Origin: Caulobacter sp. Root343
Lineage (GTDB): Bacteria; Pseudomonadota; Alphaproteobacteria; Caulobacterales; Caulobacteraceae
DNA length: 64,000 nucleotides
Assembly: GCF_001425745.1 (NCBI RefSeq)
Contig: NZ_LMDF01000007.1
Coordinates: 310,899 to 374,898 of the forward strand
Direction of reading: 5' to 3'
The position numbers and the translations under genes are program-made. The notes below the pieces were generated by a model, which made no database searches, had not been told where the DNA came from, and was given only the letters and a program-made list of their open reading frames with translations. Positions 1 through 64,000 of the stretch are shown piece after piece. The number at the start of each line of letters is the position of its first letter. Position 1 is the first letter of the stretch.

Positions 1-498
1 ATCATCTCGGCGCGCGGCGCGGCCAAGTCGATCGGCTTCGGCGCCAAGGTGGCCGATCCGGAAGACCGTCGTACGGGCGAGATCCTGCGGAACGTCGAAC
101 CGGACGACCTGCAGCGCTTCGGCCTGATCCCGGAATTCATCGGCCGTCTGCCGGTGGTCGCGACCCTGGAAGACCTCGACGAGGTCGCCCTGGTCAAGAT
201 CCTGACCGAGCCGAAGAACGCCTTCGTCAAGCAGTACCAGCGCCTGTTCGAGATGGAGAACATCGGCCTGACCTTCACGGAGGACGCCCTGCACGGCGTC
301 GCCAAGAAGGCCATCCTTCGCAAGACCGGTGCGCGGGGCCTGCGCTCGATCATGGAAGGCATCCTGCTGGAGACCATGTTCGAGCTGCCCAACTACGAGG
401 GCGTCGAGGAAGTGGTGGTCAATGCCGAGGTCGTCGAAGGCCGGGCTCAGCCGCTGCTGATCTACGCCGAGAAGAAGGGCGGGGCGGCTTCGGCCTAA
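1..498 (+). CDS. clpX: ATP-dependent Clp protease ATP-binding subunit ClpX, C-terminal part
   Basis: This is the 3' part of clpX; the gene enters from the left edge, so about 165 codons are visible. ClpX is the AAA+ unfoldase that feeds substrates to ClpP in the cytoplasm. The visible part begins just before the IGF loop that docks ClpX on ClpP (IGFG, bases 31-42). It then has the conserved [17 protein letters not shown] segment and the sensor-2 helix around [13 protein letters not shown]. The C-terminus, ending [14 protein letters not shown], matches the normal ClpX end. The frame is open from base 1, so the Met at base 49 is internal. lon follows on the same strand after a terminator, giving the clpX-lon protease neighbourhood. 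Confidence 0.97.
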
Positions 499-522
499 AC
501 CGCGACTTCACCACGAAAACGG

Positions 523-554
523 GGCGCGCCTTTTGAACGAAGGCGCGCCTTTTT
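523..554 (+). terminator. Rho-independent terminator of clpX
   Basis: A perfect 10-bp stem (GGCGCGCCTT at 523-532 with AAGGCGCGCC at 540-549) has a 7-nt loop and is followed directly by five Ts. It lies 25 bp after the clpX stop. Confidence 0.9.
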
Positions 555-744
555 CGTGGATAAGCCGGTTTCGTAAACCCGCGAGACGACTGGTGAGGCT
601 TCGGCGCCACGCCAAGCGCGAGCGAGTGAAAGGCTTGGAATGCCAGTGTCTTGGATGATCTTGCCTCCCTTGGGCCGGGGAGGGGCATATCCACTTCAGC
701 TTTGCCACACACGCGCGACCTGTCGCCGCTGTTGGGCGAGTACG

Positions 745-775
745 CTTGAACCGTGTTGTAAAACGTCCACATAAA
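745..775 (+). promoter_or_regulatory. Sigma-32-like heat-shock promoter of lon
   Basis: CTTGAA at 745-750 matches the sigma-32 -35 element, and TCCACATAAA starting at 766, 15 bp later, resembles the CCCCATnT -10 element. It lies about 120 bp before the lon ATG. Lon is a classical heat-shock gene, which fits. The assignment is by eye. Confidence 0.55.
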
Positions 776-893
776 TAACGACCATTCGCCCAGTCCCGGG
801 CGGACGGGTCGTTCGACTCAGGCGCATCGTCTGATGTTACGGCGGCCCGCATGGCCGAGCGCCAGTGGCGCTCAGGCCGGGAGTATTGAGCAC

Positions 894-3293
894 ATGTCCG
901 AACTACGTACGCTTCCTGTCTTGCCGCTGCGGGATATCGTTGTGTTCCCGCACATGGTGGTGCCGCTCTTCGTCGGGCGCGACAAGTCCGTGCGCGCCCT
1001 CGAAGAGGTCATGCGCGGCGACAAGCAGATCCTTCTGGTGACCCAGAAGAACTCGGCCGACGATGATCCGGCGCCGGGCGACATCTTCGACGTCGGCGTG
1101 TTGGCCACCGTCCTGCAGCTGTTGAAGCTGCCCGACGGCACCGTGAAGGTGCTGGTCGAGGGCAAGGGCCGCGCCGCGGTCGTGGCCTTCACCGACCAGG
1201 AATCCTACTACGAAGCCCAGATCGGCGAGGTCAGCGAGGACGAAGGCGTCGGCCCCGAGGCCGAAGCTCTGTCGCGCGCCGTCGTCGAGCAATTCGAAAA
1301 CTACGTCAAACTGAACAAGAAGGTGCCGCCGGAGGCCCTGGCGTCGATCCCGCAGATCGCCGAGCCGGGCAAGCTGGCCGACAGCATCGCCGCCCACCTG
1401 TCGGTGAAAATCGGCGACAAGCAGCACCTGCTGGAAATCTTCGACGTCGTGAAGCGCCTGGAAAAGGTCTTCGCCCTGATGGAGGGCGAGATCTCGGTGC
1501 TGCAGGTCGAGAAGAAGATCCGCTCGCGCGTGAAGCGCCAGATGGAGAAGACCCAGCGCGAGTACTATCTGAACGAACAGATGAAGGCGATCCAGCGCGA
1601 GCTGGGCGACCCGGACGACTCGCGCGACGAGCTGATCGACCTCGAAAAGCGCATCAAGAAGACCAAGCTTTCCAAGGAAGCCCGCACCAAGGCCGAGAGC
1701 GAGCTGAAGAAGCTGCGCAACATGAGCCCGATGTCGGCCGAGAGCACCGTTGTCCGCAACTATCTGGACTGGCTGCTGTCGATCCCGTGGGGCAAGGCCA
1801 AGACCAAGAAGATCGACCTGCCGGAAGCCGAGGAGATCCTCGACGCCGACCACTACGGCCTCGACAAGGTCAAGGAACGGATCCTTGAGTACCTGGCCGT
1901 CCAGGCCCGGACCAACTCGCTGAAGGGCCCGATCCTGTGCCTCGTCGGCCCTCCCGGCGTCGGCAAGACGTCCCTGGGCAAGTCGCTGGCCAAGGCGACC
2001 GGTCGCGAGTTCGTGCGCATGAGCCTCGGCGGCGTGCGTGATGAGGCCGAGATCCGCGGTCACCGCCGCACCTACATCGGTTCGATGCCCGGCAAGGTCA
2101 TCCAGTCGATGAAGAAGGCCAAGACGACCAACGCCTTCGTCCTGCTGGACGAGATCGACAAGATGGGCAGCGACTACCGCGGCGACCCCGCCTCGGCCCT
2201 GCTCGAAGTGCTCGATCCGTCCCAGAACTCGACCTTCGGCGACCACTATCTGGAGGTCGACTACGACCTGAGCCAGGTGATGTTCGTCACGACGGCCAAC
2301 AGCCTCAACATGCCCCAGCCGCTGCTGGACCGCATGGAGATCATCCGCATCCCCGGCTACACCGAGGATGAGAAGCTGGAGATCGCCAAGCGGCACATCC
2401 TGCCGAAGCTGTCGAAGGACCATGGCCTGAAGCCGGCCGAGTTCGTCGTCCCGGACAAGGCGATCCGCGACCTGATCCGCTACTACACCCGGGAAGCCGG
2501 CGTGCGGTCGCTGGAGCGGGAACTGGGCGCCCTGGCGCGCAAGACGGTCCGGGACCTGGCCCGCGAGAAGCTGACCACGATCACGATCGACGACGAGCGC
2601 CTGGCCAAGTACGCGGGCGTCAAGAAGTACCGCTACGGCGAGACCGACGAGGTCGACCAGGTCGGCATCGTCACCGGTCTGGCGTGGACGGAGTTCGGCG
2701 GCGACATCCTGACCATCGAAGCCGTGAAGATGCCGGGCAAGGGTCGCATGTCGATCACCGGCAACCTCAAGGAGGTGATGAAGGAGTCGATCTCGGCGGC
2801 CAACAGCTACGTCCGCTCGCGGTCGGTGCAGTTCGGCATCAAGCCGCCGATCTTCGAAAAGACCGACGTGCACATCCACGTGCCGGACGGCGCTACGCCC
2901 AAGGACGGTCCGTCGGCCGGCGCGGCCATGGGTCTGGCCATCGTCTCGGTGCTGACGGGGATCCCGATCCGCAAGGATATCGCCATGACTGGCGAGATCA
3001 CCCTGCGCGGCCGGGTCACCGCCATCGGCGGCCTGAAGGAAAAGCTGCTGGCGGCCCTGCGGTCGGGCGTCAAGACGGTTCTGATCCCGCAGGAAAACGA
3101 GAAGGATCTCGTGGACGTGCCTCAGAGCGTCAAGGTTGGACTGGAAATCATCCCGGTCTCGACCATGGACGAGGTGCTCAAGCACGCCCTCACGGGCCCT
3201 CTGACTCCGGTCGAGTGGAACGAAGCCGAGGAGCCGATTGCTGCGAGTGCGAAGAAAGACGAGGGCGATAGCGACGCCGTATTGACCCACTAG
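894..3293 (+). CDS. lon: ATP-dependent protease Lon
   Basis: Lon is a homohexameric cytoplasmic AAA+ serine protease that degrades misfolded and regulatory proteins; in Caulobacter it turns over DnaA, CcrM and SciP. At 799 residues it has family length. In order it shows the N-terminal substrate-binding domain (from MSELRTLPVLPLRDIVVFPHM), a coiled-coil region, Walker A GPPGVGKT at residues 352-359, Walker B FVLLDEID near 415-422, and a C-terminal protease domain. The catalytic dyad is Ser674 (in KDGPSAGAA) and Lys717 (in GGLKEKLLAA). I chose the ATG at 894, preceded by GGGAG, over the in-frame start at 834 because family homology begins there. A heat-shock-like promoter lies upstream. Confidence 0.98.
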   Translation: MSELRTLPVLPLRDIVVFPHMVVPLFVGRDKSVRALEEVMRGDKQILLVTQKNSADDDPAPGDIFDVGVLATVLQLLKLPDGTVKVLVEGKGRAAVVAFTDQESYYEAQIGEVSEDEGVGPEAEALSRAVVEQFENYVKLNKKVPPEALASIPQIAEPGKLADSIAAHLSVKIGDKQHLLEIFDVVKRLEKVFALMEGEISVLQVEKKIRSRVKRQMEKTQREYYLNEQMKAIQRELGDPDDSRDELIDLEKRIKKTKLSKEARTKAESELKKLRNMSPMSAESTVVRNYLDWLLSIPWGKAKTKKIDLPEAEEILDADHYGLDKVKERILEYLAVQARTNSLKGPILCLVGPPGVGKTSLGKSLAKATGREFVRMSLGGVRDEAEIRGHRRTYIGSMPGKVIQSMKKAKTTNAFVLLDEIDKMGSDYRGDPASALLEVLDPSQNSTFGDHYLEVDYDLSQVMFVTTANSLNMPQPLLDRMEIIRIPGYTEDEKLEIAKRHILPKLSKDHGLKPAEFVVPDKAIRDLIRYYTREAGVRSLERELGALARKTVRDLAREKLTTITIDDERLAKYAGVKKYRYGETDEVDQVGIVTGLAWTEFGGDILTIEAVKMPGKGRMSITGNLKEVMKESISAANSYVRSRSVQFGIKPPIFEKTDVHIHVPDGATPKDGPSAGAAMGLAIVSVLTGIPIRKDIAMTGEITLRGRVTAIGGLKEKLLAALRSGVKTVLIPQENEKDLVDVPQSVKVGLEIIPVSTMDEVLKHALTGPLTPVEWNEAEEPIAASAKKDEGDSDAVLTH

Positions 3294-3297
3294 ACGC

Positions 3298-3341
3298 AAG
3301 TTATCGTTGATAACTTATGCGGCGCGGGAGATTCCCGCGCC
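3298..3341 (+). terminator. Tandem dyads after lon
   Basis: There are two perfect inverted repeats: AAGTTATC/GATAACTT (3298-3316, 3-nt loop) and GGCGCGGGA/TCCCGCGCC (3321-3341, 3-nt loop). The second is a strong GC hairpin suited to ending lon transcripts, but a T tract is only weakly present (GTTT at 3348). The first is AT-rich and could instead be an operator. Confidence 0.5.
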
Positions 3342-3349
3342 GCTCGCGT

Positions 3350-3377
3350 TTGACGAGGCATTTTCAACCGCCATAAT
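3350..3377 (+). promoter_or_regulatory. Housekeeping promoter of hup
   Basis: TTGACG at 3350-3355 and CATAAT at 3372-3377 are separated by 16 bp, close to the sigma-70 consensus. The promoter is about 60 bp before the HU start codon and just after the lon terminator region. Confidence 0.65.
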
Positions 3378-3438
3378 CCCCGCCGAGCGTAGCGCCGTAA
3401 GCACAAGAACGCGTCGCCGCTCAGGCTGGGAGAAAAAC

Positions 3439-3717
3439 ATGACCACAAAAGCCGAACTCGTTACGGCGATCGCCGAAAAGGCGGGCATCAACAAGAACCA
3501 GGCCAAGGACGCTCTGGAAGCCTTTATCGACGCCGTCACCGACTCGTTGAAGTCGGGTCAGGACGTTCGCCTGGTCGGTTTCGGCACGTTCAAGGCCGTG
3601 ACCCGCGCCGCCGGCACCGCCCGCAATCCGCGCACCGGCGAGACGGTGAACCGACCCGCGTCGAAGACCGCGCGCTTCCAGGTTGGCGAAGGCCTGAAGT
3701 CCTCGCTGAACGGCTAA
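3439..3717 (+). CDS. hup: DNA-binding protein HU
   Basis: HU is a small histone-like, dimeric nucleoid protein that bends and compacts DNA. The product is 92 residues, the usual length. It has the N-terminal helical dimerisation region (MTTKAELVTAIAEKAGINKN), the GFGTF signature and the beta-arm RNPRTGETV, whose proline intercalates into DNA. The ATG at 3439 follows GGGAG and gives the canonical N-terminus; the longer frame from 3307 would add an unconserved extension overlapping the promoter. It is a single-gene unit with its own promoter and a strong terminator. Confidence 0.97.
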   Translation: MTTKAELVTAIAEKAGINKNQAKDALEAFIDAVTDSLKSGQDVRLVGFGTFKAVTRAAGTARNPRTGETVNRPASKTARFQVGEGLKSSLNG

Positions 3718-3737
3718 ACAGTTTTCCGCTTAACGGA

Positions 3738-3771
3738 GGCGGGGCGCCAGGGGGCTGGCGCTCCGCCTTTT
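3738..3771 (+). terminator. Rho-independent terminator of hup
   Basis: A 12-bp stem (3738-3749 with 3756-3767, one G-T pair) has a 6-nt loop and is followed by four Ts, 20 bp after the hup stop. Confidence 0.88.
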
Positions 3772-3826
3772 CGTTTTCGCGCTATGCGCGGACGCGCCGG
3801 GCGGTTAGAAGCGCCGGCGATCGAGA

Positions 3827-3901
3827 GGGCAGTTAGCTCAGCGGTAGAGCGTCTCGTTTACACCGAGAGGGTCGGGGGTTCGATCCCCTCACTGCCCACC
3901 A
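3827..3901 (+). tRNA. tRNA-Val (anticodon TAC)
   Basis: This is a full 75-nt cloverleaf with encoded CCA. The acceptor stem is GGGCAGT/ACTGCCC. The anticodon stem TCTCG/CGAGA encloses the loop TTTACAC, with anticodon TAC at 3859-3861. The T-loop is GGTTCGATCCC. It reads valine GUA-type codons. Confidence 0.97.
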
Positions 3902-3993
3902 TCCTCCTCCAGATCTGTGACCCCAGCCTCCGCGGCCCACGCCGCGGGTCGATGGCTCATGCTCACGCTTCCCATTGCGGGCTGCTACCAAAG

Positions 3994-4012
3994 TGATATC
4001 ATTTCGGTATCA
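3994..4012 (+). promoter_or_regulatory. Candidate operator before the SPFH gene
   Basis: TGATATCA (3994-4001) is a perfect 8-bp palindrome. A second related half, GGTATCA (4006-4012), repeats GATATCA (3995-4001) at an 11-bp period, about one helical turn. It ends 16 bp before the SPFH start codon. A ribbon-helix-helix protein is encoded immediately after the SPFH gene and is a natural candidate binder. That link is inference. Confidence 0.4.
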
Positions 4013-4028
4013 ACGCTGGAGGAGCGTC

Positions 4029-4919
4029 ATGCCCGAGACTCGCACCATCAACCCGACGACGGAGCGGCCGCACGGCGGCATGGGCGGCGGCCTGCCGCTG
4101 CTCGCGCTTCCGGTCCTGCTGGCCGCCGGGATCTGGGCCTTCATCCAGGCTCGAGATGACGGCGCGGTCTATGCAGGTTTGGGCGCTCTGCTGGTCTTCC
4201 TGTTCGCCATGGTTTCGTGCGGCTTCTATTCGCTGCAACCAAACGAGGCCTATGTCATCACGCTGTTCGGGACCTATGTCGGCACCGATCGCCGTACGGG
4301 GCTGCGCTGGATCCTGCCCTGGTACGGTCGCAAGAAGATCAGCTTGCGGGTCCGCAACGTCACCAGTGAGATGCTGAAGGTGAACGACAAGCGCGGCAAC
4401 CCGATCGAGATCGCCGCCAACATCGTCTGGCGGGTCCAGGATTCGGCCCAGGCCCTGTTCGACGTCGACGACTATATCGCCTTCGTGAACATCCAGATCG
4501 AGACCGGCCTGCGGGAAGTCGCCTCGCACTATGCCTATGACCACGCGGAGGAGGGCGAACCCACTCTGCGCGCCCACGCCGAAGAGGTCGGCGATCGCCT
4601 GCAGAAGGACCTGCAGCAGCGCATCGCGGTGGCTGGCGTCGCCATCGACGAGGCCCATCTGATGCACCTGGCCTATGCTCCCGAGATCGCCGGCTCGATG
4701 CTGAAGCGCCAGCAGGCCGAGGCGGTGCTGGCCGCGCGCCGCACGATCGTGGCCGGCGCCGTCGATATGGTCGAGAGCGCTCTCAGCCAGCTCAGCGAGC
4801 GAGGCGTTGTCACGCTCGATGACGACCGCCGGGCCTCGATGGTGTCCAATCTTCTGGTGGTGCTGTGCGCGGACCGCGAGGCCCAGCCCGTGGTCAACAC
4901 CGGCACCCTGTACGGCTGA
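4029..4919 (+). CDS. SPFH/band-7 (stomatin/prohibitin-like) membrane protein
   Basis: The 296-residue protein has two N-terminal membrane segments (about residues 21-40 and 47-68). An SPFH/band-7 domain follows, starting at about [18 protein letters not shown] and running through the [10 protein letters not shown] region. The C-terminal helical part contains [20 protein letters not shown], typical of the family. SPFH proteins form membrane-bound oligomers that organise microdomains or control proteases; the target here is unknown. The ATG at 4029 follows GGAGGAG at good spacing; the in-frame upstream start at 3975 runs across the operator-like repeat. The next gene begins 1 bp after the stop, so the two are co-transcribed. 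Confidence 0.9.
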
Positions 4920-4920
4920 C

Positions 4921-5121
4921 GTGGCGGGCGATCCGAGCGACGCCAAGGGCGGACGCCGTGCATTCCTGATGCGCGTTCGCCCGGAGGTGCTGGCCGCCGT
5001 CGAACGGCTGGCCGGCGCGGAGTTGCGTAGCGTGAATGCGCAAGTCGAGGTATTGCTACGCGAGGCCTTGGGCCGGCGCGGCGTGACGCTGAAATCGTCC
5101 GGAAACGGCGAGGAACCGTGA
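4921..5121 (+). CDS. Small Arc/ribbon-helix-helix DNA-binding protein
   Basis: The 66-residue protein starts at a GTG placed 1 bp after the SPFH stop. It carries a ribbon-helix-helix pattern: a short strand (AFLMRVRP), helix one ([16 protein letters not shown]) and helix two ([17 protein letters not shown]). Proteins of this type are often annotated as Arc- or HicB-like antitoxins, but no toxin gene lies next to it. Its partner is the SPFH gene. It probably binds DNA as a dimer and may repress its own operon through the TGATATCA repeats upstream; that is inference. The function beyond the fold is unknown. Confidence 0.75.
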
Positions 5122-5187
5122 GCGTCGCAAAAGCTTTATCGTTCCGGGGCCGAATGGGGTGGCCTGGAGTATCGATGAGGAATCGGC

Positions 5188-6399
5188 GTGACGGACACGA
5201 GATCGGACCGGCCACTTGGCCTGCGTGGTTTTTCTCGCGAGATCGATCCGCCGACTGACGACACCGTACGCCTCGTCGACACGACCATGCTGTACGCTCC
5301 GCGCAGTGGTGGGGTGCGCCGCTATCTGTCTTCCAAACGCGCCTGGCTGTCGGCCAACCGCCCGGACGTCCGTCACACGCTGGTGGTGCCGGGCGCGCGC
5401 GATTCATACGACGGGCGAGGGCGGGTCTCGATCTATGCCGCGCCACTGCCGTTCGGGGCCGGCTATCGCTGGCCCGTGGTCAAGCAGGCGTGGATGGAAC
5501 GGCTGATCCGCCAGCGGCCTGACGTCATCGAGGCTGGCGATCCCTACACGCCGGGTCTGGCCGCCCTCCGCGCCGGCGACGCCCTGGGCGTGCCGGTCGT
5601 CGGGTTCTGCCACACCGATCTCGGCGCCCTGGCGGCGCTACATATCGGCGAATGGGCCGAGAAGCCGGTCCAGAAGCGCTGGGCGGCGATCTATCGCCAG
5701 TTTGACCAGGCGGTGGCGCCCAGCCGTTTCATCGCCGGCCGCTTGATCGAGGCGGGTGTCCACAACGCCATCGGCCTGCCGCTGGGCGTCGACACCGAGC
5801 TGTTTCATCCCTCCCGCGCCGATCGGGACGCCCTGCGGCGACGGCTTGGCGTTTCACCGGGCGAGCGCCTGCTGGTCTTCGCCGGCCGGCCGGCGCGCGA
5901 GAAGCGGCTGGAGGTGCTGGTCGCGGCGGTCGAGCGGCTGGGCGCGCCGTACAAGCTGCTGTTTGTTGGGGCTGGTGGCGGAGCGCCGGTCAGCGACCGA
6001 GCGATCTGCCTGGACTATGTCCGCGATCCGGCCGAGCTGGCCGCAGTGCTGGCGAGCTGTGACGCCTTCGTCCACGCCAACGACAACGAGCCGTTCGGCC
6101 TGATCGTACTGGAAGCCATGGCCTGTGGCCTGCCCGTGGTCGGCGTCGCCGCCGGCGGCGTGGCCGAATCCGTCGACGAAGAGGTCGGACAGCTGGCCAC
6201 GGAATCGGAACCGGCCGCCTTCGCCGAGGCGATCGAGGCCCTGTTCGCCCGCGACATCGCCGCGGTCGGCGCGGCGGCCCGGCGTCGCGCGGTCGAGCGG
6301 CACGGCTGGGACGCCGTCTTCGGCCAGCTTTGCGCGATCTACGGGGCCTTAAGCGGCCACCGGGCGTTCGGCGGCCAGCCGCAGCTTCGCGACCACTAG
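5188..6399 (+). CDS. Glycosyltransferase family 4 (GT-B) protein
   Basis: The 403-residue product has a GT-B layout. The N-terminal half contains the acceptor-side [15 protein letters not shown] segment. The C-terminal half carries the GT4 donor-binding signature [19 protein letters not shown], in which the E-x7-E pair contacts the sugar nucleotide. It probably transfers a hexose to a lipid or polysaccharide in the cytoplasm; donor and acceptor cannot be told. It starts at GTG 5188 behind GATGAGGAA. It stands alone, 66 bp after the RHH gene, and its stop overlaps the convergent oxidoreductase stop by 4 bp (CTAG). Confidence 0.88.
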
Positions 6400-7391
6400 G
6401 CTCGCAGGCTGGCCAAGATCTCGTAGCTGCGCTTGCGCGCGCCGTGGTCGTAGATCTGGGACGCGGCCATCAGCTCGTCGGCCCTGGTCATCTCCAGCAC
6501 CTGATCGATCTTGCGCCGAACCGTCTCGGGCGAACCGATGGCCGCGTATTGGAAGGTGTGGTCCAGGCCCGCCAGCTCGGCAGGGGAGGCGTGCTCGCGG
6601 ATATCGTCGACCGGCGGCGGCAACAGGCCCGGACGGCCGCGCCGCAGCGCTAGGAACTGCTGCTGGGTCGAGGTCGAGAGGCGCGTCGCCTCAGCGTCGG
6701 TATCGGCAGCGCATACGCCGATGCAGACCATGGCGTAGGGCTTGTCCAGCGTCTCCGACGGCTTGAAGTGGCGGCGATAGAGGAGGAGGGCGTCCAGCAG
6801 CGAGTCGGGCGCGAAGTGGGCGGCGAAGGCGAAGGGCAGCCCCAACGCGGCGGCCAGCTGCGCGCTCCAGGTCGAGGAGCCGAGCAGCCAGATCGGCACG
6901 TCCTGGCCTTCGCCCGGCACGGCGCGGACGTTCTGGTCCGGCTCGGCCGGCTTGAACCAGTGCTGCAGCTCGACGACGTCCTGGGCGAACGAATCGACGG
7001 CGCCCGCGTAGCGGCGCAGCGCCCGCATGGTCGCCTGGTCCGTGCCCGGCGCGCGGCCCAGGCCCAGGTCGATGCGGCCGGGATATAGGGCGGCCAAGGT
7101 GCCGAACTGCTCGGCCACCATCAACGGCGCGTGGTTGGGCAGCATGACGCCGCCCGAACCGACCCGAATCGTCGAGGTGCCGCCGGCCACATGACCGATC
7201 ACCACGGCCGTCGCGGCGCTGGCGATGCCCGGCATGTTGTGATGCTCGGCCAGCCAGTAGCGGTGGAAGCCGAGGGTTTCGGCGTGGCGCGCCAAGTCCA
7301 GGCTGTTGTGGAGAGCCTGGCCGACCGGCGTCCCTTGCGGAACAGGCGCGAGATCCAGAACGGAGAACGGGGGGTAAGCGGGACGGGTCAT
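6396..7391 (-). CDS. LLM-class flavin-dependent (luciferase-like) oxidoreductase
   Basis: The 331-residue protein belongs to the bacterial luciferase-like TIM-barrel family that uses reduced FMN or F420. Supporting segments are [18 protein letters not shown] near the start, [18 protein letters not shown], the [20 protein letters not shown] strand and [13 protein letters not shown]. These are the hallmarks of the MsnO8/YhbW-like group 1 subfamily. The substrate is unknown. It is transcribed towards the glycosyltransferase, and the two stop codons share a CTAG. Two tRNA-Asp genes follow upstream on the same strand. No operon partner is visible. Confidence 0.9.
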
Positions 7392-7488
7392 GTCCGCTAC
7401 ATGGCGTGCGCTATCGGCAACTCAAGTCTTCAGCAACATAGAGCGTTGCCGAAACCATTCTCGATATGAGGAAGAAACCACCGGACGG

Positions 7489-7565
<77 letters not shown>

Positions 7566-7631
7566 GTCGTGCGCCTGGGCGCGACGGTCGTCCGTAGACC
7601 GAGAGGGGGAAGCTTACCACCTTTGAAGGGG

Positions 7632-7708
<77 letters not shown>

Positions 7709-8021
7709 ATATCCCTTCGCCGAAGCGAAAGTGCGACCCGCCGATCGGCGAGGGGCGTCTGATATGTCGGGTGAAGACTCGTGTCAACGGGCATCTCGAA
7801 GAAGCAGCGAATAGCCTGTTCCGCATGGGTGGTTTCGATCTCGCCGGACCAAATGCGAGCGGCGGGCTGGTCCCGCCGAGCCGAGGTTTCATCGTTCGCT
7901 CAAGATAGATCGACGTTCTCGGGAACAGGTCCAGTTGCGATCGTTTCTCAATGTGTTCCGGGGTGTTTGAAGCGGCTGCGACAGTGGGCTACAACCCGCT
8001 CGATTCAAGCCAAGGGCTGTC
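7709..8021. other. Divergent region between tRNA-Asp and nuoA
   Basis: These 313 bp hold no credible gene. They contain the nuo promoter (7967-7995) and, on the other strand, presumably the promoter of the tRNA-Asp pair, which I could not place. An open frame that starts at 7781 overlaps nuoA out of frame and is rejected. Confidence 0.6.
7967..7995 (+). promoter_or_regulatory. Caulobacter-type sigma-73 promoter of the nuo operon
   Basis: TTGAAGC (7967-7973) and GCTACAAC (7988-7995) are separated by 14 bp. This fits the Caulobacter housekeeping consensus TTGaCgS-N10-14-GCtANAWC, with a perfect -10. The nuoA ATG follows 27 bp downstream. Confidence 0.7.
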
Positions 8022-8399
8022 ATGACCGCCTTCCTTCTCCAATACCTGCCGATCGTGATCTTCCTAGGGATCGCGGCGGCCATCGGCATCGTCTTCATCC
8101 TCGCTGCGGCCGTGTTCGCGCCGAAGGCGCCGGACCCTGAAAAGCTGTCCGCGTACGAATGCGGCTTCAACGCCTTCGACGACGCGCGCATGAAGTTCGA
8201 CGTTCGGTTCTATCTGGTGTCGATCCTCTTCATCATCTTCGACCTGGAAGTGGCGTTCCTGTTCCCTTGGGCGGTCACGCTGATGAAGCTGCCGCACGAC
8301 GTGGCCCAGTTCGCCTTCTGGTCGATGATGACCTTCCTCGGCGTCCTGACCGTCGGCTTTGTCTATGAATGGAAGAAGGGCGCCCTCGAATGGGAGTGA
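8022..8399 (+). CDS. nuoA: NADH-quinone oxidoreductase subunit A
   Basis: NuoA is a small membrane-arm subunit of complex I at the junction with the quinone site. The 125-residue product has three predicted membrane segments (about residues 8-30, 65-85 and 95-115). The conserved loop motif [20 protein letters not shown] lies between the first two, and [12 protein letters not shown] is typical of the family. It is the first gene of the operon, 27 bp after a strong promoter. It overlaps nuoB by 10 bp. Confidence 0.97.
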
Positions 8400-8971
8400 T
8401 CGTTCCCGCCAACGCCTCGTCGACGCCGGCGCTTTCGGCCGGCCGTTCGACGGTGGAGGGCTATGACCCCAAGATGCACGACCCGTTCTTCGACGGCGTC
8501 TCGCAACAGCTGGCCGACAAAGGCTTCATCACCGCCGCCGCCGACGACCTGATCACCTGGGCCCGCACCGGCAGCTTGATGTGGATGACGTTCGGCCTGG
8601 CGTGCTGCGCCGTCGAGATGATGCACTCGGCCATGCCGCGCTATGACCTGGAGCGCTATGGCTTCGCGCCGCGGGCCAGCCCGCGCCAGTCGGACGTGAT
8701 GATCGTCGCCGGCACCCTGACCAACAAGATGGCTCCGGCCCTGCGCAAGGTCTACGACCAGATGCCGGAGCCCCGCTACGTCATCTCGATGGGCAGCTGC
8801 GCCAACGGTGGCGGCTACTACTATTACAGCTATAGCGTCGTGCGCGGCTGCGACCGCGTCGTGCCGGTCGACATCTACGTGCCGGGCTGTCCGCCCACGG
8901 CCGAGGCGCTGGTCTACGGCGTGCTGCAGCTGCAGAAGAAGATCCGTCGCACGGGGACGATCGAGCGATGA
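8390..8971 (+). CDS. nuoB: NADH-quinone oxidoreductase subunit B
   Basis: NuoB carries cluster N2, the last 4Fe-4S centre before ubiquinone. The 193-residue product has the N2 ligands: the unusual adjacent cysteines in [12 protein letters not shown], the cysteine in [10 protein letters not shown] and the one in VPGCPP. The ATG at 8390 lies inside the end of nuoA and gives [11 protein letters not shown]; an in-frame start at 8369 lies deeper in nuoA and is less likely. The stop overlaps the nuoC start (ATGA), suggesting translational coupling. Confidence 0.97.
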
Positions 8972-9582
8972 GCCAAGACCTCGAAGCCCTGGGCCAGGCG
9001 ATCGTCGCCAACTCGGCCGGCGCGATTTCGACCTATCACGTGGCGTTCGGCGAGCTGACCGTGCTGGGCTCGGCCCCGCGCGTCGTCCAAGCCCTGACCT
9101 ATCTGCGCGATCATCCCGACTACCGTTTCCACCAGTTGGTGGACTTGACGGCGGTCGACTACCCCGAGCGCGCCGCGCGCTTCGACGTGGTCTACCACCT
9201 GCTGTCGATGGTGAAGAACGCGCGCGTCCGCCTGAAGGTGCAGACCGACGAGGATACGCCGGTGCCCAGCGCCACGGCGGTATTCCCGGTCGCCGACTGG
9301 TTCGAGCGCGAGGCGTTCGACATGTACGGCGTGTTCTTCGAGGGCCATCCGGACTTGCGCCGGATCCTGACCGACTACGGTTTCCACGGCCATCCGCTGC
9401 GGAAGGACTTCCCGATGACGGGTTACGTCGAGGTCCGCTACGACGACGAGCTCAAGCGCGTCGTCTACGAACCCGTGAAGATCACCGAGTTCCGCGCCTT
9501 CGACTTCATGTCTCCGTGGGAGGGCGCCAAGTACGCCCTGCCGGGTGACGAGAAGGCCGAGAAGCGGGCAGGGGACGCTTAA
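8968..9582 (+). CDS. nuoC: NADH-quinone oxidoreductase subunit C
   Basis: NuoC is the 30-kDa peripheral-arm subunit. The 204-residue product contains the signature region around [20 protein letters not shown] followed by [20 protein letters not shown], diagnostic for this subunit. It is a separate gene, not fused to NuoD as in E. coli, as expected in alphaproteobacteria and mitochondria. It starts inside the nuoB stop and ends 3 bp before nuoD. Confidence 0.97.
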
Positions 9583-9585
9583 GTC

Positions 9586-10836
9586 ATGACTGGCACCAAT
9601 GCGCCCGCCGCGGCGACCGACTTCTTCCGCGACGCCCCGACGACTCCGGCCATCCCGGAGACGCCGGTCCGCAAGTTCAACATCAACTTCGGCCCGCAAC
9701 ATCCGGCCGCGCACGGCGTGCTGCGCCTGGTGCTGGAGCTGGACGGCGAAATCGTCGAACGCGTCGATCCGCACATCGGCCTGCTGCATCGCGGCACCGA
9801 GAAGCTGATGGAAGCGCGGACCTACCTGCAGAACATCCCGTACTTCGACCGCCTCGACTACGTGGCGCCGATGAATCAGGAGCATGCGTTCTGCCTGGCC
9901 ATCGAAAAGCTGCTGGGCGTCGAAGTGCCCAAGCGCGGCCAGGTCGTGCGCGTGCTGTTCTGCGAGATCGGCCGCATTCTGAACCACCTGCTGAACGTGA
10001 CGACCCAGGCCATGGACGTCGGCGCTCTGACGCCGCCGCTCTGGGGCTTCGAGGAGCGCGAGAAGCTGATGGTGTTCTACGAGCGCGCCTGCGGCGCTCG
10101 CCTGCACGCCAACTACTTTCGTCCGGGCGGCGTCCATCAGGACCTGACCCCGTCGCTGATCGACGACATCGAGAGCTGGGCGAAGGCTTTCCCCAAGATC
10201 TGCGACGACATCGAAGGCCTGATCACCGACAACCGCATCTTCAAGCAGCGCAACGTCGATATCGGCGTGGTCAGCAAGGAAGACGCCTGGGCCTGGGGTT
10301 TCTCGGGCGTCATGGTGCGCGGCTCGGGCATCGCCTGGGACCTGCGCCGCAACCAGCCTTACGAGAACTACAACGAGTTCGAGTTCGACATCCCGCTGGG
10401 CAAGAACGGCGACTGCTACGACCGCTATCTCTGCCGCATGCAGGAGATGCGTGAGTCGACGAAGATCATCCTGCAGGCCGTGCAGATGCTGCGCGGCACG
10501 CCGGGGCCGGTGCTGACCGAGGACAACAAGGTCAGCCCGCCGCGCCGCGCCGAGATGAAGCGCTCGATGGAAGCTCTGATCCACCACTTCAAGCTTTACA
10601 CCGAGGGCTTCAAGACGCCGGAAGGCGAGGTCTACGCCGCCGTCGAGGCGCCCAAGGGCGAGTTCGGCGTCTACGTGGTCAGCAACGGCACCAACAAGCC
10701 GTACCGCTGCAAGATCAAGGCGCCGGGCTTCTCGCACCTGGCGGCGATGGACTGGATGAACCGCGGCCACCAGCTGGCCGACGTCTCGGCCATCCTGGGC
10801 TCGCTCGACATCGTGTTCGGCGAGGTCGACCGGTGA
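9586..10836 (+). CDS. nuoD: NADH-quinone oxidoreductase subunit D
   Basis: NuoD is the 49-kDa subunit that forms the quinone-binding cavity with NuoB and derives from the large subunit of NiFe hydrogenases. The 416-residue product shows [20 protein letters not shown] at about residues 28-47, with the quinone-site histidine. It also has [20 protein letters not shown], and it ends [14 protein letters not shown] as is usual for the family. Its last codons overlap the following NTF2-like gene by 4 bp (GTGA). Confidence 0.98.
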
Positions 10837-11165
10837 GCCTTGAAACGATCGCCCAGGCGCAACTCGACGCCTACAACGCCCAGGATCTGGACGCCCACTG
10901 CGCCCACTTCACCGACGACGTAGTGGTCGCGGGCCTGAACGGCGATGTCGCGCGCACGGGTATCGAGGCTTATCGCGCCTGGTACGAGGCCGCCTTCGCC
11001 CAGTTCCCGAAGAACAAGGCGCAGCTGCTGAACCGTATCGTGGTCGGCTCGAACGTGATCGATCATGAGCGCGTCGACCGCGGCAATGGCGACCCGGTGT
11101 TCGAGGTCGCCGCCATCTACACTTTCAAAGGCGACAAGATCGCCCGCGTGGATTTCGCCCGATGA
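10833..11165 (+). CDS. NTF2-like (SnoaL/ketosteroid-isomerase fold) protein inside the nuo operon
   Basis: The 110-residue product fits the NTF2-like cone fold. It has an N-terminal helix with [24 protein letters not shown], a central helix [13 protein letters not shown], and closing strands [20 protein letters not shown]. Such proteins are small enzymes or binding domains; no catalytic role can be assigned. It starts at a GTG overlapping the nuoD stop, and its own stop overlaps the nuoE start (ATGA). It is therefore translated within the complex I operon, but it is not a known complex I subunit. A moonlighting or passenger role is possible. Confidence 0.82.
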
Positions 11166-11851
11166 GCGTTCGTCGTCTTGCCAAAGAGCAGCCCGCCAGC
11201 TTCGCCTTCTCGAAGGACAGCCAGGCCAAGGCCGACTGGTGGAAGGCCAAATATCCCGCCGTCCGCAAGCAGTCGGCGGTGATCCCGATGCTGTGGCTGG
11301 CCCAGAAGCAGGAAGGTTGGGTGTCCGAGCCCGCGATCCAGGAGATCGCCAAGCAGCTCGAGATGCCGGTCATCCGCGTCCTGGAGGTCGCCACCTTCTA
11401 CGTGATGTTCCAGCTTCAGCCGGTCGGTAAGGTCGCCTTCGTCCAGCTGTGCGGCACCACGCCGTGCCAGCTGCGCGGCGCCCTGGACCTGAAGGCCGTG
11501 CTGAAGGCCAAGATCGGCGACGCCAACCACGTCTCGGCCGACGGCAAGTTCAGCTGGGAAGAGGTCGAGTGCCTGGGCGCGTGCTGCAACGCCCCGATGG
11601 CCGCGATCAACGACTACTATTACGAGGACCTGACGCCGGAGAGCCTGGCCAAGATCCTGGACGATTTCGCGGCCGGCAAGTCGCCCAAGCCGGGCAGTTA
11701 TGACGGCCGTGTCGCCTCGGAGCCGAAGGGGGCCATCCACACCCTGACGGATCCGAAGCTGTACGACGGTTCGTACGCCAAGAAGATCAAGATCCCGAAC
11801 CTGCCCGAGAAGCCGAAGACCTCGAAGGCCAAGCCGGAACCGACCGCCTGA
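11162..11851 (+). CDS. nuoE: NADH-quinone oxidoreductase subunit E
   Basis: NuoE is the 24-kDa peripheral subunit that binds the 2Fe-2S cluster N1a. The 229-residue product has a thioredoxin-like domain with the four ligands spread over CGTTPCQLRG and ECLGACCNAP. The family core ends near residue 170; the remaining Lys/Pro/Ala-rich tail (to KPEPTA) is longer than in E. coli NuoE, as is common in alphaproteobacteria. It starts in an ATGA overlap with the NTF2-like gene and ends 1 bp before a small membrane-protein gene. Confidence 0.97.
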   Translation: MSVRRLAKEQPASFAFSKDSQAKADWWKAKYPAVRKQSAVIPMLWLAQKQEGWVSEPAIQEIAKQLEMPVIRVLEVATFYVMFQLQPVGKVAFVQLCGTTPCQLRGALDLKAVLKAKIGDANHVSADGKFSWEEVECLGACCNAPMAAINDYYYEDLTPESLAKILDDFAAGKSPKPGSYDGRVASEPKGAIHTLTDPKLYDGSYAKKIKIPNLPEKPKTSKAKPEPTA

Positions 11852-11852
11852 C

Positions 11853-12077
11853 ATGACCGCCGACGCCGCCCTGCAGAAGAAGCGCCTGACCGCGATGCTC
11901 GCCATCGACGCGGTCTGCTTCGTGCTGGCCGGTGTGGCGATCTATGGCGCGGTGTCGCTGGGACTTGGTTGGGCCAAGCCTGTCTTCATCCTGGCCATCG
12001 CCGCGGGGGTGGTCGCGCAGATCTGGTTCATCCTGGGCTGGATGCGCGCGACCAAGGGGGAGGGGGCCTCGTCATGA
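11853..12077 (+). CDS. Small two-helix membrane protein in the nuo operon
   Basis: The 74-residue product is not assigned to a family. It has two hydrophobic segments, about residues 15-37 (LAIDAVCFVLAGVAIYGAVS) and 43-63 (PVFILAIAAGVVAQIWFILGW). A basic N-terminus precedes them and a short polar tail follows. It starts 1 bp after the nuoE stop and overlaps the next gene by ATGA, so it is translated with the complex I genes. It may be an assembly factor, an accessory subunit or a passenger; the sequence alone cannot decide. Confidence 0.72.
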   Translation: MTADAALQKKRLTAMLAIDAVCFVLAGVAIYGAVSLGLGWAKPVFILAIAAGVVAQIWFILGWMRATKGEGASS

Positions 12078-12340
12078 TCGACGACAGCGCCCTCAACACG
12101 CGTCGCGCCGCCTACGCGGACACGATCCGGAGCCTGCATCGCCGCGAACGCGGCGTCGGCTTCGTGGCCTGCCTGGCGGGCGCGATGCTGCTGATCTGGG
12201 GGCGCACCGTTCCGGGCGCGCCGTTCTGGGCGGTCATCGCCGGTCTTGTCACGATTGGCGCGGGCTGGCTGCTTTTCGCCTATGTCATCATTCGTCGGAC
12301 GCGCTATGTGCGCGCCCATCCATTCGATCCGCAAAGCTGA
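12074..12340 (+). CDS. Second small membrane protein in the nuo operon
   Basis: The 88-residue product starts with a polar N-terminus (MIDDSALNTRRAAYADTIRS). Two hydrophobic segments follow at about residues 29-47 and 50-72, then a basic stretch (RRTRYVRAHPFDPQS). I do not recognise the family. The ATG at 12074 overlaps the stop of the preceding small membrane gene, and nuoF begins 3 bp after its stop. The pair sits exactly between nuoE and nuoF, subunits of the soluble arm, so direct membership of the membrane arm is not implied by position. Confidence 0.72.
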   Translation: MIDDSALNTRRAAYADTIRSLHRRERGVGFVACLAGAMLLIWGRTVPGAPFWAVIAGLVTIGAGWLLFAYVIIRRTRYVRAHPFDPQS

Positions 12341-12343
12341 GTC

Positions 12344-13663
12344 ATGGTCGGTATCCTCGAAGACAAGGACCGCATCTTCGCCAACCTCTATGGCCTCCAC
12401 GACTGGGGCCTCGAGGGCGCGAAGAAGCGCGGCTGCTGGAATGGCACCAAGGACATCCTGGACGCCGGGCGCGACTGGATCATCGACAACATGAAGAACT
12501 CCGGCCTGCGCGGCCGGGGCGGCGCGGGCTTCGGCACGGGCCTGAAATGGTCGTTCATGCCCAAGGAAGTGAAGGAAGGTCGTCCTCACTACCTGGTCGT
12601 CAACGCCGACGAATCCGAGCCGGGCACCTGCAAGGACCGGGAGATCATGCGGCATGACCCGCATCTCCTGATCGAAGGCTGCCTGATCGCCTCGCGCGCC
12701 ATGTTGGCCAACGCCTGCTACATCTATATCCGCGGCGAGTACGTCTTCGAGCGCGAGCGCCTGGAAGCGGCGATCAAGCAGGCCTACGAGGCCAAGCTGA
12801 TCGGCAAGAACAACGTCCACGGCTGGGACTTCGACCTCTACGTCCACCACGGCGCCGGCGCCTATATCTGCGGCGAAGAGACGGCCCTGCTGGAGAGCCT
12901 GGAAGGCAAGAAGGGCCAGCCCCGCCTGAAGCCGCCGTTCCCGGCCGGCGCGGGCCTCTACGGCATGCCCACGACCGTGAACAACGTCGAGAGCATCGCT
13001 GTCGCCGGTACGATCCTGCGCCGCGGCGCGGCCTGGTTCGCCGGCTTCGGCCGTCCGAACAACGCCGGCACCAAACTGTTCTGCGTTTCGGGCCACGTGA
13101 ACCTGCCCTGCAACGTCGAAGAAGCCATGAGCATCCCCTTCCGGCAGCTGATGGAAGACCACTGCGGCGGCATCCGGGGCGGCTGGGGCAATCTGAAGGC
13201 CGTCATTCCGGGCGGCTCGTCCGTGCCGATGATCCCGGCCGAGCAGTGCGAAGACCTGCCGATGGATTTCGACGCCCTGCGCAACCTGCGCTCGGGCCTG
13301 GGCACCGCCGCCGTCATCGTCATGGACAAGTCCACCGACTTGGTCCGCGCCATCGCCCGCCTGTCGTACTTCTACAAGCACGAGAGCTGCGGCCAGTGCA
13401 CGCCGTGCCGCGAAGGCACCGGCTGGATGTGGCGGGTCATGGAACGCATGGCCACCGGCGAGGCCGATCCGAAAGAGATCGACACCCTGTTGGACGTCAC
13501 GACCCAGGTCGAGGGTCACACCATCTGCGCCCTGGGCGACGCGGCCGCCTGGCCGATCCAGGGCCTGTTCCGTCACTTCCGCCATGAGGTGGAGGAGCGG
13601 ATCGCTTCCTATCGTAGCGGTCGCCTGCACGTGCAGGGCGCCAAGCTGATCGCGGCGGAGTAA
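12344..13663 (+). CDS. nuoF: NADH-quinone oxidoreductase subunit F
   Basis: NuoF is the NADH-oxidising flavoprotein of complex I. The 439-residue product shows the glycine-rich NADH/FMN motif [16 protein letters not shown] near residues 52-67 and [17 protein letters not shown] for flavin binding. [20 protein letters not shown] follows, and the C-terminal N3 4Fe-4S ligands are in [12 protein letters not shown] with a fourth cysteine in [13 protein letters not shown]. It begins 3 bp after the small membrane gene, and nuoG starts 5 bp downstream. Confidence 0.98.
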
Positions 13664-13668
13664 CAAGA

Positions 13669-15729
13669 ATGGCTATCGCCAAGGTCAACGGCGTCGAAGT
13701 CGAGTTCGAGCCCGGCATGACGGTTCTGCAGGTCGCGGAGCTGGCCGGGGAAGAGATTCCGCGCTTCTGCTACCACGAGCGTCTGTCCATCGCCGGCAAC
13801 TGCCGCATGTGCCTGGTCGAGGTGAAGCCCGGCCCGCCGAAGCCGCAAGCGTCTTGCGCCCTGCCGGCCGCCGAGGGCCAGGAGATCTTCACCAAGACTC
13901 CGATGGTCAAGAAGGCTCGTGAAGGGGTGATGGAGTTCCTGCTCATCAACCACCCGCTGGACTGCCCGATCTGCGACCAGGGCGGCGAGTGCGACTTGCA
14001 GGATCAGGCCGTTGGCTATGGCCGCGACGACAGTCGTTACGAAGAAAACAAGCGCGCGGTCGAAGAAAAGGCCATGGGCCCGCTGATCAAGACCGTGATG
14101 ACGCGCTGCATCCAGTGCACGCGCTGCGTCCGCTTCATTACCGAAGTCGCGGGCTCGCCGGAGATCGGCCTGATCTCGCGTGGCGAAGACGTTGAAATCA
14201 CGACCTATCTGGGCGCGGCGGTGACGTCGGAGCTCAGCGCCAACGTGATCGACCTCTGCCCTGTCGGCGCGCTGACCTCCAAGCCCTACGCCTTCGAAGC
14301 CCGCCCGTGGGAGCTGAAGAAGACCGAGAGCGTCGACGTCATGGACGCCCTGGGCTCGTCGATCCGTGTCGACGCCCGCGGCGCGGCCGTGCTGCGCGTC
14401 CTGCCGCGCAACAACGACGACATCAACGAAGAATGGATCTCGGACAAAACCCGGTACGCCGTCGACGGCCTGGGCCGTCAGCGTCTGGATCGTCCGTACG
14501 TCCGCGTGGCCGGCAAGCTGCAGCCGGCGACCTGGGCCCAGGCCTTCGCCGCCATCGCGTCCAAGATCAAGGCGACCGCGCCGGAGCGCGTCGGCGTCAT
14601 CGCGGGCGATCTGCAGGACGCCGAGAGCCTGAAGGCGACCAAGGACCTCTTCACCGCCCTGGGCGTGAAGAACCTGGACAGCCGTCAGGACGGTACGGCC
14701 CTTGGCTATGGTCCGCGTGAAAGCTGGCTGTTCAATTCGACCTTGGCCGGCATCGAGAACGCCGACGTCGTGCTGTTCGTCGGCACGAACCCGCGCCTCG
14801 AGGCCCCGGTCCTCAACGCCCGCTTCCGCAAGCAGTGGATCGCCGGCAAGACCCGCTTCGGCGTCATCGGCGAGCAGGCCGACCTGACCTTCGGCTACGA
14901 TTACCTCGGCGCTGGCGCCAAGACCCTGTCGGGCCTGGCCAAGAGCAAGGGCGACTTCGTCGCCGCCCTGAAGGCCGCCGAGCGGCCCGCGATCATCATC
15001 GGCCAGGGCGCTCTGGCCCGCGCCGATGGCGCGGCCGTCCTCAAGGCCGCCGCCGGCCTCGCCAAGACCATGAAGGTGGTTCGGGAAGGCTGGAACGGCT
15101 GGAACGTCCTGCATACCGCCGCCGCCCGCGTGGCCGGTCTCGACATGGGCTTCGTGCCGGCCGAGGGCGGTCTGTCGACGGCCGACATGCTGAAGCCGGG
15201 CGCCTTGGACGTCCTGTTCCTGCTGGGCGCCGACGAGTGCGAGCCCGCGGCCTCGGACGCGTTCAAGATCTATCTCGGCACCCACGGCGACGCCGGCGCG
15301 CACAAGGCCGACGTGATCCTGCCGGGCGCGGCCTATACCGAGAAGAACGGCCTCTATGTGAACACCGAAGGCCGTGTCCAACAGGGCAGGCGCGCCGTGT
15401 TCCCGAAAGGCGAGGCCAAGGAAGACTGGTCGATCCTGCGGGCGCTCTCGGAAGTGCTCGGTCACAAGCTGCCCTACGACAGCCTGGACCAGCTGCGCGC
15501 CAAGCTGTTCGCCGATCACCCGACCTTCGGCCAGATCGACTACGCGCCGGGCTCGGTCGCCACTCCGTTCGACGTCGGCGCCCTGGGCGGCGACGCCGAG
15601 CTCTCGGACGCGCCGTTCGAGAGCCCGATCAAGGCCTTCCACCTGACCAACCCCGTCGCGCGCGCCAGCGTGACCATGGCCGAATGCGCGGCCGTGGCCT
15701 CCGGCGCCGCCAAGATCGCCGCGGAGTAA
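13669..15729 (+). CDS. nuoG: NADH-quinone oxidoreductase subunit G
   Basis: NuoG is the large iron-sulfur subunit of the peripheral arm. The N-terminal 2Fe-2S domain has FCYHERLSIAGNCRMCLVEV. A His/Cys 4Fe-4S site (NHPLDCPICDQGGECDLQD) and a ferredoxin-like site (RCIQCTRCVRF) follow. The rest is a molybdopterin-oxidoreductase-like domain without cofactor role. At 686 residues it resembles the mitochondrial 75-kDa subunit and is much shorter than the roughly 900-residue E. coli form. It lies 5 bp after nuoF and 3 bp before nuoH. Confidence 0.98.
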   Translation: MAIAKVNGVEVEFEPGMTVLQVAELAGEEIPRFCYHERLSIAGNCRMCLVEVKPGPPKPQASCALPAAEGQEIFTKTPMVKKAREGVMEFLLINHPLDCPICDQGGECDLQDQAVGYGRDDSRYEENKRAVEEKAMGPLIKTVMTRCIQCTRCVRFITEVAGSPEIGLISRGEDVEITTYLGAAVTSELSANVIDLCPVGALTSKPYAFEARPWELKKTESVDVMDALGSSIRVDARGAAVLRVLPRNNDDINEEWISDKTRYAVDGLGRQRLDRPYVRVAGKLQPATWAQAFAAIASKIKATAPERVGVIAGDLQDAESLKATKDLFTALGVKNLDSRQDGTALGYGPRESWLFNSTLAGIENADVVLFVGTNPRLEAPVLNARFRKQWIAGKTRFGVIGEQADLTFGYDYLGAGAKTLSGLAKSKGDFVAALKAAERPAIIIGQGALARADGAAVLKAAAGLAKTMKVVREGWNGWNVLHTAAARVAGLDMGFVPAEGGLSTADMLKPGALDVLFLLGADECEPAASDAFKIYLGTHGDAGAHKADVILPGAAYTEKNGLYVNTEGRVQQGRRAVFPKGEAKEDWSILRALSEVLGHKLPYDSLDQLRAKLFADHPTFGQIDYAPGSVATPFDVGALGGDAELSDAPFESPIKAFHLTNPVARASVTMAECAAVASGAAKIAAE

Positions 15730-15732
15730 ATC

Positions 15733-16794
15733 GTGGACTCGAACTCTCCGCTTCTCTGGTTCGGCCTGACGACCGGCGGCATCCTGCTGGTCGTGATCTG
15801 GGTCCTGCTGAGCCTGGCCTTCCTGCTGTTGGCCGACCGCAAGATCTGGGCCGGCGTCCAGATGCGCAAAGGTCCCAACGTCGTTGGTCCCTTCGGTCTG
15901 CTGCAATCCTTCGCCGACTTCCTCAAGTTCGTGCTGAAGGAGATCGTGATCCCGGCCGGCGCCGACAAGGTCGTCTTCCTGCTGGCGCCGCTGCTGAGCC
16001 TGGTCCTGGCCTTCGTCGGCTGGGCCGCCGTGCCGTTCGCGCCGGGCTGGGTGGTCTCCAACATCAATGTCGGCATCCTCTACCTGCTGGCGATGAGTTC
16101 GCTGGGCGTCTACGGCATCATCATGGGCGGCTGGGCTTCGAACTCGAAGTACCCGTTCCTGGGCGCCCTGCGTTCGGCGGCGCAGATGGTGTCGTACGAA
16201 GTCTCGATCGGCCTGATCATCATCACGGTGATCCTGCTGGCCGGCTCGATGAACCTTTCGACTATCGTCGAGAAGCAGTCCGGCTGGATCTGGAACTGGA
16301 ACGTCTTCGGCGGCGCGGGCCTCAAGAACGTCATCCTGCTGCCGGTCATGGTGGTGGCGATGGGCATGTTCTTCATCTCGGCCCTGGCCGAGACCAACCG
16401 CCCGCCGTTCGACTTGCCGGAAGCCGAATCCGAACTCGTGGCCGGCTATCAGGTCGAGTACAGCTCCACGCCGTACCTGCTGTTCATGGTGGCCGAGTAT
16501 TCGAACATCGTCCTGATGTGCGCCATGATCAGCGTGCTGTTCTTCGGCGGCTGGAACCTGGGTCTGCCGATCGATCTGGTCGCGATGTGGGGCTGGTGGG
16601 GCAAGCTGGCCCTGGCGCTCGTCTTCTTCGCCAAGATCTGTTTCTGGTTCTTCATGATCGCCATGGCCAAGGCCATCGTGCCCCGTTACCGCTACGACCA
16701 GCTGATGCGCCTGGGTTGGAAGGTGTTCCTGCCGACCTCGCTGGTGCTGGTGGCCGCGGTCGCCGCGTGGCGCGTGTTCGGTCCGGCGGCCTGA
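15733..16794 (+). CDS. nuoH: NADH-quinone oxidoreductase subunit H
   Basis: NuoH is the membrane subunit that joins the two arms and forms the quinone access channel. The 353-residue product has about eight membrane helices. Family signatures are [20 protein letters not shown] near residues 36-55 and [20 protein letters not shown], whose acidic residues lie next to the quinone cavity. The start is GTG (VDSNSPLLW), placed 3 bp after the nuoG stop. Its stop overlaps the following lipoprotein gene (TGATG). Confidence 0.97.
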
Positions 16795-17033
16795 TGCGCC
16801 GGATCGCTCTCATCGCCCTGGGCCTGACCGGTCTGGCGCTGACGGCCTGCCAGGCCGTCTCGGCGCAGGAACGGTCTTATTCCCTGGGCGATGGGATCGT
16901 CAGCTATGACGACCTCCGGCGCGAGGGCGACAAGTGCAAGAGCTCGGGCGGAACGATCCGGGCCAAGCAGGACGGGGGAGACCCCGCTCAGCTGTCGAAC
17001 TACACCTGCGTCATTCCCCCGAGCGGGAAATGA
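16794..17033 (+). CDS. Small predicted lipoprotein in the nuo operon (first of two)
   Basis: The 79-residue product has a typical signal ([20 protein letters not shown]) with lipobox L-T-A-C at residues 16-19, so it should be lipidated on Cys19. The mature part contains two further cysteines (GDKCKSSGG and NYTCVIPP) that could form a disulfide in the periplasm. No known domain was recognised. The ATG overlaps the nuoH stop by one base, and the next gene overlaps its stop by ATGA. An alternative reading is a Sec signal cleaved after VSA. Confidence 0.7.
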   Translation: MRRIALIALGLTGLALTACQAVSAQERSYSLGDGIVSYDDLRREGDKCKSSGGTIRAKQDGGDPAQLSNYTCVIPPSGK

Positions 17034-17254
17034 GGCGGGTCGTTCTCGGGATCGCGATGATCGGCCTGTTGGCCGGCTGCGCGCCCTGGGGGCGGAGTGT
17101 TCAGCAACCGCCGCAGCGGACGCTGGAGGACCAGGTCGAGGCGCGCCGCAAGGAAGACGCCGCGACCAAGAAATGCGTCCTCGAGCAGACCTTGCGGCGG
17201 CAGCAGAAAGAGCAGGGAAGGGACGTCCGTCCTCTCCCGAAGGAAAAGTGTTAG
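17030..17254 (+). CDS. Small predicted lipoprotein in the nuo operon (second of two)
   Basis: The 74-residue product begins [20 protein letters not shown], with lipobox L-A-G-C at residues 14-17. The mature part is short, highly charged and probably helical ([18 protein letters not shown]), and it ends with a cysteine. No family was recognised. It is translationally coupled to the first lipoprotein by ATGA and precedes nuoI by 10 bp. Two adjacent lipoprotein genes within a complex I operon are unusual. Confidence 0.68.
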
Positions 17255-17264
17255 GAGAGCTCTG

Positions 17265-17756
17265 GTGTTCCAGCGCATCACGCAAGCGGTCAAGGGCGCG
17301 GCCCTTCTGGACTTCGCCGGCGCCTTTGGCCTGGCCATGAAGTACATGATCGCGCCGAAGAAGACGGTGATCTATCCGAACGAGCGTGGTCCGCAATCGC
17401 CGCGTTTCCGGGGCGAGCACGCGCTGCGCCGCTATCCGTCGGGCGAGGAACGCTGCATCGCCTGCAAGCTGTGCGAGGCGATCTGCCCGGCCCAGGCGAT
17501 CACCATCGAGGCCGAACCGCGCGAGGACGGCAGCCGCCGCACGACCCGCTACGACATCGACATGGTCAAGTGCATCTACTGCGGCCTGTGCCAGGAAGCC
17601 TGCCCGGTGGACGCCATCGTGGAAGGCCCGAACATCGAGTTCGCGACCGAGACCCGCGAGGAACTCTACTACGACAAGGAACGGCTTCTCGATAACGGCG
17701 ACCGCTGGGAGCGCCTGATCGCGAAGAATCTGGAGTTGGACGCGCCCTACCGTTAA
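17265..17756 (+). CDS. nuoI: NADH-quinone oxidoreductase subunit I
   Basis: NuoI carries clusters N6a and N6b, which pass electrons towards N2. The 163-residue product has two classical 4Fe-4S ferredoxin motifs, [12 protein letters not shown] and [13 protein letters not shown] chose the GTG at 17265 (reading [17 protein letters not shown]), which has TAGGAGAG at good spacing; the frame is open upstream but crosses the lipoprotein gene. It is followed by an 84-bp gap, the largest inside the nuo operon. Confidence 0.96.
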
Positions 17757-17840
17757 AGACGGGCGCGAATCCGAGGTAGGCGGCGCGTCACCGGCGCACC
17801 GTCATTTGGACTTTTAGTTTTCAGGGGAGCACCTGGGCCA

Positions 17841-18458
17841 ATGGCCTTGCAGGCGATCGCTTTCTATCTGCTGGCTTTCACGACCATCGCGGCGGGTCTT
17901 CTCGTCGTGTCGGCTCGGAATCCCGTGCACTCGGTGCTCTTCCTGATCACCGCCTTCTTCTCGGCCGCCGGCCTCTTCGTCCTGCTGGGCGCGGAGTTCT
18001 TGGCGATGCTGCTGATCGTCGTCTACGTGGGCGCGGTCGCGGTGCTGTTCCTGTTCGTCGTCATGATGCTGGACGTGGACTTCGCCGAGCTCCGCCAGGG
18101 CTTCGCCCAATACCTGCCGTTCGGCGGGGCGGTGGCGCTGTTCATCGCCGTCGAGATGGTGATGGTCGTGGCCGCGGTGGCGACGAACGGCGCGGCGGCC
18201 AAGAACGGCCTGCCGAACGCCTCCCCGGGCGGCGTGCCCAATACGGAGGCGATCGGCCGGGTGCTCTACACCGACTACGTCTTCTTCTTCCAACTGGCGG
18301 GCCTGGTGCTGCTGGTCGCCATGATCGGCGCCATCGTGCTCACCCTGCGCCACAAGCCGGGCGTCAAGCGCCAGGACATTGGCAAGCAGATCGCCCGCAC
18401 GCCCAAGACCGGCATGGAGCTGGTCCAGATCAAACCGGGTGAGGGGATCTCCGAATGA
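17841..18458 (+). CDS. nuoJ: NADH-quinone oxidoreductase subunit J
   Basis: NuoJ is a membrane-arm subunit (ND6 homologue) next to NuoK and NuoH. The 205-residue product has five predicted membrane helices. It includes the conserved LNPVHS-type segment ([16 protein letters not shown]) and the third helix with its pi-bulge region ([20 protein letters not shown]). The ribosome site AGGGGAG lies upstream of the ATG, and its stop overlaps the nuoK start (ATGA). The 84-bp spacer before it has no clear terminator or promoter. Confidence 0.97.
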
Positions 18459-18760
18459 TCGGCCTGCCGCACTATCTCGTCGTCGCCGCGATCCTGTTCA
18501 CGATCGGCGTCTTCGGCATCTTCGTGAACCGCAAGAACATCATCGTCATCCTGATGTCGATCGAGCTGATCCTGTTGGCGGTGAACATCAATCTGGTGGC
18601 GTTCTCGGCCTATCTGCACGATGTGGCGGGGCAGATCTTCGCCATGTTCGTGCTGACCGTCGCCGCCGCCGAGGCGGCCGTGGGCCTGGCCATTCTCGTC
18701 ACCTTCTTCCGCAACCGCGGCGACATCGCGGTTGACGACGCCAGCATGATGAAGGGCTAA
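18455..18760 (+). CDS. nuoK: NADH-quinone oxidoreductase subunit K
   Basis: NuoK (ND4L homologue) is a 101-residue, three-helix subunit of the proton-pumping arm. It shows [20 protein letters not shown] with the essential membrane glutamate, and [20 protein letters not shown] with the second one. It starts in the nuoJ stop and ends 8 bp before nuoL. Confidence 0.97.
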
Positions 18761-18768
18761 GCGACGTC

Positions 18769-20829
18769 ATGCAGACGCTTGTCACCATTCTCGTTTTCGC
18801 GCCGATCATCGCCGCGGCCATCGCCGGCCTGTTCGGCCGCCGCATTGGCGACGTGGCCTCGCAGTCGGTCACCACCGGCGCGCTGCTCCTGGCTTGCGGC
18901 CTGTCTTGGTATACGTTCAGCCAGTGGACCTGGGGGCACATGGAGGCCTTCACCGTCCACCTGCTGCCGTTCATCCACATCGGCGACTTCCAGGCCAACT
19001 GGTCGATCCGCATCGACGCCCTGTCGGCGACCATGCTGATCGTGGTCACGACGGTCTCGGCCCTCGTGCACGTCTATTCCTGGGGCTACATGGCCGAGGA
19101 CGACAGCAAGCCGCGCTTTTTCGCGTACCTGTCGCTGTTCACCTTCGCCATGCTGTCGCTGGTCACGGCCGCTGACTTCATGCAGCTGTTCTTCGGCTGG
19201 GAAGGCGTGGGCCTGGCCTCGTATCTGCTGATCGGCTTCTGGTTCAAGAAGCCCTCGGCCAGCGCCGCGGCGATCAAGGCCTTCGTGGTCAACCGGGTCG
19301 GCGACTTCGGGTTCGCCCTCGGCATCATGACCACCTTCTGGGCGTTCGGTTCGATCCAGTTCGCCGAAATCTTCCCGCAGATCGCCGCCAACGCGGGCCG
19401 CACCTGGGCGTTCGCCGGCCACACGTTCCCGCTGATGGACATCGCCTGTTTCCTGCTGTTCATCGGCGCGATGGGCAAGTCGGCCCAGTTCTTCCTGCAC
19501 ACCTGGCTGCCGGACGCCATGGAAGGCCCGACCCCGGTCTCGGCCCTGATCCACGCGGCCACCATGGTCACCGCCGGCGTCTACATGTTGTGCCTTCTGT
19601 CGCCGATGTTCGAATACGCCCCGGTGGCCAAGAACATCGTCACGGTGATCGGCGCGGTGACGGCCCTGTTCGCCGCCACGGTCGGCCTGACTCAGAACGA
19701 CATCAAGCGGGTGATCGCCTATTCGACCTGTTCGCAGCTGGGCTACATGTTCTTCGCGGCCGGCGTCGGCGCCTATCAGGCGGCGATGTTCCACCTGTTC
19801 ACCCACGCCTTCTTCAAGGCGCTGCTGTTCCTGGGAGCCGGTTCGGTGATCCACGGCATGCACCACGAGCAGGACATGCGCCGCTACGGCGCCCTGGCCA
19901 AGCTGCTGCCGGTGACCTTCATCGCCATGACCATCGGCACGATCGCCATCACGGGCCTCGGCTTCCCGCCGCTGCACCTGGGCTTCGCCGGCTTCTACTC
20001 GAAGGACACCATCATCGAAGCGGCCTTCGCGGCTGGTGGGCACAATTCGATCGCCATGTTCGCCTGGGTGATCGGCGTGCTGGTGGCCGGCCTGACCTCG
20101 TTCTACTCGTGGCGCCTGGCTTTCTTCACCTTCAACGGTCACGCGCGCTGGGGTCATGACGACCACCATGCGCACGATGCTCATGGCCACGACGCTCACG
20201 GCGCGGCGCATGAGACGCACGACGAGCCGCTACCCGACGACGATCACGGCCACGGCCACGACCACAAGCCGCACGAAAGCCCGTGGGTGATGCTGGTCCC
20301 GCTGATCGTGCTGTCGATCGGCGCGGTCGCCGCCGGCTTCGTGTTCGTCGACTACTTCGTCGGCCACCACCAGGAAGAGTTCTGGCGCGGCGCGATCTAC
20401 AACGCCCCGACCAACCACGTGCTCCACCAGGCGCACGAGGTGGCCGAGTGGGTGAAGTGGAGCCCGCTGATCGCCTCGATCATCGGCCTGTTCGCCGCCT
20501 TCTACGTCTACATCCTGAAGGAAGGCTTGGGCGCCAAGCTCGCCGCCCGTCAGGGGCCGCTGTACGTCTTCTTCTACAACAAGTGGTTCTTCGACGAGCT
20601 GTACGACGCCACGTTCGTGCGTCTGGCCAAGTTCTTCGGCGACCTGTTCTGGAAGGGCGGCGACCAGAAGATCATCGACGGCCTGGGGCCGGATGGCGTC
20701 AGCGCGGTCTCGTATGAGGTCGGTAAGCGCACCGGCAAGCTTCAGACCGGTTATCTCTACCACTACGCGTTTGTCATGCTGCTCGGCGTCGCCGGCCTGC
20801 TGACCTTCGCCCTGTACGCATTCCGTTGA
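18769..20829 (+). CDS. nuoL: NADH-quinone oxidoreductase subunit L, with His-rich insertion
   Basis: NuoL is the distal antiporter-like pump subunit with the long lateral helix. The 686-residue product has the usual core: [19 protein letters not shown], the [20 protein letters not shown] lysine/histidine channel region and the C-terminal amphipathic helix. Between transmembrane helices at about residues 457-503 it carries a loop very rich in His and Asp (for example [16 protein letters not shown] and [10 protein letters not shown]). Such a loop is not part of the core fold and resembles metal-binding His-rich segments. The next gene starts 14 bp after its stop. Confidence 0.97.
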
Positions 20830-20843
20830 GGGGGACGGAGCTA

Positions 20844-22328
20844 ATGAGCGGCCTTCTCAGCCTCACGACCTTCGCGCCCCTGGTGGGCGTCGCGGTGATC
20901 CTCGCCGCGCGCGCCCTGCACGGCGCGGGGGACAAGACCGACACCCTGGCCAAGTGGATCGCCCTGGCGACCACCCTGGTCACCTTCGGACTGTCGATCG
21001 TTCTCACCGTCCAGTTCGACCCGAAGAACCCCGGCTTCCAGTTCGTGGAAGACGTCGCCTGGTTCGCCGGCCTGCACTACCGCATGGGCATCGACGGCAT
21101 CTCGGTGCTGTTCGTCCTGTTGACCGCGTTCCTGCTGCCGATCTGCATCGTGGCCAGCTGGAAGTCGGTCGAGAAGCGCGTCGTCGAATACCTGATCGCC
21201 TTCCTGATCCTGGAAACCCTGGTGATCGGCGTGTTCTGCGCGCTGGACCTGATCCTGTTCTACCTCTTCTTCGAGGGCGGCCTGGTTCCGATGTTCCTGA
21301 TCATCGGCATCTGGGGCGGCAAGCGCCGGGTCTACGCGGCCTATAAGTTCTTCCTCTACACGCTGCTCGGCTCGGTGCTGATGCTGGCCGCCATCCTGGC
21401 CATGATCGGCATCGCCCACACCTCGTCGATCCCGGACCTGATGACCTTCAAGTTCGCGCCGTGGCTGCAGACCTGGCTGTGGCTGGCCTTCTTCGCCAGC
21501 TTCGCGGTGAAGATGCCGATGTGGCCGGTGCACACCTGGTTGCCCGACGCCCACGTCGAGGCGCCGACGGCCGGTTCGGTCATCCTGGCGGGCATCCTGC
21601 TGAAGATGGGCGGCTACGGCTTCATGCGCTTCAGCCTGCCGATGTTCCCGAACGCCTCGGAGCTGTTCCAGCCGCTGGTGTTCGCGATGTCGGCCATCGC
21701 CATCGTCTACACCTCGCTGGTCGCCTTCCGTCAGACCGACATCAAGAAGCTGATCGCCTATTCGTCGGTCGCCCACATGGGCTTCGTGACCATGGGGATC
21801 TTCTCGGGCAACGCGGCGGGCGAGCAGGGCGCTCTGTTCCAGATGCTGAGCCACGGGGTGATCTCCGGCGCGCTCTTCCTCTGCGTCGGCGTCGTCTACG
21901 ACCGCATGCACACCCGCGAGATCGCCTTCTACGGCGGCCTGACGAACCGCATGCCGTGGTACGCCGCGACCTTCATGCTGTTCACCATGGGCAATGTCGG
22001 CCTGCCGGGCACCTCGGGCTTCGTCGGGGAAATCCTGACCATGACCGGCGCCTACAAGGCCTCGACCTGGACCGCGATCGTCGCCGCCTCGGGCGTGATC
22101 CTGTCGGCCATGTACGCCCTGACCCTGTACCGCCGCGTGATGTTCGGCGAGATCACCAACCCGCAACTGGCCACGATCACCGATCTGGACAAGCGCGAGA
22201 TCCTGATCTTCGCCCCGCTGATCATCTCGACCCTGGTGCTCGGCATCTATCCGAATTTCGTGTTCAACCTGACCGCGACGTCCGTCGACGCGCTCGTCGG
22301 CGCCTGGCGCGCCGCCGTGGGCGGGTGA
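20844..22328 (+). CDS. nuoM: NADH-quinone oxidoreductase subunit M
   Basis: NuoM (ND4 homologue) is the second antiporter-like proton pump subunit. The 494-residue product has about 14 membrane helices, with [20 protein letters not shown] carrying the key glutamate. [20 protein letters not shown] and the [13 protein letters not shown] segment are also conserved. I chose ATG 20844, which has GAGGGGGACGGAG upstream; an in-frame TTG at 20826 overlaps the nuoL stop and is less likely. nuoN follows 7 bp later. Confidence 0.97.
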
Positions 22329-22335
22329 GGAGCCT

Positions 22336-23781
22336 ATGACCTTTTCCGCCAACTTCTCGCTCGTCCTGCCTGAGATCGTCCTGGCGATCGCGGCGCTGGT
22401 TCTGCTGGTGGCCGGCGCCTTCCGGGGCAAGGTGGGGGCCATCTTCACCCTCGCCGCCGTCGCCTCTCTGGTCGCGGCCGCCGCCACGGCGGTGCTGGGT
22501 CCGCACGGCCACGCCTTCAACGGGGTCTACGCGGCCGACGCCGCGGCGACCTACGCCAAGGTGGCCATCTATCTGTCGAGCGCCATCGCCGTGGTGCTGG
22601 GCGACCGCTGGCTGGCCCAGCGCGGCGACCAGAAGTTCGAATATGCCGTCCTGGTGATCCTGGCCGCGCTCGGCATGGGCGTCACCGCCTCGGCCGGCGA
22701 CCTGATCAGCCTCTATGTCGGCGTCGAGCTGCAGTCGCTGGCCCTGTACGTCCTGGCCGCCATGCGCCGCGACGACGCCAAGTCGTCGGAAGCGGGCCTG
22801 AAGTACTTCGTGCTGGGCGCGCTCTCGTCGGGCCTGCTGCTGTATGGCAGCTCGCTGATCTACGGCTTCACCGGCTCGACCCACTTCAGCCAGATCGCCC
22901 TGGCGGCCGCCCACGGCGGCTCGCATGGCGTGGGCCTGCTGTTCGGCCTGGTGTTCCTGATCTGCGGCCTGGCGTTCAAGGTCTCGGCCGCGCCGTTCCA
23001 CATGTGGACGCCGGACGTGTATGAAGGCGCCCCGACCCCGGTCGTCGGCTTCTTCGCCGCCGCGCCGAAGCTGGCCGCCATGATGATGTTCGCCCGCGTG
23101 CTTGGCGACGCCTTCCCCGGCTCGGTCGACAAGTGGCGCCAGATCCTGGTGATCGCGGCCCTGCTGTCGGTCTTCGTCGGCGCGTTCGCCGGCCTGGCTC
23201 AGACCAATCTGAAGCGCCTGTGGGCCTATTCCTCGATCGCCAATGTCGGCTATGCCCTGCTGGGCGTCGCGGCGGGCGGCGAGGTCGGCCTGCAGTCGAT
23301 GCTGGTCTTCATGACCCTCTACATGGTCGACGTCACCGGCTTCTTCGCCTGCCTGCAGGCGCTGAACCGCGACGGCAAGCCCATGGAGACCATCGAGGAC
23401 ATGGCCGGTCTGATCAAGGAACGGCCGGGTATCGCAGTGGCCATGACGGCGTTCTCGCTGTCGGCCCTGGGTCTGCCACCGTTCTCCGGCTTCTGGTCGA
23501 AGTTCTACGTCTTCAAGGCCGCCATCGGCACGGGCGACGTGATGATGCAGTGGGCCGCCGTGCTCGGCCTGGTCGGCAGCGTGGTCGCGGCCTTCTATTA
23601 TCTGCGCCTGATCAAGGCCATCTGGTTCGACGCCTCGACCGGTTCGGTCGACGCCCCGTCGCCGTCGGCCCGCGCCGTCGGCTTCGCGGCCGCGATCTTC
23701 TCGTTCCCGATCGTACTGGTGGCCCTGATCTGGATCGATCCCGCCGCCAAGGCCGCCGCGGCGGCCTTTGGTCACGCGTGA
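22336..23781 (+). CDS. nuoN: NADH-quinone oxidoreductase subunit N
   Basis: NuoN (ND2 homologue) is the third antiporter-like subunit. The 481-residue product has about 14 helices. It carries SLYVGVELQSLALYVLAAMR with the pump glutamate, FKVSAAPFHMWTPDVYEGAP with the lysine-containing half-channel, and LPPFSGFWSKFYVFKAAIG near the end. It closes the nuo operon. birA starts 1 bp after its stop, so downstream genes are probably read from the same transcript. Confidence 0.97.
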   Translation: MTFSANFSLVLPEIVLAIAALVLLVAGAFRGKVGAIFTLAAVASLVAAAATAVLGPHGHAFNGVYAADAAATYAKVAIYLSSAIAVVLGDRWLAQRGDQKFEYAVLVILAALGMGVTASAGDLISLYVGVELQSLALYVLAAMRRDDAKSSEAGLKYFVLGALSSGLLLYGSSLIYGFTGSTHFSQIALAAAHGGSHGVGLLFGLVFLICGLAFKVSAAPFHMWTPDVYEGAPTPVVGFFAAAPKLAAMMMFARVLGDAFPGSVDKWRQILVIAALLSVFVGAFAGLAQTNLKRLWAYSSIANVGYALLGVAAGGEVGLQSMLVFMTLYMVDVTGFFACLQALNRDGKPMETIEDMAGLIKERPGIAVAMTAFSLSALGLPPFSGFWSKFYVFKAAIGTGDVMMQWAAVLGLVGSVVAAFYYLRLIKAIWFDASTGSVDAPSPSARAVGFAAAIFSFPIVLVALIWIDPAAKAAAAAFGHA

Positions 23782-23782
23782 C

Positions 23783-24523
23783 GTGACGGGCTTGCCGCCC
23801 GTCGTCGTCCTCGACGAGATCGACTCCACCAATGCCGAGGCCCGACGCCGGGCCGAGGCGGGCGAGGGCGGGCCGCTATGGTTGCTCGGCCTTCGCCAGA
23901 CCGCCGGACGCGGCCGCCGAGGTCGCGCCTGGGAGACCGGCGAGGGCAACCTCGCCGCTACCTTCCTCTTTCGCACCGACAAGCCGCCAGCCGAGGCCGC
24001 CCAGGTCTCGTTCGTCGCTGCCCTGGCGGTGGCCGACATGCTGGCCGGATACGTGCCTGCCTCCCTGGTCAGCCTGAAGTGGCCCAACGACCCGCTGCTG
24101 GGCGGGCTGAAGGTCAGCGGCATTCTGGTCGAGTCCGGCGCGTCGCCGCTGGGCGGCCTCTGGATCGCCGTCGGGATCGGCGTGAACCTGGCGCGCAAGC
24201 CGATCGACGCGGAACGCCCCGCCACCTCCATCGCCACCTATCGTGACAGCCCGCCGCCACACCCGACCGAGGCCATCGAAACCCTGGTCGGGGCGTTCGA
24301 GCGCTGGTCGCGGGTCTGGACGTCGCTGGGCTTTCCCGCCGTCGCCGACGCCTGGACCGCCCGCGCCCACGGCCTGGGCGAACCCTGCACCGCGCGTCTG
24401 GGAACCGAGACGCTCGAGGGCGTGGCCGAGGGCCTCGACGGCGACGGGGCGTTGCGGCTTCGCCTGGATGATGGTCGAGTCCGCCGGATTACCGCCGGCG
24501 ACGTGTTTTTCGGAGGCGCGTGA
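23783..24523 (+). CDS. birA: Biotin-[acetyl-CoA-carboxylase] ligase
   Basis: BirA attaches biotin to the biotin carboxyl carrier protein. The 246-residue product has the catalytic core only: the biotinyl-AMP loop GRGRRGRAW (within [20 protein letters not shown]), the [20 protein letters not shown] segment and a C-terminal SH3-like domain. There is no N-terminal winged-helix domain, so it should not act as a biotin repressor as in E. coli. I chose GTG 23783, 1 bp after nuoN; a TTG at 23768 within nuoN would add five residues. Confidence 0.93.
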
Positions 24524-25305
24524 TGCTGCTCGCCATTGAACAGGGCAACACCAACACCATGTTCGCCATTCACGACGGTCAGTCGTGGGTGGCGCAGTGG
24601 CGTTCGGCCACCGAGAGCACCCGCACCGCCGACGAGTACGTGGTCTGGCTCTCGCAGCTCCTGTCGATGCAGGGCCTCGGTTTCCGGGCCATCGACGCGG
24701 TGATCATCTCCAGCGTCGTGCCGCAGTCGATCTTCAACCTGCGCAACCTGTCGCGCCGCTATTTCGGCGTCGAGCCGCTGGTGATCGGCGAGAATGCCAA
24801 TCTCGGCATCGACGTGCGCATCGAAAAGCCGTCCGAAGCCGGCGCCGACCGCCTGGTCAACGCCATCGGGGCGGGGATGGTCTATAAGGGGCCGCTGATC
24901 GTCATCGACAGCGGCACGGCCACGACCTTCGACATCGTCGGGGACGACGGCGCCTTCGAGGGCGGCATCATCGCCCCCGGCATCAATCTTTCCATGCAGG
25001 CCCTGCACGAAGCGGCGGCCAAGCTGCCCCGGATCGCCATCCAGCGGCCCGCCGGTAACAGGATCGTGGGCACCGACACCGTGTCGGCCATGCAGTCTGG
25101 CGTGTTCTGGGGGTATATCTCTCTGATCGAAGGTCTCGTCACGCGCATCAAAGCCGAGCGCGGCGAGCCCATGACCGTCATCGCCACCGGCGGCGTCGCC
25201 TCGCTGTTCGAGGGCGCCACCGAAAGCATCGACCACTTCGACTCCGATCTGACGATCCGGGGTCTCCTCGAAATCTACCGACGAAACACCATTTCCGAGA
25301 CCTGA
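24523..25305 (+). CDS. coaX: Type III pantothenate kinase
   Basis: CoaX phosphorylates pantothenate in the first step of coenzyme A synthesis. The 260-residue product has the ASKHA fold with phosphate-1 motif [15 protein letters not shown] at the N-terminus. In this copy the usual aspartate of DxGNT is replaced by glutamate. The second phosphate motif is [14 protein letters not shown]. It starts in the birA stop (TGATG), and its own stop overlaps rnj in the same way. The birA-coaX pairing is common, linking two acyl-carrier cofactor functions. Confidence 0.95.
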
Positions 25306-26984
25306 TGAAAAAATCCAAGAGCGACGAACTCGTCTTCCTGCCGTTAGGCGGGTCGAACGAGATCGGCATGAACTTCAACCTGTACGGCTTCGGCCCGGCT
25401 CACGATCGCAAGTGGATCGTGGTCGACCTCGGCGTGACCTTCGGCGATCAGACGACGCCGGGCGTCGAGATCATCCTGCCGGATCCCTCGTATATCGAGC
25501 CGTACGCCAAGGACATCATCGGCATCGTCCTGACCCACGCGCATGAAGACCACCTGGGCGCGGTGCATTGGCTGTGGCCGCGCCTGAAGGCGCCGGTCTA
25601 CGCCACGCCGTTCACCGCCTTCCTGCTGCGCGAGAAGCTGCGCGACGCCGACCTGCTCGACGAGGTCCCGATCACCGAGGTGCCGCTGGGCGGCCGCTTC
25701 AAGCTCGGCCCGTTCGACCTGGAACTGATCACCCTGACGCACTCGATCCCGGAGCCGAACGGCCTGGCGATCAAGACGCCGCTGGGCACCATCCTGCACA
25801 CCGGCGACTGGAAGATCGATCCCGAGCCCCAGCTGGGCGCCCCGACCGACGAGGCCGCCATCCGCCGCCTTGGCGACGAGGGCGTGCTGGCCATGGTCTG
25901 CGACAGCACCAACGTCTTCGTGGAAGGCTCCGCCGGGTCCGAAGCCGACGTACGCGAGGCGCTCGGGAATCTGATCAAAAGCCTGACCGGCAAGATCGCC
26001 GTGGCCTGCTTCGCCTCGAACGTGGCGCGCATGGACACCGTGATCCGCGCCGCCCAGGCCTGCGGCCGCAAGGTCTGCCTGGCCGGCCGCTCGATGCATC
26101 GCATGGCCGCCGCGGCGCGCTCGGTCGGACTGCTGACCGGCATCGAGCCGTTCATCAATGACGACCAGGCCAAGCACCTGCCCGAGAACGAGATCCTGTT
26201 CCTGTGTACGGGCAGCCAGGGCGAGGCCCGCGCGGCCCTGTCGCGGATCGCCGACGGCAGCCATCCGCACGTCAAGCTGGGGTCGGGCGACCACGTGGTC
26301 TTCAGCTCGCGAGTCATTCCGGGCAACGAGATCCCGATCCGCAACCTGCAGAACAAGCTGGCCGACCGCGGCGTGCGCCTGCACACCGAACGTGACACGC
26401 CCGGCATCCACGTCTCGGGCCACCCGTGCCGGGATGAGCTGCGCCAGATGTATTCGTGGGTGCGTCCGCAGATCGCCGTACCGACCCATGGCGAGCGCCG
26501 CCACCTGATCGAGCACGCGGCCTTCGCCAAGGACCTGCAGGTGCCGCACGCCGTCTCGCCGCGCAACGGCGACATGGTGCGCCTGGCGCCGGGCATGCCG
26601 GAGATCATCGACGAAGTGCCCGCCGGCCGTCTCTATGTCGACGGCGGCGTCGTCACGCCCGAGAACGGCGACGCCCTGCGCGAGCGCCGCCACGCGGCGT
26701 TCAACGGCATGCTGGCCGTGTCGATCGTCCTGGATGGCCGAAACAAGATCGTCTCGGGTCCGCAGGTGCGCGGCATCGGCCTGACCGGCGACGAGGAATA
26801 CACCCTCGACGACGCCCTGGACGACCTCGCCGAAGAAGCCGAGACCGCCTACAAAAAGCTCCAGGGCGACGCCCGCGAGCTGGACGACGCAATCGAAAGC
26901 GCCATCTCGCGCGCGGTGAAGAAGGCCGCGTTCCGGATCTGGGAGCGCAAGCCGGTCGTCGAAACGACAGTCCTACGGCTCTGA
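25305..26984 (+). CDS. rnj: Ribonuclease J
   Basis: RNase J is a metallo-beta-lactamase/beta-CASP nuclease with 5' exo- and endonuclease activity in RNA maturation and decay. The 559-residue product has the zinc motif H78-A-H80-E-D82-H83 (in LTHAHEDHLGAVHW) and the HTGDWKIDPEP aspartate region. The beta-CASP domain includes FLCTGSQGEARAALSRIADG and the HVSGHPCRDELRQM motif, and a C-terminal domain follows. It starts inside the coaX stop. A hairpin with a short T tract follows 7 bp after its stop and may end the long nuo-rnj transcript. Confidence 0.95.
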   Translation: MKKSKSDELVFLPLGGSNEIGMNFNLYGFGPAHDRKWIVVDLGVTFGDQTTPGVEIILPDPSYIEPYAKDIIGIVLTHAHEDHLGAVHWLWPRLKAPVYATPFTAFLLREKLRDADLLDEVPITEVPLGGRFKLGPFDLELITLTHSIPEPNGLAIKTPLGTILHTGDWKIDPEPQLGAPTDEAAIRRLGDEGVLAMVCDSTNVFVEGSAGSEADVREALGNLIKSLTGKIAVACFASNVARMDTVIRAAQACGRKVCLAGRSMHRMAAAARSVGLLTGIEPFINDDQAKHLPENEILFLCTGSQGEARAALSRIADGSHPHVKLGSGDHVVFSSRVIPGNEIPIRNLQNKLADRGVRLHTERDTPGIHVSGHPCRDELRQMYSWVRPQIAVPTHGERRHLIEHAAFAKDLQVPHAVSPRNGDMVRLAPGMPEIIDEVPAGRLYVDGGVVTPENGDALRERRHAAFNGMLAVSIVLDGRNKIVSGPQVRGIGLTGDEEYTLDDALDDLAEEAETAYKKLQGDARELDDAIESAISRAVKKAAFRIWERKPVVETTVLRL

Positions 26985-26990
26985 TCACCA

Positions 26991-27028
26991 CGGGCGGCCA
27001 CCGAAATACCGTGGTCGCCCGTATCTTT
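26991..27028 (+). terminator. Probable terminator after rnj
   Basis: An 11-bp stem (26991-27001 with 27011-27021, one G-T pair) has a 9-nt loop and is followed by TATCTTT. The weak T tract leaves room for read-through into mce. Confidence 0.6.
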
Positions 27029-27094
27029 CCGCAATGCAGCACTGGTGCTAGGCCAATCGCCAACAACCAGAAAAGCAGCGGGAGTTCTTGAAGG

Positions 27095-27514
27095 ATGATC
27101 GGCAAGCTCAACCACGTCGGGGTCGCCACGCCCTCGATCGACGACTCGGTGAAGATGTATCGCGACCTGCTGGGCGCCACCTCGGTGACCGAGAAGTGGG
27201 CGATGCCGGAGCAGGGGGTCTGGGTGTGCTTCGTCAACCTACCCAACAGCCAGATCGAACTGATCGAGCCCTATGGCGAGAACTCGCCGATCCACGGCTT
27301 CCTGGCCAAGAACCCCAAGGGCGGCCAGCACCACATCTGCTTCGAGGTCGAGAACATCTACGAGGCCCGCGATGACCTTGTCGCCAAGGGCGCGACGGTG
27401 CTGGGCGAGCCCCGTATCGGCGCCCACGGCACGCTGATCATCTTCGTTCACCCCAAGGATATGGGCGGCCTGCTGGTCGAGCTCATGGAAACGCCGAAGG
27501 ACGCGCATCACTGA
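27095..27514 (+). CDS. mce: Methylmalonyl-CoA epimerase
   Basis: The enzyme interconverts (S)- and (R)-methylmalonyl-CoA in propionyl-CoA breakdown. The 139-residue product is a vicinal-oxygen-chelate protein. It shows the metal-ligand pattern: LNHVGVATPSI (first His), QHHICFEVENI (second His) and GGLLVELMETP (Glu). The ATG at 27095 follows GAAGG. It overlaps the DUF1467 gene by a single base (TGATG). A hairpin before it separates it from rnj, so it may have its own promoter in the 110-bp gap, though I could not pick one out. Confidence 0.93.
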   Translation: MIGKLNHVGVATPSIDDSVKMYRDLLGATSVTEKWAMPEQGVWVCFVNLPNSQIELIEPYGENSPIHGFLAKNPKGGQHHICFEVENIYEARDDLVAKGATVLGEPRIGAHGTLIIFVHPKDMGGLLVELMETPKDAHH

Positions 27515-27774
27515 TGAGCCCGGTCACCTGGTTCGCGATCTACCTGACCATCTGGTGGACGGTGCTGTTCGCCGTGTTGCCGCTGGGGTCGCGCAGCTTC
27601 CACGAGGCCGGGATCACGCCGCCGCCGGGCGCGGACCCCGGTGCGCCGGTCAATCCGAACCTGAAGCGCAAGTTCATCACCACGACCTGGGTCTCGGCCA
27701 TCGTGTTCACGGTGTTCTTCGTGGTGTTCCACTTCCATCTGGTGAGGTTGCCCGACCTGCCCATGGGCGCCTGA
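27514..27774 (+). CDS. DUF1467 family small membrane protein
   Basis: The 86-residue product has two membrane helices, about residues 4-24 (VTWFAIYLTIWWTVLFAVLP) and 56-76 (TTTWVSAIVFTVFFVVFHFH). They are separated by a Pro-rich loop (GITPPPGADPGAPVNPN). This pattern, and its place just after mce, is typical of the alphaproteobacterial DUF1467 family of unknown function, often found between mce and proS. The ATG shares a base with the mce stop. A 459-bp structured intergenic region follows. Confidence 0.85.
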   Translation: MSPVTWFAIYLTIWWTVLFAVLPLGSRSFHEAGITPPPGADPGAPVNPNLKRKFITTTWVSAIVFTVFFVVFHFHLVRLPDLPMGA

Positions 27775-27783
27775 CGCCCGGAT

Positions 27784-27839
27784 GCCCAAGCCTTGGGCGC
27801 GGGGCGAGCGATTTGCCCCCGATCGCCCAAGCCTTGGGC
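27784..27839. repeat. Two identical 15-bp palindromes
   Basis: GCCCAAGCCTTGGGC occurs at 27784-27798 and again at 27825-27839. Each is a near-perfect palindrome (only the central base unpaired), with 26 bp between them. The first lies 9 bp after the DUF1467 stop. They could be operator half-sites or RNA hairpins; no T tract follows either. Confidence 0.7.
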
Positions 27840-28002
27840 GAAGCGCCTCATTGTCAGCGCTTCCCCCGGATGGTCGTGCCCCAACACGTGTTCGGTCGGT
27901 AAGGTGACTTCAGGAGATCGGCCTGGCCGATCTCGCTCTGTGGCGTCTTCCCCGACGATGACTTGAAAGGCCGCGCGGCGATCCGCGCGGCCTCTCTTTT
28001 TT
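27840..28002 (+). ncRNA. Candidate small RNA or structured leader between DUF1467 and proS
   Basis: No protein is visible here, but the sequence can fold in several consecutive ways. There is a perfect 7-bp hairpin GAAGCGC/GCGCTTC (27840-27863). Its loop can pair with 27954-27961 (TCATTGTC at 27848-27855 with GACGATGA, one G-U). A perfect 10-bp inverted repeat GAGATCGGCC/GGCCGATCTC lies at 27914-27934. A strong intrinsic terminator ends it at 27968-28002. This is the shape of a roughly 160-nt RNA gene or a terminated leader. I could not identify a promoter or assign an RNA family; 6S RNA and others remain untested. Confidence 0.35.
27968..28002 (+). terminator. Strong Rho-independent terminator before proS
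   Basis: The 11-bp perfect stem AGGCCGCGCGG/CCGCGCGGCCT (27968-27978 with 27983-27993) has a 4-nt loop and is followed by CTC and a run of six Ts. It is 193 bp after the DUF1467 stop, so what it terminates is unclear: the mce unit or a separate RNA. Confidence 0.85.
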
Positions 28003-28045
28003 CCACAACGGAGCCTTACTTCTTTCCACAACGGAGCCTTACTTC
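28000..28045 (+). repeat. Perfect 23-bp tandem duplication
   Basis: The unit TTTCCACAACGGAGCCTTAC plus TTC occurs twice in direct tandem, at 28000-28022 and 28023-28045, without a mismatch. It begins inside the T tract of the terminator. Confidence 0.95.
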
Positions 28046-28115
28046 CGCCCGAAGCGCGACAGCAAAGATGGTGGCCAGTTTCTGCGGTTGTCGCGCGTCG
28101 ATTCCTTGGTGAGAC

Positions 28116-28162
28116 GAGCCCGCTAGTCCAGTTCGGATCAAAGATCTGAACTGGGCGGGCTC
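28116..28162 (+). promoter_or_regulatory. Long hairpin in the proS 5' region
   Basis: An 8-bp lower stem (28116-28123 with 28155-28162) and a 12-bp upper stem (28128-28139 with 28143-28154, one G-T) are joined by a 4-nt bulge on the 5' side (TAGT). They close on an AAA loop. A second perfect 8-bp inverted repeat, GCGCGACA/TGTCGCGC, lies just upstream (28054-28061 with 28089-28096). With proS starting at 28234, both could form in a proS leader. No T tract follows. Confidence 0.5.
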
Positions 28163-28233
28163 TACCGCGTTGCCAAGCTGTCGGACGAGAGGCTATCTCA
28201 GGCCTCCTTGAATTCCCCGGAGTTTCCACGCGC

Positions 28234-29562
28234 ATGCGCTTGTCGCGCTATTTCCTGCCGGTGCTGAAGGAAGCACCGTCCGACGCCCAGATCGTTTCGC
28301 ACCAGCTGATGCTTCGCGCCGGCATGATCCGCCAGGAAGCGGCGGGCATCTATGCCTGGCTGCCGCTGGGCTTCCGCGTGCTGAAGAAGGTCGAGCAGAT
28401 CGTCCGCGAGGAAATGGATCGCGCCGGCGCCATCGAGCTGCTGATGCCGACCCTGCAACTGGCCGACCTCTGGCGCGAGTCGGGCCGCTACGACGCCTAC
28501 GGCCCGGAGATGCTGCGCATCACCGACCGTCACGAGCGCGAGCTGCTGTACGGGCCCACCAACGAGGAAATGATCACCGAGATCTTCCGGGCCTATGTGC
28601 GCAGCTACAAGGACGTTCCGAAGAATCTGTACCATGTGCAGTGGAAGTTCCGGGACGAGCGCCGTCCGCGCTTCGGCGTGATGCGCGGCCGCGAGTTCCT
28701 GATGAAGGACGCCTACAGCTTCGACCTCGACGCCGAGGGCGCGCGCAAAGCCTACAACCGCATGTTTGTGGCCTATCTGAACCTGTTCTCGCGGATGGGG
28801 CTGAAGGCCGTGCCGATGCGCGCCGACACCGGCCCGATCGGCGGCGATCTCAGCCACGAATTCATCGTTCTGGCCGATACCGGCGAAAGCGCCGTGTTCT
28901 GCCACAAGGACCTGGTCGAGATGCCGGCCCCCGGCCCGGACGTCGATTGGTTCGGCGACTTGCAGCCGCTGGTCAACCAGCGCACCGCGCTCTATGCGGC
29001 GACCGAGGAAATGCACGACGAGGCGGCGTTCAACGCACTGCCCGAGAGCGACCGCCTGTCGGCGCGCGGCATCGAGGTGGGCCACATCTTCTCGTTTGGT
29101 ACGAAGTATTCCGAGCCGATGAAGGCCACCGTGACCGGCCCCGACGGCAAGGATACGCCGGTCCAGATGGGCAGCTACGGCGTCGGCGTCTCGCGCCTGC
29201 TGGGCGCGATCATCGAGGCCAGCCATGACGAGGCTGGGATCATCTGGCCGGAGAGCGTCGCGCCGTTCGACGTCGGCATCGTCAACATGCGCCAAGGCGA
29301 CGCCGCCTGCGATGCGGCTTGCGAGACCGCCTACGCCGCGCTGAAGGCCGCCGGCAAGGACGTGCTCTACGACGACACCGACGCCCGCGGCGGCGCCAAG
29401 TTCGCCACCATGGACCTGATCGGCCTGCCCTGGCAGCTGATCGTCGGCCCCAAGGGCATCGCCGAGGGCGTGGTCGAACTCAAGAACCGCAAAACTGGCG
29501 AGCGCCACACCGCCTCGCTGGAATCGATCCTCGACGGCCTGACCAAGAGCAAGACCGCCTGA
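28234..29562 (+). CDS. proS: Prolyl-tRNA synthetase (short, no editing insert)
   Basis: ProS charges tRNA-Pro. The 442-residue product has the class II motifs: motif 1 around [20 protein letters not shown], motif 2 as [18 protein letters not shown] (about residues 138-155), and motif 3 with [16 protein letters not shown] near residue 312. [13 protein letters not shown] follows motif 1. It lacks the roughly 180-residue INS editing domain found in E. coli ProRS, which is the normal alphaproteobacterial form. The stop overlaps the lolC start (TGATG). Confidence 0.97.
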
Positions 29563-30842
29563 TGCCAGACACCCGCGCCGCCGGTCCCTTCAGTCGCTGG
29601 GAGCGCTCCGTCGCTCGCCGGTACCTGTTCGCCAAGCGCAAGAACGGCGGCGTGGCGCTGATCTCGATCATCTCGTTCTCCGCGGTGATGCTGGCGGTCT
29701 TCGCCCTGATCACCGTGATGAGCGTGATGAATGGCTTCCGGGCCGAGCTGCTGGGCCGAATCCTCGGCTTCAACGGCCATCTCTACGCCCAGTCGCCGCT
29801 GATCAACGGTCCCGATCGCGACACCATCATCCGCCGGATCAAAGCCTCGCCGGGCGTAATCCAGGCCGCGCCGATGGTCGAGGCCCAGGCCATGGTCATC
29901 GGCCCGACCCAGGTGACGGGCGCTATCGTGCGCGGGGTGAACACCTCGGATCTGCGGCACATGTCGCTGATCACGGGCAACATCAAGAGCGGCGGGATCG
30001 ACGGCTTCGGCCAGGGCGAGTATGGCGGCGATATCGTCCTGATCGGCGACCGCATGGCTCAGGCCCTGGGCGTTCGCCCTGGCGACGCCATCACCCTGAT
30101 CTCGCCGACCGGACCGGCCACCGCGTTCGGGACCTCCACCCGCGAGAAGAACTATATCGTCGGGGGGATCTTCAGCGTCGGCATGAGCCAGTTCGACGAG
30201 GCGTTCGTCTACATGCCGCTGGAGCAGGCTCAGCTGTTCTTTGGCCGCGACACCTCGGTCGACTATGTCGAGATCAAGGTCGACGATCCTGACAAGGCCA
30301 AGGACTTGAAGCGCGCCGTCGAGGTGGCCAGCGGTCCGGGCGCCTTGGTCACCGACTGGCAGGACAAGAACCACAGCTACTTCACCGCCCTCCAGGTCGA
30401 GCGGAAGGTGATGCGGCTGATCCTGGGCTGCATCGTCGCCATCGCCACCCTGAACATCATCTCCAGCCTGGTCATGCTGGTAAAGAACAAGGGCAAGGAC
30501 ATCGCTATCCTGCGGACCATGGGGGCGGGGCAGGGGGCGATCCTTCGTATCTTTCTGATGGCCGGCGCCTCGATCGGCGTGGCCGGCACCCTGTGCGGCT
30601 TGGCTCTGGGCGTCGTGTTCTGCGCCTACATCACGCCCATTCAGAACTTCGTGGAGTGGGCGACGGGTACTGCCGTGTTCAGCGCCGACGTCTACATGCT
30701 TTCGCACATTCCGGCGAAGATCGACTGGACCGAGGTCGCCGGCATCGTGTCGCTGTCGGCCCTGTTCAGCGTGCTGGCGACCTTGCCGCCCGCCTGGCGC
30801 GCCTCGCGTCTCGATCCGGTGGAGGCGCTTCGCTATGAGTGA
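29562..30842 (+). CDS. lolC: Lipoprotein-releasing ABC transporter permease (LolC/LolE family)
   Basis: This is the membrane component of the Lol system, which extracts outer-membrane lipoproteins from the inner membrane for handover to LolA. The 426-residue product starts [20 protein letters not shown], followed by a first helix ([20 protein letters not shown]). A large periplasmic domain comes next. The FtsX-type C-terminal domain has three helices, with the coupling segment [20 protein letters not shown]. Only one permease gene is present, so it probably serves as both LolC and LolE, as in many alphaproteobacteria. It overlaps lolD by 8 bp. Confidence 0.93.
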
Positions 30843-31521
30843 ACCGATCCTGGCCCTGCGCGGGGTCGAGCGCGTCTACAAGACCGAGGCCGGCGACTTG
30901 CCGGTGCTGCGCGGCGTCGATATCGACGTCTATCCGGGCGAAGTTGTCGGCCTGATCGGTCCTTCGGGTTCGGGCAAATCCTCGCTGCTGCATTCGGCGG
31001 GGCTGCTGGAGCGTCCCGACGGTGGTCTGGTGGCGCTGGAGGGCCGCGACTGCTCCAAGCTGTCTGAGCGCGTGCGCACCCGCATCCGCCTGGGCACGGT
31101 CGGCTTCGTCTACCAGTTCCATCACCTGCTGCCCGAGTTCTCGGCGCTCGAGAACGTGGCCATGCCACTGACCATCGCCGGCAAGAGCCGTCGCGAGGCC
31201 GAGGCGCGGGCCAAGGAGCTGCTGGAAAGCCTGGGCCTGGGCCCGCGCATGAACCACCAGCCGGCCCAGATGTCTGGCGGCGAACAGCAACGCGTGGCCA
31301 TCGCCCGGGCGCTCGCCAATCGTCCCAAGCTGCTGCTGGCCGACGAGCCGACCGGCAATCTCGATCCCGCCACCTCCGCGGCCGTGTTCCAGTCGCTGTA
31401 CCAGGTCGCCCGCCAGCAAGGCGTCGCCGCCCTTATCGCCACCCACAACATGGAACTGGCCCGCTACATGGATCGCGTCATGGCCCTCAGGGACGGCCAC
31501 CTGGAAGCCAAGCGCTTCTAG
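30835..31521 (+). CDS. lolD: Lipoprotein-releasing ABC transporter ATP-binding protein LolD
   Basis: LolD powers lipoprotein release. The 228-residue product has Walker A GPSGSGKS (residues 42-49), the Q-loop in [20 protein letters not shown], the ABC signature [15 protein letters not shown], and Walker [32 protein letters not shown] is typical of the LolD motif that contacts LolC. It starts 8 bp before the lolC stop. Its own stop shares a CTAG with the convergent outer-membrane gene. Confidence 0.95.
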
Positions 31522-32756
31522 AACTGGCGACGGAAGGCGGTCTGCAGAACCGTCTGGCCTTGCCGTGGCGTCAGGCCCAGCCGTGCGCGGTCGCGGCGGA
31601 AGCTGTCGATATGTTGCGCCTCGAACACGATCTGGCTGTCGGGCCTGATGTCCCAACGATAGGCCGCCAGCCCAGACCAGCCATGCTCGGCATTGTTGTC
31701 GGTGGCCTTGTTGGTCCGGTCGGTCGTCGAGAAGTGGTCATAACGCAGCGTCGCCGAGCCGGGCCCGAGCGCCTTGTTCGCTGAGACATAAGCGGCCTCG
31801 AAGCCCATGTCGGCCCAGACGCCGTTGGCGTTCGAATAGCCCATCAGGGTCTCGCCGGTCATGACCTGGGCCTTCACGGCGACGGCGTCGAGGTCCAGCC
31901 GCATGCCGAGGTTCCAGAACCGCGTTTCCCACGACCATTCGCGGTTGGCGTCGACGCTGGTTCGGTCACCTTCGTTCTCATACCTGAACAGGTCGATGGC
32001 CAGGACGGAGGACGGCCGCCACTCCACACGGCCGTAGTAGCCGATCCGCCCATCGATCTCGGCCAGGGGCGTCGTCGACGGCGCCTGACGCTGGGCCATT
32101 CGCGCGCTGAGCGGCGGCAGCGGAAAGCGGCCGAACACCGGCGACTTGAGGTCGTGCAACGCCCAGCCGCGGAACGTCAGCTCGGTGCCGGCGGTGTCGC
32201 CGTGCTGGAAGCCGCCGGCGGTGAGGCTGAAGGTCTGGCCCGCCAGGGTGCGCCGGATCGTGGCTTCGACGCCGACGACCTTGGTCTCCTCGGCCACCCA
32301 GGTATTGATCGCCGATGGGGTGATGGTGTCGGCCACGGACCAATCCAGGCCATCGTGTTCCAGTGAAATCGGCGGGTAGAAAACCCCGGCGCGGGCCGAC
32401 AAGCGCAGCGCCGAGCCCGGTTGGGAGCGGTAGGCCAGGTAGCCTTCGCCTAGATCGACCAGATGCCGTTGGCCGTCCTGGCTCTCGCCGACGATTACGG
32501 CCGATACGGTATCGGAAAAGCGAGGATTCCAGACCAGGGCGGCCTCGCCCAGGCGCACGCCTTGGCGGCCGTCGCCGAAGCGCGCCTTGCCGACGCGACC
32601 GTCGATCCAGGAGGCCTCGCCATCAGCGGCGGCGAGGCGCAGGTCGACAAGCCCAGAGAAAGTGTCGCGCGAGAACAGCTCCGCCCGCGCCTGCGCCGAA
32701 CCGGCGCTCGCCAAGACCAGGGCCGTTCCCACGACGGTCGAAGTCAGTCTCCCCAT
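31518..32756 (-). CDS. Predicted outer-membrane beta-barrel protein
   Basis: The 412-residue product has a Sec signal ([20 protein letters not shown], likely cut after AQA). The rest is a series of alternating hydrophobic and polar strands, such as [20 protein letters not shown] and [15 protein letters not shown], ending in ...TAFRRQF. A terminal phenylalanine is the usual signal for Bam-mediated outer-membrane assembly. The family is not recognised; it resembles a porin-like barrel. It follows the nucleoside hydrolase gene by 34 bp on the same strand and converges on lolD, sharing the CTAG stop. Confidence 0.72.
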
Positions 32757-32790
32757 GCGGCGAACCTGCGGGAAGACCGCTGCGATTAAG

Positions 32791-33750
32791 TTAAAGCAGA
32801 GCCTGCTTCATGGCGGCGTAGAAACCCGCGCGGTCGATCTTCTTGATCACCCGCGCATTGGGCGGCCGACGTTTCAGGGCAGGATCCGCCAACTCGATAT
32901 CCGGCAGGATCGCGTGCGAGACGCTGAGATAGCCACGTGTCAACTCGCCCATCGTCTCGACGTCGACGACACAGTCCTCGGCCTCGAGGATCAGGGTCTC
33001 GTCCAAGGCGATCGCGCAGGTGAGGGCGTCGGGATGCAGGCTGCCATCCAAGCCCTCGGTCTCACGGGCGAAGGCGAGGGAGGCGCGGTTCACGTCCGTG
33101 AAGAAGCGGGCCTTGGGCGTGTCCAAGGCCTCCAACTCGGCTAGCCGCGCGGTGCTCCACAGGCCGTCTTGCAACGTCAGGGTCCAGGTGGCGATCGACA
33201 GGTTGAAGCCGGCGTTGACGACGATCTTGGCCGCTTCCGGATCGACATAGAAATTGTACTCGGCCGCCGGCGTGACGTTGCCGACCCCATTGTCCGTCCC
33301 GCCCATGATCCACAGGTGCTTCAAGGCCTGGGCGATGCGCGGCTCGCGCAGGTAGGCGAGGGCGATGTTGGTCAGGGGGGCTTGAGCGATCAGGGTGATC
33401 TCACCGGGCGCCGCCATGATCCGGGCCACGAGTTCGTCGACGGCATGACCTTCGGCGGGGCGCTGGGCGGTCTTGGCGAAGTCGCTGTCGCTCATACCGT
33501 CTTGACCGAAGACGTAGGCGGCGTCGAGCGGCGCGCGGGTAAAGGGCGCTTGGGCGCCCAGATAGACCGGGACCTGGCCGGCCTTGCCGCATCGATCCAG
33601 CGTCACCAGCGCGTTCTCGGCGTGCTGGGTGAAGCCGACATTGCCATGGGCGATGGTGATGGCCTCGACGCTGACGCCGGGGCGGGTGAGGGCCAGCATC
33701 AGCGAGAAGACGTCGTCGCCGGCGGTGTCGGTGTCGATGATCAGGCGCAT
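32791..33750 (-). CDS. Inosine/uridine-preferring nucleoside hydrolase
   Basis: The enzyme splits the N-glycosidic bond of ribonucleosides. The 319-residue product begins with the calcium-binding signature DTDTAGDDVFSLMLAL (family consensus DxDxxxDD). It also has the conserved LIAQAPLTNIALAYLREP and the IMGG segment followed by EYNFYVDPEAAKIV (the N-x-DP-EA motif). These are sufficient for the family; base preference cannot be told. It is the first gene of a two-gene minus-strand unit with the outer-membrane barrel, which suggests nucleoside scavenging. Its start lies about 105 bp from the divergent sidA LexA box. Confidence 0.93.
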   Translation of the reverse strand: MRLIIDTDTAGDDVFSLMLALTRPGVSVEAITIAHGNVGFTQHAENALVTLDRCGKAGQVPVYLGAQAPFTRAPLDAAYVFGQDGMSDSDFAKTAQRPAEGHAVDELVARIMAAPGEITLIAQAPLTNIALAYLREPRIAQALKHLWIMGGTDNGVGNVTPAAEYNFYVDPEAAKIVVNAGFNLSIATWTLTLQDGLWSTARLAELEALDTPKARFFTDVNRASLAFARETEGLDGSLHPDALTCAIALDETLILEAEDCVVDVETMGELTRGYLSVSHAILPDIELADPALKRRPPNARVIKKIDRAGFYAAMKQALL

Positions 33751-33853
33751 GGCCTCGATCTGCCCCGATCCGAGCGACTTGACCAGAGCGGTTCAAGGGC
33801 GCGGGGCGGCCTATCGAGTGACTCGCTCAAAGAAAATGCGGTGGAACGTCGCG

Positions 33854-33868
33854 GAACATCTTGTGAAC
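33854..33868 (+). promoter_or_regulatory. LexA box (SOS operator) before sidA
   Basis: GAAC-ATCTTGT-GAAC is the exact inverse of the alphaproteobacterial LexA consensus GTTC-N7-GTTC. Extra GAAC half-sites lie at 33844-33847, 33870-33873 and 33888-33891. It is 49 bp before the sidA ATG. Confidence 0.85.
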
Positions 33869-33917
33869 AGAACAAAACCAGAATATGGAACAAAACAAGA
33901 AATCTGTGGAGGTTCCG

Positions 33918-34007
33918 ATGATCCGTATCGCTCGTGAGTCTTTGGCGCTTGTGTCGGTCGCCAGCTTCGTCTGGATGATGTGTACGGTCGCCCAACTGGT
34001 GGCTTGA
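33918..34007 (+). CDS. sidA: SidA-like SOS-induced cell division inhibitor (29 aa)
   Basis: This is a 29-residue ORF with a good ribosome site (GGAGG, 5 nt before the ATG). It begins [12 protein letters not shown], runs into a single hydrophobic helix containing SFVWMMC, and ends AQLVA. Length, membrane-helix layout and LexA control match SidA of Caulobacter crescentus. SidA is an inner-membrane peptide that blocks division by acting on FtsW/FtsN during the SOS response. The identification rests on remembered family features, not a search. dnaE follows 36 bp later on the same strand with no terminator between them. Confidence 0.85.
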
Positions 34008-34043
34008 GTCGTGCGAGCGGCTGTCTTGTAGCGGAGGTCGGTC

Positions 34044-37475
<3,432 letters not shown>

Positions 37476-37582
37476 GAATATATTCCTATTTATGTTTGAA
37501 GCCCACCCTGAGCTGACCTTGCTGGCCGGGGCCGTTTATGTCGAAGAGCCCTTCGCAGGGGCCGAAGCCTTGGAGAGAAACG

Positions 37583-37933
37583 ATGGCGAGTCAAGAAGGC
37601 GGATGTCAGTGCGGACGAGTCCGCTATGCGGTTGATGTCGAGCTCGACAGTCTGATCACCTGCAACTGCTCGCGCTGCGGCAAGCTGGGTTCGATCCTGG
37701 CCTTCAGCGGGGCCGAGGCTTTCGACCTGAAGAGCGGCGAAGACGCTCTGACCGAGTACAAGTTCAACACCCACAATATCTCACACCTGTTCTGCGAGAC
37801 CTGCGGCATCCAGTCGTTCGGGCGCGGCACGGCGCCGAATGGGCAGGCGATGGTGGCGATCAATGTCCGCTGCCTGGACGGCATCGACGTCTTCGCGTTG
37901 CAGCCGCAGCAGGTCGACGGCAAGGCATTCTGA
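37583..37933 (+). CDS. GFA-family protein (glutathione-dependent formaldehyde-activating-like)
   Basis: The 116-residue product has the zinc-binding cysteines of the GFA/CENP-V fold: C8 and C10 (GGCQCGRVRY), C27, C29 and C32 (CNCSRCGK), and C71 and C74 (CETCGIQSFGRG). Most members of this family have no proven function; the formaldehyde-glutathione activity is known only for Gfa proteins and is not assumed here. The ATG at 37583 follows TTGGAGAG; an in-frame start at 37538 would add 15 unconserved residues. Confidence 0.88.
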   Translation: MASQEGGCQCGRVRYAVDVELDSLITCNCSRCGKLGSILAFSGAEAFDLKSGEDALTEYKFNTHNISHLFCETCGIQSFGRGTAPNGQAMVAINVRCLDGIDVFALQPQQVDGKAF

Positions 37934-38126
37934 GGCGCGTCCCGGCGCTTGGCGGCGCGGAGCTCGGTTCCACCGGCGCCGTTCAGATCGATAATCGGCG
38001 ATCAACCAATGCGCGCTGCAGGGCACGGCTAGAGCGGATAGCGGGCTCCGCCTAAGCATTCGATGGAAAGTCGAATACTCAGGCGTTGTCGAAAGGCGGC
38101 CGGTCAGAAGGAGAGTGGGGTCCGTT

Positions 38127-38777
38127 TCACCACGCCGCCGCACGGCCATTGGCCAGGCCGGCCCGGAACAGCCGCTGCTCGGCCGCCTTGCCGCCCTTGA
38201 CGATCACCGGCGTCTCCGCGCCGCGCAGCAGGGGCAGGTCGTCGAGGCTGTCGGTATAGGCGTAGGTCCAGCGCACGCCATGACCGGCGTCGGCCAGGGC
38301 CTGGCATTTTTGCTGGTTGCGGCAGTGGACGTCGGCGACCCAGCCGCCGCCGCGGCGCTTCAGCGACGTACCCAACACCTCGATCGGATGGCCGAGCGGA
38401 CCGATCAGGGCCTGGGCCAGCAAAGCCGGGGCGGCCGTGACGACCACCACGCGATCGCCGCTGGCCAGATGCGCGTTCAAGACCGCCAGGCCGCCCGCCC
38501 GCCAGGCCAGGGCGCTCCGGCCGGCGCGGAAGGTCTCGCCGAACCGGGCGCAGGACTCGCGTAGACCCTGTTCGCCAAGGCCGACGGTCGCGATCCATAG
38601 CAGGATGGAAGCGCCGGCGCGGCGAGTGCGCGGCAGGGCGACCAAGGGAATCGCGACCGGGGCGATCGCCAGAACGGCCATAGCGCGGAATGGTGAGCGG
38701 CGGACCCGGCCCCAGAGCCACAGGGCCGTGGAGTCGCCGTCCAGTAGGGTTCCGTCCAAGTCGAACACGGCGAGCAT
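38127..38777 (-). CDS. HAD superfamily IB phosphatase
   Basis: The 216-residue product has HAD motif I VFDLDGTLLDGDST, with nucleophile Asp6 and acid/base Asp8. Motif II threonine is in VVVVTAAPALLAQALIG, and motif IV is YTDSLDDLPLL. A helical cap lies between motifs I and II, including a hydrophobic stretch (FRAMAVLAIAPVAIPLVALP) that could be a membrane-associated helix. These features fit the HAD-IB (SerB/PSPase-like) subfamily. The substrate is unknown. It is divergent from rpsB. Confidence 0.87.
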   Translation of the reverse strand: MLAVFDLDGTLLDGDSTALWLWGRVRRSPFRAMAVLAIAPVAIPLVALPRTRRAGASILLWIATVGLGEQGLRESCARFGETFRAGRSALAWRAGGLAVLNAHLASGDRVVVVTAAPALLAQALIGPLGHPIEVLGTSLKRRGGGWVADVHCRNQQKCQALADAGHGVRWTYAYTDSLDDLPLLRGAETPVIVKGGKAAEQRLFRAGLANGRAAAW

Positions 38778-39121
38778 GGTCAGGATTCTCCGCCCGCCCC
38801 GCGAGGAGGGGCTTAGGGCATTGAGGCACGCCTGTGTGTAGATCCGGCGAAGCCCATCTCAATCTTCCGTGGAGAGATGGCGGCATTTCGACGATGCGGA
38901 GGCCGGTTCGCGGTCTTTCGCGCCGAGCAGCCGGTTCGCGACGCCTACGCCCGGGGGGTTGCTTTTTGTCCGCTGAAAGCCTATTTGCCCCGCCATTCCA
39001 CACGTGGACGTTCGGTTGCGACCGGGGAGACATCCCGGCGTCGCCGTTCCGGTCCCGCTCCAGAATGGTCTGGAACGGGGGTGTCCGCGGAGGTTCAACC
39101 GGAAAAAGGATTAAAGGCCCG
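38778..39121 (+). promoter_or_regulatory. Divergent region with probable rpsB leader
   Basis: These 344 bp hold no credible gene. A possible promoter is TTGCTTT with GCCTATTTG about 13 bp later (from 38959). Stem-loops are CCATCTC/GAGATGG (38854-38880) and, close to the rpsB start, CCGTTCC/GGAACGG (39044-39078) with a small inner hairpin. The second is 43 bp before the ATG and could take part in S2 autoregulation, as known in other bacteria; that is inference. Confidence 0.4.
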
Positions 39122-40015
39122 ATGGCTCTTCCCGAATTCTCCATGCGTCAGCTCCTGGAAGCCGGCGCCCACTTCGGTCACCAGACTCACCGCTGGAACC
39201 CGAAGATGGACCGCTACATCTTCGGTTCGCGCTCGAACATCCACATCATCGACCTGTCGCAGTCGATCCCGCTGCTGCACCAGGCCCTGGTGAAGGTCCG
39301 TGAAGTCGCCGCCGCCGGCGGCCGCGTGCTGTTCGTCGGCACCAAGCGCCAGGCCAGCGACCCGGTCGCCACCGCCGCCAAGCGCTGCGCCCAGTACTAT
39401 GTGAACCACCGCTGGCTCGGCGGCACCCTGACCAACTGGCGCACCGTCTCGGGCTCGATCGCTCGTCTGCGCGAGCTGGAAGGCGTCCTGACCGGCGAAG
39501 GCCAAGGCCGCACCAAGAAGGAACTGCTGCAGCTGACTCGCGAACGCGACAAGCTGGAACTGTCGCTGGGCGGCATCAAGGACATGGGCGGCATCCCCGA
39601 CATCATGTTCGTGATCGACACCAACAAGGAAGCGATCGCGATCCTGGAAGCCCGGAAGCTGAACATTCCGGTCGTCGCCATTCTCGACACCAACTGCGAT
39701 CCGGACGGCATCACCTATCCGATCCCGGGTAACGACGACGCCGCCCGCGCGCTGCAGCTGTACTGCGACCTGATCGCGGACGCCGTCCTGGATGGTCTGG
39801 CCGCCGGTCAAGCCGGTTCGGGCGTCGACCTGGGCGCCGCCGTGAACCCGACCGAGCCGGCCCTGGCTCGCGCTCTGGCTCCGGAACCGACCCCGGAAGC
39901 CGCCGCTCCGGAAGCCGTCGTCGAGGCTGCTCCGGAAGCCGCTGCCCCGGAAGCGGCTGCTGAAGCTGCTCCGGAAGCCGCCGTCGAAGCGGCTCCGGAA
40001 TCGGCCGAAGGCTGA
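39122..40015 (+). CDS. rpsB: 30S ribosomal protein S2, with Ala/Pro/Glu-rich tail
   Basis: S2 binds the 16S rRNA head-body junction and is needed for S1 attachment. The 297-residue product starts [20 protein letters not shown], and [34 protein letters not shown] and [20 protein letters not shown] are family hallmarks. The normal S2 core ends near residue 250. After it comes a low-complexity tail made of [15 protein letters not shown] units (encoded at about 39886-40005). The ATG at 39122 gives the standard N-terminus; the open frame continues upstream without homology. It is the first gene of the rpsB-tsf-pyrH-frr cluster. Confidence 0.97.
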
Positions 40016-40074
40016 TTTCCCACGCGCCTCCGCCCGGCTCGGCCGGAACGCGGAGGCCGTCGCGACCCTGACAT

Positions 40075-40138
40075 GCGACCGGGCTAGAAGCCCGGTCGCT
40101 ACTCTTTGCGAATATGGCGGGCGACAAGCCCGGTCGCT
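40075..40138 (+). promoter_or_regulatory. Alternative hairpins between rpsB and tsf
   Basis: GCGACCGGGCT (40075-40085) pairs perfectly with AGCCCGGTCGC at 40089-40099 (11 bp, 3-nt loop). The same 3' arm is repeated at 40127-40137, so it can pair instead with that copy. The surroundings are also duplicated (AAGCCCGGTCGCTA followed by GAATATGG). This makes two mutually exclusive structures possible before the tsf start at 40164. Confidence 0.6.
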
Positions 40139-40163
40139 AACTGTTTGAATATGGAGATATTCC

Positions 40164-41102
40164 ATGGCTGAGATCACGGCTGCGCTGGTCAAGGAACTGC
40201 GCGAAAAGTCCGGCGTCGGCATGATGGACTGCAAGAAGGCGCTGTCGGAAAACAACGGCGACATCGAAGCATCCATCGACTGGCTGCGCGCCAAGGGCCT
40301 GTCCAAGGCCGCCAAGAAGGCCGATCGCGCCGCCGCCGAGGGCCTGGTGGCCATCGCCACGGCCGAGCAGGGCGCCGGTGAAACCGCCGCCGTCGTCGAG
40401 GTGAACGCCGAGACTGACTTCGTCGCCCGCAATGATCTGTTCCAGAACGCCGCTCGCCAGATCGCCCAGGTGGCGGTCGCCACCGACTGCTCGATCGACG
40501 CCGTCAACGGCGCCAAGCTGGCCGGCGGCGAAAGCGTGCAGGACCACCTGACCAACCTGATCGCCACGATCGGCGAGAACATGATGGTTCGCCGCGCCGC
40601 CCAATGGACGGTCGCGAACGGTGTCGTGGCTTCGTACATCCACAACGCCGTCGCCCCGGACCTCGGCCGCATCGGCGTGCTGGTCGCCCTCGAGTCGACT
40701 GGCGACAAGGCCGCCCTGCGCGAGCTGGGCCGCAAGATCGCCATGCACGTCGCCGCGACCGCCCCGCTGTCGCTGTCGCCGGAAGACCTGGACCCGGCCG
40801 CCATCGAGCGTGAAAAGGCCGTGTTCACCGAGCAGGCCCTGGAATCGGGCAAGCCCCCGGCGGTCATCGAGAAGATGATCGAAGGCCGTATCCGCAAGTT
40901 CCTGGAAGAAGTCGTGCTGCTGAAGCAGGCCTTCGTCATGAACCCGGACCAGACGGTCGAACAGCTGGTCGCCGAGACCGGCAAGACCCTGGGCGCGCCG
41001 ATCACCGTGAAGGGCTTCACCCGTCTCGCCCTGGGCGAAGGCGTGGAAAAGAAGACCGACGACTTCGCCGCCGAAGTCGCTTCGATGACCGGCCAGGCCT
41101 AA
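40164..41102 (+). CDS. tsf: Translation elongation factor Ts
   Basis: EF-Ts is the nucleotide exchange factor of EF-Tu. The 312-residue product has the N-terminal [20 protein letters not shown] domain and the core [11 protein letters not shown] motif whose TDFV contacts the EF-Tu magnesium site. A coiled-coil and C-terminal module end in [20 protein letters not shown]. The ATG at 40164 has GGAGA upstream. It is separated from rpsB by a hairpin region and from pyrH by a strong terminator, so rpsB-tsf is a distinct unit. Confidence 0.97.
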
Positions 41103-41142
41103 GCCTGTCGTTGGGGGCTCTCGCGCCCTCGGCAAACAATCA

Positions 41143-41179
41143 GGGCGCGGCGCGTTTAGACGCGCGCCGCGCCCTTTTT
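41143..41179 (+). terminator. Rho-independent terminator of rpsB-tsf
   Basis: The 12-bp perfect stem GGGCGCGGCGCG/CGCGCCGCGCCC (41143-41154 with 41163-41174) has an 8-nt loop and is followed by five Ts. Confidence 0.92.
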
Positions 41180-41219
41180 GCGCCCGCCTCGCGGCGCCCG
41201 CTTCAAAGGGCGACCCCGG

Positions 41220-41264
41220 TTGGCAAAACACGTCCCACTTCTATAGAACGCACGTAATGTGCGT
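41220..41264 (+). promoter_or_regulatory. Probable promoter of pyrH with dyad near the transcription start
   Basis: TTGGCA (41220-41225) and TATAGA (41242-41247) are 16 bp apart. A perfect inverted repeat ACGCAC/GTGCGT (41248-41264) follows immediately, at the expected start of transcription. pyrH begins at 41291. Confidence 0.5.
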
Positions 41265-41290
41265 GCCGACGACTCAGGAATAGCGGTCCC

Positions 41291-42031
41291 ATGTCCGATA
41301 CCAGCGCGCCCCAGAAATACCGCCGCATCCTGCTGAAAGTGTCGGGCGAGGTCCTGATGGGCGACACGCCCTACGGCATCGACACGAACACCGTTCAATC
41401 CGTCGCCGACGACGTGGCCGAGATCGTCAAGTCCGGTGTGGAGCTGTGCCTGGTGATCGGCGGCGGCAACATCTTCCGCGGCATGGCCGGCGCGGCCAAG
41501 GGCATGGAGCGCTCCAGCGCCGACTACATGGGCATGCTGGCCACGGTGATGAACGCCTTGGCCATGCAGGACGCGCTGGAACGTATCGGCGTCCAGACCC
41601 GCGTGCAGTCGGCCATTCCGATGGCCACGGTCTGCGAGCCCTACATCCGCCGTCGCGCCCAGCGCCATCTCGAGAAGGGGCGGGTGGTGATCTTCGCCGC
41701 CGGGACCGGCAACCCGTTCTTCACCACCGACACCGCCGCGGCCCTGCGGGCGGCCGAGATGCAGTGCGACGCCCTGTTCAAGGGCACCAGCGTCGATGGC
41801 GTCTATACGGCCGACCCGAAGAAGGATCCGTCGGCCCAGCGTTACGATCGCCTGAGCTACATGGACGTCCTGGCCAAGGACCTGCGGGTCATGGACGCCT
41901 CGGCCGTCGCGCTGATGCGCGACAGCAATATTCCGATCATCGTCTTCTCGATCAAGGGGCGCGGCAATCTGCTGAACGTCCTGCGAGGCGAGGGGACCCA
42001 CACCGTGGTCTCCGAAGACCGCACCGCCTGA
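41291..42031 (+). CDS. pyrH: UMP kinase
   Basis: PyrH phosphorylates UMP to UDP. It is a hexameric amino-acid-kinase-family enzyme regulated by GTP and UTP. The 246-residue product shows [14 protein letters not shown] at the N-terminus (phosphate-binding lysine), [33 protein letters not shown] and [20 protein letters not shown]. All are typical. It has its own promoter after the tsf terminator and precedes frr by 24 bp. Confidence 0.97.
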
Positions 42032-42055
42032 CCCTAACAGCGAGGAGAGCCCGTC

Positions 42056-42622
42056 ATGGCCGCCGCCGAAAAACCCGTCCTCTCGCGTTACCGCGATCGC
42101 ATGGACAAGGCCATCGTCGCCCTGAAGGAAGAATTCAGCAGCCTGCGCACCGGCCGCGCGTCGGCCAGTCTGCTGGATCAGATCATGGTCGAAGCCTACG
42201 GCTCGACCACGCCGCTGAATGCGGTGGCCTCGGTCAGCGTGCCCGAGCCGCGCCAGATCAATGTCAGCGTCTGGGATCGGGGCGTCGTCGTCGCGGTCGA
42301 GAAGGCCATTCGCGCTTCGAGCCTGGGCCTGAACCCGGTCGTCGAAGGCCAGAACCTGCGTATTCCGCTTCCGCCGCCGACCGAGGAGCGCCGCAAGGAG
42401 CTCTCCAAGCTGGCCGGCAAATACGCCGAGCAGCAGAAGATCGCGGTCCGCAACGTCCGTCGCGACGCCAATGACGACCTCAAGAAGGCCGAAAAGGACG
42501 GCGCGATCGCCGAGGACGAGCGCAAGAAGATGGAGACCGAGGTCCAGAAGATGACCGACGACGCCATCAAGCGGGTCGACGAGGCCTTGAAAATCAAAGA
42601 ACAAGAGATCATGCAGGTTTGA
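42056..42622 (+). CDS. frr: Ribosome recycling factor
   Basis: RRF splits the post-termination ribosome together with EF-G. The 188-residue product has the expected length. Its two-domain pattern is the long helical domain with [20 protein letters not shown] and the compact domain with [37 protein letters not shown] and the C-terminal helix [18 protein letters not shown] close it. It lies between pyrH and uppS, 50 bp before the latter. Confidence 0.97.
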
Positions 42623-42672
42623 TCGCCTTCCTTGAGAGTTAGTGGGGAGGCGACGAGGGAAGGTTGAAGCGA

Positions 42673-43452
42673 ATGCCGGCGACCACCGGTCTGCAGAACG
42701 TTTCGACGCGCGCCGGGGGCGATGCGTCCGATCAACGTCTGCACGTGGCCATTATCATGGATGGCAACGGCCGCTGGGCGAAGCAGCGGGGGATGCCGCG
42801 CGTCCTCGGCCATCGCGCCGGGGTCAACGCCCTGAAGCGCACCGTCGAGGGCGCCCAGAGCCAGAACGTCGGCGTGCTGACGGTCTTCGGCTTCTCGACC
42901 GAGAACTGGCGCCGTCCGGCGCACGAGGTCTCCGAGCTGATGAGCCTGCTGAAGGCCTACGTCGAATCGGACCTCGAGCGGCTGGCCAAGGCCGGGGTCC
43001 GGGTCCGGATCATCGGTCGCCGCACCGGCCTGTCGGCCGATATCGCCGAGGTGATCGAGCGGGCCGAGCGGCGCACCGAGGCCAATACCGAGTTCACTCT
43101 GCAAGTGGCTTTCAACTATGGCGGCCAGGCCGATATCGCCGACGCGGCGCGGGCCTTCGCCGAAAAGGTCGCGCGGGGCGAGGCCGAGCCCTCGGACCTG
43201 ACCGAGGAGACGTTCGAACGCTTCCTGTCGACGGCCGCGGCCCCGCCGCCGGACCTGATCGTGCGCACCAGCGGCGAGCGCCGCATCTCGAACTTCCTGC
43301 TGTGGGACTGCGCCTACGCCGAACTGGTGTTCCAGGACGTGCTATGGCCCGACTACGGCCCCGAGGCGCTGGCCGCGGCCATCGCCGACTATCGCCGGCG
43401 GGATCGACGTTATGGAGGAATCGCGGCCGATGACGTCGCCGTCGCCGGCTAA
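42673..43452 (+). CDS. uppS: Undecaprenyl diphosphate synthase
   Basis: UppS makes the C55 lipid carrier precursor for peptidoglycan and other envelope polymers by cis-prenyl addition. The 259-residue product has the catalytic Asp30 in IIMDGNGRWAKQRGMPRVLG, FGFSTENWRRPAHEVSELM, and the C-terminal LIVRTSGERRISNFLLWDCA. The ATG at 42673 lies 9 bp after AGGGAAGG; the TTG at 42664 is immediately next to that site and is unlikely. It overlaps cdsA by 23 bp. Confidence 0.96.
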   Translation: MPATTGLQNVSTRAGGDASDQRLHVAIIMDGNGRWAKQRGMPRVLGHRAGVNALKRTVEGAQSQNVGVLTVFGFSTENWRRPAHEVSELMSLLKAYVESDLERLAKAGVRVRIIGRRTGLSADIAEVIERAERRTEANTEFTLQVAFNYGGQADIADAARAFAEKVARGEAEPSDLTEETFERFLSTAAAPPPDLIVRTSGERRISNFLLWDCAYAELVFQDVLWPDYGPEALAAAIADYRRRDRRYGGIAADDVAVAG

Positions 43453-44257
43453 GCGCTTCAATTGGGGCAATCTACGGATGCGTGTGGTTTCGGCCACCGT
43501 GCTCGTGCCCACGGTCGTGGCCGCCGTCTGGCTGGGCGGCTACTGGATCCTGGCCCTGGCCCTGGTCTGCGTGGCCCTGCTGGCCCGCGAGTGGGGCAAG
43601 ATCAGCGCGCCCAAGGCCCCCAGGGCGGTCGGGGTCGTGGTCGGCCTGTTCTGCGCCGCCGCGGTCCTCGCCGGATTCCTGCATCACTTCTTCATCGCCT
43701 GGTCCGTCGTGCTGGTCGGGGCCTTCCTGGCGGGCCTGATCGCGCGCGGCGCGGTCGAGCGCCGAGCCGACGCGGCCTATGGCGTCGTCTATATCGCCCC
43801 GGCCGTGATCGCCCTGGTCTGGATCCGTTCGCTGTCGGACGGCCTATGGTGGACCCTGCTGCTATTCGTGGTCACCTGGTTCGCAGACATCTTCGCCTAT
43901 GTGGCCGGCAGTATCTTCAAGGGGCCCAAGCTGTGGCCCCAGATCTCGCCCAACAAGACCTGGTCCGGCTTCGTCGGCGGTCTGGTGGCCGCGACGATCG
44001 GCGCAGTCATTGTCTCCGAGTTGGCCCATCTTCGCCTGGTCTGGCCGGCAGCGGCCCTGGTCGGTCTGATGGGCGGCTTGGCCACCATGGCCGGCGATCT
44101 GTGGGAGTCGATCCTCAAGCGCCGCTTCGGCGTCAAGGACAGCGGCGATATCATTCCCGGGCACGGCGGCCTGCTGGACCGCGTCGACGGCCTGATGTTC
44201 GCGGCGATCGTCGTCGCCGCCATCCGCCTGATCGACCACTGGGGATGGGCCCATTGA
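43430..44257 (+). CDS. cdsA: Phosphatidate cytidylyltransferase
   Basis: CdsA makes CDP-diacylglycerol, the precursor of all phospholipids, in the inner membrane. The 275-residue product has about eight membrane helices. The family signature at the C-terminus is [20 protein letters not shown] followed by [32 protein letters not shown] is also conserved. I chose the ATG at 43430, which has GGAGGAA 9 nt upstream, over ATG 43412. It overlaps uppS at its start and dxr at its end. Confidence 0.94.
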
Positions 44258-45444
44258 CCTCCCCACGTAAGGTGGTGGTGCTGGGCTCGACCGGATCGAT
44301 CGGCCTCTCGACCCTGAGCCTCTTCGAAGAGTCCGGCGCGCCGGTCGAGGTCCTGGCCCTGACGGCGGGGCGCAATGTCGAACGCCTGATCCAGCAGGCC
44401 CTGCGCTGGCGACCCCAACTGGCGGTCATCGAGGACGAGACCCAGTTTTCGGCGCTGAAGGACGGTCTGGCCGGAACCGGCGTGCGCGCCGCCGCCGGCG
44501 CCGCCGCGATCAGCGAAGCCGCCGCCATGGGCGCGGATTGGGTCATGTCGGCCATCGTCGGCGCGGCGGGCCTTGCTCCCACCCTGGCGGCCGCCCGCAC
44601 CGGCGCGACCATCGCCTTGGCCAACAAGGAAAGCCTCGTCTGCGCCGGCCCGGCCCTGCTGGCCATCGCCAAGGCCGCTGGCGGCTCGGTGATCCCGGTC
44701 GATTCCGAGCACTCGGCGATCTTCCAGGTGCTGCAGCCGGCCTGCGCCCATCGCGTGGCGCGTCTGATCCTGACCGCTTCGGGCGGCCCGTTCCGCACCT
44801 GGGACAAGGCGGCGATGGCCGCCGCCACGCCCGAACAGGCCATCGCCCATCCCAACTGGTCGATGGGCGCCAAGATTTCGGTCGATTCCGCGACCATGAT
44901 GAACAAGGGCCTCGAGATGATCGAGGCCTCGTACCTGTTCGGAACCCCGGAAGACCGCGTCGACGTCGTGATTCACCCCCAGTCCGTGATCCATAGCCTG
45001 GTGGAATACGCCGACGGCTCGACCCTGGCCCAGTTGGGGCCGCCGGACATGCGCGCGCCGATCGCCTGCGCTTTCGCCTGGCCCGACCGGTTGCCCTGGC
45101 CCGCGCCGCGCCTGGACCTGGCCGCTTACGGCCAGCTGACGTTCGAATCGCCCGACCTGGAGCGCTTCCCGTCGATCGACATCGCGCGCGAGGCGCTGCG
45201 CCTGGGCGGAGGCGCTCCGGCGGCCATGAATGCCGCCAATGAGGTGGCTGTCGCCGCTTTCCTTGACCGGCGGATTGGCTTTCTCGATATTGCCGCCTCG
45301 GTGGCGGGGACCTTAGAGCGTATGAATAGTCTTGGCGGCCTTTCCCGCACCGATAGTGACGCTGTCGACAACGCGATGATGATCGACGCCAGCGCTCGCC
45401 GCATTGCGGCCGAGGTTGTCGCGCAAAAGCATCGCCGGCTCTGA
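44245..45444 (+). CDS. dxr: 1-deoxy-D-xylulose 5-phosphate reductoisomerase
   Basis: Dxr converts DXP to MEP in the non-mevalonate isoprenoid pathway, feeding UppS. The 399-residue product has the NADPH motif [15 protein letters not shown] at the N-terminus. [16 protein letters not shown], the metal and substrate site [16 protein letters not shown], and [20 protein letters not shown] follow. The ATG at 44245 overlaps the cdsA end by 13 bp; a TTG at 44254 is an alternative start. The gene is 22 bp before mmpA. Confidence 0.96.
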
Positions 45445-45466
45445 TCCGGGGGACCGGCCAAACCTA

Positions 45467-46663
45467 ATGACCGACGTACTGATCATCATCCTTTCCACGG
45501 TCTTCGTGCTGTCCGTCGTGGTCACCATCCACGAGCTGGGCCACTACTGGGCCGCCCGCGCATGCGGGGTGGCCATCGACTGCTTCTCGCTGGGCTTCGG
45601 CCCGCCGCTGGTGTCCTGGCGTGACAAGCATGGCGTCGAGTGGCGCATCGCCTCGATTCCGCTGGGCGGCTATGTCCGCTTCCTCGGCGACGAGAATGCG
45701 GCCAGCGTGCCCGACCAGGACAACCTGGAAGCCATGCGCGCCTCGATCGTGGCGCGGGAAGGCCAGGGGGCGGAGTCCCGCTACTTCCATTTCAAGCCGG
45801 TTTGGCAGCGGGCGATCATCGCCGTGGCCGGGCCGGTATCGAACTTCGTGCTGGCTATCCTGATCATGGCCGTCTTCCTGGTCATGATCGGTACGCCGCG
45901 TTCGACCCCGGTCGTCACCAGCGTCGAGCGGGGCAGCGCCGCCGAGGCCGCCGGTTTCCGACCCGGCGACACGATCCTGAAGGCCGACAGCCGCAAGATC
46001 GAGAGCTTCCAGACCCTGCAAAACTATATCGGCCTGCGCGCCAACCTGGCGGTCGACTTTACCGTCAAGCGTGACGGCCGCGAGGTCCACCTGCGGGCGA
46101 CGCCGCGCCTGATCGAGACCACCGACCGCTTTTCGGGCCGCACCAAGGTCAGCCGCCTGGGCATCGGCAACGCCGGCATGACCCACCTGAAGCGCTCGAC
46201 CGTGCTCGGCGCCGTTCCCGACGCCACCGTCGAGGTGTGGGGCATGATCAAGACGATCGGCTTCTATCTCGGGCGCCTCGTCACCGGCCAACTGCCCGCC
46301 GATCAGATCAGCGGCCTGATCGGCATCGGTCACACCGCCGGCGCGGTGACCAAGGCTAGCGCCGAGGGCGCGCCCAATGTCGCCACCATGGCGCTGCGGG
46401 TGTTCGTCTCGTCCATGCTTCTGATCGCCAGCCTGTCGGTCAGCATCGGCTTCATGAATCTGCTGCCGATCCCGGTTCTGGATGGCGGACATCTGCTGAT
46501 GTACGCCTACGAAGCCGTGGCCAAGCGGCCCCTACGAGCGGATTTCCAGGCGGCCGGCTTCCGCGCGGGGCTTGCCTTGATCCTGGGTTTCATGCTGTTC
46601 GCGGCGTGGAACGACCTTAACCGCTACGACGTGTTCAAATTCATCGGCGGCCTGTTCACGTGA
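45467..46663 (+). CDS. mmpA: Site-2 membrane metalloprotease RseP/MmpA
   Basis: This is an inner-membrane zinc protease for regulated intramembrane proteolysis; the Caulobacter homologue MmpA cleaves the polarity protein PodJ. The 398-residue product has the zinc motif H22-E-L-G-H26 in the first helix. A PDZ domain lies around residues 120-200 (VVTSVERGSAAEAAGFRPGD). The second catalytic segment near the C-terminus is NLLPIPVLDGGHLLM. ATG 45467 gives the standard short N-terminus; an upstream frame reaches into dxr and is not used. It directly precedes bamA, as in many proteobacteria. Confidence 0.95.
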   Translation: MTDVLIIILSTVFVLSVVVTIHELGHYWAARACGVAIDCFSLGFGPPLVSWRDKHGVEWRIASIPLGGYVRFLGDENAASVPDQDNLEAMRASIVAREGQGAESRYFHFKPVWQRAIIAVAGPVSNFVLAILIMAVFLVMIGTPRSTPVVTSVERGSAAEAAGFRPGDTILKADSRKIESFQTLQNYIGLRANLAVDFTVKRDGREVHLRATPRLIETTDRFSGRTKVSRLGIGNAGMTHLKRSTVLGAVPDATVEVWGMIKTIGFYLGRLVTGQLPADQISGLIGIGHTAGAVTKASAEGAPNVATMALRVFVSSMLLIASLSVSIGFMNLLPIPVLDGGHLLMYAYEAVAKRPLRADFQAAGFRAGLALILGFMLFAAWNDLNRYDVFKFIGGLFT

Positions 46664-46680
46664 ACGCCCGCCCTCCGCCC

Positions 46681-49044
46681 ATGATTGGTCACATGAACAA
46701 ACTTCGCGCCCACAGCGCCGCGTTCGCCACCGGTGTGGCGCTGCTCCTCGGCTCGACGGCCCTGACGGCTCCGCAGCAGGCCTTCGCCCAGGCCGCTCAG
46801 ACGGTCCAGGTCCAGCGTATCCTGGTGCAGGGCAACGAGCGGATCGAGCAGGGCACGGTGCTGTCGTATCTGCCGATCCAGCCGGGCGACACGGTCGATT
46901 CCCAGCGCCTCGACTTGGCGCTGAAGACGCTGGCGCGCACCGATCTGTTCGCCGACGTGAAGATCGAGATGCAAGGCGGCGACCTGATCGTGAAGGTCGT
47001 CGAGAACCCGATCATCAACCAGGTGGTCTTCGAAGGGAATTCGTCCCTGAAGGAAGACAAGCTGAAGGACGAGGTCCAGATCCGCCCGCGCGGCATCTTC
47101 ACCCGCGCCAAGGTCCAGGCCGACGTCCAGCGCATCATCGAACTCTACCGTCGTTCGGGCCGCATTTCGGCGACCGTGACGCCCAAGGTGGTCGAGCTGC
47201 CGCAAAAGCGCGTCGACCTGGTGTTCGAGATCAGCGAAGGCCCCAAGAGCGGCGTGCTGGGGATCAACTTCCTGGGCAACAGCGAGTACTCGGACAACGA
47301 CCTGCGCGACGTGGTCGTGACCAAGGAAAGCCGCTGGTACAAGATCCTGACCAGCAACGACAACTACGACCCCGACCGGATCGAGTACGACCGCGAGCAG
47401 CTGCGCAAGTTCTACCGCAATCGCGGCTATTTCGACTTCCGCGTCGTTTCCTCGGTGGCCGAACTGGCCCCGGACAAGAACGGCTTCGCCGTCACCTACA
47501 CGCTCGACGAGGGCCCGAAGTACAAGTTCGGAAAGGTCACCGTCGAGACCGAGCTGAAGAAGCTGGACGGCAATCTGCTGGCCCAGATCCTGCCGATCCG
47601 CTCCGGTCAACTCTACGAGGACGAGCGTATCGAACAGGCCACCGACGCCCTGACTTTCGCGGCGGGCGCGGCCGGCTTCGCCTTCGTGGACGTGGTGCCG
47701 CGCTACGTGCCCAACCGCGAGACCAAGACCGTCGACGTCGTCTTCAAGGTCCGCGAAGGGCCACGCGTCTATGTCGACCGCATCGACATCGTCGGCAACA
47801 CCCGCACGCTGGACTACGTCCTGCGCCGCGAGCTGGAGGTCGCTGAAGGCGACGCCTACAACCGCGTGCTGGTCGACCGCTCGAAGAACAACATCCGCCG
47901 TCTGGGCTTCTTCAAGGAAGTCGAGATCGAGGACACCCCCGGCTCGGCGCCTGACCGCACCAGCCTGAAGGTCAAGGTCGAGGAGCAGCCGACGGGCGAA
48001 CTGTCGTTCAGCGCCGGCTACAGCTCGGTCGACAAGCTGGTGCTGGACGTCGGCATCACCGAGCGGAACTTCCGCGGTCGCGGCCAGAACCTGCGCGCCC
48101 GCGCCTCGGTCGGTTCGCTGCGCCAGCAGATCGACTTCGGCTTCAGCGAGCCGCGCTTCCTGGGCCGCAACCTGGTGGCGGGCGTGAACCTGTACACCTT
48201 CCGCTACGACCTGTCGGACTACGCGGCCTACGACACCAAGTCGGTCGGCGGCGACGTCCGCTTCGGCTTCCCGCTGACCAACGACTCGTCGATGAGCCTG
48301 CGCTACACGATCCGCCAGGACGACGTCAGCGTCGCCGACAGCCTCTGCACCAGCGGTTCGGTGTCGCAGATCCTCTGCCTGCAGCGCGGCGCCTATATCA
48401 CCTCGCTGATCGGCTACGGCCTGCGCATCGACAAGCGCAACGACCCGATCAACCCGACCCGCGGCTGGTTCGCCGACCTGAACCAGGATCTGGCGGGCGT
48501 GGGCGGCGACGTGAAGTACCTGAAGACCGAGGCCGACGCCGGCTGGTACTACGGCTTCACCAAGGACCTGGTGTTCAGCGCGACCGGCTCGTTCGGCTAT
48601 ATCGAGGGCTGGGGCGGCGACAACGTCCGCATCAACGATCGCTTCTACCGCGGCGGCACCTCGTTCCGCGGCTTCGAGATCGCCGGTATCGGTCCGCGCG
48701 ACATCTCGAGCACGAACAACTCGATGGGCGCCAAGCTCTACGCCATCAGCACCTTCGAGCTGACCGTTCCGACCTTCCTGCCCGAGCAGTACGGCATCAA
48801 GGCCGCCCTGTTCAGCGACGTGGGTACGGCCGGTCTGCTGGATGATGTGGATCGTCAGAAGTCGCCTGGCGTCTTCGATCCGAACATCAAGGACAACCTC
48901 GGCCTGCGTGCGACGGCCGGTATCTCGATCGACTGGAAGTCCCCCATGGGTCCCATTCGATTCGATATCAGCCGCATTTTGGCCAAGGAAAGTTACGACC
49001 GAACCGAAACGTTCCGGTTCTCCACCTCCACAAGGTTCCAATAA
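46681..49044 (+). CDS. bamA: Outer membrane protein assembly factor BamA
   Basis: BamA is the central Omp85 channel that inserts beta-barrel proteins into the outer membrane. From ATG 46681 it is 787 residues: a signal peptide (MNKLRAHSAAFATGVALLLG, cut after AFA), five POTRA domains (from VQRILVQGNERIEQGTVLSY) and a C-terminal 16-strand barrel. The barrel includes the conserved lid-loop motif RGF (FRGFEIAGIGPRD). The start is uncertain: GTG 46660 overlaps the mmpA stop and ATG 46693 is also possible; no clear ribosome site separates them. The last residues are RFSTSTRFQ, so the usual terminal aromatic is one residue from the end. Confidence 0.95.
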   Translation: MIGHMNKLRAHSAAFATGVALLLGSTALTAPQQAFAQAAQTVQVQRILVQGNERIEQGTVLSYLPIQPGDTVDSQRLDLALKTLARTDLFADVKIEMQGGDLIVKVVENPIINQVVFEGNSSLKEDKLKDEVQIRPRGIFTRAKVQADVQRIIELYRRSGRISATVTPKVVELPQKRVDLVFEISEGPKSGVLGINFLGNSEYSDNDLRDVVVTKESRWYKILTSNDNYDPDRIEYDREQLRKFYRNRGYFDFRVVSSVAELAPDKNGFAVTYTLDEGPKYKFGKVTVETELKKLDGNLLAQILPIRSGQLYEDERIEQATDALTFAAGAAGFAFVDVVPRYVPNRETKTVDVVFKVREGPRVYVDRIDIVGNTRTLDYVLRRELEVAEGDAYNRVLVDRSKNNIRRLGFFKEVEIEDTPGSAPDRTSLKVKVEEQPTGELSFSAGYSSVDKLVLDVGITERNFRGRGQNLRARASVGSLRQQIDFGFSEPRFLGRNLVAGVNLYTFRYDLSDYAAYDTKSVGGDVRFGFPLTNDSSMSLRYTIRQDDVSVADSLCTSGSVSQILCLQRGAYITSLIGYGLRIDKRNDPINPTRGWFADLNQDLAGVGGDVKYLKTEADAGWYYGFTKDLVFSATGSFGYIEGWGGDNVRINDRFYRGGTSFRGFEIAGIGPRDISSTNNSMGAKLYAISTFELTVPTFLPEQYGIKAALFSDVGTAGLLDDVDRQKSPGVFDPNIKDNLGLRATAGISIDWKSPMGPIRFDISRILAKESYDRTETFRFSTSTRFQ

Positions 49045-49046
49045 AC

Positions 49047-49685
49047 ATGTCCAAGTTCCTGTCCGCGGCCGCGTCCAGCGTCGTCGCTCTCGCCATCGCG
49101 TCCAGCGCCTCGGCCCAGACCGCTGCTCCCGCGGCGCCGGCTGCTCCGGCCGTCACGCACGGCTCGGTTCTGCCGGGCGTCTGCATCTTCTCCTACCAGC
49201 GGGCCGTGGGCCAATCGCAAGTCGGCAAGGCCGTCAATGCGCGCCTGGGCACCATCGCCCAGCAAGTGAACGCCGAACTGTCCGGCGAGCGGACGGCTCT
49301 GGAAAATGAGTCCAAGGCCCTGGACGCCAAGAAGGCGACCACGGCGCAGGACGCCCTGGAGCAGCAAGCCGCCACTCTGCAGGCCAAGGCTAACGCCTGG
49401 CAACGCAAGGGCCAGCTGCGCCAGAAGGAAGTCGAAGTCACCGAGCAAAAGGCGCTTGCCCGCGTTTCCCAAGAGCTCGATACGCCGATCAAGCAGGTGT
49501 ATCAGGCCCAGAAATGCAGCCTTCTGCTGGACCGCGAGTCCGTGATGCTGGCCAACCCGGCCATGGACATCACCGACGCCGTCGTCGCCGCTCTGGACGC
49601 TCGCATCAAGACCCTGACCTTCGACCGCGAACGTCTGGACCAACAGGTCCCGGGCGCCGCGGCTCTGCAACCGACCAACAAGTAA
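49047..49685 (+). CDS. ompH: OmpH/Skp family periplasmic chaperone
   Basis: Skp/OmpH chaperones hold unfolded outer-membrane proteins on their way to BamA. The 212-residue product has a signal peptide (MSKFLSAAASSVVALAIASS, cut after ASA) and an Ala/Pro-rich spacer. A long helical region follows, with charged heptads from about residue 60 to 150 (for example VNAELSGERTALENESKALD), as in the Skp tentacles. The start is 2 bp after the bamA stop. The order bamA-ompH-lpxD is the usual one. Confidence 0.9.
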   Translation: MSKFLSAAASSVVALAIASSASAQTAAPAAPAAPAVTHGSVLPGVCIFSYQRAVGQSQVGKAVNARLGTIAQQVNAELSGERTALENESKALDAKKATTAQDALEQQAATLQAKANAWQRKGQLRQKEVEVTEQKALARVSQELDTPIKQVYQAQKCSLLLDRESVMLANPAMDITDAVVAALDARIKTLTFDRERLDQQVPGAAALQPTNK

Positions 49686-49696
49686 GCGAATCGTCT

Positions 49697-49716
49697 CCTT
49701 TAGGTTTACCTAAGGG
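49697..49716 (+). terminator. Hairpin between ompH and lpxD
   Basis: CCTTTAGGT/ACCTAAGGG (49697-49705 with 49708-49716) forms nine pairs with one G-U and a very short loop, and AACGTTTT follows. It may be a weak attenuator. The downstream GGGAACGTTTTCGCCGTG also resembles a sequence before the FliK-like gene. Confidence 0.4.
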
Positions 49717-49738
49717 AACGTTTTCGCCGTGAGGAACC

Positions 49739-50758
49739 ATGCCGGACCCGCGTTTCTTTGACAGCCTGGGTCCGGCATCGCTTTCCGAGTTGGCCCGGGC
49801 CGGCGCCGCCGAACTGGCGGATGCGGCCTGGGGCGATCGCCTGATCGCCCGCGCCGCGCCGCTCGACGGGGCTGACGCCGAGGCGATCACCTTCTTTTCC
49901 GACGCCAAGCGCAAGGACTCCGCCGCGGCCACGCGGGCCGGAGCCTGTTTCGCGCGCCCCGAACATCGCGACTTTCTACCTTCGACCTGCGCCGTCCTGC
50001 TGACCAAGCATCCGCAGGCGGCCTGGGCGGCAGCGGTCGGACGGCTGCACGCGCCGCGCCGCCATGATCCGTCCGCGCCCGCCGTCCACCCGGAGGCGAC
50101 GCTGGAAGACGGCGTCCTGCTGTCGCCGAACGTGGTGATTGGTCAGGGCGCGCGGATCGGACGAGGCACGCGGATCGGTCCTGGCGCCGTGATCGGCCCG
50201 GGCGTCTTGATCGGCCGGGACTGCGTGATCGGGCCCAACGCGGTGATCGGCTTTGCCCTGGTGGGCGACCGGGTGTCGGTCTCGGCGGGCGCGGTGTTGG
50301 GCGAGGCCGGTTTCGGCGCCGCCATCGGTCCGGGCGGCATGGTCGACTTGCCGCAGCTGGGTCGGGTGGTGATCCAGGACAATGTCACGATCGGCGCCAA
50401 CAGCTGTGTCGACCGGGGCGCCTTCGGCGACACCACGGTCGGCGAGAACACCAAGATCGACAACCTCGTGCATGTCGCGCACAACGTCCGTGTGGGGCGC
50501 AATTGCGTGCTCGCGGCCTATACAGGGCTGTCGGGCAGCACGATCGTCGGCGACGGCGTCGCGTTTGGCGGCAAGGCCGGCGTCGCCGACCACTTGAACA
50601 TCGGCTCGGGCGCGAGCATCGGGGCCGCCGCCTCGGTGTTCAAGGACGTGCCGGAAGGTGAAACTTGGACGGGCTTTCCGGCGCGGCCGCTCAAGCGGTG
50701 GCTCCGGGAGACCGCATGGCTGTCCCGCATGGCGGGCGGCCGAGGGACGAGGGGCTGA
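49739..50758 (+). CDS. lpxD: UDP-3-O-acylglucosamine N-acyltransferase
   Basis: LpxD adds the second acyl chain in lipid A synthesis. The 339-residue product has the N-terminal uridine-binding domain and then the left-handed beta-helix of hexapeptide repeats (for example IGRGTRIGPGAVIGPGVLIG). The catalytic region is DNLVHVAHNVRVGRNC, with the essential histidine. The C-terminal helix contains WTGFPARPLKRWLRETAWLS. It begins 53 bp after ompH and ends 2 bp before fabZ. Confidence 0.96.
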   Translation: MPDPRFFDSLGPASLSELARAGAAELADAAWGDRLIARAAPLDGADAEAITFFSDAKRKDSAAATRAGACFARPEHRDFLPSTCAVLLTKHPQAAWAAAVGRLHAPRRHDPSAPAVHPEATLEDGVLLSPNVVIGQGARIGRGTRIGPGAVIGPGVLIGRDCVIGPNAVIGFALVGDRVSVSAGAVLGEAGFGAAIGPGGMVDLPQLGRVVIQDNVTIGANSCVDRGAFGDTTVGENTKIDNLVHVAHNVRVGRNCVLAAYTGLSGSTIVGDGVAFGGKAGVADHLNIGSGASIGAAASVFKDVPEGETWTGFPARPLKRWLRETAWLSRMAGGRGTRG

Positions 50759-50760
50759 GT

Positions 50761-51240
50761 ATGGGCCAGAACGCCGAACAAACGGTGCGGACCGACATCG
50801 ACATCGCGGAGATCCTGGCGCGCATCCCGCACCGCTATCCGTTCCTGCTGGTCGATCGGGCCGAGGCCTACGAGCCGCATAAGTCGATCGTCGGCATCAA
50901 GTGCGTGACGATCAACGAGCCTTTCTTCCAAGGCCACTTCCCGGGCAATCCAGTCATGCCCGGCGTGCTGATCATCGAGGCCCTGGCCCAGACGGGCGCG
51001 GTGCTGATGAGCAAGTCGCTGGAAGTCGACACCGAGGGCAAGACCATCTTCTTCATGTCGGTCGACAACGCCCGCTTCCGCAATCCTGTGCGCCCCGGCG
51101 ACGTGATCCGCATGGAGGTCGAGGTCGTCCGCGCCCGTTCGTCCATCTTCAAGTTCAAGGGCGTGGCCAAGGTCGGCGACAAGGTGGCCGCCGAGGCCGA
51201 GTTCGCGGCCATGGTGGTCGACACGGGACCCAAGGCATGA
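50761..51240 (+). CDS. fabZ: 3-hydroxyacyl-ACP dehydratase FabZ
   Basis: FabZ dehydrates beta-hydroxyacyl-ACP in fatty acid elongation and competes with LpxA for hydroxyacyl substrates. The 159-residue hot-dog-fold product has the catalytic His in [20 protein letters not shown] and Glu in the same segment ([10 protein letters not shown]), plus [13 protein letters not shown] 50761 directly follows lpxD and gives the standard start. It overlaps lpxA by ATGA, as is usual for the lpxD-fabZ-lpxA order. Confidence 0.97.
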
Positions 51241-52028
51241 CGATCCACCCCACGGCCATCGTGGCGCCCGAAGCCAAGGTGGCCTCGGACGTCGAGATCG
51301 GGCCCTACAGCATCGTTGGTCCGGACGTGACCCTGGAGGCGGGCGTCCGCCTGCTGTCGCATGTGGTGGTGGAAGGCGCGACGACGCTGGGCGAGGGTTG
51401 CGTCGTGCATCCGTTCGCCAATCTCGGCGGGCCGCCCCAGCACCTGGGCCACAAGGGTGAGCGCACCGAACTCCTGATCGGCCCGCGCAACATCATCCGC
51501 GAGCATGTGACCATGCACACGGGCACGGCCTCGGGGAAGGGTGTGACCACGATCGGCTCGGACGGTCTCTACATGGTCGGCTCGCACGTGGCTCACGACT
51601 GCTCGGTCGGCGATTTCGTGGTGCTGGCCAAGGGCGCGACCCTGGGCGGCCACGTGGCCATCGGCGACTACGTGTTCATGGGCGGTCTCGCCGCCGCGCA
51701 CCAGTTCTCGCGCATCGGCCGCTACAGCTTCATCGGCGGCCTGGCCGCGGTGACCAAGGACGTCATTCCGTACGGTTCGGTCTGGGGCAACCACGCCCAC
51801 CTCGAGGGGCTGAACCTGGTCGGGCTCAAGCGCCGGGGTTTCTCGCGCGAGACGATCAACGCCCTGCGCGCGGCCTACCGCCTGATGTTCGCCGACGAAG
51901 GCACCTTCCAGGAGCGCCTTGACGACGTCGTCGAGATCCACGCGGGCAATCCCGAGGTGATGGAGATCGTCGATTTCATCCGCGCCGACGCCAACCGGCC
52001 GCTTTGCCTGCCCGAGCGCGAGGTCTAG
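51237..52028 (+). CDS. lpxA: UDP-N-acetylglucosamine acyltransferase
   Basis: LpxA makes the first acylation of lipid A synthesis. The 263-residue product has the hexapeptide-repeat beta-helix from [20 protein letters not shown] onward. The catalytic histidine is in [14 protein letters not shown], and [20 protein letters not shown] and the C-terminal helical domain are typical. The start overlaps the fabZ stop. It is followed 10 bp later by lpxI. Confidence 0.96.
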
Positions 52029-52038
52029 ACTCTCCGTC

Positions 52039-52881
52039 ATGCGCAAGCTTGGTCTGATCGCCGGCGGCGGAGCGCTTCCCGTCGAGCTGGCCGCCCATTG
52101 CGAGGCCGCCGGACGGGCCTTCTCGGTCATGCGCCTGCGCAGCTTCGCCGACCCCACCTTGAGCCGCTATCCCGGCCAGGAGGTCGGCCTCGGCGAGTTC
52201 GGCAAGGTGTTCAAGGCTCTGCAAGCCGAAGGCTGCGAGGTCGTCTGCTTCGCCGGCAATGTGAAGCGGCCTGACTTCGCCGCCCTGATGCCGGACGCCC
52301 GAGGTCTGAAGGTTCTCCCCGGCCTGATCGTCGCCGCGCGCAAGGGCGACGACGCCCTGCTGCGGCGGGTTCTGGACGAGTTCGAGAAGGAAGGCTTCGA
52401 GATCGAAGGCGCCCATGAGGTGATGGGCGAGATGACCCTGCCGCGCGGACGGCTGGGCAAGCTGACGCCCGCCGCCGAGCACATGGCTGACATCGACAAG
52501 GCGCTGGTGGTGGCGCGTGAGATCGGCCGGCTGGACGTGGGGCAGGGCGCCGTGGTCTGCGACGGCCTCGTCCTGGCCGTGGAGGCCCAGGAGGGCACCG
52601 ACGCCATGCTCCGCCGCGTCGCCGAGCTTCCCCAGGCCATCCGGGGCTCGGCCGAGCGTCCTCGCGGCGTGCTGGCCAAGGCTCCAAAGCCGATCCAGGA
52701 GACCAGGGTCGACCTGCCGACGATCGGCGTCGCCACCATTCAGCGCGCCGCGCGTGCGGGCTTGGCCGGCGTGGTCGGCGAAACCGGTCGATTGCTGGTG
52801 GTCGACCGCGACGCGGTGATCGCCTGCGCCGACGACCTTGGCCTCTTCGTGCTGGGGGTCGATCCGCAGGGACGCCAGTGA
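52039..52881 (+). CDS. lpxI: UDP-2,3-diacylglucosamine pyrophosphatase LpxI
   Basis: LpxI hydrolyses UDP-2,3-diacylglucosamine to lipid X, the step done by LpxH in E. coli; it was originally described in Caulobacter. The 280-residue product begins MRKLGLIAGGGALPVELAAH and includes VVCFAGNVKRPDFAALMPDA. The C-terminal catalytic domain has GQGAVVCDGLVLAVEAQEGT and LAKAPKPIQETRVDLPTIG, features of the LpxI (DUF1009) family. No metallophosphoesterase motif of LpxH is present. It lies between lpxA and lpxB and overlaps lpxB by 4 bp. Confidence 0.94.
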   Translation: MRKLGLIAGGGALPVELAAHCEAAGRAFSVMRLRSFADPTLSRYPGQEVGLGEFGKVFKALQAEGCEVVCFAGNVKRPDFAALMPDARGLKVLPGLIVAARKGDDALLRRVLDEFEKEGFEIEGAHEVMGEMTLPRGRLGKLTPAAEHMADIDKALVVAREIGRLDVGQGAVVCDGLVLAVEAQEGTDAMLRRVAELPQAIRGSAERPRGVLAKAPKPIQETRVDLPTIGVATIQRAARAGLAGVVGETGRLLVVDRDAVIACADDLGLFVLGVDPQGRQ

Positions 52882-54053
52882 AGACGCCCTTGAAAGTCAT
52901 GCTGGTGGCCGCCGAGGCCTCGGGTGACGCGCTCGGCGCGGGCCTGGCCAAGGCGCTGCGCGCGCGCTTGGGCGACAAGGTCGTCTTCGTCGGCGTTGGC
53001 GGGGCCAAGATGGCCGAGCAGGGGGTCGAGAGCCCCTTCGACATCGCCCAGCTGTCGATCCTGGGCATATTGGAGAGCCTGAAAGCCTATCCGAGGGCGA
53101 TGGCCCGCCTGAAGGACACCGTGGCCCTGGCGGCGCGGGAAAAGCCCGATGTGGCGGTGCTGATCGACAGCTGGGGCTTCAACATCCGCCTGGCTCACGC
53201 CTTGCGAAAGCTGGACCCGAAACTGCCCCTGGTGAAGTACGTGGCCCCCCAGGTCTGGGCCTATCGCCCGGGCCGGGCGCGGAGTCTGGCCAAGGCGGTC
53301 GATCTGCTGCTGTCGATCCAGCCGATGGACAGGCCCTATTTCGACGCCGCCGGCCTCGAGAGCGTCTTCGTCGGCAACTCCGCCCTGGCCAAGCGTTTCG
53401 ACCACGCCGACGCGACACGCGCGCGCGCGGCGGTCGGAGCCTCGGCGACCGATCCGATCCTGCTGGTCCTGCCGGGCAGCCGGCCGTCCGAGATCGAGCG
53501 GGTCATGCCGGCTTTCGAGGACGCCGTGCGGCGGCTGAAGGCCGACCGGCCGGAACTCGTCGTGGTCGTCCCCGCCGCCTACACGGTCGCTGAAGCCGTG
53601 AAGGCCCGCGTCGCCGGCTGGCCGTTCCGGGCCCATGTGATCGAGGACGAGGGGCTGAAGGACGACGCCTTCGTGGCCGGCGACGTCGCCCTTGCCTGCA
53701 GCGGCACGGTCACCACGGAGCTGGCCCTGGCCGGCCGACCCATGGTGGTCGGCTACAAGACCAGCGCGGTCACCTACGCCATCGCGAAACGCCTGATGAA
53801 GCCGCGCTGGATCACCCTGTTCAACATCGCCGCCGACAAGACCATCGCGCCGGAGCTGATCCAGGACGCTTGCGAAGGCGAGGGCCTGGCGCGGGAGGTG
53901 GCGAAGCTGCTCGACGATCCGGCGCTTCGGGTCCGTCAAGTCGCCGAACAGGATGCGGCGCTGGACAGGATGGGACGCGGGATGCGCGACCCGTCGGAAG
54001 CCGCCGCCGAGGCCTTGCTGGGCTTCCTGCGGGCGCGAGGCGTCGTCGGCTAG
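52878..54053 (+). CDS. lpxB: Lipid-A-disaccharide synthase
   Basis: LpxB joins lipid X and UDP-diacylglucosamine into the lipid A disaccharide. The 391-residue GT-B-like product begins LKVMLVAAEASGDALGAGLA and has PKLPLVKYVAPQVWAYRPGR, LLVLPGSRPSEIERVMPAFE and ALACSGTVTTELALAGRPMV. These are family hallmarks. The start is GTG, overlapping the lpxI stop (GTGA). It is the last gene of the envelope cluster. No obvious terminator follows; the FliK-like gene is 92 bp downstream. Confidence 0.96.
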   Translation: MKTPLKVMLVAAEASGDALGAGLAKALRARLGDKVVFVGVGGAKMAEQGVESPFDIAQLSILGILESLKAYPRAMARLKDTVALAAREKPDVAVLIDSWGFNIRLAHALRKLDPKLPLVKYVAPQVWAYRPGRARSLAKAVDLLLSIQPMDRPYFDAAGLESVFVGNSALAKRFDHADATRARAAVGASATDPILLVLPGSRPSEIERVMPAFEDAVRRLKADRPELVVVVPAAYTVAEAVKARVAGWPFRAHVIEDEGLKDDAFVAGDVALACSGTVTTELALAGRPMVVGYKTSAVTYAIAKRLMKPRWITLFNIAADKTIAPELIQDACEGEGLAREVAKLLDDPALRVRQVAEQDAALDRMGRGMRDPSEAAAEALLGFLRARGVVG

Positions 54054-54083
54054 GCGCTCTCTCCCAAGGTCAAGCTTTCGAGG

Positions 54084-54099
54084 TTAACGGGTGGTTTAC
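54084..54099 (+). promoter_or_regulatory. CtrA-box-like site before the FliK-like gene
   Basis: TTAA-CGGGTGG-TTTAC (54084-54099) differs by one base from the Caulobacter CtrA consensus TTAA-N7-TTAAC. It lies 46 bp before the start codon of a flagellar-type gene. CtrA controls early flagellar operons, so the context fits; binding is not shown. Confidence 0.45.
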
Positions 54100-54145
54100 G
54101 CTCGCCCTCTATCTTTGAGGGAACTTTCGCCGTGGAGCCGTCGTC

Positions 54146-55915
54146 GTGGCCATCGACCCGACCACGCCCGTGACCCCCATCCTTCCATCCCTTCCGGCTG
54201 GAACCGCGCCGGATTCGGTCGCGGCCCTGCAGGCCCTGGCGCGTCAGGCGCTGACCAACGCGACCGCCCAACTGGGCGAGATCGTCGGCCGTCCCGCCGC
54301 CCAGGCGCCCAAGACCGGCGCGCCGGTGGAGCAGGTCGGGCAGACCTCGACCCAGGACACCGGCCACGCGGTTGATACGCCCGGCGCCAAGGGCGTGCCC
54401 GTCGCGACGCAGGCCTTGCCGGTCAAGATCGCCTCCGAGACCCGGATGGCCCGCGCGGTGCGCACCGCGGCGGCCGAGGCCGTACCGCGCCAGACGGGGC
54501 TGGCGCCGCTGATGGCCAATGTCCGCGCCGTGGTCGATCGCCCCGACATGCCGATCACGGTGAGGGAGGCGGGCAGGGCGCTGCTAGCCAGGACGTCCTC
54601 GGCGGCCGACATCGCGACACCGCAAGGCCTGCGCCGCGCCGTCGAGCGGTCCGGCGTGTTCCTCGAAGCCAACATGGCTCGCGCCGCGGCTACGCCGCCA
54701 TCGGAGACGTCTCCGGCGCCGGTCCAAGCCACCGACATGAAGGCGGCGCTGCTGGTGTTTCGGGGCGCTCTGTCGGCCTGGCTCGCCCGCACCGCGCCGT
54801 CGGTCGCGGACGAAAACGTCACGCCCGAGACCGTGCCCACCCCGGAGGCCGAAGTCGAAGCCGCGCCGCCCGAACCTCGTGGCGCGCCTGCGCCGAAGGT
54901 TGCGTCGCCGACCTCGGTCCAGACGACTGCTCCCGGCGCGACAGCAGCTTCGGTTGCGCCGGACACCGCCTTGGTCACCGATGACGCGCCCGTCGTCACG
55001 ACGCCCGTTTCGCCTCCGGCCGAACCAGGGCCGGCGGACGAGCCGACGTCGGCCGCCAAGCCGCCCACCCCGAACCCAAGCCCCGCCGCGCGACCACCCG
55101 AGGACGATGGGATCGCGGCGCGGTTCGGGTCGTTCGTGGCCACGCCCAAGAGCTCGTCGCCGCCGGCCGCCACGATCGGCCGTGCGGCGGTGTCGGCGCT
55201 TGTCCAGCTGGGCTTGCTGGCCGAGGAGGCCGCTCACGAAGCGCTCGCGACCACGCCGCCCGCCGAAGCCAAACCGCTGGTCGCGCGAGGTTATGGTCCG
55301 GCGACCGCGGAAGGCGCGCGACCCAAGAATCCGCCGCCGCCCTATGCCGGTGGGCCGATGGCGGGCCAGAGGCCCACGCCGCCCGAGTCGGCGGGCCAGG
55401 TCTCGACCGCCGACCTGGTGCGCCGCCTGCTCAAGGGCGCGAGCGGCGCCCTTGCGCGGCAGGACCTGATGCAGATCGCCTCACTGCCCGAGGCGTCCCA
55501 CCACCACGAGGCCGAGGCCGCCGGGACCCGCCCGCAAGCCGCGCACCTGAACCTCGACCTGCCGTTCATGACGCCGCAGGGCGTGGCGGTCGCCCAGTTC
55601 GAGATCGGCCATGACGGCGGCGGTTCGGGCGGCGGCGCGGTGGGGCCGGCCGAACGCACCTATCGCGCCCGGTTCTCGATCGACGTCGAGCCACTCGGGC
55701 CTGTCCACGCCCTGGTGACCCTGACCGGCGCCCGCGCCCGCGTGTCGTTGTGGGCCGAACGCGCGGAAACCATCGCCCGCTTCCGGGCCGGCGAGGAGAG
55801 CCTGGCCGCGGCCCTGCGCCAGGCCGAGCTGTCGCCCGAGGTCGCCATCCATTCCGGCGCGCCGCCGACGCCTGGCGTCAGCGCGCTCGGCCATTTCGTG
55901 GACCAAGCCTCATGA
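54146..55915 (+). CDS. FliK-like flagellar hook-length control family protein
   Basis: The 589-residue product is mostly a disordered, Pro/Ala/Thr-rich stretch (about residues 200-420). A folded C-terminal domain (about 465-575) contains LNLDLPFMTPQGVAVAQFEI and a VEPLGPVHALVTLTGARARV pattern, then SLWAERAETIARFRAGEESL. This arrangement of a long flexible region plus a Flg_hook-type C-domain is that of FliK-like proteins. It starts at GTG 54146 and overlaps the FlhB-C-like gene by ATGA. Whether it sets hook length or is a second, separate protein is unknown; a dedicated fliK may exist elsewhere. Confidence 0.7.
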   Translation: MAIDPTTPVTPILPSLPAGTAPDSVAALQALARQALTNATAQLGEIVGRPAAQAPKTGAPVEQVGQTSTQDTGHAVDTPGAKGVPVATQALPVKIASETRMARAVRTAAAEAVPRQTGLAPLMANVRAVVDRPDMPITVREAGRALLARTSSAADIATPQGLRRAVERSGVFLEANMARAAATPPSETSPAPVQATDMKAALLVFRGALSAWLARTAPSVADENVTPETVPTPEAEVEAAPPEPRGAPAPKVASPTSVQTTAPGATAASVAPDTALVTDDAPVVTTPVSPPAEPGPADEPTSAAKPPTPNPSPAARPPEDDGIAARFGSFVATPKSSSPPAATIGRAAVSALVQLGLLAEEAAHEALATTPPAEAKPLVARGYGPATAEGARPKNPPPPYAGGPMAGQRPTPPESAGQVSTADLVRRLLKGASGALARQDLMQIASLPEASHHHEAEAAGTRPQAAHLNLDLPFMTPQGVAVAQFEIGHDGGGSGGGAVGPAERTYRARFSIDVEPLGPVHALVTLTGARARVSLWAERAETIARFRAGEESLAAALRQAELSPEVAIHSGAPPTPGVSALGHFVDQAS

Positions 55916-56175
55916 GCGGGATCACCGGCCCGACGGGGCGTCCGCGCATCGCCGTGGCCTTGCTTTACGAGGATCCCAACGCCCCCAAGGTCGTAGCCTC
56001 GGGCCAGGGCTGGGTCGGCGAGAAGATCATCGAGACGGCGCGTGAGCACGGCGTGCCGATCGAAGAAGACCCGGTGCTGGCCCAGGCTCTGTCGGCGATC
56101 GAGGTCGACGAGGAGATCCCCGAGGCTCTCTACCGCGCCGTGGCCGAGGTGCTCGGCTTTCTCTTGAAGCGCTGA
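55912..56175 (+). CDS. FlhB cytoplasmic-domain-like protein (YlqH/EscU family)
   Basis: The 87-residue protein aligns with the C-terminal export-switch domain of FlhB: RPRIAVALLYEDPNAPKVVA, GEKIIETAREHGVPIEEDPV, LAQALSAIEVDEEIPEALYR, and AEVLGFLLKR. It lacks the membrane part of FlhB and the NPTH autocleavage motif (the equivalent position is NAP). Stand-alone proteins of this type exist as YlqH in Bacillus, beside YlqG. Coupling to a FliK-like gene mirrors the known FliK-FlhB interaction in substrate switching. A role in flagellar export control is inferred. Confidence 0.8.
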   Translation: MSGITGPTGRPRIAVALLYEDPNAPKVVASGQGWVGEKIIETAREHGVPIEEDPVLAQALSAIEVDEEIPEALYRAVAEVLGFLLKR

Positions 56176-56179
56176 AACG

Positions 56180-56205
56180 AAAAAGGCCCCGCCGAGGCGG
56201 GGCCT
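56180..56205 (-). terminator. Rho-independent terminator of gltA (minus strand)
   Basis: The 10-bp stem AGGCCCCGCC/GGCGGGGCCT (56184-56193 with 56196-56205) is preceded on the plus strand by AAAAA. On the minus strand this reads as a hairpin followed by Ts, 26 bp after the gltA stop. It may also stop plus-strand transcripts from the FlhB-C-like gene. Confidence 0.85.
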
Positions 56206-56230
56206 GATCCGTTGTTCCGAGAAAAAGCGC

Positions 56231-57511
<1,281 letters not shown>

Positions 57512-57567
57512 ACTTAGACCCCTTCATAATTGGAACGAGCAGTCCAACTTTCGCTTTTCGCGGGTGC

Positions 57568-57575
57568 GTTATAGC
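57568..57575 (-). promoter_or_regulatory. -10 element of gltA
   Basis: On the minus strand this reads GCTATAAC, a perfect match to the Caulobacter housekeeping -10 GCTANAWC, 57 bp before the gltA start codon. No matching TTGAC-like -35 was found at the right distance; the region upstream is the gltX end. Confidence 0.5.
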
Positions 57576-57578
57576 GCC

Positions 57579-59006
57579 TCATGCGCGCGGCGCTAGGGCG
57601 TCGTCAAGACGGCCCAAACTCTCTTCGCGGGAGAGGGCGGCCATGGTCTTGTTCAGATCGGGCGCCTGGGCGCCGCCGGTCAGGATGCCGCGTAGGGCAG
57701 GACCGAACTTGCCGAAGCCGACGCCCTCGGATTCCGCGAAGGATTTCAACACGGTTTCCAGAGTGGCGGCGTCGAACGCCGGCGCGGCGGCCAACTGGTC
57801 GCGCAGGCGCTTGAGCCGCTCGACCGTTTCCTCGGTCAATTGCTTTTGAGTTTTCTCTTCCAGCGGGAACGGGCGGGTCTTCAGTGCGAACGCACAGTGA
57901 TCGACCAGTTCCAGGATGGTCTTGGCGCCTTCCTTGACCTCGGGAACCGTCCGCGCGATGCGTTCGCGCGCATCGGCGGGCAGGGGCTCGCCACGCTTCT
58001 GGGCCGCGTCGAGGGCCAGGTCCGTCAGACGGTCGTCGTCGGCCTTGCGCAGGTGCTGGGCGTTGATGTGGTTCAGCTTGGCCCAGTCCAGACGCGCCGG
58101 CGCCTTGACCACGTCCTTGACGTCGAACCAGCTGATCGCCTGTTCGTCGTTGAACACCTCGTCGTCGCCATGGCCCCAGCCAAGGCGCGCCAGGTAGTTG
58201 CGCATGCCCTCGGGGATGTAGCCGAGGTCGGCGAACTCGCCAACGGCTTGCGCGCCGTGACGCTTGGACAGCTTGGCGCCGTCGGGGCCATGGATCAGCG
58301 GAATGTGGGCGAAGGCCGGCACGTCCCAATCCATCGCTTGATAGATCAAGCTCTGGCGGGCGGCGTTGTTCAGGTGGTCGTCGCCGCGGATCACGTGGGT
58401 GACGCCCATGTCGTGGTCGTCGACGACCACGGCGAGGTTATAGGTCGGCGCGCCGTCAGCGCGCAGCAGGACCAGGTCGTCCAGCTCGATGTTCTTGAAG
58501 GTCACCGGACCTTTCACCAGGTCGTCGACCACGGTCTCGCCGTCCAGCGGACCCTTGAAGCGGATCACGTGCGGGACCGAGAGGTCGCCCTCGGGCGCGT
58601 CGCGCCAGGGCGAGCGGATGGCGCGGCCTTCGGCGCGGGCCTTCTCGCGGGCGACTTCCAGCTCCTCGACGGTCATCCAGCAGCGATAGGCGCGGCCCTT
58701 GGCCAGCATCGCCTGCACGACCTCGGCATGGCGCGGGGCGCGGGTGTGCTGGAACACGACCTCGTCATCGGATTCCAGGCCCAGCCAGTTCAGGCCTTCG
58801 AAGATCGCGGCGACGGCCGCCTCGGTCGAACGCTCGCGATCGGTGTCTTCGACGCGAACAAGGAACTTCCCTCCCGTATGCCGCGCATATAACCAGTTGA
58901 ACAGCGCCGTGCGGGCGCCGCCGATATGCAGGAAACCGGTGGGCGAGGGGGCGAAGCGCGTGACGACGCCCGTCGTGGAAGGGCCGGTAGAGGAGGGGTT
59001 CGACAT
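57579..59006 (-). CDS. gltX: Glutamyl-tRNA synthetase
   Basis: GltX charges tRNA-Glu. From ATG 59006 the product is 475 residues, the usual size. It has the class I HIGH motif in RFAPSPTGFLHIGGARTALF near the N-terminus, VRVEDTDRERSTEAAV, and the KMSKS-type loop as KLSKRHGAQAVG. The C-terminal anticodon-binding domain follows. The open frame extends 57 codons further upstream to 59177 without homology, so I use the internal ATG just before SNPSSTGPSTTG. It is divergent from comEC and ends 67 bp before gltA. Confidence 0.95.
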   Translation of the reverse strand: MSNPSSTGPSTTGVVTRFAPSPTGFLHIGGARTALFNWLYARHTGGKFLVRVEDTDRERSTEAAVAAIFEGLNWLGLESDDEVVFQHTRAPRHAEVVQAMLAKGRAYRCWMTVEELEVAREKARAEGRAIRSPWRDAPEGDLSVPHVIRFKGPLDGETVVDDLVKGPVTFKNIELDDLVLLRADGAPTYNLAVVVDDHDMGVTHVIRGDDHLNNAARQSLIYQAMDWDVPAFAHIPLIHGPDGAKLSKRHGAQAVGEFADLGYIPEGMRNYLARLGWGHGDDEVFNDEQAISWFDVKDVVKAPARLDWAKLNHINAQHLRKADDDRLTDLALDAAQKRGEPLPADARERIARTVPEVKEGAKTILELVDHCAFALKTRPFPLEEKTQKQLTEETVERLKRLRDQLAAAPAFDAATLETVLKSFAESEGVGFGKFGPALRGILTGGAQAPDLNKTMAALSREESLGRLDDALAPRA

Positions 59007-59177
59007 GGGCTTCAAGGCTGCAGGAGGCGCCGGGGCGGCGTCGGAAAACGCGGGCCGCGAAGCCAGGGCTACGCGACTTGGGGCGGCGCGTCTTAGCACG
59101 CCGGTTCGCGCGGGGCCTAGCAGTTTTCCGCATCGCGGCGAACTTGGCTTGATCGTCAAAAACACAACGGTTTCCAA

Positions 59178-61340
59178 GTGTTAGGCGCGGAAGCGGTCGA
59201 TATCGCGCCGGCGGGGCCTAGGGTGCGGTTCTCATGGCGCGGGCTGGCGTCGCTGGTGTTGGCCGAACTGCGAGTCAATCAGGCGCGCGCCTTCCTGTGG
59301 ACGCCGGTGGCGTTCGGCCTGGGTGCGGCGGGCTATCTGGAGGCGCGGACCGAACCACCGGTGTGGGCGCTGGGCGGGCTGGCCTTGCTCATGGCCATGA
59401 TCTGGTGGGCGGTTCGACACTGGAATGCGTCAGCGATCGTGCTGACCTTGGCCAGTCTGGCGGCGTTCGGCGCGTCCGGTGGTCTGGCCGCCAAGATTCG
59501 CAGCGACCGGGTGGCCGCGCCGATCATGGCCGGCGAGCGGGTCGTCCGTCGGGTGGACGGCTTCGTGGTCGATGTGGTCAGCCCCGGGGCGGGCGGTCCA
59601 CGCCTGCTGATCGCGCCGGTCGCGGTGTCGGGCCTGTCGCCTGAGCGGACGCCGCGTCGGATCCGGGTGACGATCGGCGAGAACGAGACTCCGGCGCCGG
59701 GTGAAGCCGTGCGGTTGAAGGCCATGCTGGGCCCGCCGCCGCCGCCCGCCGCACCGGGATCCTATGATTTCGCTCGCGACGCCTGGTTCGACTCGATCGG
59801 CGGGGTCGGTTTCGTGATCGGCGAGGTCGACGTGGCCGTGCTCAATCCGCCGCCGTGGCGGCTGCGCCTGACCATGGCGGTCAATCGGTTTCGCTGGGGT
59901 CTGGCCCAGCGGATCCTGGCGCATATGGGCCCCGATAGCGGCGGCATCGGCGCGGCCATGGTGACCGGTCATGAGGCCTGGATCAGCCAAGCCCAGACCG
60001 ACGCCATGCGCGCCTCGGGCTTGGCCCACATCCTGTCGATCTCAGGCCTGCACATGGCGATCGTCGGCGGCTTCGTGTTCGGCTTGGCGCGCCTGGTCGT
60101 CGCCGCTTGGCCGTGGCTGGCCTTGCGGGCGCCGGGCAAGAAGATCGCGGCCGTGGCGGGGCTGGTCGCCGTGCTCGGCTATCTCCTGATCTCTGGCGCG
60201 CCGCCGCCGGCCGAGCGGTCGGCGATCACGGCCAGCGTCGCCTTCCTGGCCATTCTGTTCGATCGTCGCTCCATCACCCTGCACGGCCTGGCGGTGGCGG
60301 CGCTGCTGATCCTGGCGTTGAAGCCGGAAACGGCGGGCGAGCCGGGCTTTCAGATGTCGTTCGCCGCCACCGCCGCCCTGGTCGCCTTGGCCGAGGCCTG
60401 GCCCCAGCCGCTGCGTGAGATCTCGACGCCTTGGTGGATCCGTTGGCCCCAGGCCGGAATCGCTTGGCTCGCCGCCAGCGTCGCGGCGAGCCTGGTGGCG
60501 GGACTGGCGACCGCGCCGTTCGCCATGCAGCACTTCAACCGCGTCGCCGTCTGGGGACTGCCAGCCAATCTGGCGGTCGCGCCGCTGTCCTCGTTCGTGA
60601 TCATGCCATTCCTGGCGGTCGGGACCTTGCTGGAGCCGTTCGGCCTTGGCGGACCGTTCCTGGCCGTGGCCGGCTGGGGCATCGACGCCATGGTCGGGAT
60701 CGCCAACGGCTTCGCGGCCGCTCACGGCGCTCAAAGGATCGTCGCCAGCGCGCCGCCCCAGGTGCTGGTGGTGGCGTTCCTGGGACTGATGATCCTGTGC
60801 CTGTGGCGGGGAAGGCTACGCTGGATCGGCGCGCCGCTCGCCCTGGCCGTCGCCCTGTGGCCTAGGCCCGCGCCGCCGGACGCCTGGATCGCCGCCGACG
60901 GCGCGACGGCGGCTGTCCGCTCGGGCGACGCGGCGGTCCTGCTGCGCACCGACGCCAAGCGCTTCGGGGCCGAACTGTGGGCCCGGCGGCGCGGCCTGAC
61001 GCCAGCGACTTGGAGCCTCTACGCCTGTGACAAGCGAGCCTGCGCGCCGGCCCTTGGCGCGCCGGTGCGGTTGTCGATCGCCTGGAGCCGAAAGACCCCG
61101 GACGCCGAGACGCTGTCGGGCCTCTGCATGCGCAGCGAGGTGCTGGTGGTCCGGGCGGCGGCGCCGGAGCGGGTTCCGCCGCTATGCGCCGACACGGTGC
61201 TGCTGACAGCCGAGGATTTCGAACGCGGCGGCGCGGCGGAGCTCTATCGTCGGCCGGACGGCTGGCGGATTGTCTGGGCGCAGCCTTTGCGGGGCGACCG
61301 CCCTTGGAGCCGTCTGCTGACACCCCATGTCACGCGCTGA
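59178..61340 (+). CDS. comEC: ComEC/Rec2 family competence membrane protein
   Basis: ComEC forms the inner-membrane channel for single-stranded DNA uptake. The 720-residue product has an N-terminal OB-like DUF4131 region and a competence domain with about ten membrane helices, including the signature LAHILSISGLHMAIVGGFVF. The C-terminal roughly 150 residues contain WIAADGATAAVRSGDAAVLL but no HxHxDH motif. It therefore lacks an active metallo-beta-lactamase nuclease domain, a common state in alphaproteobacteria. The start (GTG 59178) is uncertain; GTG 59223 is an alternative. It diverges from gltX. Confidence 0.9.
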   Translation: MLGAEAVDIAPAGPRVRFSWRGLASLVLAELRVNQARAFLWTPVAFGLGAAGYLEARTEPPVWALGGLALLMAMIWWAVRHWNASAIVLTLASLAAFGASGGLAAKIRSDRVAAPIMAGERVVRRVDGFVVDVVSPGAGGPRLLIAPVAVSGLSPERTPRRIRVTIGENETPAPGEAVRLKAMLGPPPPPAAPGSYDFARDAWFDSIGGVGFVIGEVDVAVLNPPPWRLRLTMAVNRFRWGLAQRILAHMGPDSGGIGAAMVTGHEAWISQAQTDAMRASGLAHILSISGLHMAIVGGFVFGLARLVVAAWPWLALRAPGKKIAAVAGLVAVLGYLLISGAPPPAERSAITASVAFLAILFDRRSITLHGLAVAALLILALKPETAGEPGFQMSFAATAALVALAEAWPQPLREISTPWWIRWPQAGIAWLAASVAASLVAGLATAPFAMQHFNRVAVWGLPANLAVAPLSSFVIMPFLAVGTLLEPFGLGGPFLAVAGWGIDAMVGIANGFAAAHGAQRIVASAPPQVLVVAFLGLMILCLWRGRLRWIGAPLALAVALWPRPAPPDAWIAADGATAAVRSGDAAVLLRTDAKRFGAELWARRRGLTPATWSLYACDKRACAPALGAPVRLSIAWSRKTPDAETLSGLCMRSEVLVVRAAAPERVPPLCADTVLLTAEDFERGGAAELYRRPDGWRIVWAQPLRGDRPWSRLLTPHVTR

Positions 61341-61394
61341 CGCTAGAGATCGTCGGCAAACATGCGCGAACCAACGCGCCTGGAGGATTCAGTA

Positions 61395-62162
61395 ATGTCG
61401 AACCCGTTCGCCGCCCGTCGCGCGGCTTTCCGCGCCCTGCACGCCGAAGGCTGCTTCGCCCTGCCCAACCCATGGGACGCCGGCAGCGCCAAGCGATTGG
61501 AGAAGCTGGGCTTCAAGGCGCTGGCCTCGACCAGCGCGGGCATGGCCTGGGCGATGGGCAAGGACGACGGCCAGGTCACTCGAGACGAGGTGATCGCGCA
61601 TCTGCGCTATCTGTGCGCCGTCACCGACCTGCCGGTGAATGCCGACTTCGAGAACGGCTTCGCCGAAACGCCGGAAGGCATGGCCGAGAGCGTGACCCTG
61701 GCCATCGAGGCTGGTGTCGCGGGGCTTTCGATCGAAGACTGGTCGGGAACGGGCCTCTACGACCTGCCAGTCGCCGTGGAGCGTCTCAAGGCCGCCCGCG
61801 CGGCGATCGACGCCTCGGGCCAGGACGTGATGCTGGTGGGCCGCACCGAGGGCTATCTGCGCGGGACCCGCGATCTGGCCCCGACCTTGGAGCGTCTGAA
61901 GGCCTATGCCGCGGCGGGCGCGGACTGTCTCTATGCGCCGGCTGTCACTGATGTCGATGAGATCCGGGCGATCGTCGAAGCCGTCGCCCCCAAGCCGGTC
62001 AACGTGCTGTTCTGGGGAGCGCAGATGTCGGTCGAGAGCCTGGGCGCGCTGGGCGTGCGCCGGGTCAGCACGGGAGGCTCGCTGGCCGCCGCGGCCTGGG
62101 CCGGCTTCGACGCGGTCGCCAAGCGCCTGGCGGAGGAGGGGCGCCTGGCGCCGAAGCCCTAG
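61395..62162 (+). CDS. Isocitrate lyase/phosphoenolpyruvate mutase family protein
   Basis: The 255-residue TIM-barrel product resembles the PEP mutase/ICL-like group: CFALPNPWDAGSAKRLEKLG, STSAGMAWAMGKDDGQVTRD, and LPVNADFENGFAETPEGMAE. The latter contains the metal-binding D-x-E motif. SIEDWSGTGLYDL follows, and the VGRTEGYLRG segment also fits. Members include 2-methylisocitrate lyase-like and carboxyvinyl-phosphonate mutase-like enzymes; the substrate is not known here. The ATG at 61395 follows TGGAGGA. It is separated from lexA by a hairpin repeat. Confidence 0.88.
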   Translation: MSNPFAARRAAFRALHAEGCFALPNPWDAGSAKRLEKLGFKALASTSAGMAWAMGKDDGQVTRDEVIAHLRYLCAVTDLPVNADFENGFAETPEGMAESVTLAIEAGVAGLSIEDWSGTGLYDLPVAVERLKAARAAIDASGQDVMLVGRTEGYLRGTRDLAPTLERLKAYAAAGADCLYAPAVTDVDEIRAIVEAVAPKPVNVLFWGAQMSVESLGALGVRRVSTGGSLAAAAWAGFDAVAKRLAEEGRLAPKP

Positions 62163-62168
62163 CTCCAA

Positions 62169-62271
62169 CTGTCATCCCGGACGGTCCGAAGGACCGATCC
62201 GGGACCGCCGGAAACGCCGAGGTCGGAAAGCCAAGCGCCCGTGGCGGTCCCGGCTTTCGCCGGGATGACAG
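62169..62271. repeat. Multi-hairpin palindromic element (REP-like)
   Basis: The outer arms CTGTCATCCCGG (62169-62180) and CCGGGATGACAG (62260-62271) are perfect inverted repeats. Inside are GGTCC/GGACC (62183-62195), GGGACCGCC (62201-62209) with GGCGGTCCC (62243-62251), and CCCGGC/GCCGGG (62249-62264). The layout is that of dispersed extragenic palindromes. It sits between the convergent PEP-mutase-family gene and lexA, so it may also end both transcripts. No other copy was noticed in the window. Confidence 0.8.
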
Positions 62272-62289
62272 CGGGATGAGCAAAAGACC

Positions 62290-62994
62290 TTAGTGATACC
62301 GGCGGATCAAACCCACCAGCTTGCCCTGAACCTCGACCTGGTCGGGGCCGAAGATGCGGGTCTCGTACTTGGGATTGGCCGCTTCCAGGGCGATCGAGCC
62401 GCCCTTCTTGCGCAGGCGCTTCAGGGTGGCTTCCTCGCCGACCAGGGCGACGACAATCTCGCCCGAGGTGGCGGTGTCGCCCTTCTTGATGATCACATAG
62501 TCGCCGTCGAGGATGCCGGCCTCGATCATCGAGTCCCCTTGCACCTCGAGGACATAGTGCTCGCCGCCGCCCAGCATCGACTCGGGCACCGGAAGGCGCT
62601 CGCGCTCGTGCTGAATGGCGTCGATCGGCGTGCCGGCGGCGATCTTGCCCAGGATCGGCAGCTCGCGCGTGTCATTGGCGGGAGCGGTCGCCGTCTGAGC
62701 CGGAGGCGGGGCGCCGCCGCCTTCGAACACCTGCGGCCGGAACGCGCCACGGCCCTTGGGCGGCGCGGCCGTCGTGGCCTGCTGTGGCAGCTTCACCACT
62801 TCCAAGGCGCGGGCCCGATGGGCGAGACGACGGATGAAGCCGCGCTCTTCCAGCGCCGTGATCAGCCGGTGGATGCCCGACTTCGAGGCCAGATCCAGGG
62901 CCTCCTTCATCTCGTCGAACGAGGGGGAGACGCCGGTCTCCTTGATCCGCTCGTGGATGAACATCAGCAGTTCGTGCTGCTTACGGGTGAGCAT
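62290..62994 (-). CDS. lexA: SOS repressor LexA
   Basis: LexA represses DNA-damage genes and self-cleaves when stimulated by RecA. From ATG 62994 it is 234 residues. It has an N-terminal winged helix with [20 protein letters not shown] and the recognition-helix region [21 protein letters not shown] long Pro/Ala/Gly-rich linker (about 70-110) follows. The S24 peptidase domain has cleavage site A120-G121 (KIAAGTPID), Ser155 ([10 protein letters not shown]) and Lys192 (EATLKRL). The upstream frame to 63126 crosses the LexA box and is not used. The box at 63040-63054 indicates autoregulation. Confidence 0.97.
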
Positions 62995-63039
62995 GGCGAC
63001 CTCGGCTGGAGCGCGGAACAAACCGCAAACCTTGCGAAT

Positions 63040-63054
63040 GTTCTCTAGGCGTTC
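63040..63054 (-). promoter_or_regulatory. LexA box in the lexA promoter
   Basis: GTTC-TCTAGGC-GTTC fits the alphaproteobacterial consensus GTTC-N7-GTTC exactly. It lies 45 bp before the lexA start codon, the expected place for autorepression. Confidence 0.88.
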
Positions 63055-63165
63055 CGCGTCAAAGTCAAGTCGAGGCCGTCGTGGGCTGGAAAGCCATGGA
63101 AAAACAAGGCTTAGGCCGCGCGACACAGCAAATACCGGCCAGAATCAAAAGCTTAACGAAAACTT

Positions 63166-64000
63166 TCAGGCGCGCTTGCGGGCCACGATGATGTCCTGGT
63201 CCTGCAGCGGCTGGCGACGCCACACGCCCAGCGCCTGATTCAACACCTCGAGGCCTAGTGCGTCGTACTGGACGAGGACCGGCTCGAGGTCGTAGCCGAT
63301 CACCGACTCCGGCAGCTCCGGCGTCGCCGTCCAGCAGCCATCGAGAGCGTGGACGAAGTCGAACGCGATCTGGCCATTGCCGGTGTTGGCGCGGGCTTCC
63401 TCGTCGATCAGGTACCAGGAGACGATGCTGATCCCGCCGGGCTTCAGCACGCGGGCGATCTCGCGGGCGAACTGGGCCTGGTCGGGGGCCAGCAGGTGGG
63501 TGAACACCGACCCCAGCCAGACATAGTCGAAGCTGGCGTCCGGATAGGGGAAGACATAGACGCTGGCGGGCTGCGAGCCTTCCGGATTGTACCGGTCGCT
63601 GTGCATGTCGGCATGGACGAATTCGAAGCGCGGGTCGCCGACGGCGATATTGGCTTTGCACCAGTCGATGGCCTGGGCCATCACGTCGAAGCCGCTGTAG
63701 CGGCCGTCCTCGTCGAGATAGTCGACCAGCGGGGCAGCGGCGCGGCCGATGCCGCAGCCGACGTCGAGCAGGGCGTGATGCGGCTGCAGGCCGGCCTCGA
63801 TGAACAGTTGCCTGAATTCCTGGCCCACGCGGACGAAATCGGCGTCGGCGGCGCCGACCAGGTGCCACAGTTCCTGCGGCGCGGCGACGGCGTTCGGATC
63901 GGCCGACGCCGGCGCGACCGGTGCGGGCGCTCCGCTCAAGGCGCGACGCAGACGGCCCAGGACCGGACGCAGCGGTGCGGGCGTGGCGTTACGCAGCGCC
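63166..64000 (-). CDS. Class I SAM-dependent methyltransferase, 5' end beyond the window
   Basis: The Rossmann-fold methyltransferase has motif I HALLDVGCGIGRAAAPLVDY (SAM binding), acidic residue and motif II region YSGFDVMAQAIDWCKANI, FEFVHADMHSD, and FDYVWLGSVFTHLLAPDQAQ. VLKPGGISIVSWYLID is motif III/post-III. The frame stays open and coding-like from 63939 (a TTG) to the right edge (ALRNATPAPLRPVLGRLRRA), so the true start is outside. The substrate is not known. It ends 44 bp upstream of the long open lexA reading frame on the same strand. Confidence 0.87.
   Translation of the reverse strand, partial: ALRNATPAPLRPVLGRLRRALSGAPAPVAPASADPNAVAAPQELWHLVGAADADFVRVGQEFRQLFIEAGLQPHHALLDVGCGIGRAAAPLVDYLDEDGRYSGFDVMAQAIDWCKANIAVGDPRFEFVHADMHSDRYNPEGSQPASVYVFPYPDASFDYVWLGSVFTHLLAPDQAQFAREIARVLKPGGISIVSWYLIDEEARANTGNGQIAFDFVHALDGCWTATPELPESVIGYDLEPVLVQYDALGLEVLNQALGVWRRQPLQDQDIIVARKRA

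What the first reader, a model, noticed from the sequence alone, without database searches (positions are those of the whole stretch)
33854..34007. LexA-controlled 29-codon gene matching SidA
A 29-aa ORF with a strong ribosome site (GGAGG) lies 49 bp after a perfect GAAC-N7-GAAC LexA box. It encodes a short basic N-terminus and one hydrophobic helix. Size, layout and control match SidA, the SOS division inhibitor of Caulobacter, a gene too small for usual gene calling.
Basis: partly seen in the sequence, partly recalled or inferred. Interest (0 to 1): 0.85.

Follow-up and report, generated by a model that had tools for sequence, protein, structure and literature searches.

The report
SidA, a tiny SOS division brake
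This 29-residue gene is the Caulobacter cell-division brake SidA, switched on by DNA damage, and look-alike small genes sit in front of the same replication gene in a number of other alphaproteobacteria, where they seem to have been overlooked.

Summary
Confirmed. ORF 33918-34007 is SidA: NCBIfam NF033228 (equivalog) matches all 29 positions, 74 bits, cut-off 35. It is under purifying selection and lies 36 nt before dnaE. In the window this is ordinary: a known protein in another Caulobacter genome.

Following it outward gave less ordinary results. (2) dnaE-anchored sampling found a divergent SidA in 25 of 25 genomes of a sister genus. LexA box plus small one-helix ORF before dnaE occurs at 35 of 60 loci of four other families of the order (f2 0 of 8) and 19 of 108 loci of the class; shuffles gave 0 and 0.05. 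(3) 8 of 10 such peptides have no NCBIfam match, yet several groups score above shuffles against SidA-family profiles, and the groups that could be compared show silent-codon excess.

I propose an older alphaproteobacterial SOS module. Division block outside Caulobacter is inferred, not shown.

The parts
33854..33868 (+). LexA box 1, perfect GAACN7GAAC; overlaps the putative -35
   Evidence: this exact 15-mer in 21 of 64 distinct f1 promoters, all close Caulobacter; L031-L038 have no perfect box; L076 has a different perfect box over its TTGAC
33870..33884 (+). LexA box 2, GAACAAAACCAGAAT, one mismatch in the last half-site
   Evidence: pair with box 3 at 17-18 nt in 54 of 64 distinct f1 promoters
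33888..33902 (+). LexA box 3, GAACAAAACAAGAAA, one mismatch; the counterpart is a perfect box in many other genera of the family
33861..33866 (+). putative -35 (TTGTGA)
   Evidence: by eye from the sequence and the CTTGaC/CTTGcC of relatives; the consensus scanner found no sigma-70 site
33884..33891 (+). putative -10 (TATGGAAC), 17 nt after the -35; its GAAC is the first half-site of box 3
   Evidence: by eye; the Caulobacter -10 consensus is recalled, from no call
33908..33912 (+). ribosome binding site GGAGG
   Evidence: same or similar in close relatives
33918..34007 (+). sidA, 29 codons, [29 protein letters not shown]
   Evidence: NF033228 74 bits, cut-off 35; codon test
34044..37475 (+). 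dnaE, DNA polymerase III alpha subunit, 36 nt after sidA; no terminator-like site found between
62296..62994 (-). lexA, the repressor (part matched by the model)
   Evidence: converted from C7:373194-373892
63040..63054 (-). LexA box upstream of lexA (self-control, inferred)

Best explanation
The locus is sidA, encoding a 29-residue single-helix inner-membrane inhibitor of division. In undamaged cells LexA sits on a tandem operator laid over the -35, spacer and -10 and keeps the gene off. When damage activates RecA and LexA is cut, the promoter fires and SidA enters the membrane. It holds the late septal wall-synthesis complex (FtsW/FtsI/FtsN) inactive, so the cell elongates while DNA is repaired. 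The transcript may read into dnaE. Shown here: identity, coding, operator motif layout, conservation and synteny. Taken from published work on C. crescentus: SOS induction, FtsW/FtsN contact, division block. Inferred: the same action for this ortholog. The confidence below is for this. Further proposal (its odds are in the section on the most novel reading): sidA is one branch of an older alphaproteobacterial module, LexA box then a microprotein of about 30 residues then dnaE, whose other branches have drifted beyond the curated model.
For: NF033228 equivalog, full length, 74 bits. A SidA match in 339 of 390 family genomes at the loose limit E<=1, own genome included. dnaE in 67 of the 69 f1 loci fetched by SidA similarity (L009-L038, L061-L093, L095-L100; L092, gap about 320 nt). 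Tandem pair 17-18 nt apart in 54 of 64 distinct promoters. LexA motif of C. crescentus, GTTCN7GTTC, from a table in PMC9578287. Distant module: f5 13 of 13, f4 13 of 18, f3 9 of 21, f2 0 of 8, class 19 of 108; shuffled means 0.00 to 0.05; opposite strand 0. f1 profile: 8 of 8 sister-genus peptides above all 500 shuffles. f4 profile to f5, f3, class and 12 f1 peptides: combined p 6e-10, 4e-6, 1e-12, 9e-15, members not independent. Silent-codon excess in the 6 of 9 groups that could be compared. dnaE tree: the label needs 7 changes, shuffled mean 30.4. FtsW gene present. SidA action: passages of PMC4211646.
Against: No expression, binding or division assay could be run. The curated model does not reach beyond the family: in 398 genomes of the order its only match outside f1 at E<=0.01 is an 8-residue stretch in G396. 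The f1 profile does not reach f5 peptides directly (combined p 0.31); the link runs through f4. With the f4 profile 8 of 15 class peptides reach p 0.05 and 7 do not. Sister-genus g4 peptides lack the basic-acidic pair (0 of 8). 89 of 108 class loci have no perfect box within 800 nt, although LexA is found at E<=1e-10 in 106 of those 108 genomes, 103 over the cut-off; so the module is absent or unrecognised in most sampled class genomes. One module-bearing genome, G883, gave no LexA match. 7 of 64 family promoters show no box pair 16-18 nt apart. The -35/-10 are by eye; the scanner found none.
Confidence: 0.9

Rival explanations
1. The small ORF is a leader that controls translation of dnaE and has no action of its own.
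For: It lies 36 nt before dnaE in the window and near dnaE in 67 of 69 fetched f1 loci; no terminator-like site between.
Against: In L081 a SidA with its LexA box follows an ORF that looks like RelA/SpoT by eye, and no dnaE was found in the 2.2 kb fetched. Residues are conserved, not only reading frame. SidA works in trans in C. crescentus (PMC4211646 passages). The gap to dnaE reaches 253 nt in L093.
Confidence: 0.05
2. The LexA site serves dnaE itself, as an earlier regulon list states, and sidA is incidental.
For: PMC3323433 section 8 lists dnaE among genes reported as SOS regulated in C. crescentus.
Against: sidA moves with its box in L081; the ORF is a conserved protein. dnaE is not found as a word in the main text of the 2025 Caulobacter SOS study. 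Both could be true if the transcript reads through.
Confidence: 0.1
3. The protein starts at 33885 and has 40 residues.
For: In-frame ATG; an in-frame start there is kept in 17 of 29 close relatives.
Against: 12 of 29 lose it; it lies in the putative -10; no ribosome site seen in front of it by eye; the curated model is 29 long.
Confidence: 0.03
4. The peptides of other orders are unrelated one-helix peptides that took the same place by convergence.
For: Very short hydrophobic sequences; f5 does not match the f1 profile; 7 of 15 class peptides are not above shuffles at 0.05 with the f4 profile.
Against: Same position and same control; similar length; a shared pattern, roughly [KRQ][DE]..AL..V.GF.W....W....G, in an alignment of 17 chosen peptides with a nearly ungapped core; label clustered on the dnaE tree.
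Confidence: 0.25

Closest known systems
SidA of Caulobacter crescentus / C. vibrioides (NCBIfam NF033228)
   Same: 29 residues, basic N-terminus, one helix, LexA box, place before dnaE
   Different: A few residues: L105 of C. vibrioides DSM 9893 differs at I4V, L9F, A15I, S16G and Q26N
DidA of C. crescentus
   Same: Small DNA-damage-induced membrane inhibitor acting on the FtsW/I/N complex (PMC4211646 passages)
   Different: SOS-independent, driven by DriD, binds FtsN; no sequence comparison made here
YneA (Bacillus subtilis), SosA (Staphylococcus aureus), ChiZ (Mycobacterium tuberculosis)
   Same: Damage-induced small membrane division inhibitors; YneA binds FtsW (PMC13396833, passages and part 1 of the Discussion)
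   Different: YneA has a LysM domain; low-confidence published models put SidA on the other face of FtsW TM7
SulA of Escherichia coli
   Same: SOS division inhibitor in role
   Different: Acts on FtsZ polymerisation (PMC4211646 passage)

Membership tests
SidA (NF033228), window ORF | Score above the curated equivalog cut-off over the whole model | tested here: met
   74 bits, cut-off 35, positions 1-29 of 29
SidA (NF033228), window ORF | Small protein with a short basic N-terminus and one membrane helix | tested here: met
   Sequence itself; the 15-residue hydropathy criterion is met (L052)
SidA (NF033228), window ORF | LexA/SOS control | tested here: inconclusive
   Operator motif present and conserved, lexA in the genome; binding and induction not testable
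SidA (NF033228), window ORF | Contact with FtsW/FtsN and block of division | not testable with these tools
   FtsW gene present; function from published work on C. crescentus only
SidA (NF033228), one g4 and one g6 peptide of the same family | Score above the curated cut-off | tested here: not met
   26.5 and 33.9 bits against 35; E-values 4.5e-6 and 2.3e-8, so homologous but under the equivalog line
SidA (NF033228), peptides of f3, f4, f5 and other class families | Score above the curated cut-off | tested here: not met
   No NCBIfam match at E<=1 for the 8 such peptides submitted; not filed as SidA members, only proposed as distant relatives that may work alike

The most novel reading that the evidence does not exclude
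SidA is the Caulobacter branch of an ancient SOS checkpoint module of Alphaproteobacteria: a LexA box, then a fast-evolving one-helix division inhibitor of about 28-47 residues, then dnaE. It occurs in three other families of the order and in twelve of the sampled families elsewhere in the class, beyond the reach of current family models. Earlier reports of LexA control of dnaE would partly reflect this hidden gene.
Probability: 0.65. Interest if true: 0.72.

Novelty: new member of a known kind. Interest (0 to 1): 0.55.

Why it matters
In the window the gene is known. The wider pattern would give a testable candidate for the SOS division inhibitor in alphaproteobacteria outside Caulobacteraceae, suggest that a membrane brake on septal wall synthesis is an old solution in this class, and reassign LexA sites written down for dnaE. 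It would also give a deep natural alignment of a minimal inhibitor of the FtsW complex.

Tried and rejected
The perfect box as evidence by itself: rejected, not above chance. The 40-residue start: rejected. A sigma-70 consensus promoter: none found. SidA on phages or plasmids: no match in phages, one Streptomyces plasmid match with E 4, taken as chance. NCBIfam and Pfam for ten distant peptides: two sub-cut-off SidA matches and one sub-cut-off Pfam match, VUPS E 0.016. The first profile test failed on a program option and was rerun. Structure prediction was not run: the single-protein minimum is 30 residues and I saw no way to fold a complex.

Selection to bear in mind. In one search SidA was recognised by a pattern that includes [FYL][VIL]W, so the constancy of F17-V18-W19 is partly built in; R/K6, E/D7 and S13 (54 of 54 each) are not. 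The 30 loci are the best matches; the 39 further f1 loci were chosen by hand. The 108 class loci are part of 183 genomes (186 with a dnaE match less G000, G067 and G390), chosen by higher dnaE score and larger genome; 75 were not looked at. Of 60 genomes only the 30 best loci were read, which left out all f2 genomes of that batch. The peptides are a hand-picked list of distinct ones (g4 8, f4 10, f5 7, f3 4, class 15), and the 12 f1 peptides tested with the f4 profile are the first 12 of 55 in alphabetical order. In the tree f1 rows and four f4 rows (L290-L292, L300) were labelled as module-bearing by hand. In one search the f7, f13 and f38 groups gave no comparable pair. The number 57 of 64 counts any pair 15-19 nt apart; one search separates the pairs.

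Full report
WHAT IS THERE. dnaE starts 36 nt after its stop. A nucleoside hydrolase gene lies on the other strand upstream (32791-33750).

IDENTITY. NCBIfam NF033228, cell division inhibitor SidA, matches all 29 positions with 74 bits against a curated cut-off of 35; Pfam has nothing. Of 14 named control genomes the model rings only in Caulobacter vibrioides. Two named C. vibrioides records (L105, L109) have the gene before dnaE with the same box.

IS IT A GENE. Against 29 close Caulobacter loci the ORF has 192 silent and 67 replacement codon differences; random mutation would make 22% silent. Against 28 more distant family loci it is 227 and 311, random 16%. In a named sample anchored on dnaE and not on SidA, 14 of the 15 loci whose dnaE is over 70% identical have SidA; the other, L107, has only 42 nt upstream. 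None of the 9 more distant named loci (Cypionkella, Dongia, Pseudorhodobacter, a Rhodospirillaceae bacterium and one unnamed proteobacterium) has it by the pattern used or a perfect box within 800 nt (L119 has only 297 nt).

OPERATOR. The C. crescentus LexA site is GTTCN7GTTC, the same as GAACN7GAAC (PMC9578287, table passage). A perfect match is not rare in this genome. In other genera the downstream box is often the perfect one. I read this as an old two-box operator to which close Caulobacter added a perfect upstream box over the -35 CTTG; that direction is inference. The GAAC of the third box is also the end of the putative -10. The promoter is by eye; the scanner found none. A second box within 30 nt with at most one mismatch is seen at 3 of 24 LexA-like sites of the genome, sidA's included, so tandem sites are not unique to sidA. 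Of those 24 sites only sidA's is followed by a hydrophobic ORF of 26-38 codons.

HOW IT WORKS. Published work on C. crescentus, of which I read passages, gives the mechanism. SidA is SOS-induced, binds FtsW and FtsN in two-hybrid tests, and is overcome by FtsW F145L or A246T and by an FtsI change (PMC4211646). Deletion of sidA removes the filamentation of lexA mutants, and the sidA promoter is early and stronger than that of uvrA (PMC12700426). A 2026 study models SidA on FtsW TM7, opposite the YneA side, with low confidence (PMC13396833). The original SidA paper is not held. A ribosome-profiling study lists sidA among genes whose start was corrected (PMC4117421 passage), details not seen. FtsW is present in this genome. 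The step from these to the window gene is inference by orthology.

BEYOND THE CURATED FAMILY. In the family 339 of 390 genomes match the window protein at E<=1. In 398 genomes of the order NF033228 matches 80 at E<=0.01, 43 over the cut-off; the one match outside the family is an 8-residue stretch. Of the 51 family genomes without a match, 16 belong to genus g4 (25 genomes). I therefore took dnaE as the anchor. All 25 g4 genomes have a dnaE match and carry a divergent SidA just upstream, recognised by eye; 4 of 25 have a perfect box. In other families of the order, the rule being a perfect box and a hydrophobic 24-50 codon ORF starting 5-90 nt after it within 800 nt of dnaE: f5 13 of 13, f4 13 of 18, f3 9 of 21, f2 0 of 8; shuffles gave none. 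Four f4 loci counted as negative (L290-L292, L300) have the peptide with one-mismatch tandem boxes. In 108 class loci, 19 have a perfect box and all 19 have such an ORF; shuffles averaged 0.05 and the opposite strand gave 0. The 19 belong to 12 families (f7, f8, f13, f20, f38, f51, f62, f71, f103, f107, f109, f112; families). A tighter rule within 500 nt gave 17 of 108 against 0.017, and 15 of 30 against 0 in the first order batch. LexA was found in 106 of the 108 class genomes, 103 over the cut-off, so lack of the module is not lack of LexA.

ARE THEY RELATIVES. With a profile of 55 Caulobacteraceae peptides, 8 of 8 g4 peptides beat 500 composition-kept shuffles; combined p is 5e-7 for f4, 1e-6 for class, 0.007 for f3 and 0.31 for f5. 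With a profile of f4 alone it is 6e-10 for f5, 4e-6 for f3, 1e-12 for class and 9e-15 for 12 f1 peptides. Members of one set are related, so these p values are too small; singly, 8 of 15 class peptides reach 0.05 and 7 do not. A basic or amide residue followed by an acid is found in 55 of 55 f1, 7 of 7 f5, 7 of 10 f4, 10 of 15 class, 2 of 4 f3 and 0 of 8 g4 peptides. An alignment of 17 chosen peptides is ungapped or nearly so in its core, mean column identity 30%. Codon differences within groups, silent to replacement: f3 210 to 19, f5 128 to 92, f4 108 to 90 and 32 to 48, g4 160 to 122, f107 8 to 0, random silent fractions 0.19-0.26; f7, f13 and f38 gave no pair. On a dnaE tree of 91 rows the module needs 7 changes against 30.4 for shuffled labels; 21 rows without it form one branch with 100% support, and the 7 class rows with it lie outside that branch (quick method, root for drawing only, deep forks weak). 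This fits an old origin with losses, for instance in f2 and part of f3.

A NATURAL SEPARATION. In L081 a SidA with its LexA box follows an ORF that looks like RelA/SpoT by eye, and no dnaE was found in the 2.2 kb read. Here the box travels with sidA.

EARLIER LITERATURE. PMC3323433, section 8 read in full, says dnaE was reported as SOS regulated in C. crescentus; given the layout here, that site is probably sidA's. The listings of searches and the passages I opened showed me no report of SidA relatives outside Caulobacteraceae or of a small LexA-controlled gene before dnaE in other orders. Three likely sources are not held, so this is not proof of absence.

NAMES. Equal contig lengths suggest that G169 is Brevundimonas terrae (201,489 bases, L090 and L112) and G268 is C. 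vibrioides DSM 9893 (584,655 bases, L025 and L105); this is inference. That f1 is Caulobacteraceae is inferred from the same named records.

VERDICT. The window feature is SidA, ordinary in itself. The tandem operator and the dnaE-linked distant relatives are the parts worth following.

Noticed in passing
window 62296-62994 (-) and 63040-63054 (-): lexA lies about 25 kb beyond dnaE with its own LexA box; in several class genomes (G798, G702, G816, G882) lexA and dnaE also lie roughly 24-27 kb apart on one contig.
   Followed up: partly
L003 (G000:C1:58506-58520): A LexA-like box GAACATACACAGAAC near an ORF that looks like mraZ by eye; ftsW is about 15 kb further on the same contig. Possible SOS input to the division gene cluster.
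   Followed up: no
L081 (G053:C9:63300-65500): A SidA gene with its LexA box after an ORF that looks like RelA/SpoT, with no dnaE found in the stretch.
   Followed up: partly
L182-L289, 500 nt upstream of dnaE: GAACN7GAAC boxes on the opposite strand in 7 of 108 class loci, none followed by a small hydrophobic ORF under the same rule.
   Followed up: no
L202 (G883): Carries the box-peptide-dnaE module, but the genome gave no LexA match at E<=1e-10; the assembly has about 630 contigs and 10% contamination.
   Followed up: no
window 31518-32756 (-): A 412-codon ORF with no Pfam match at E<=1 and no NCBIfam match at E<=10.
   Followed up: no
window 52369-52383 (-): A third perfect GAACN7GAAC, GAACTCGTCCAGAAC, without the A+T flank; probably chance.
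   Followed up: no
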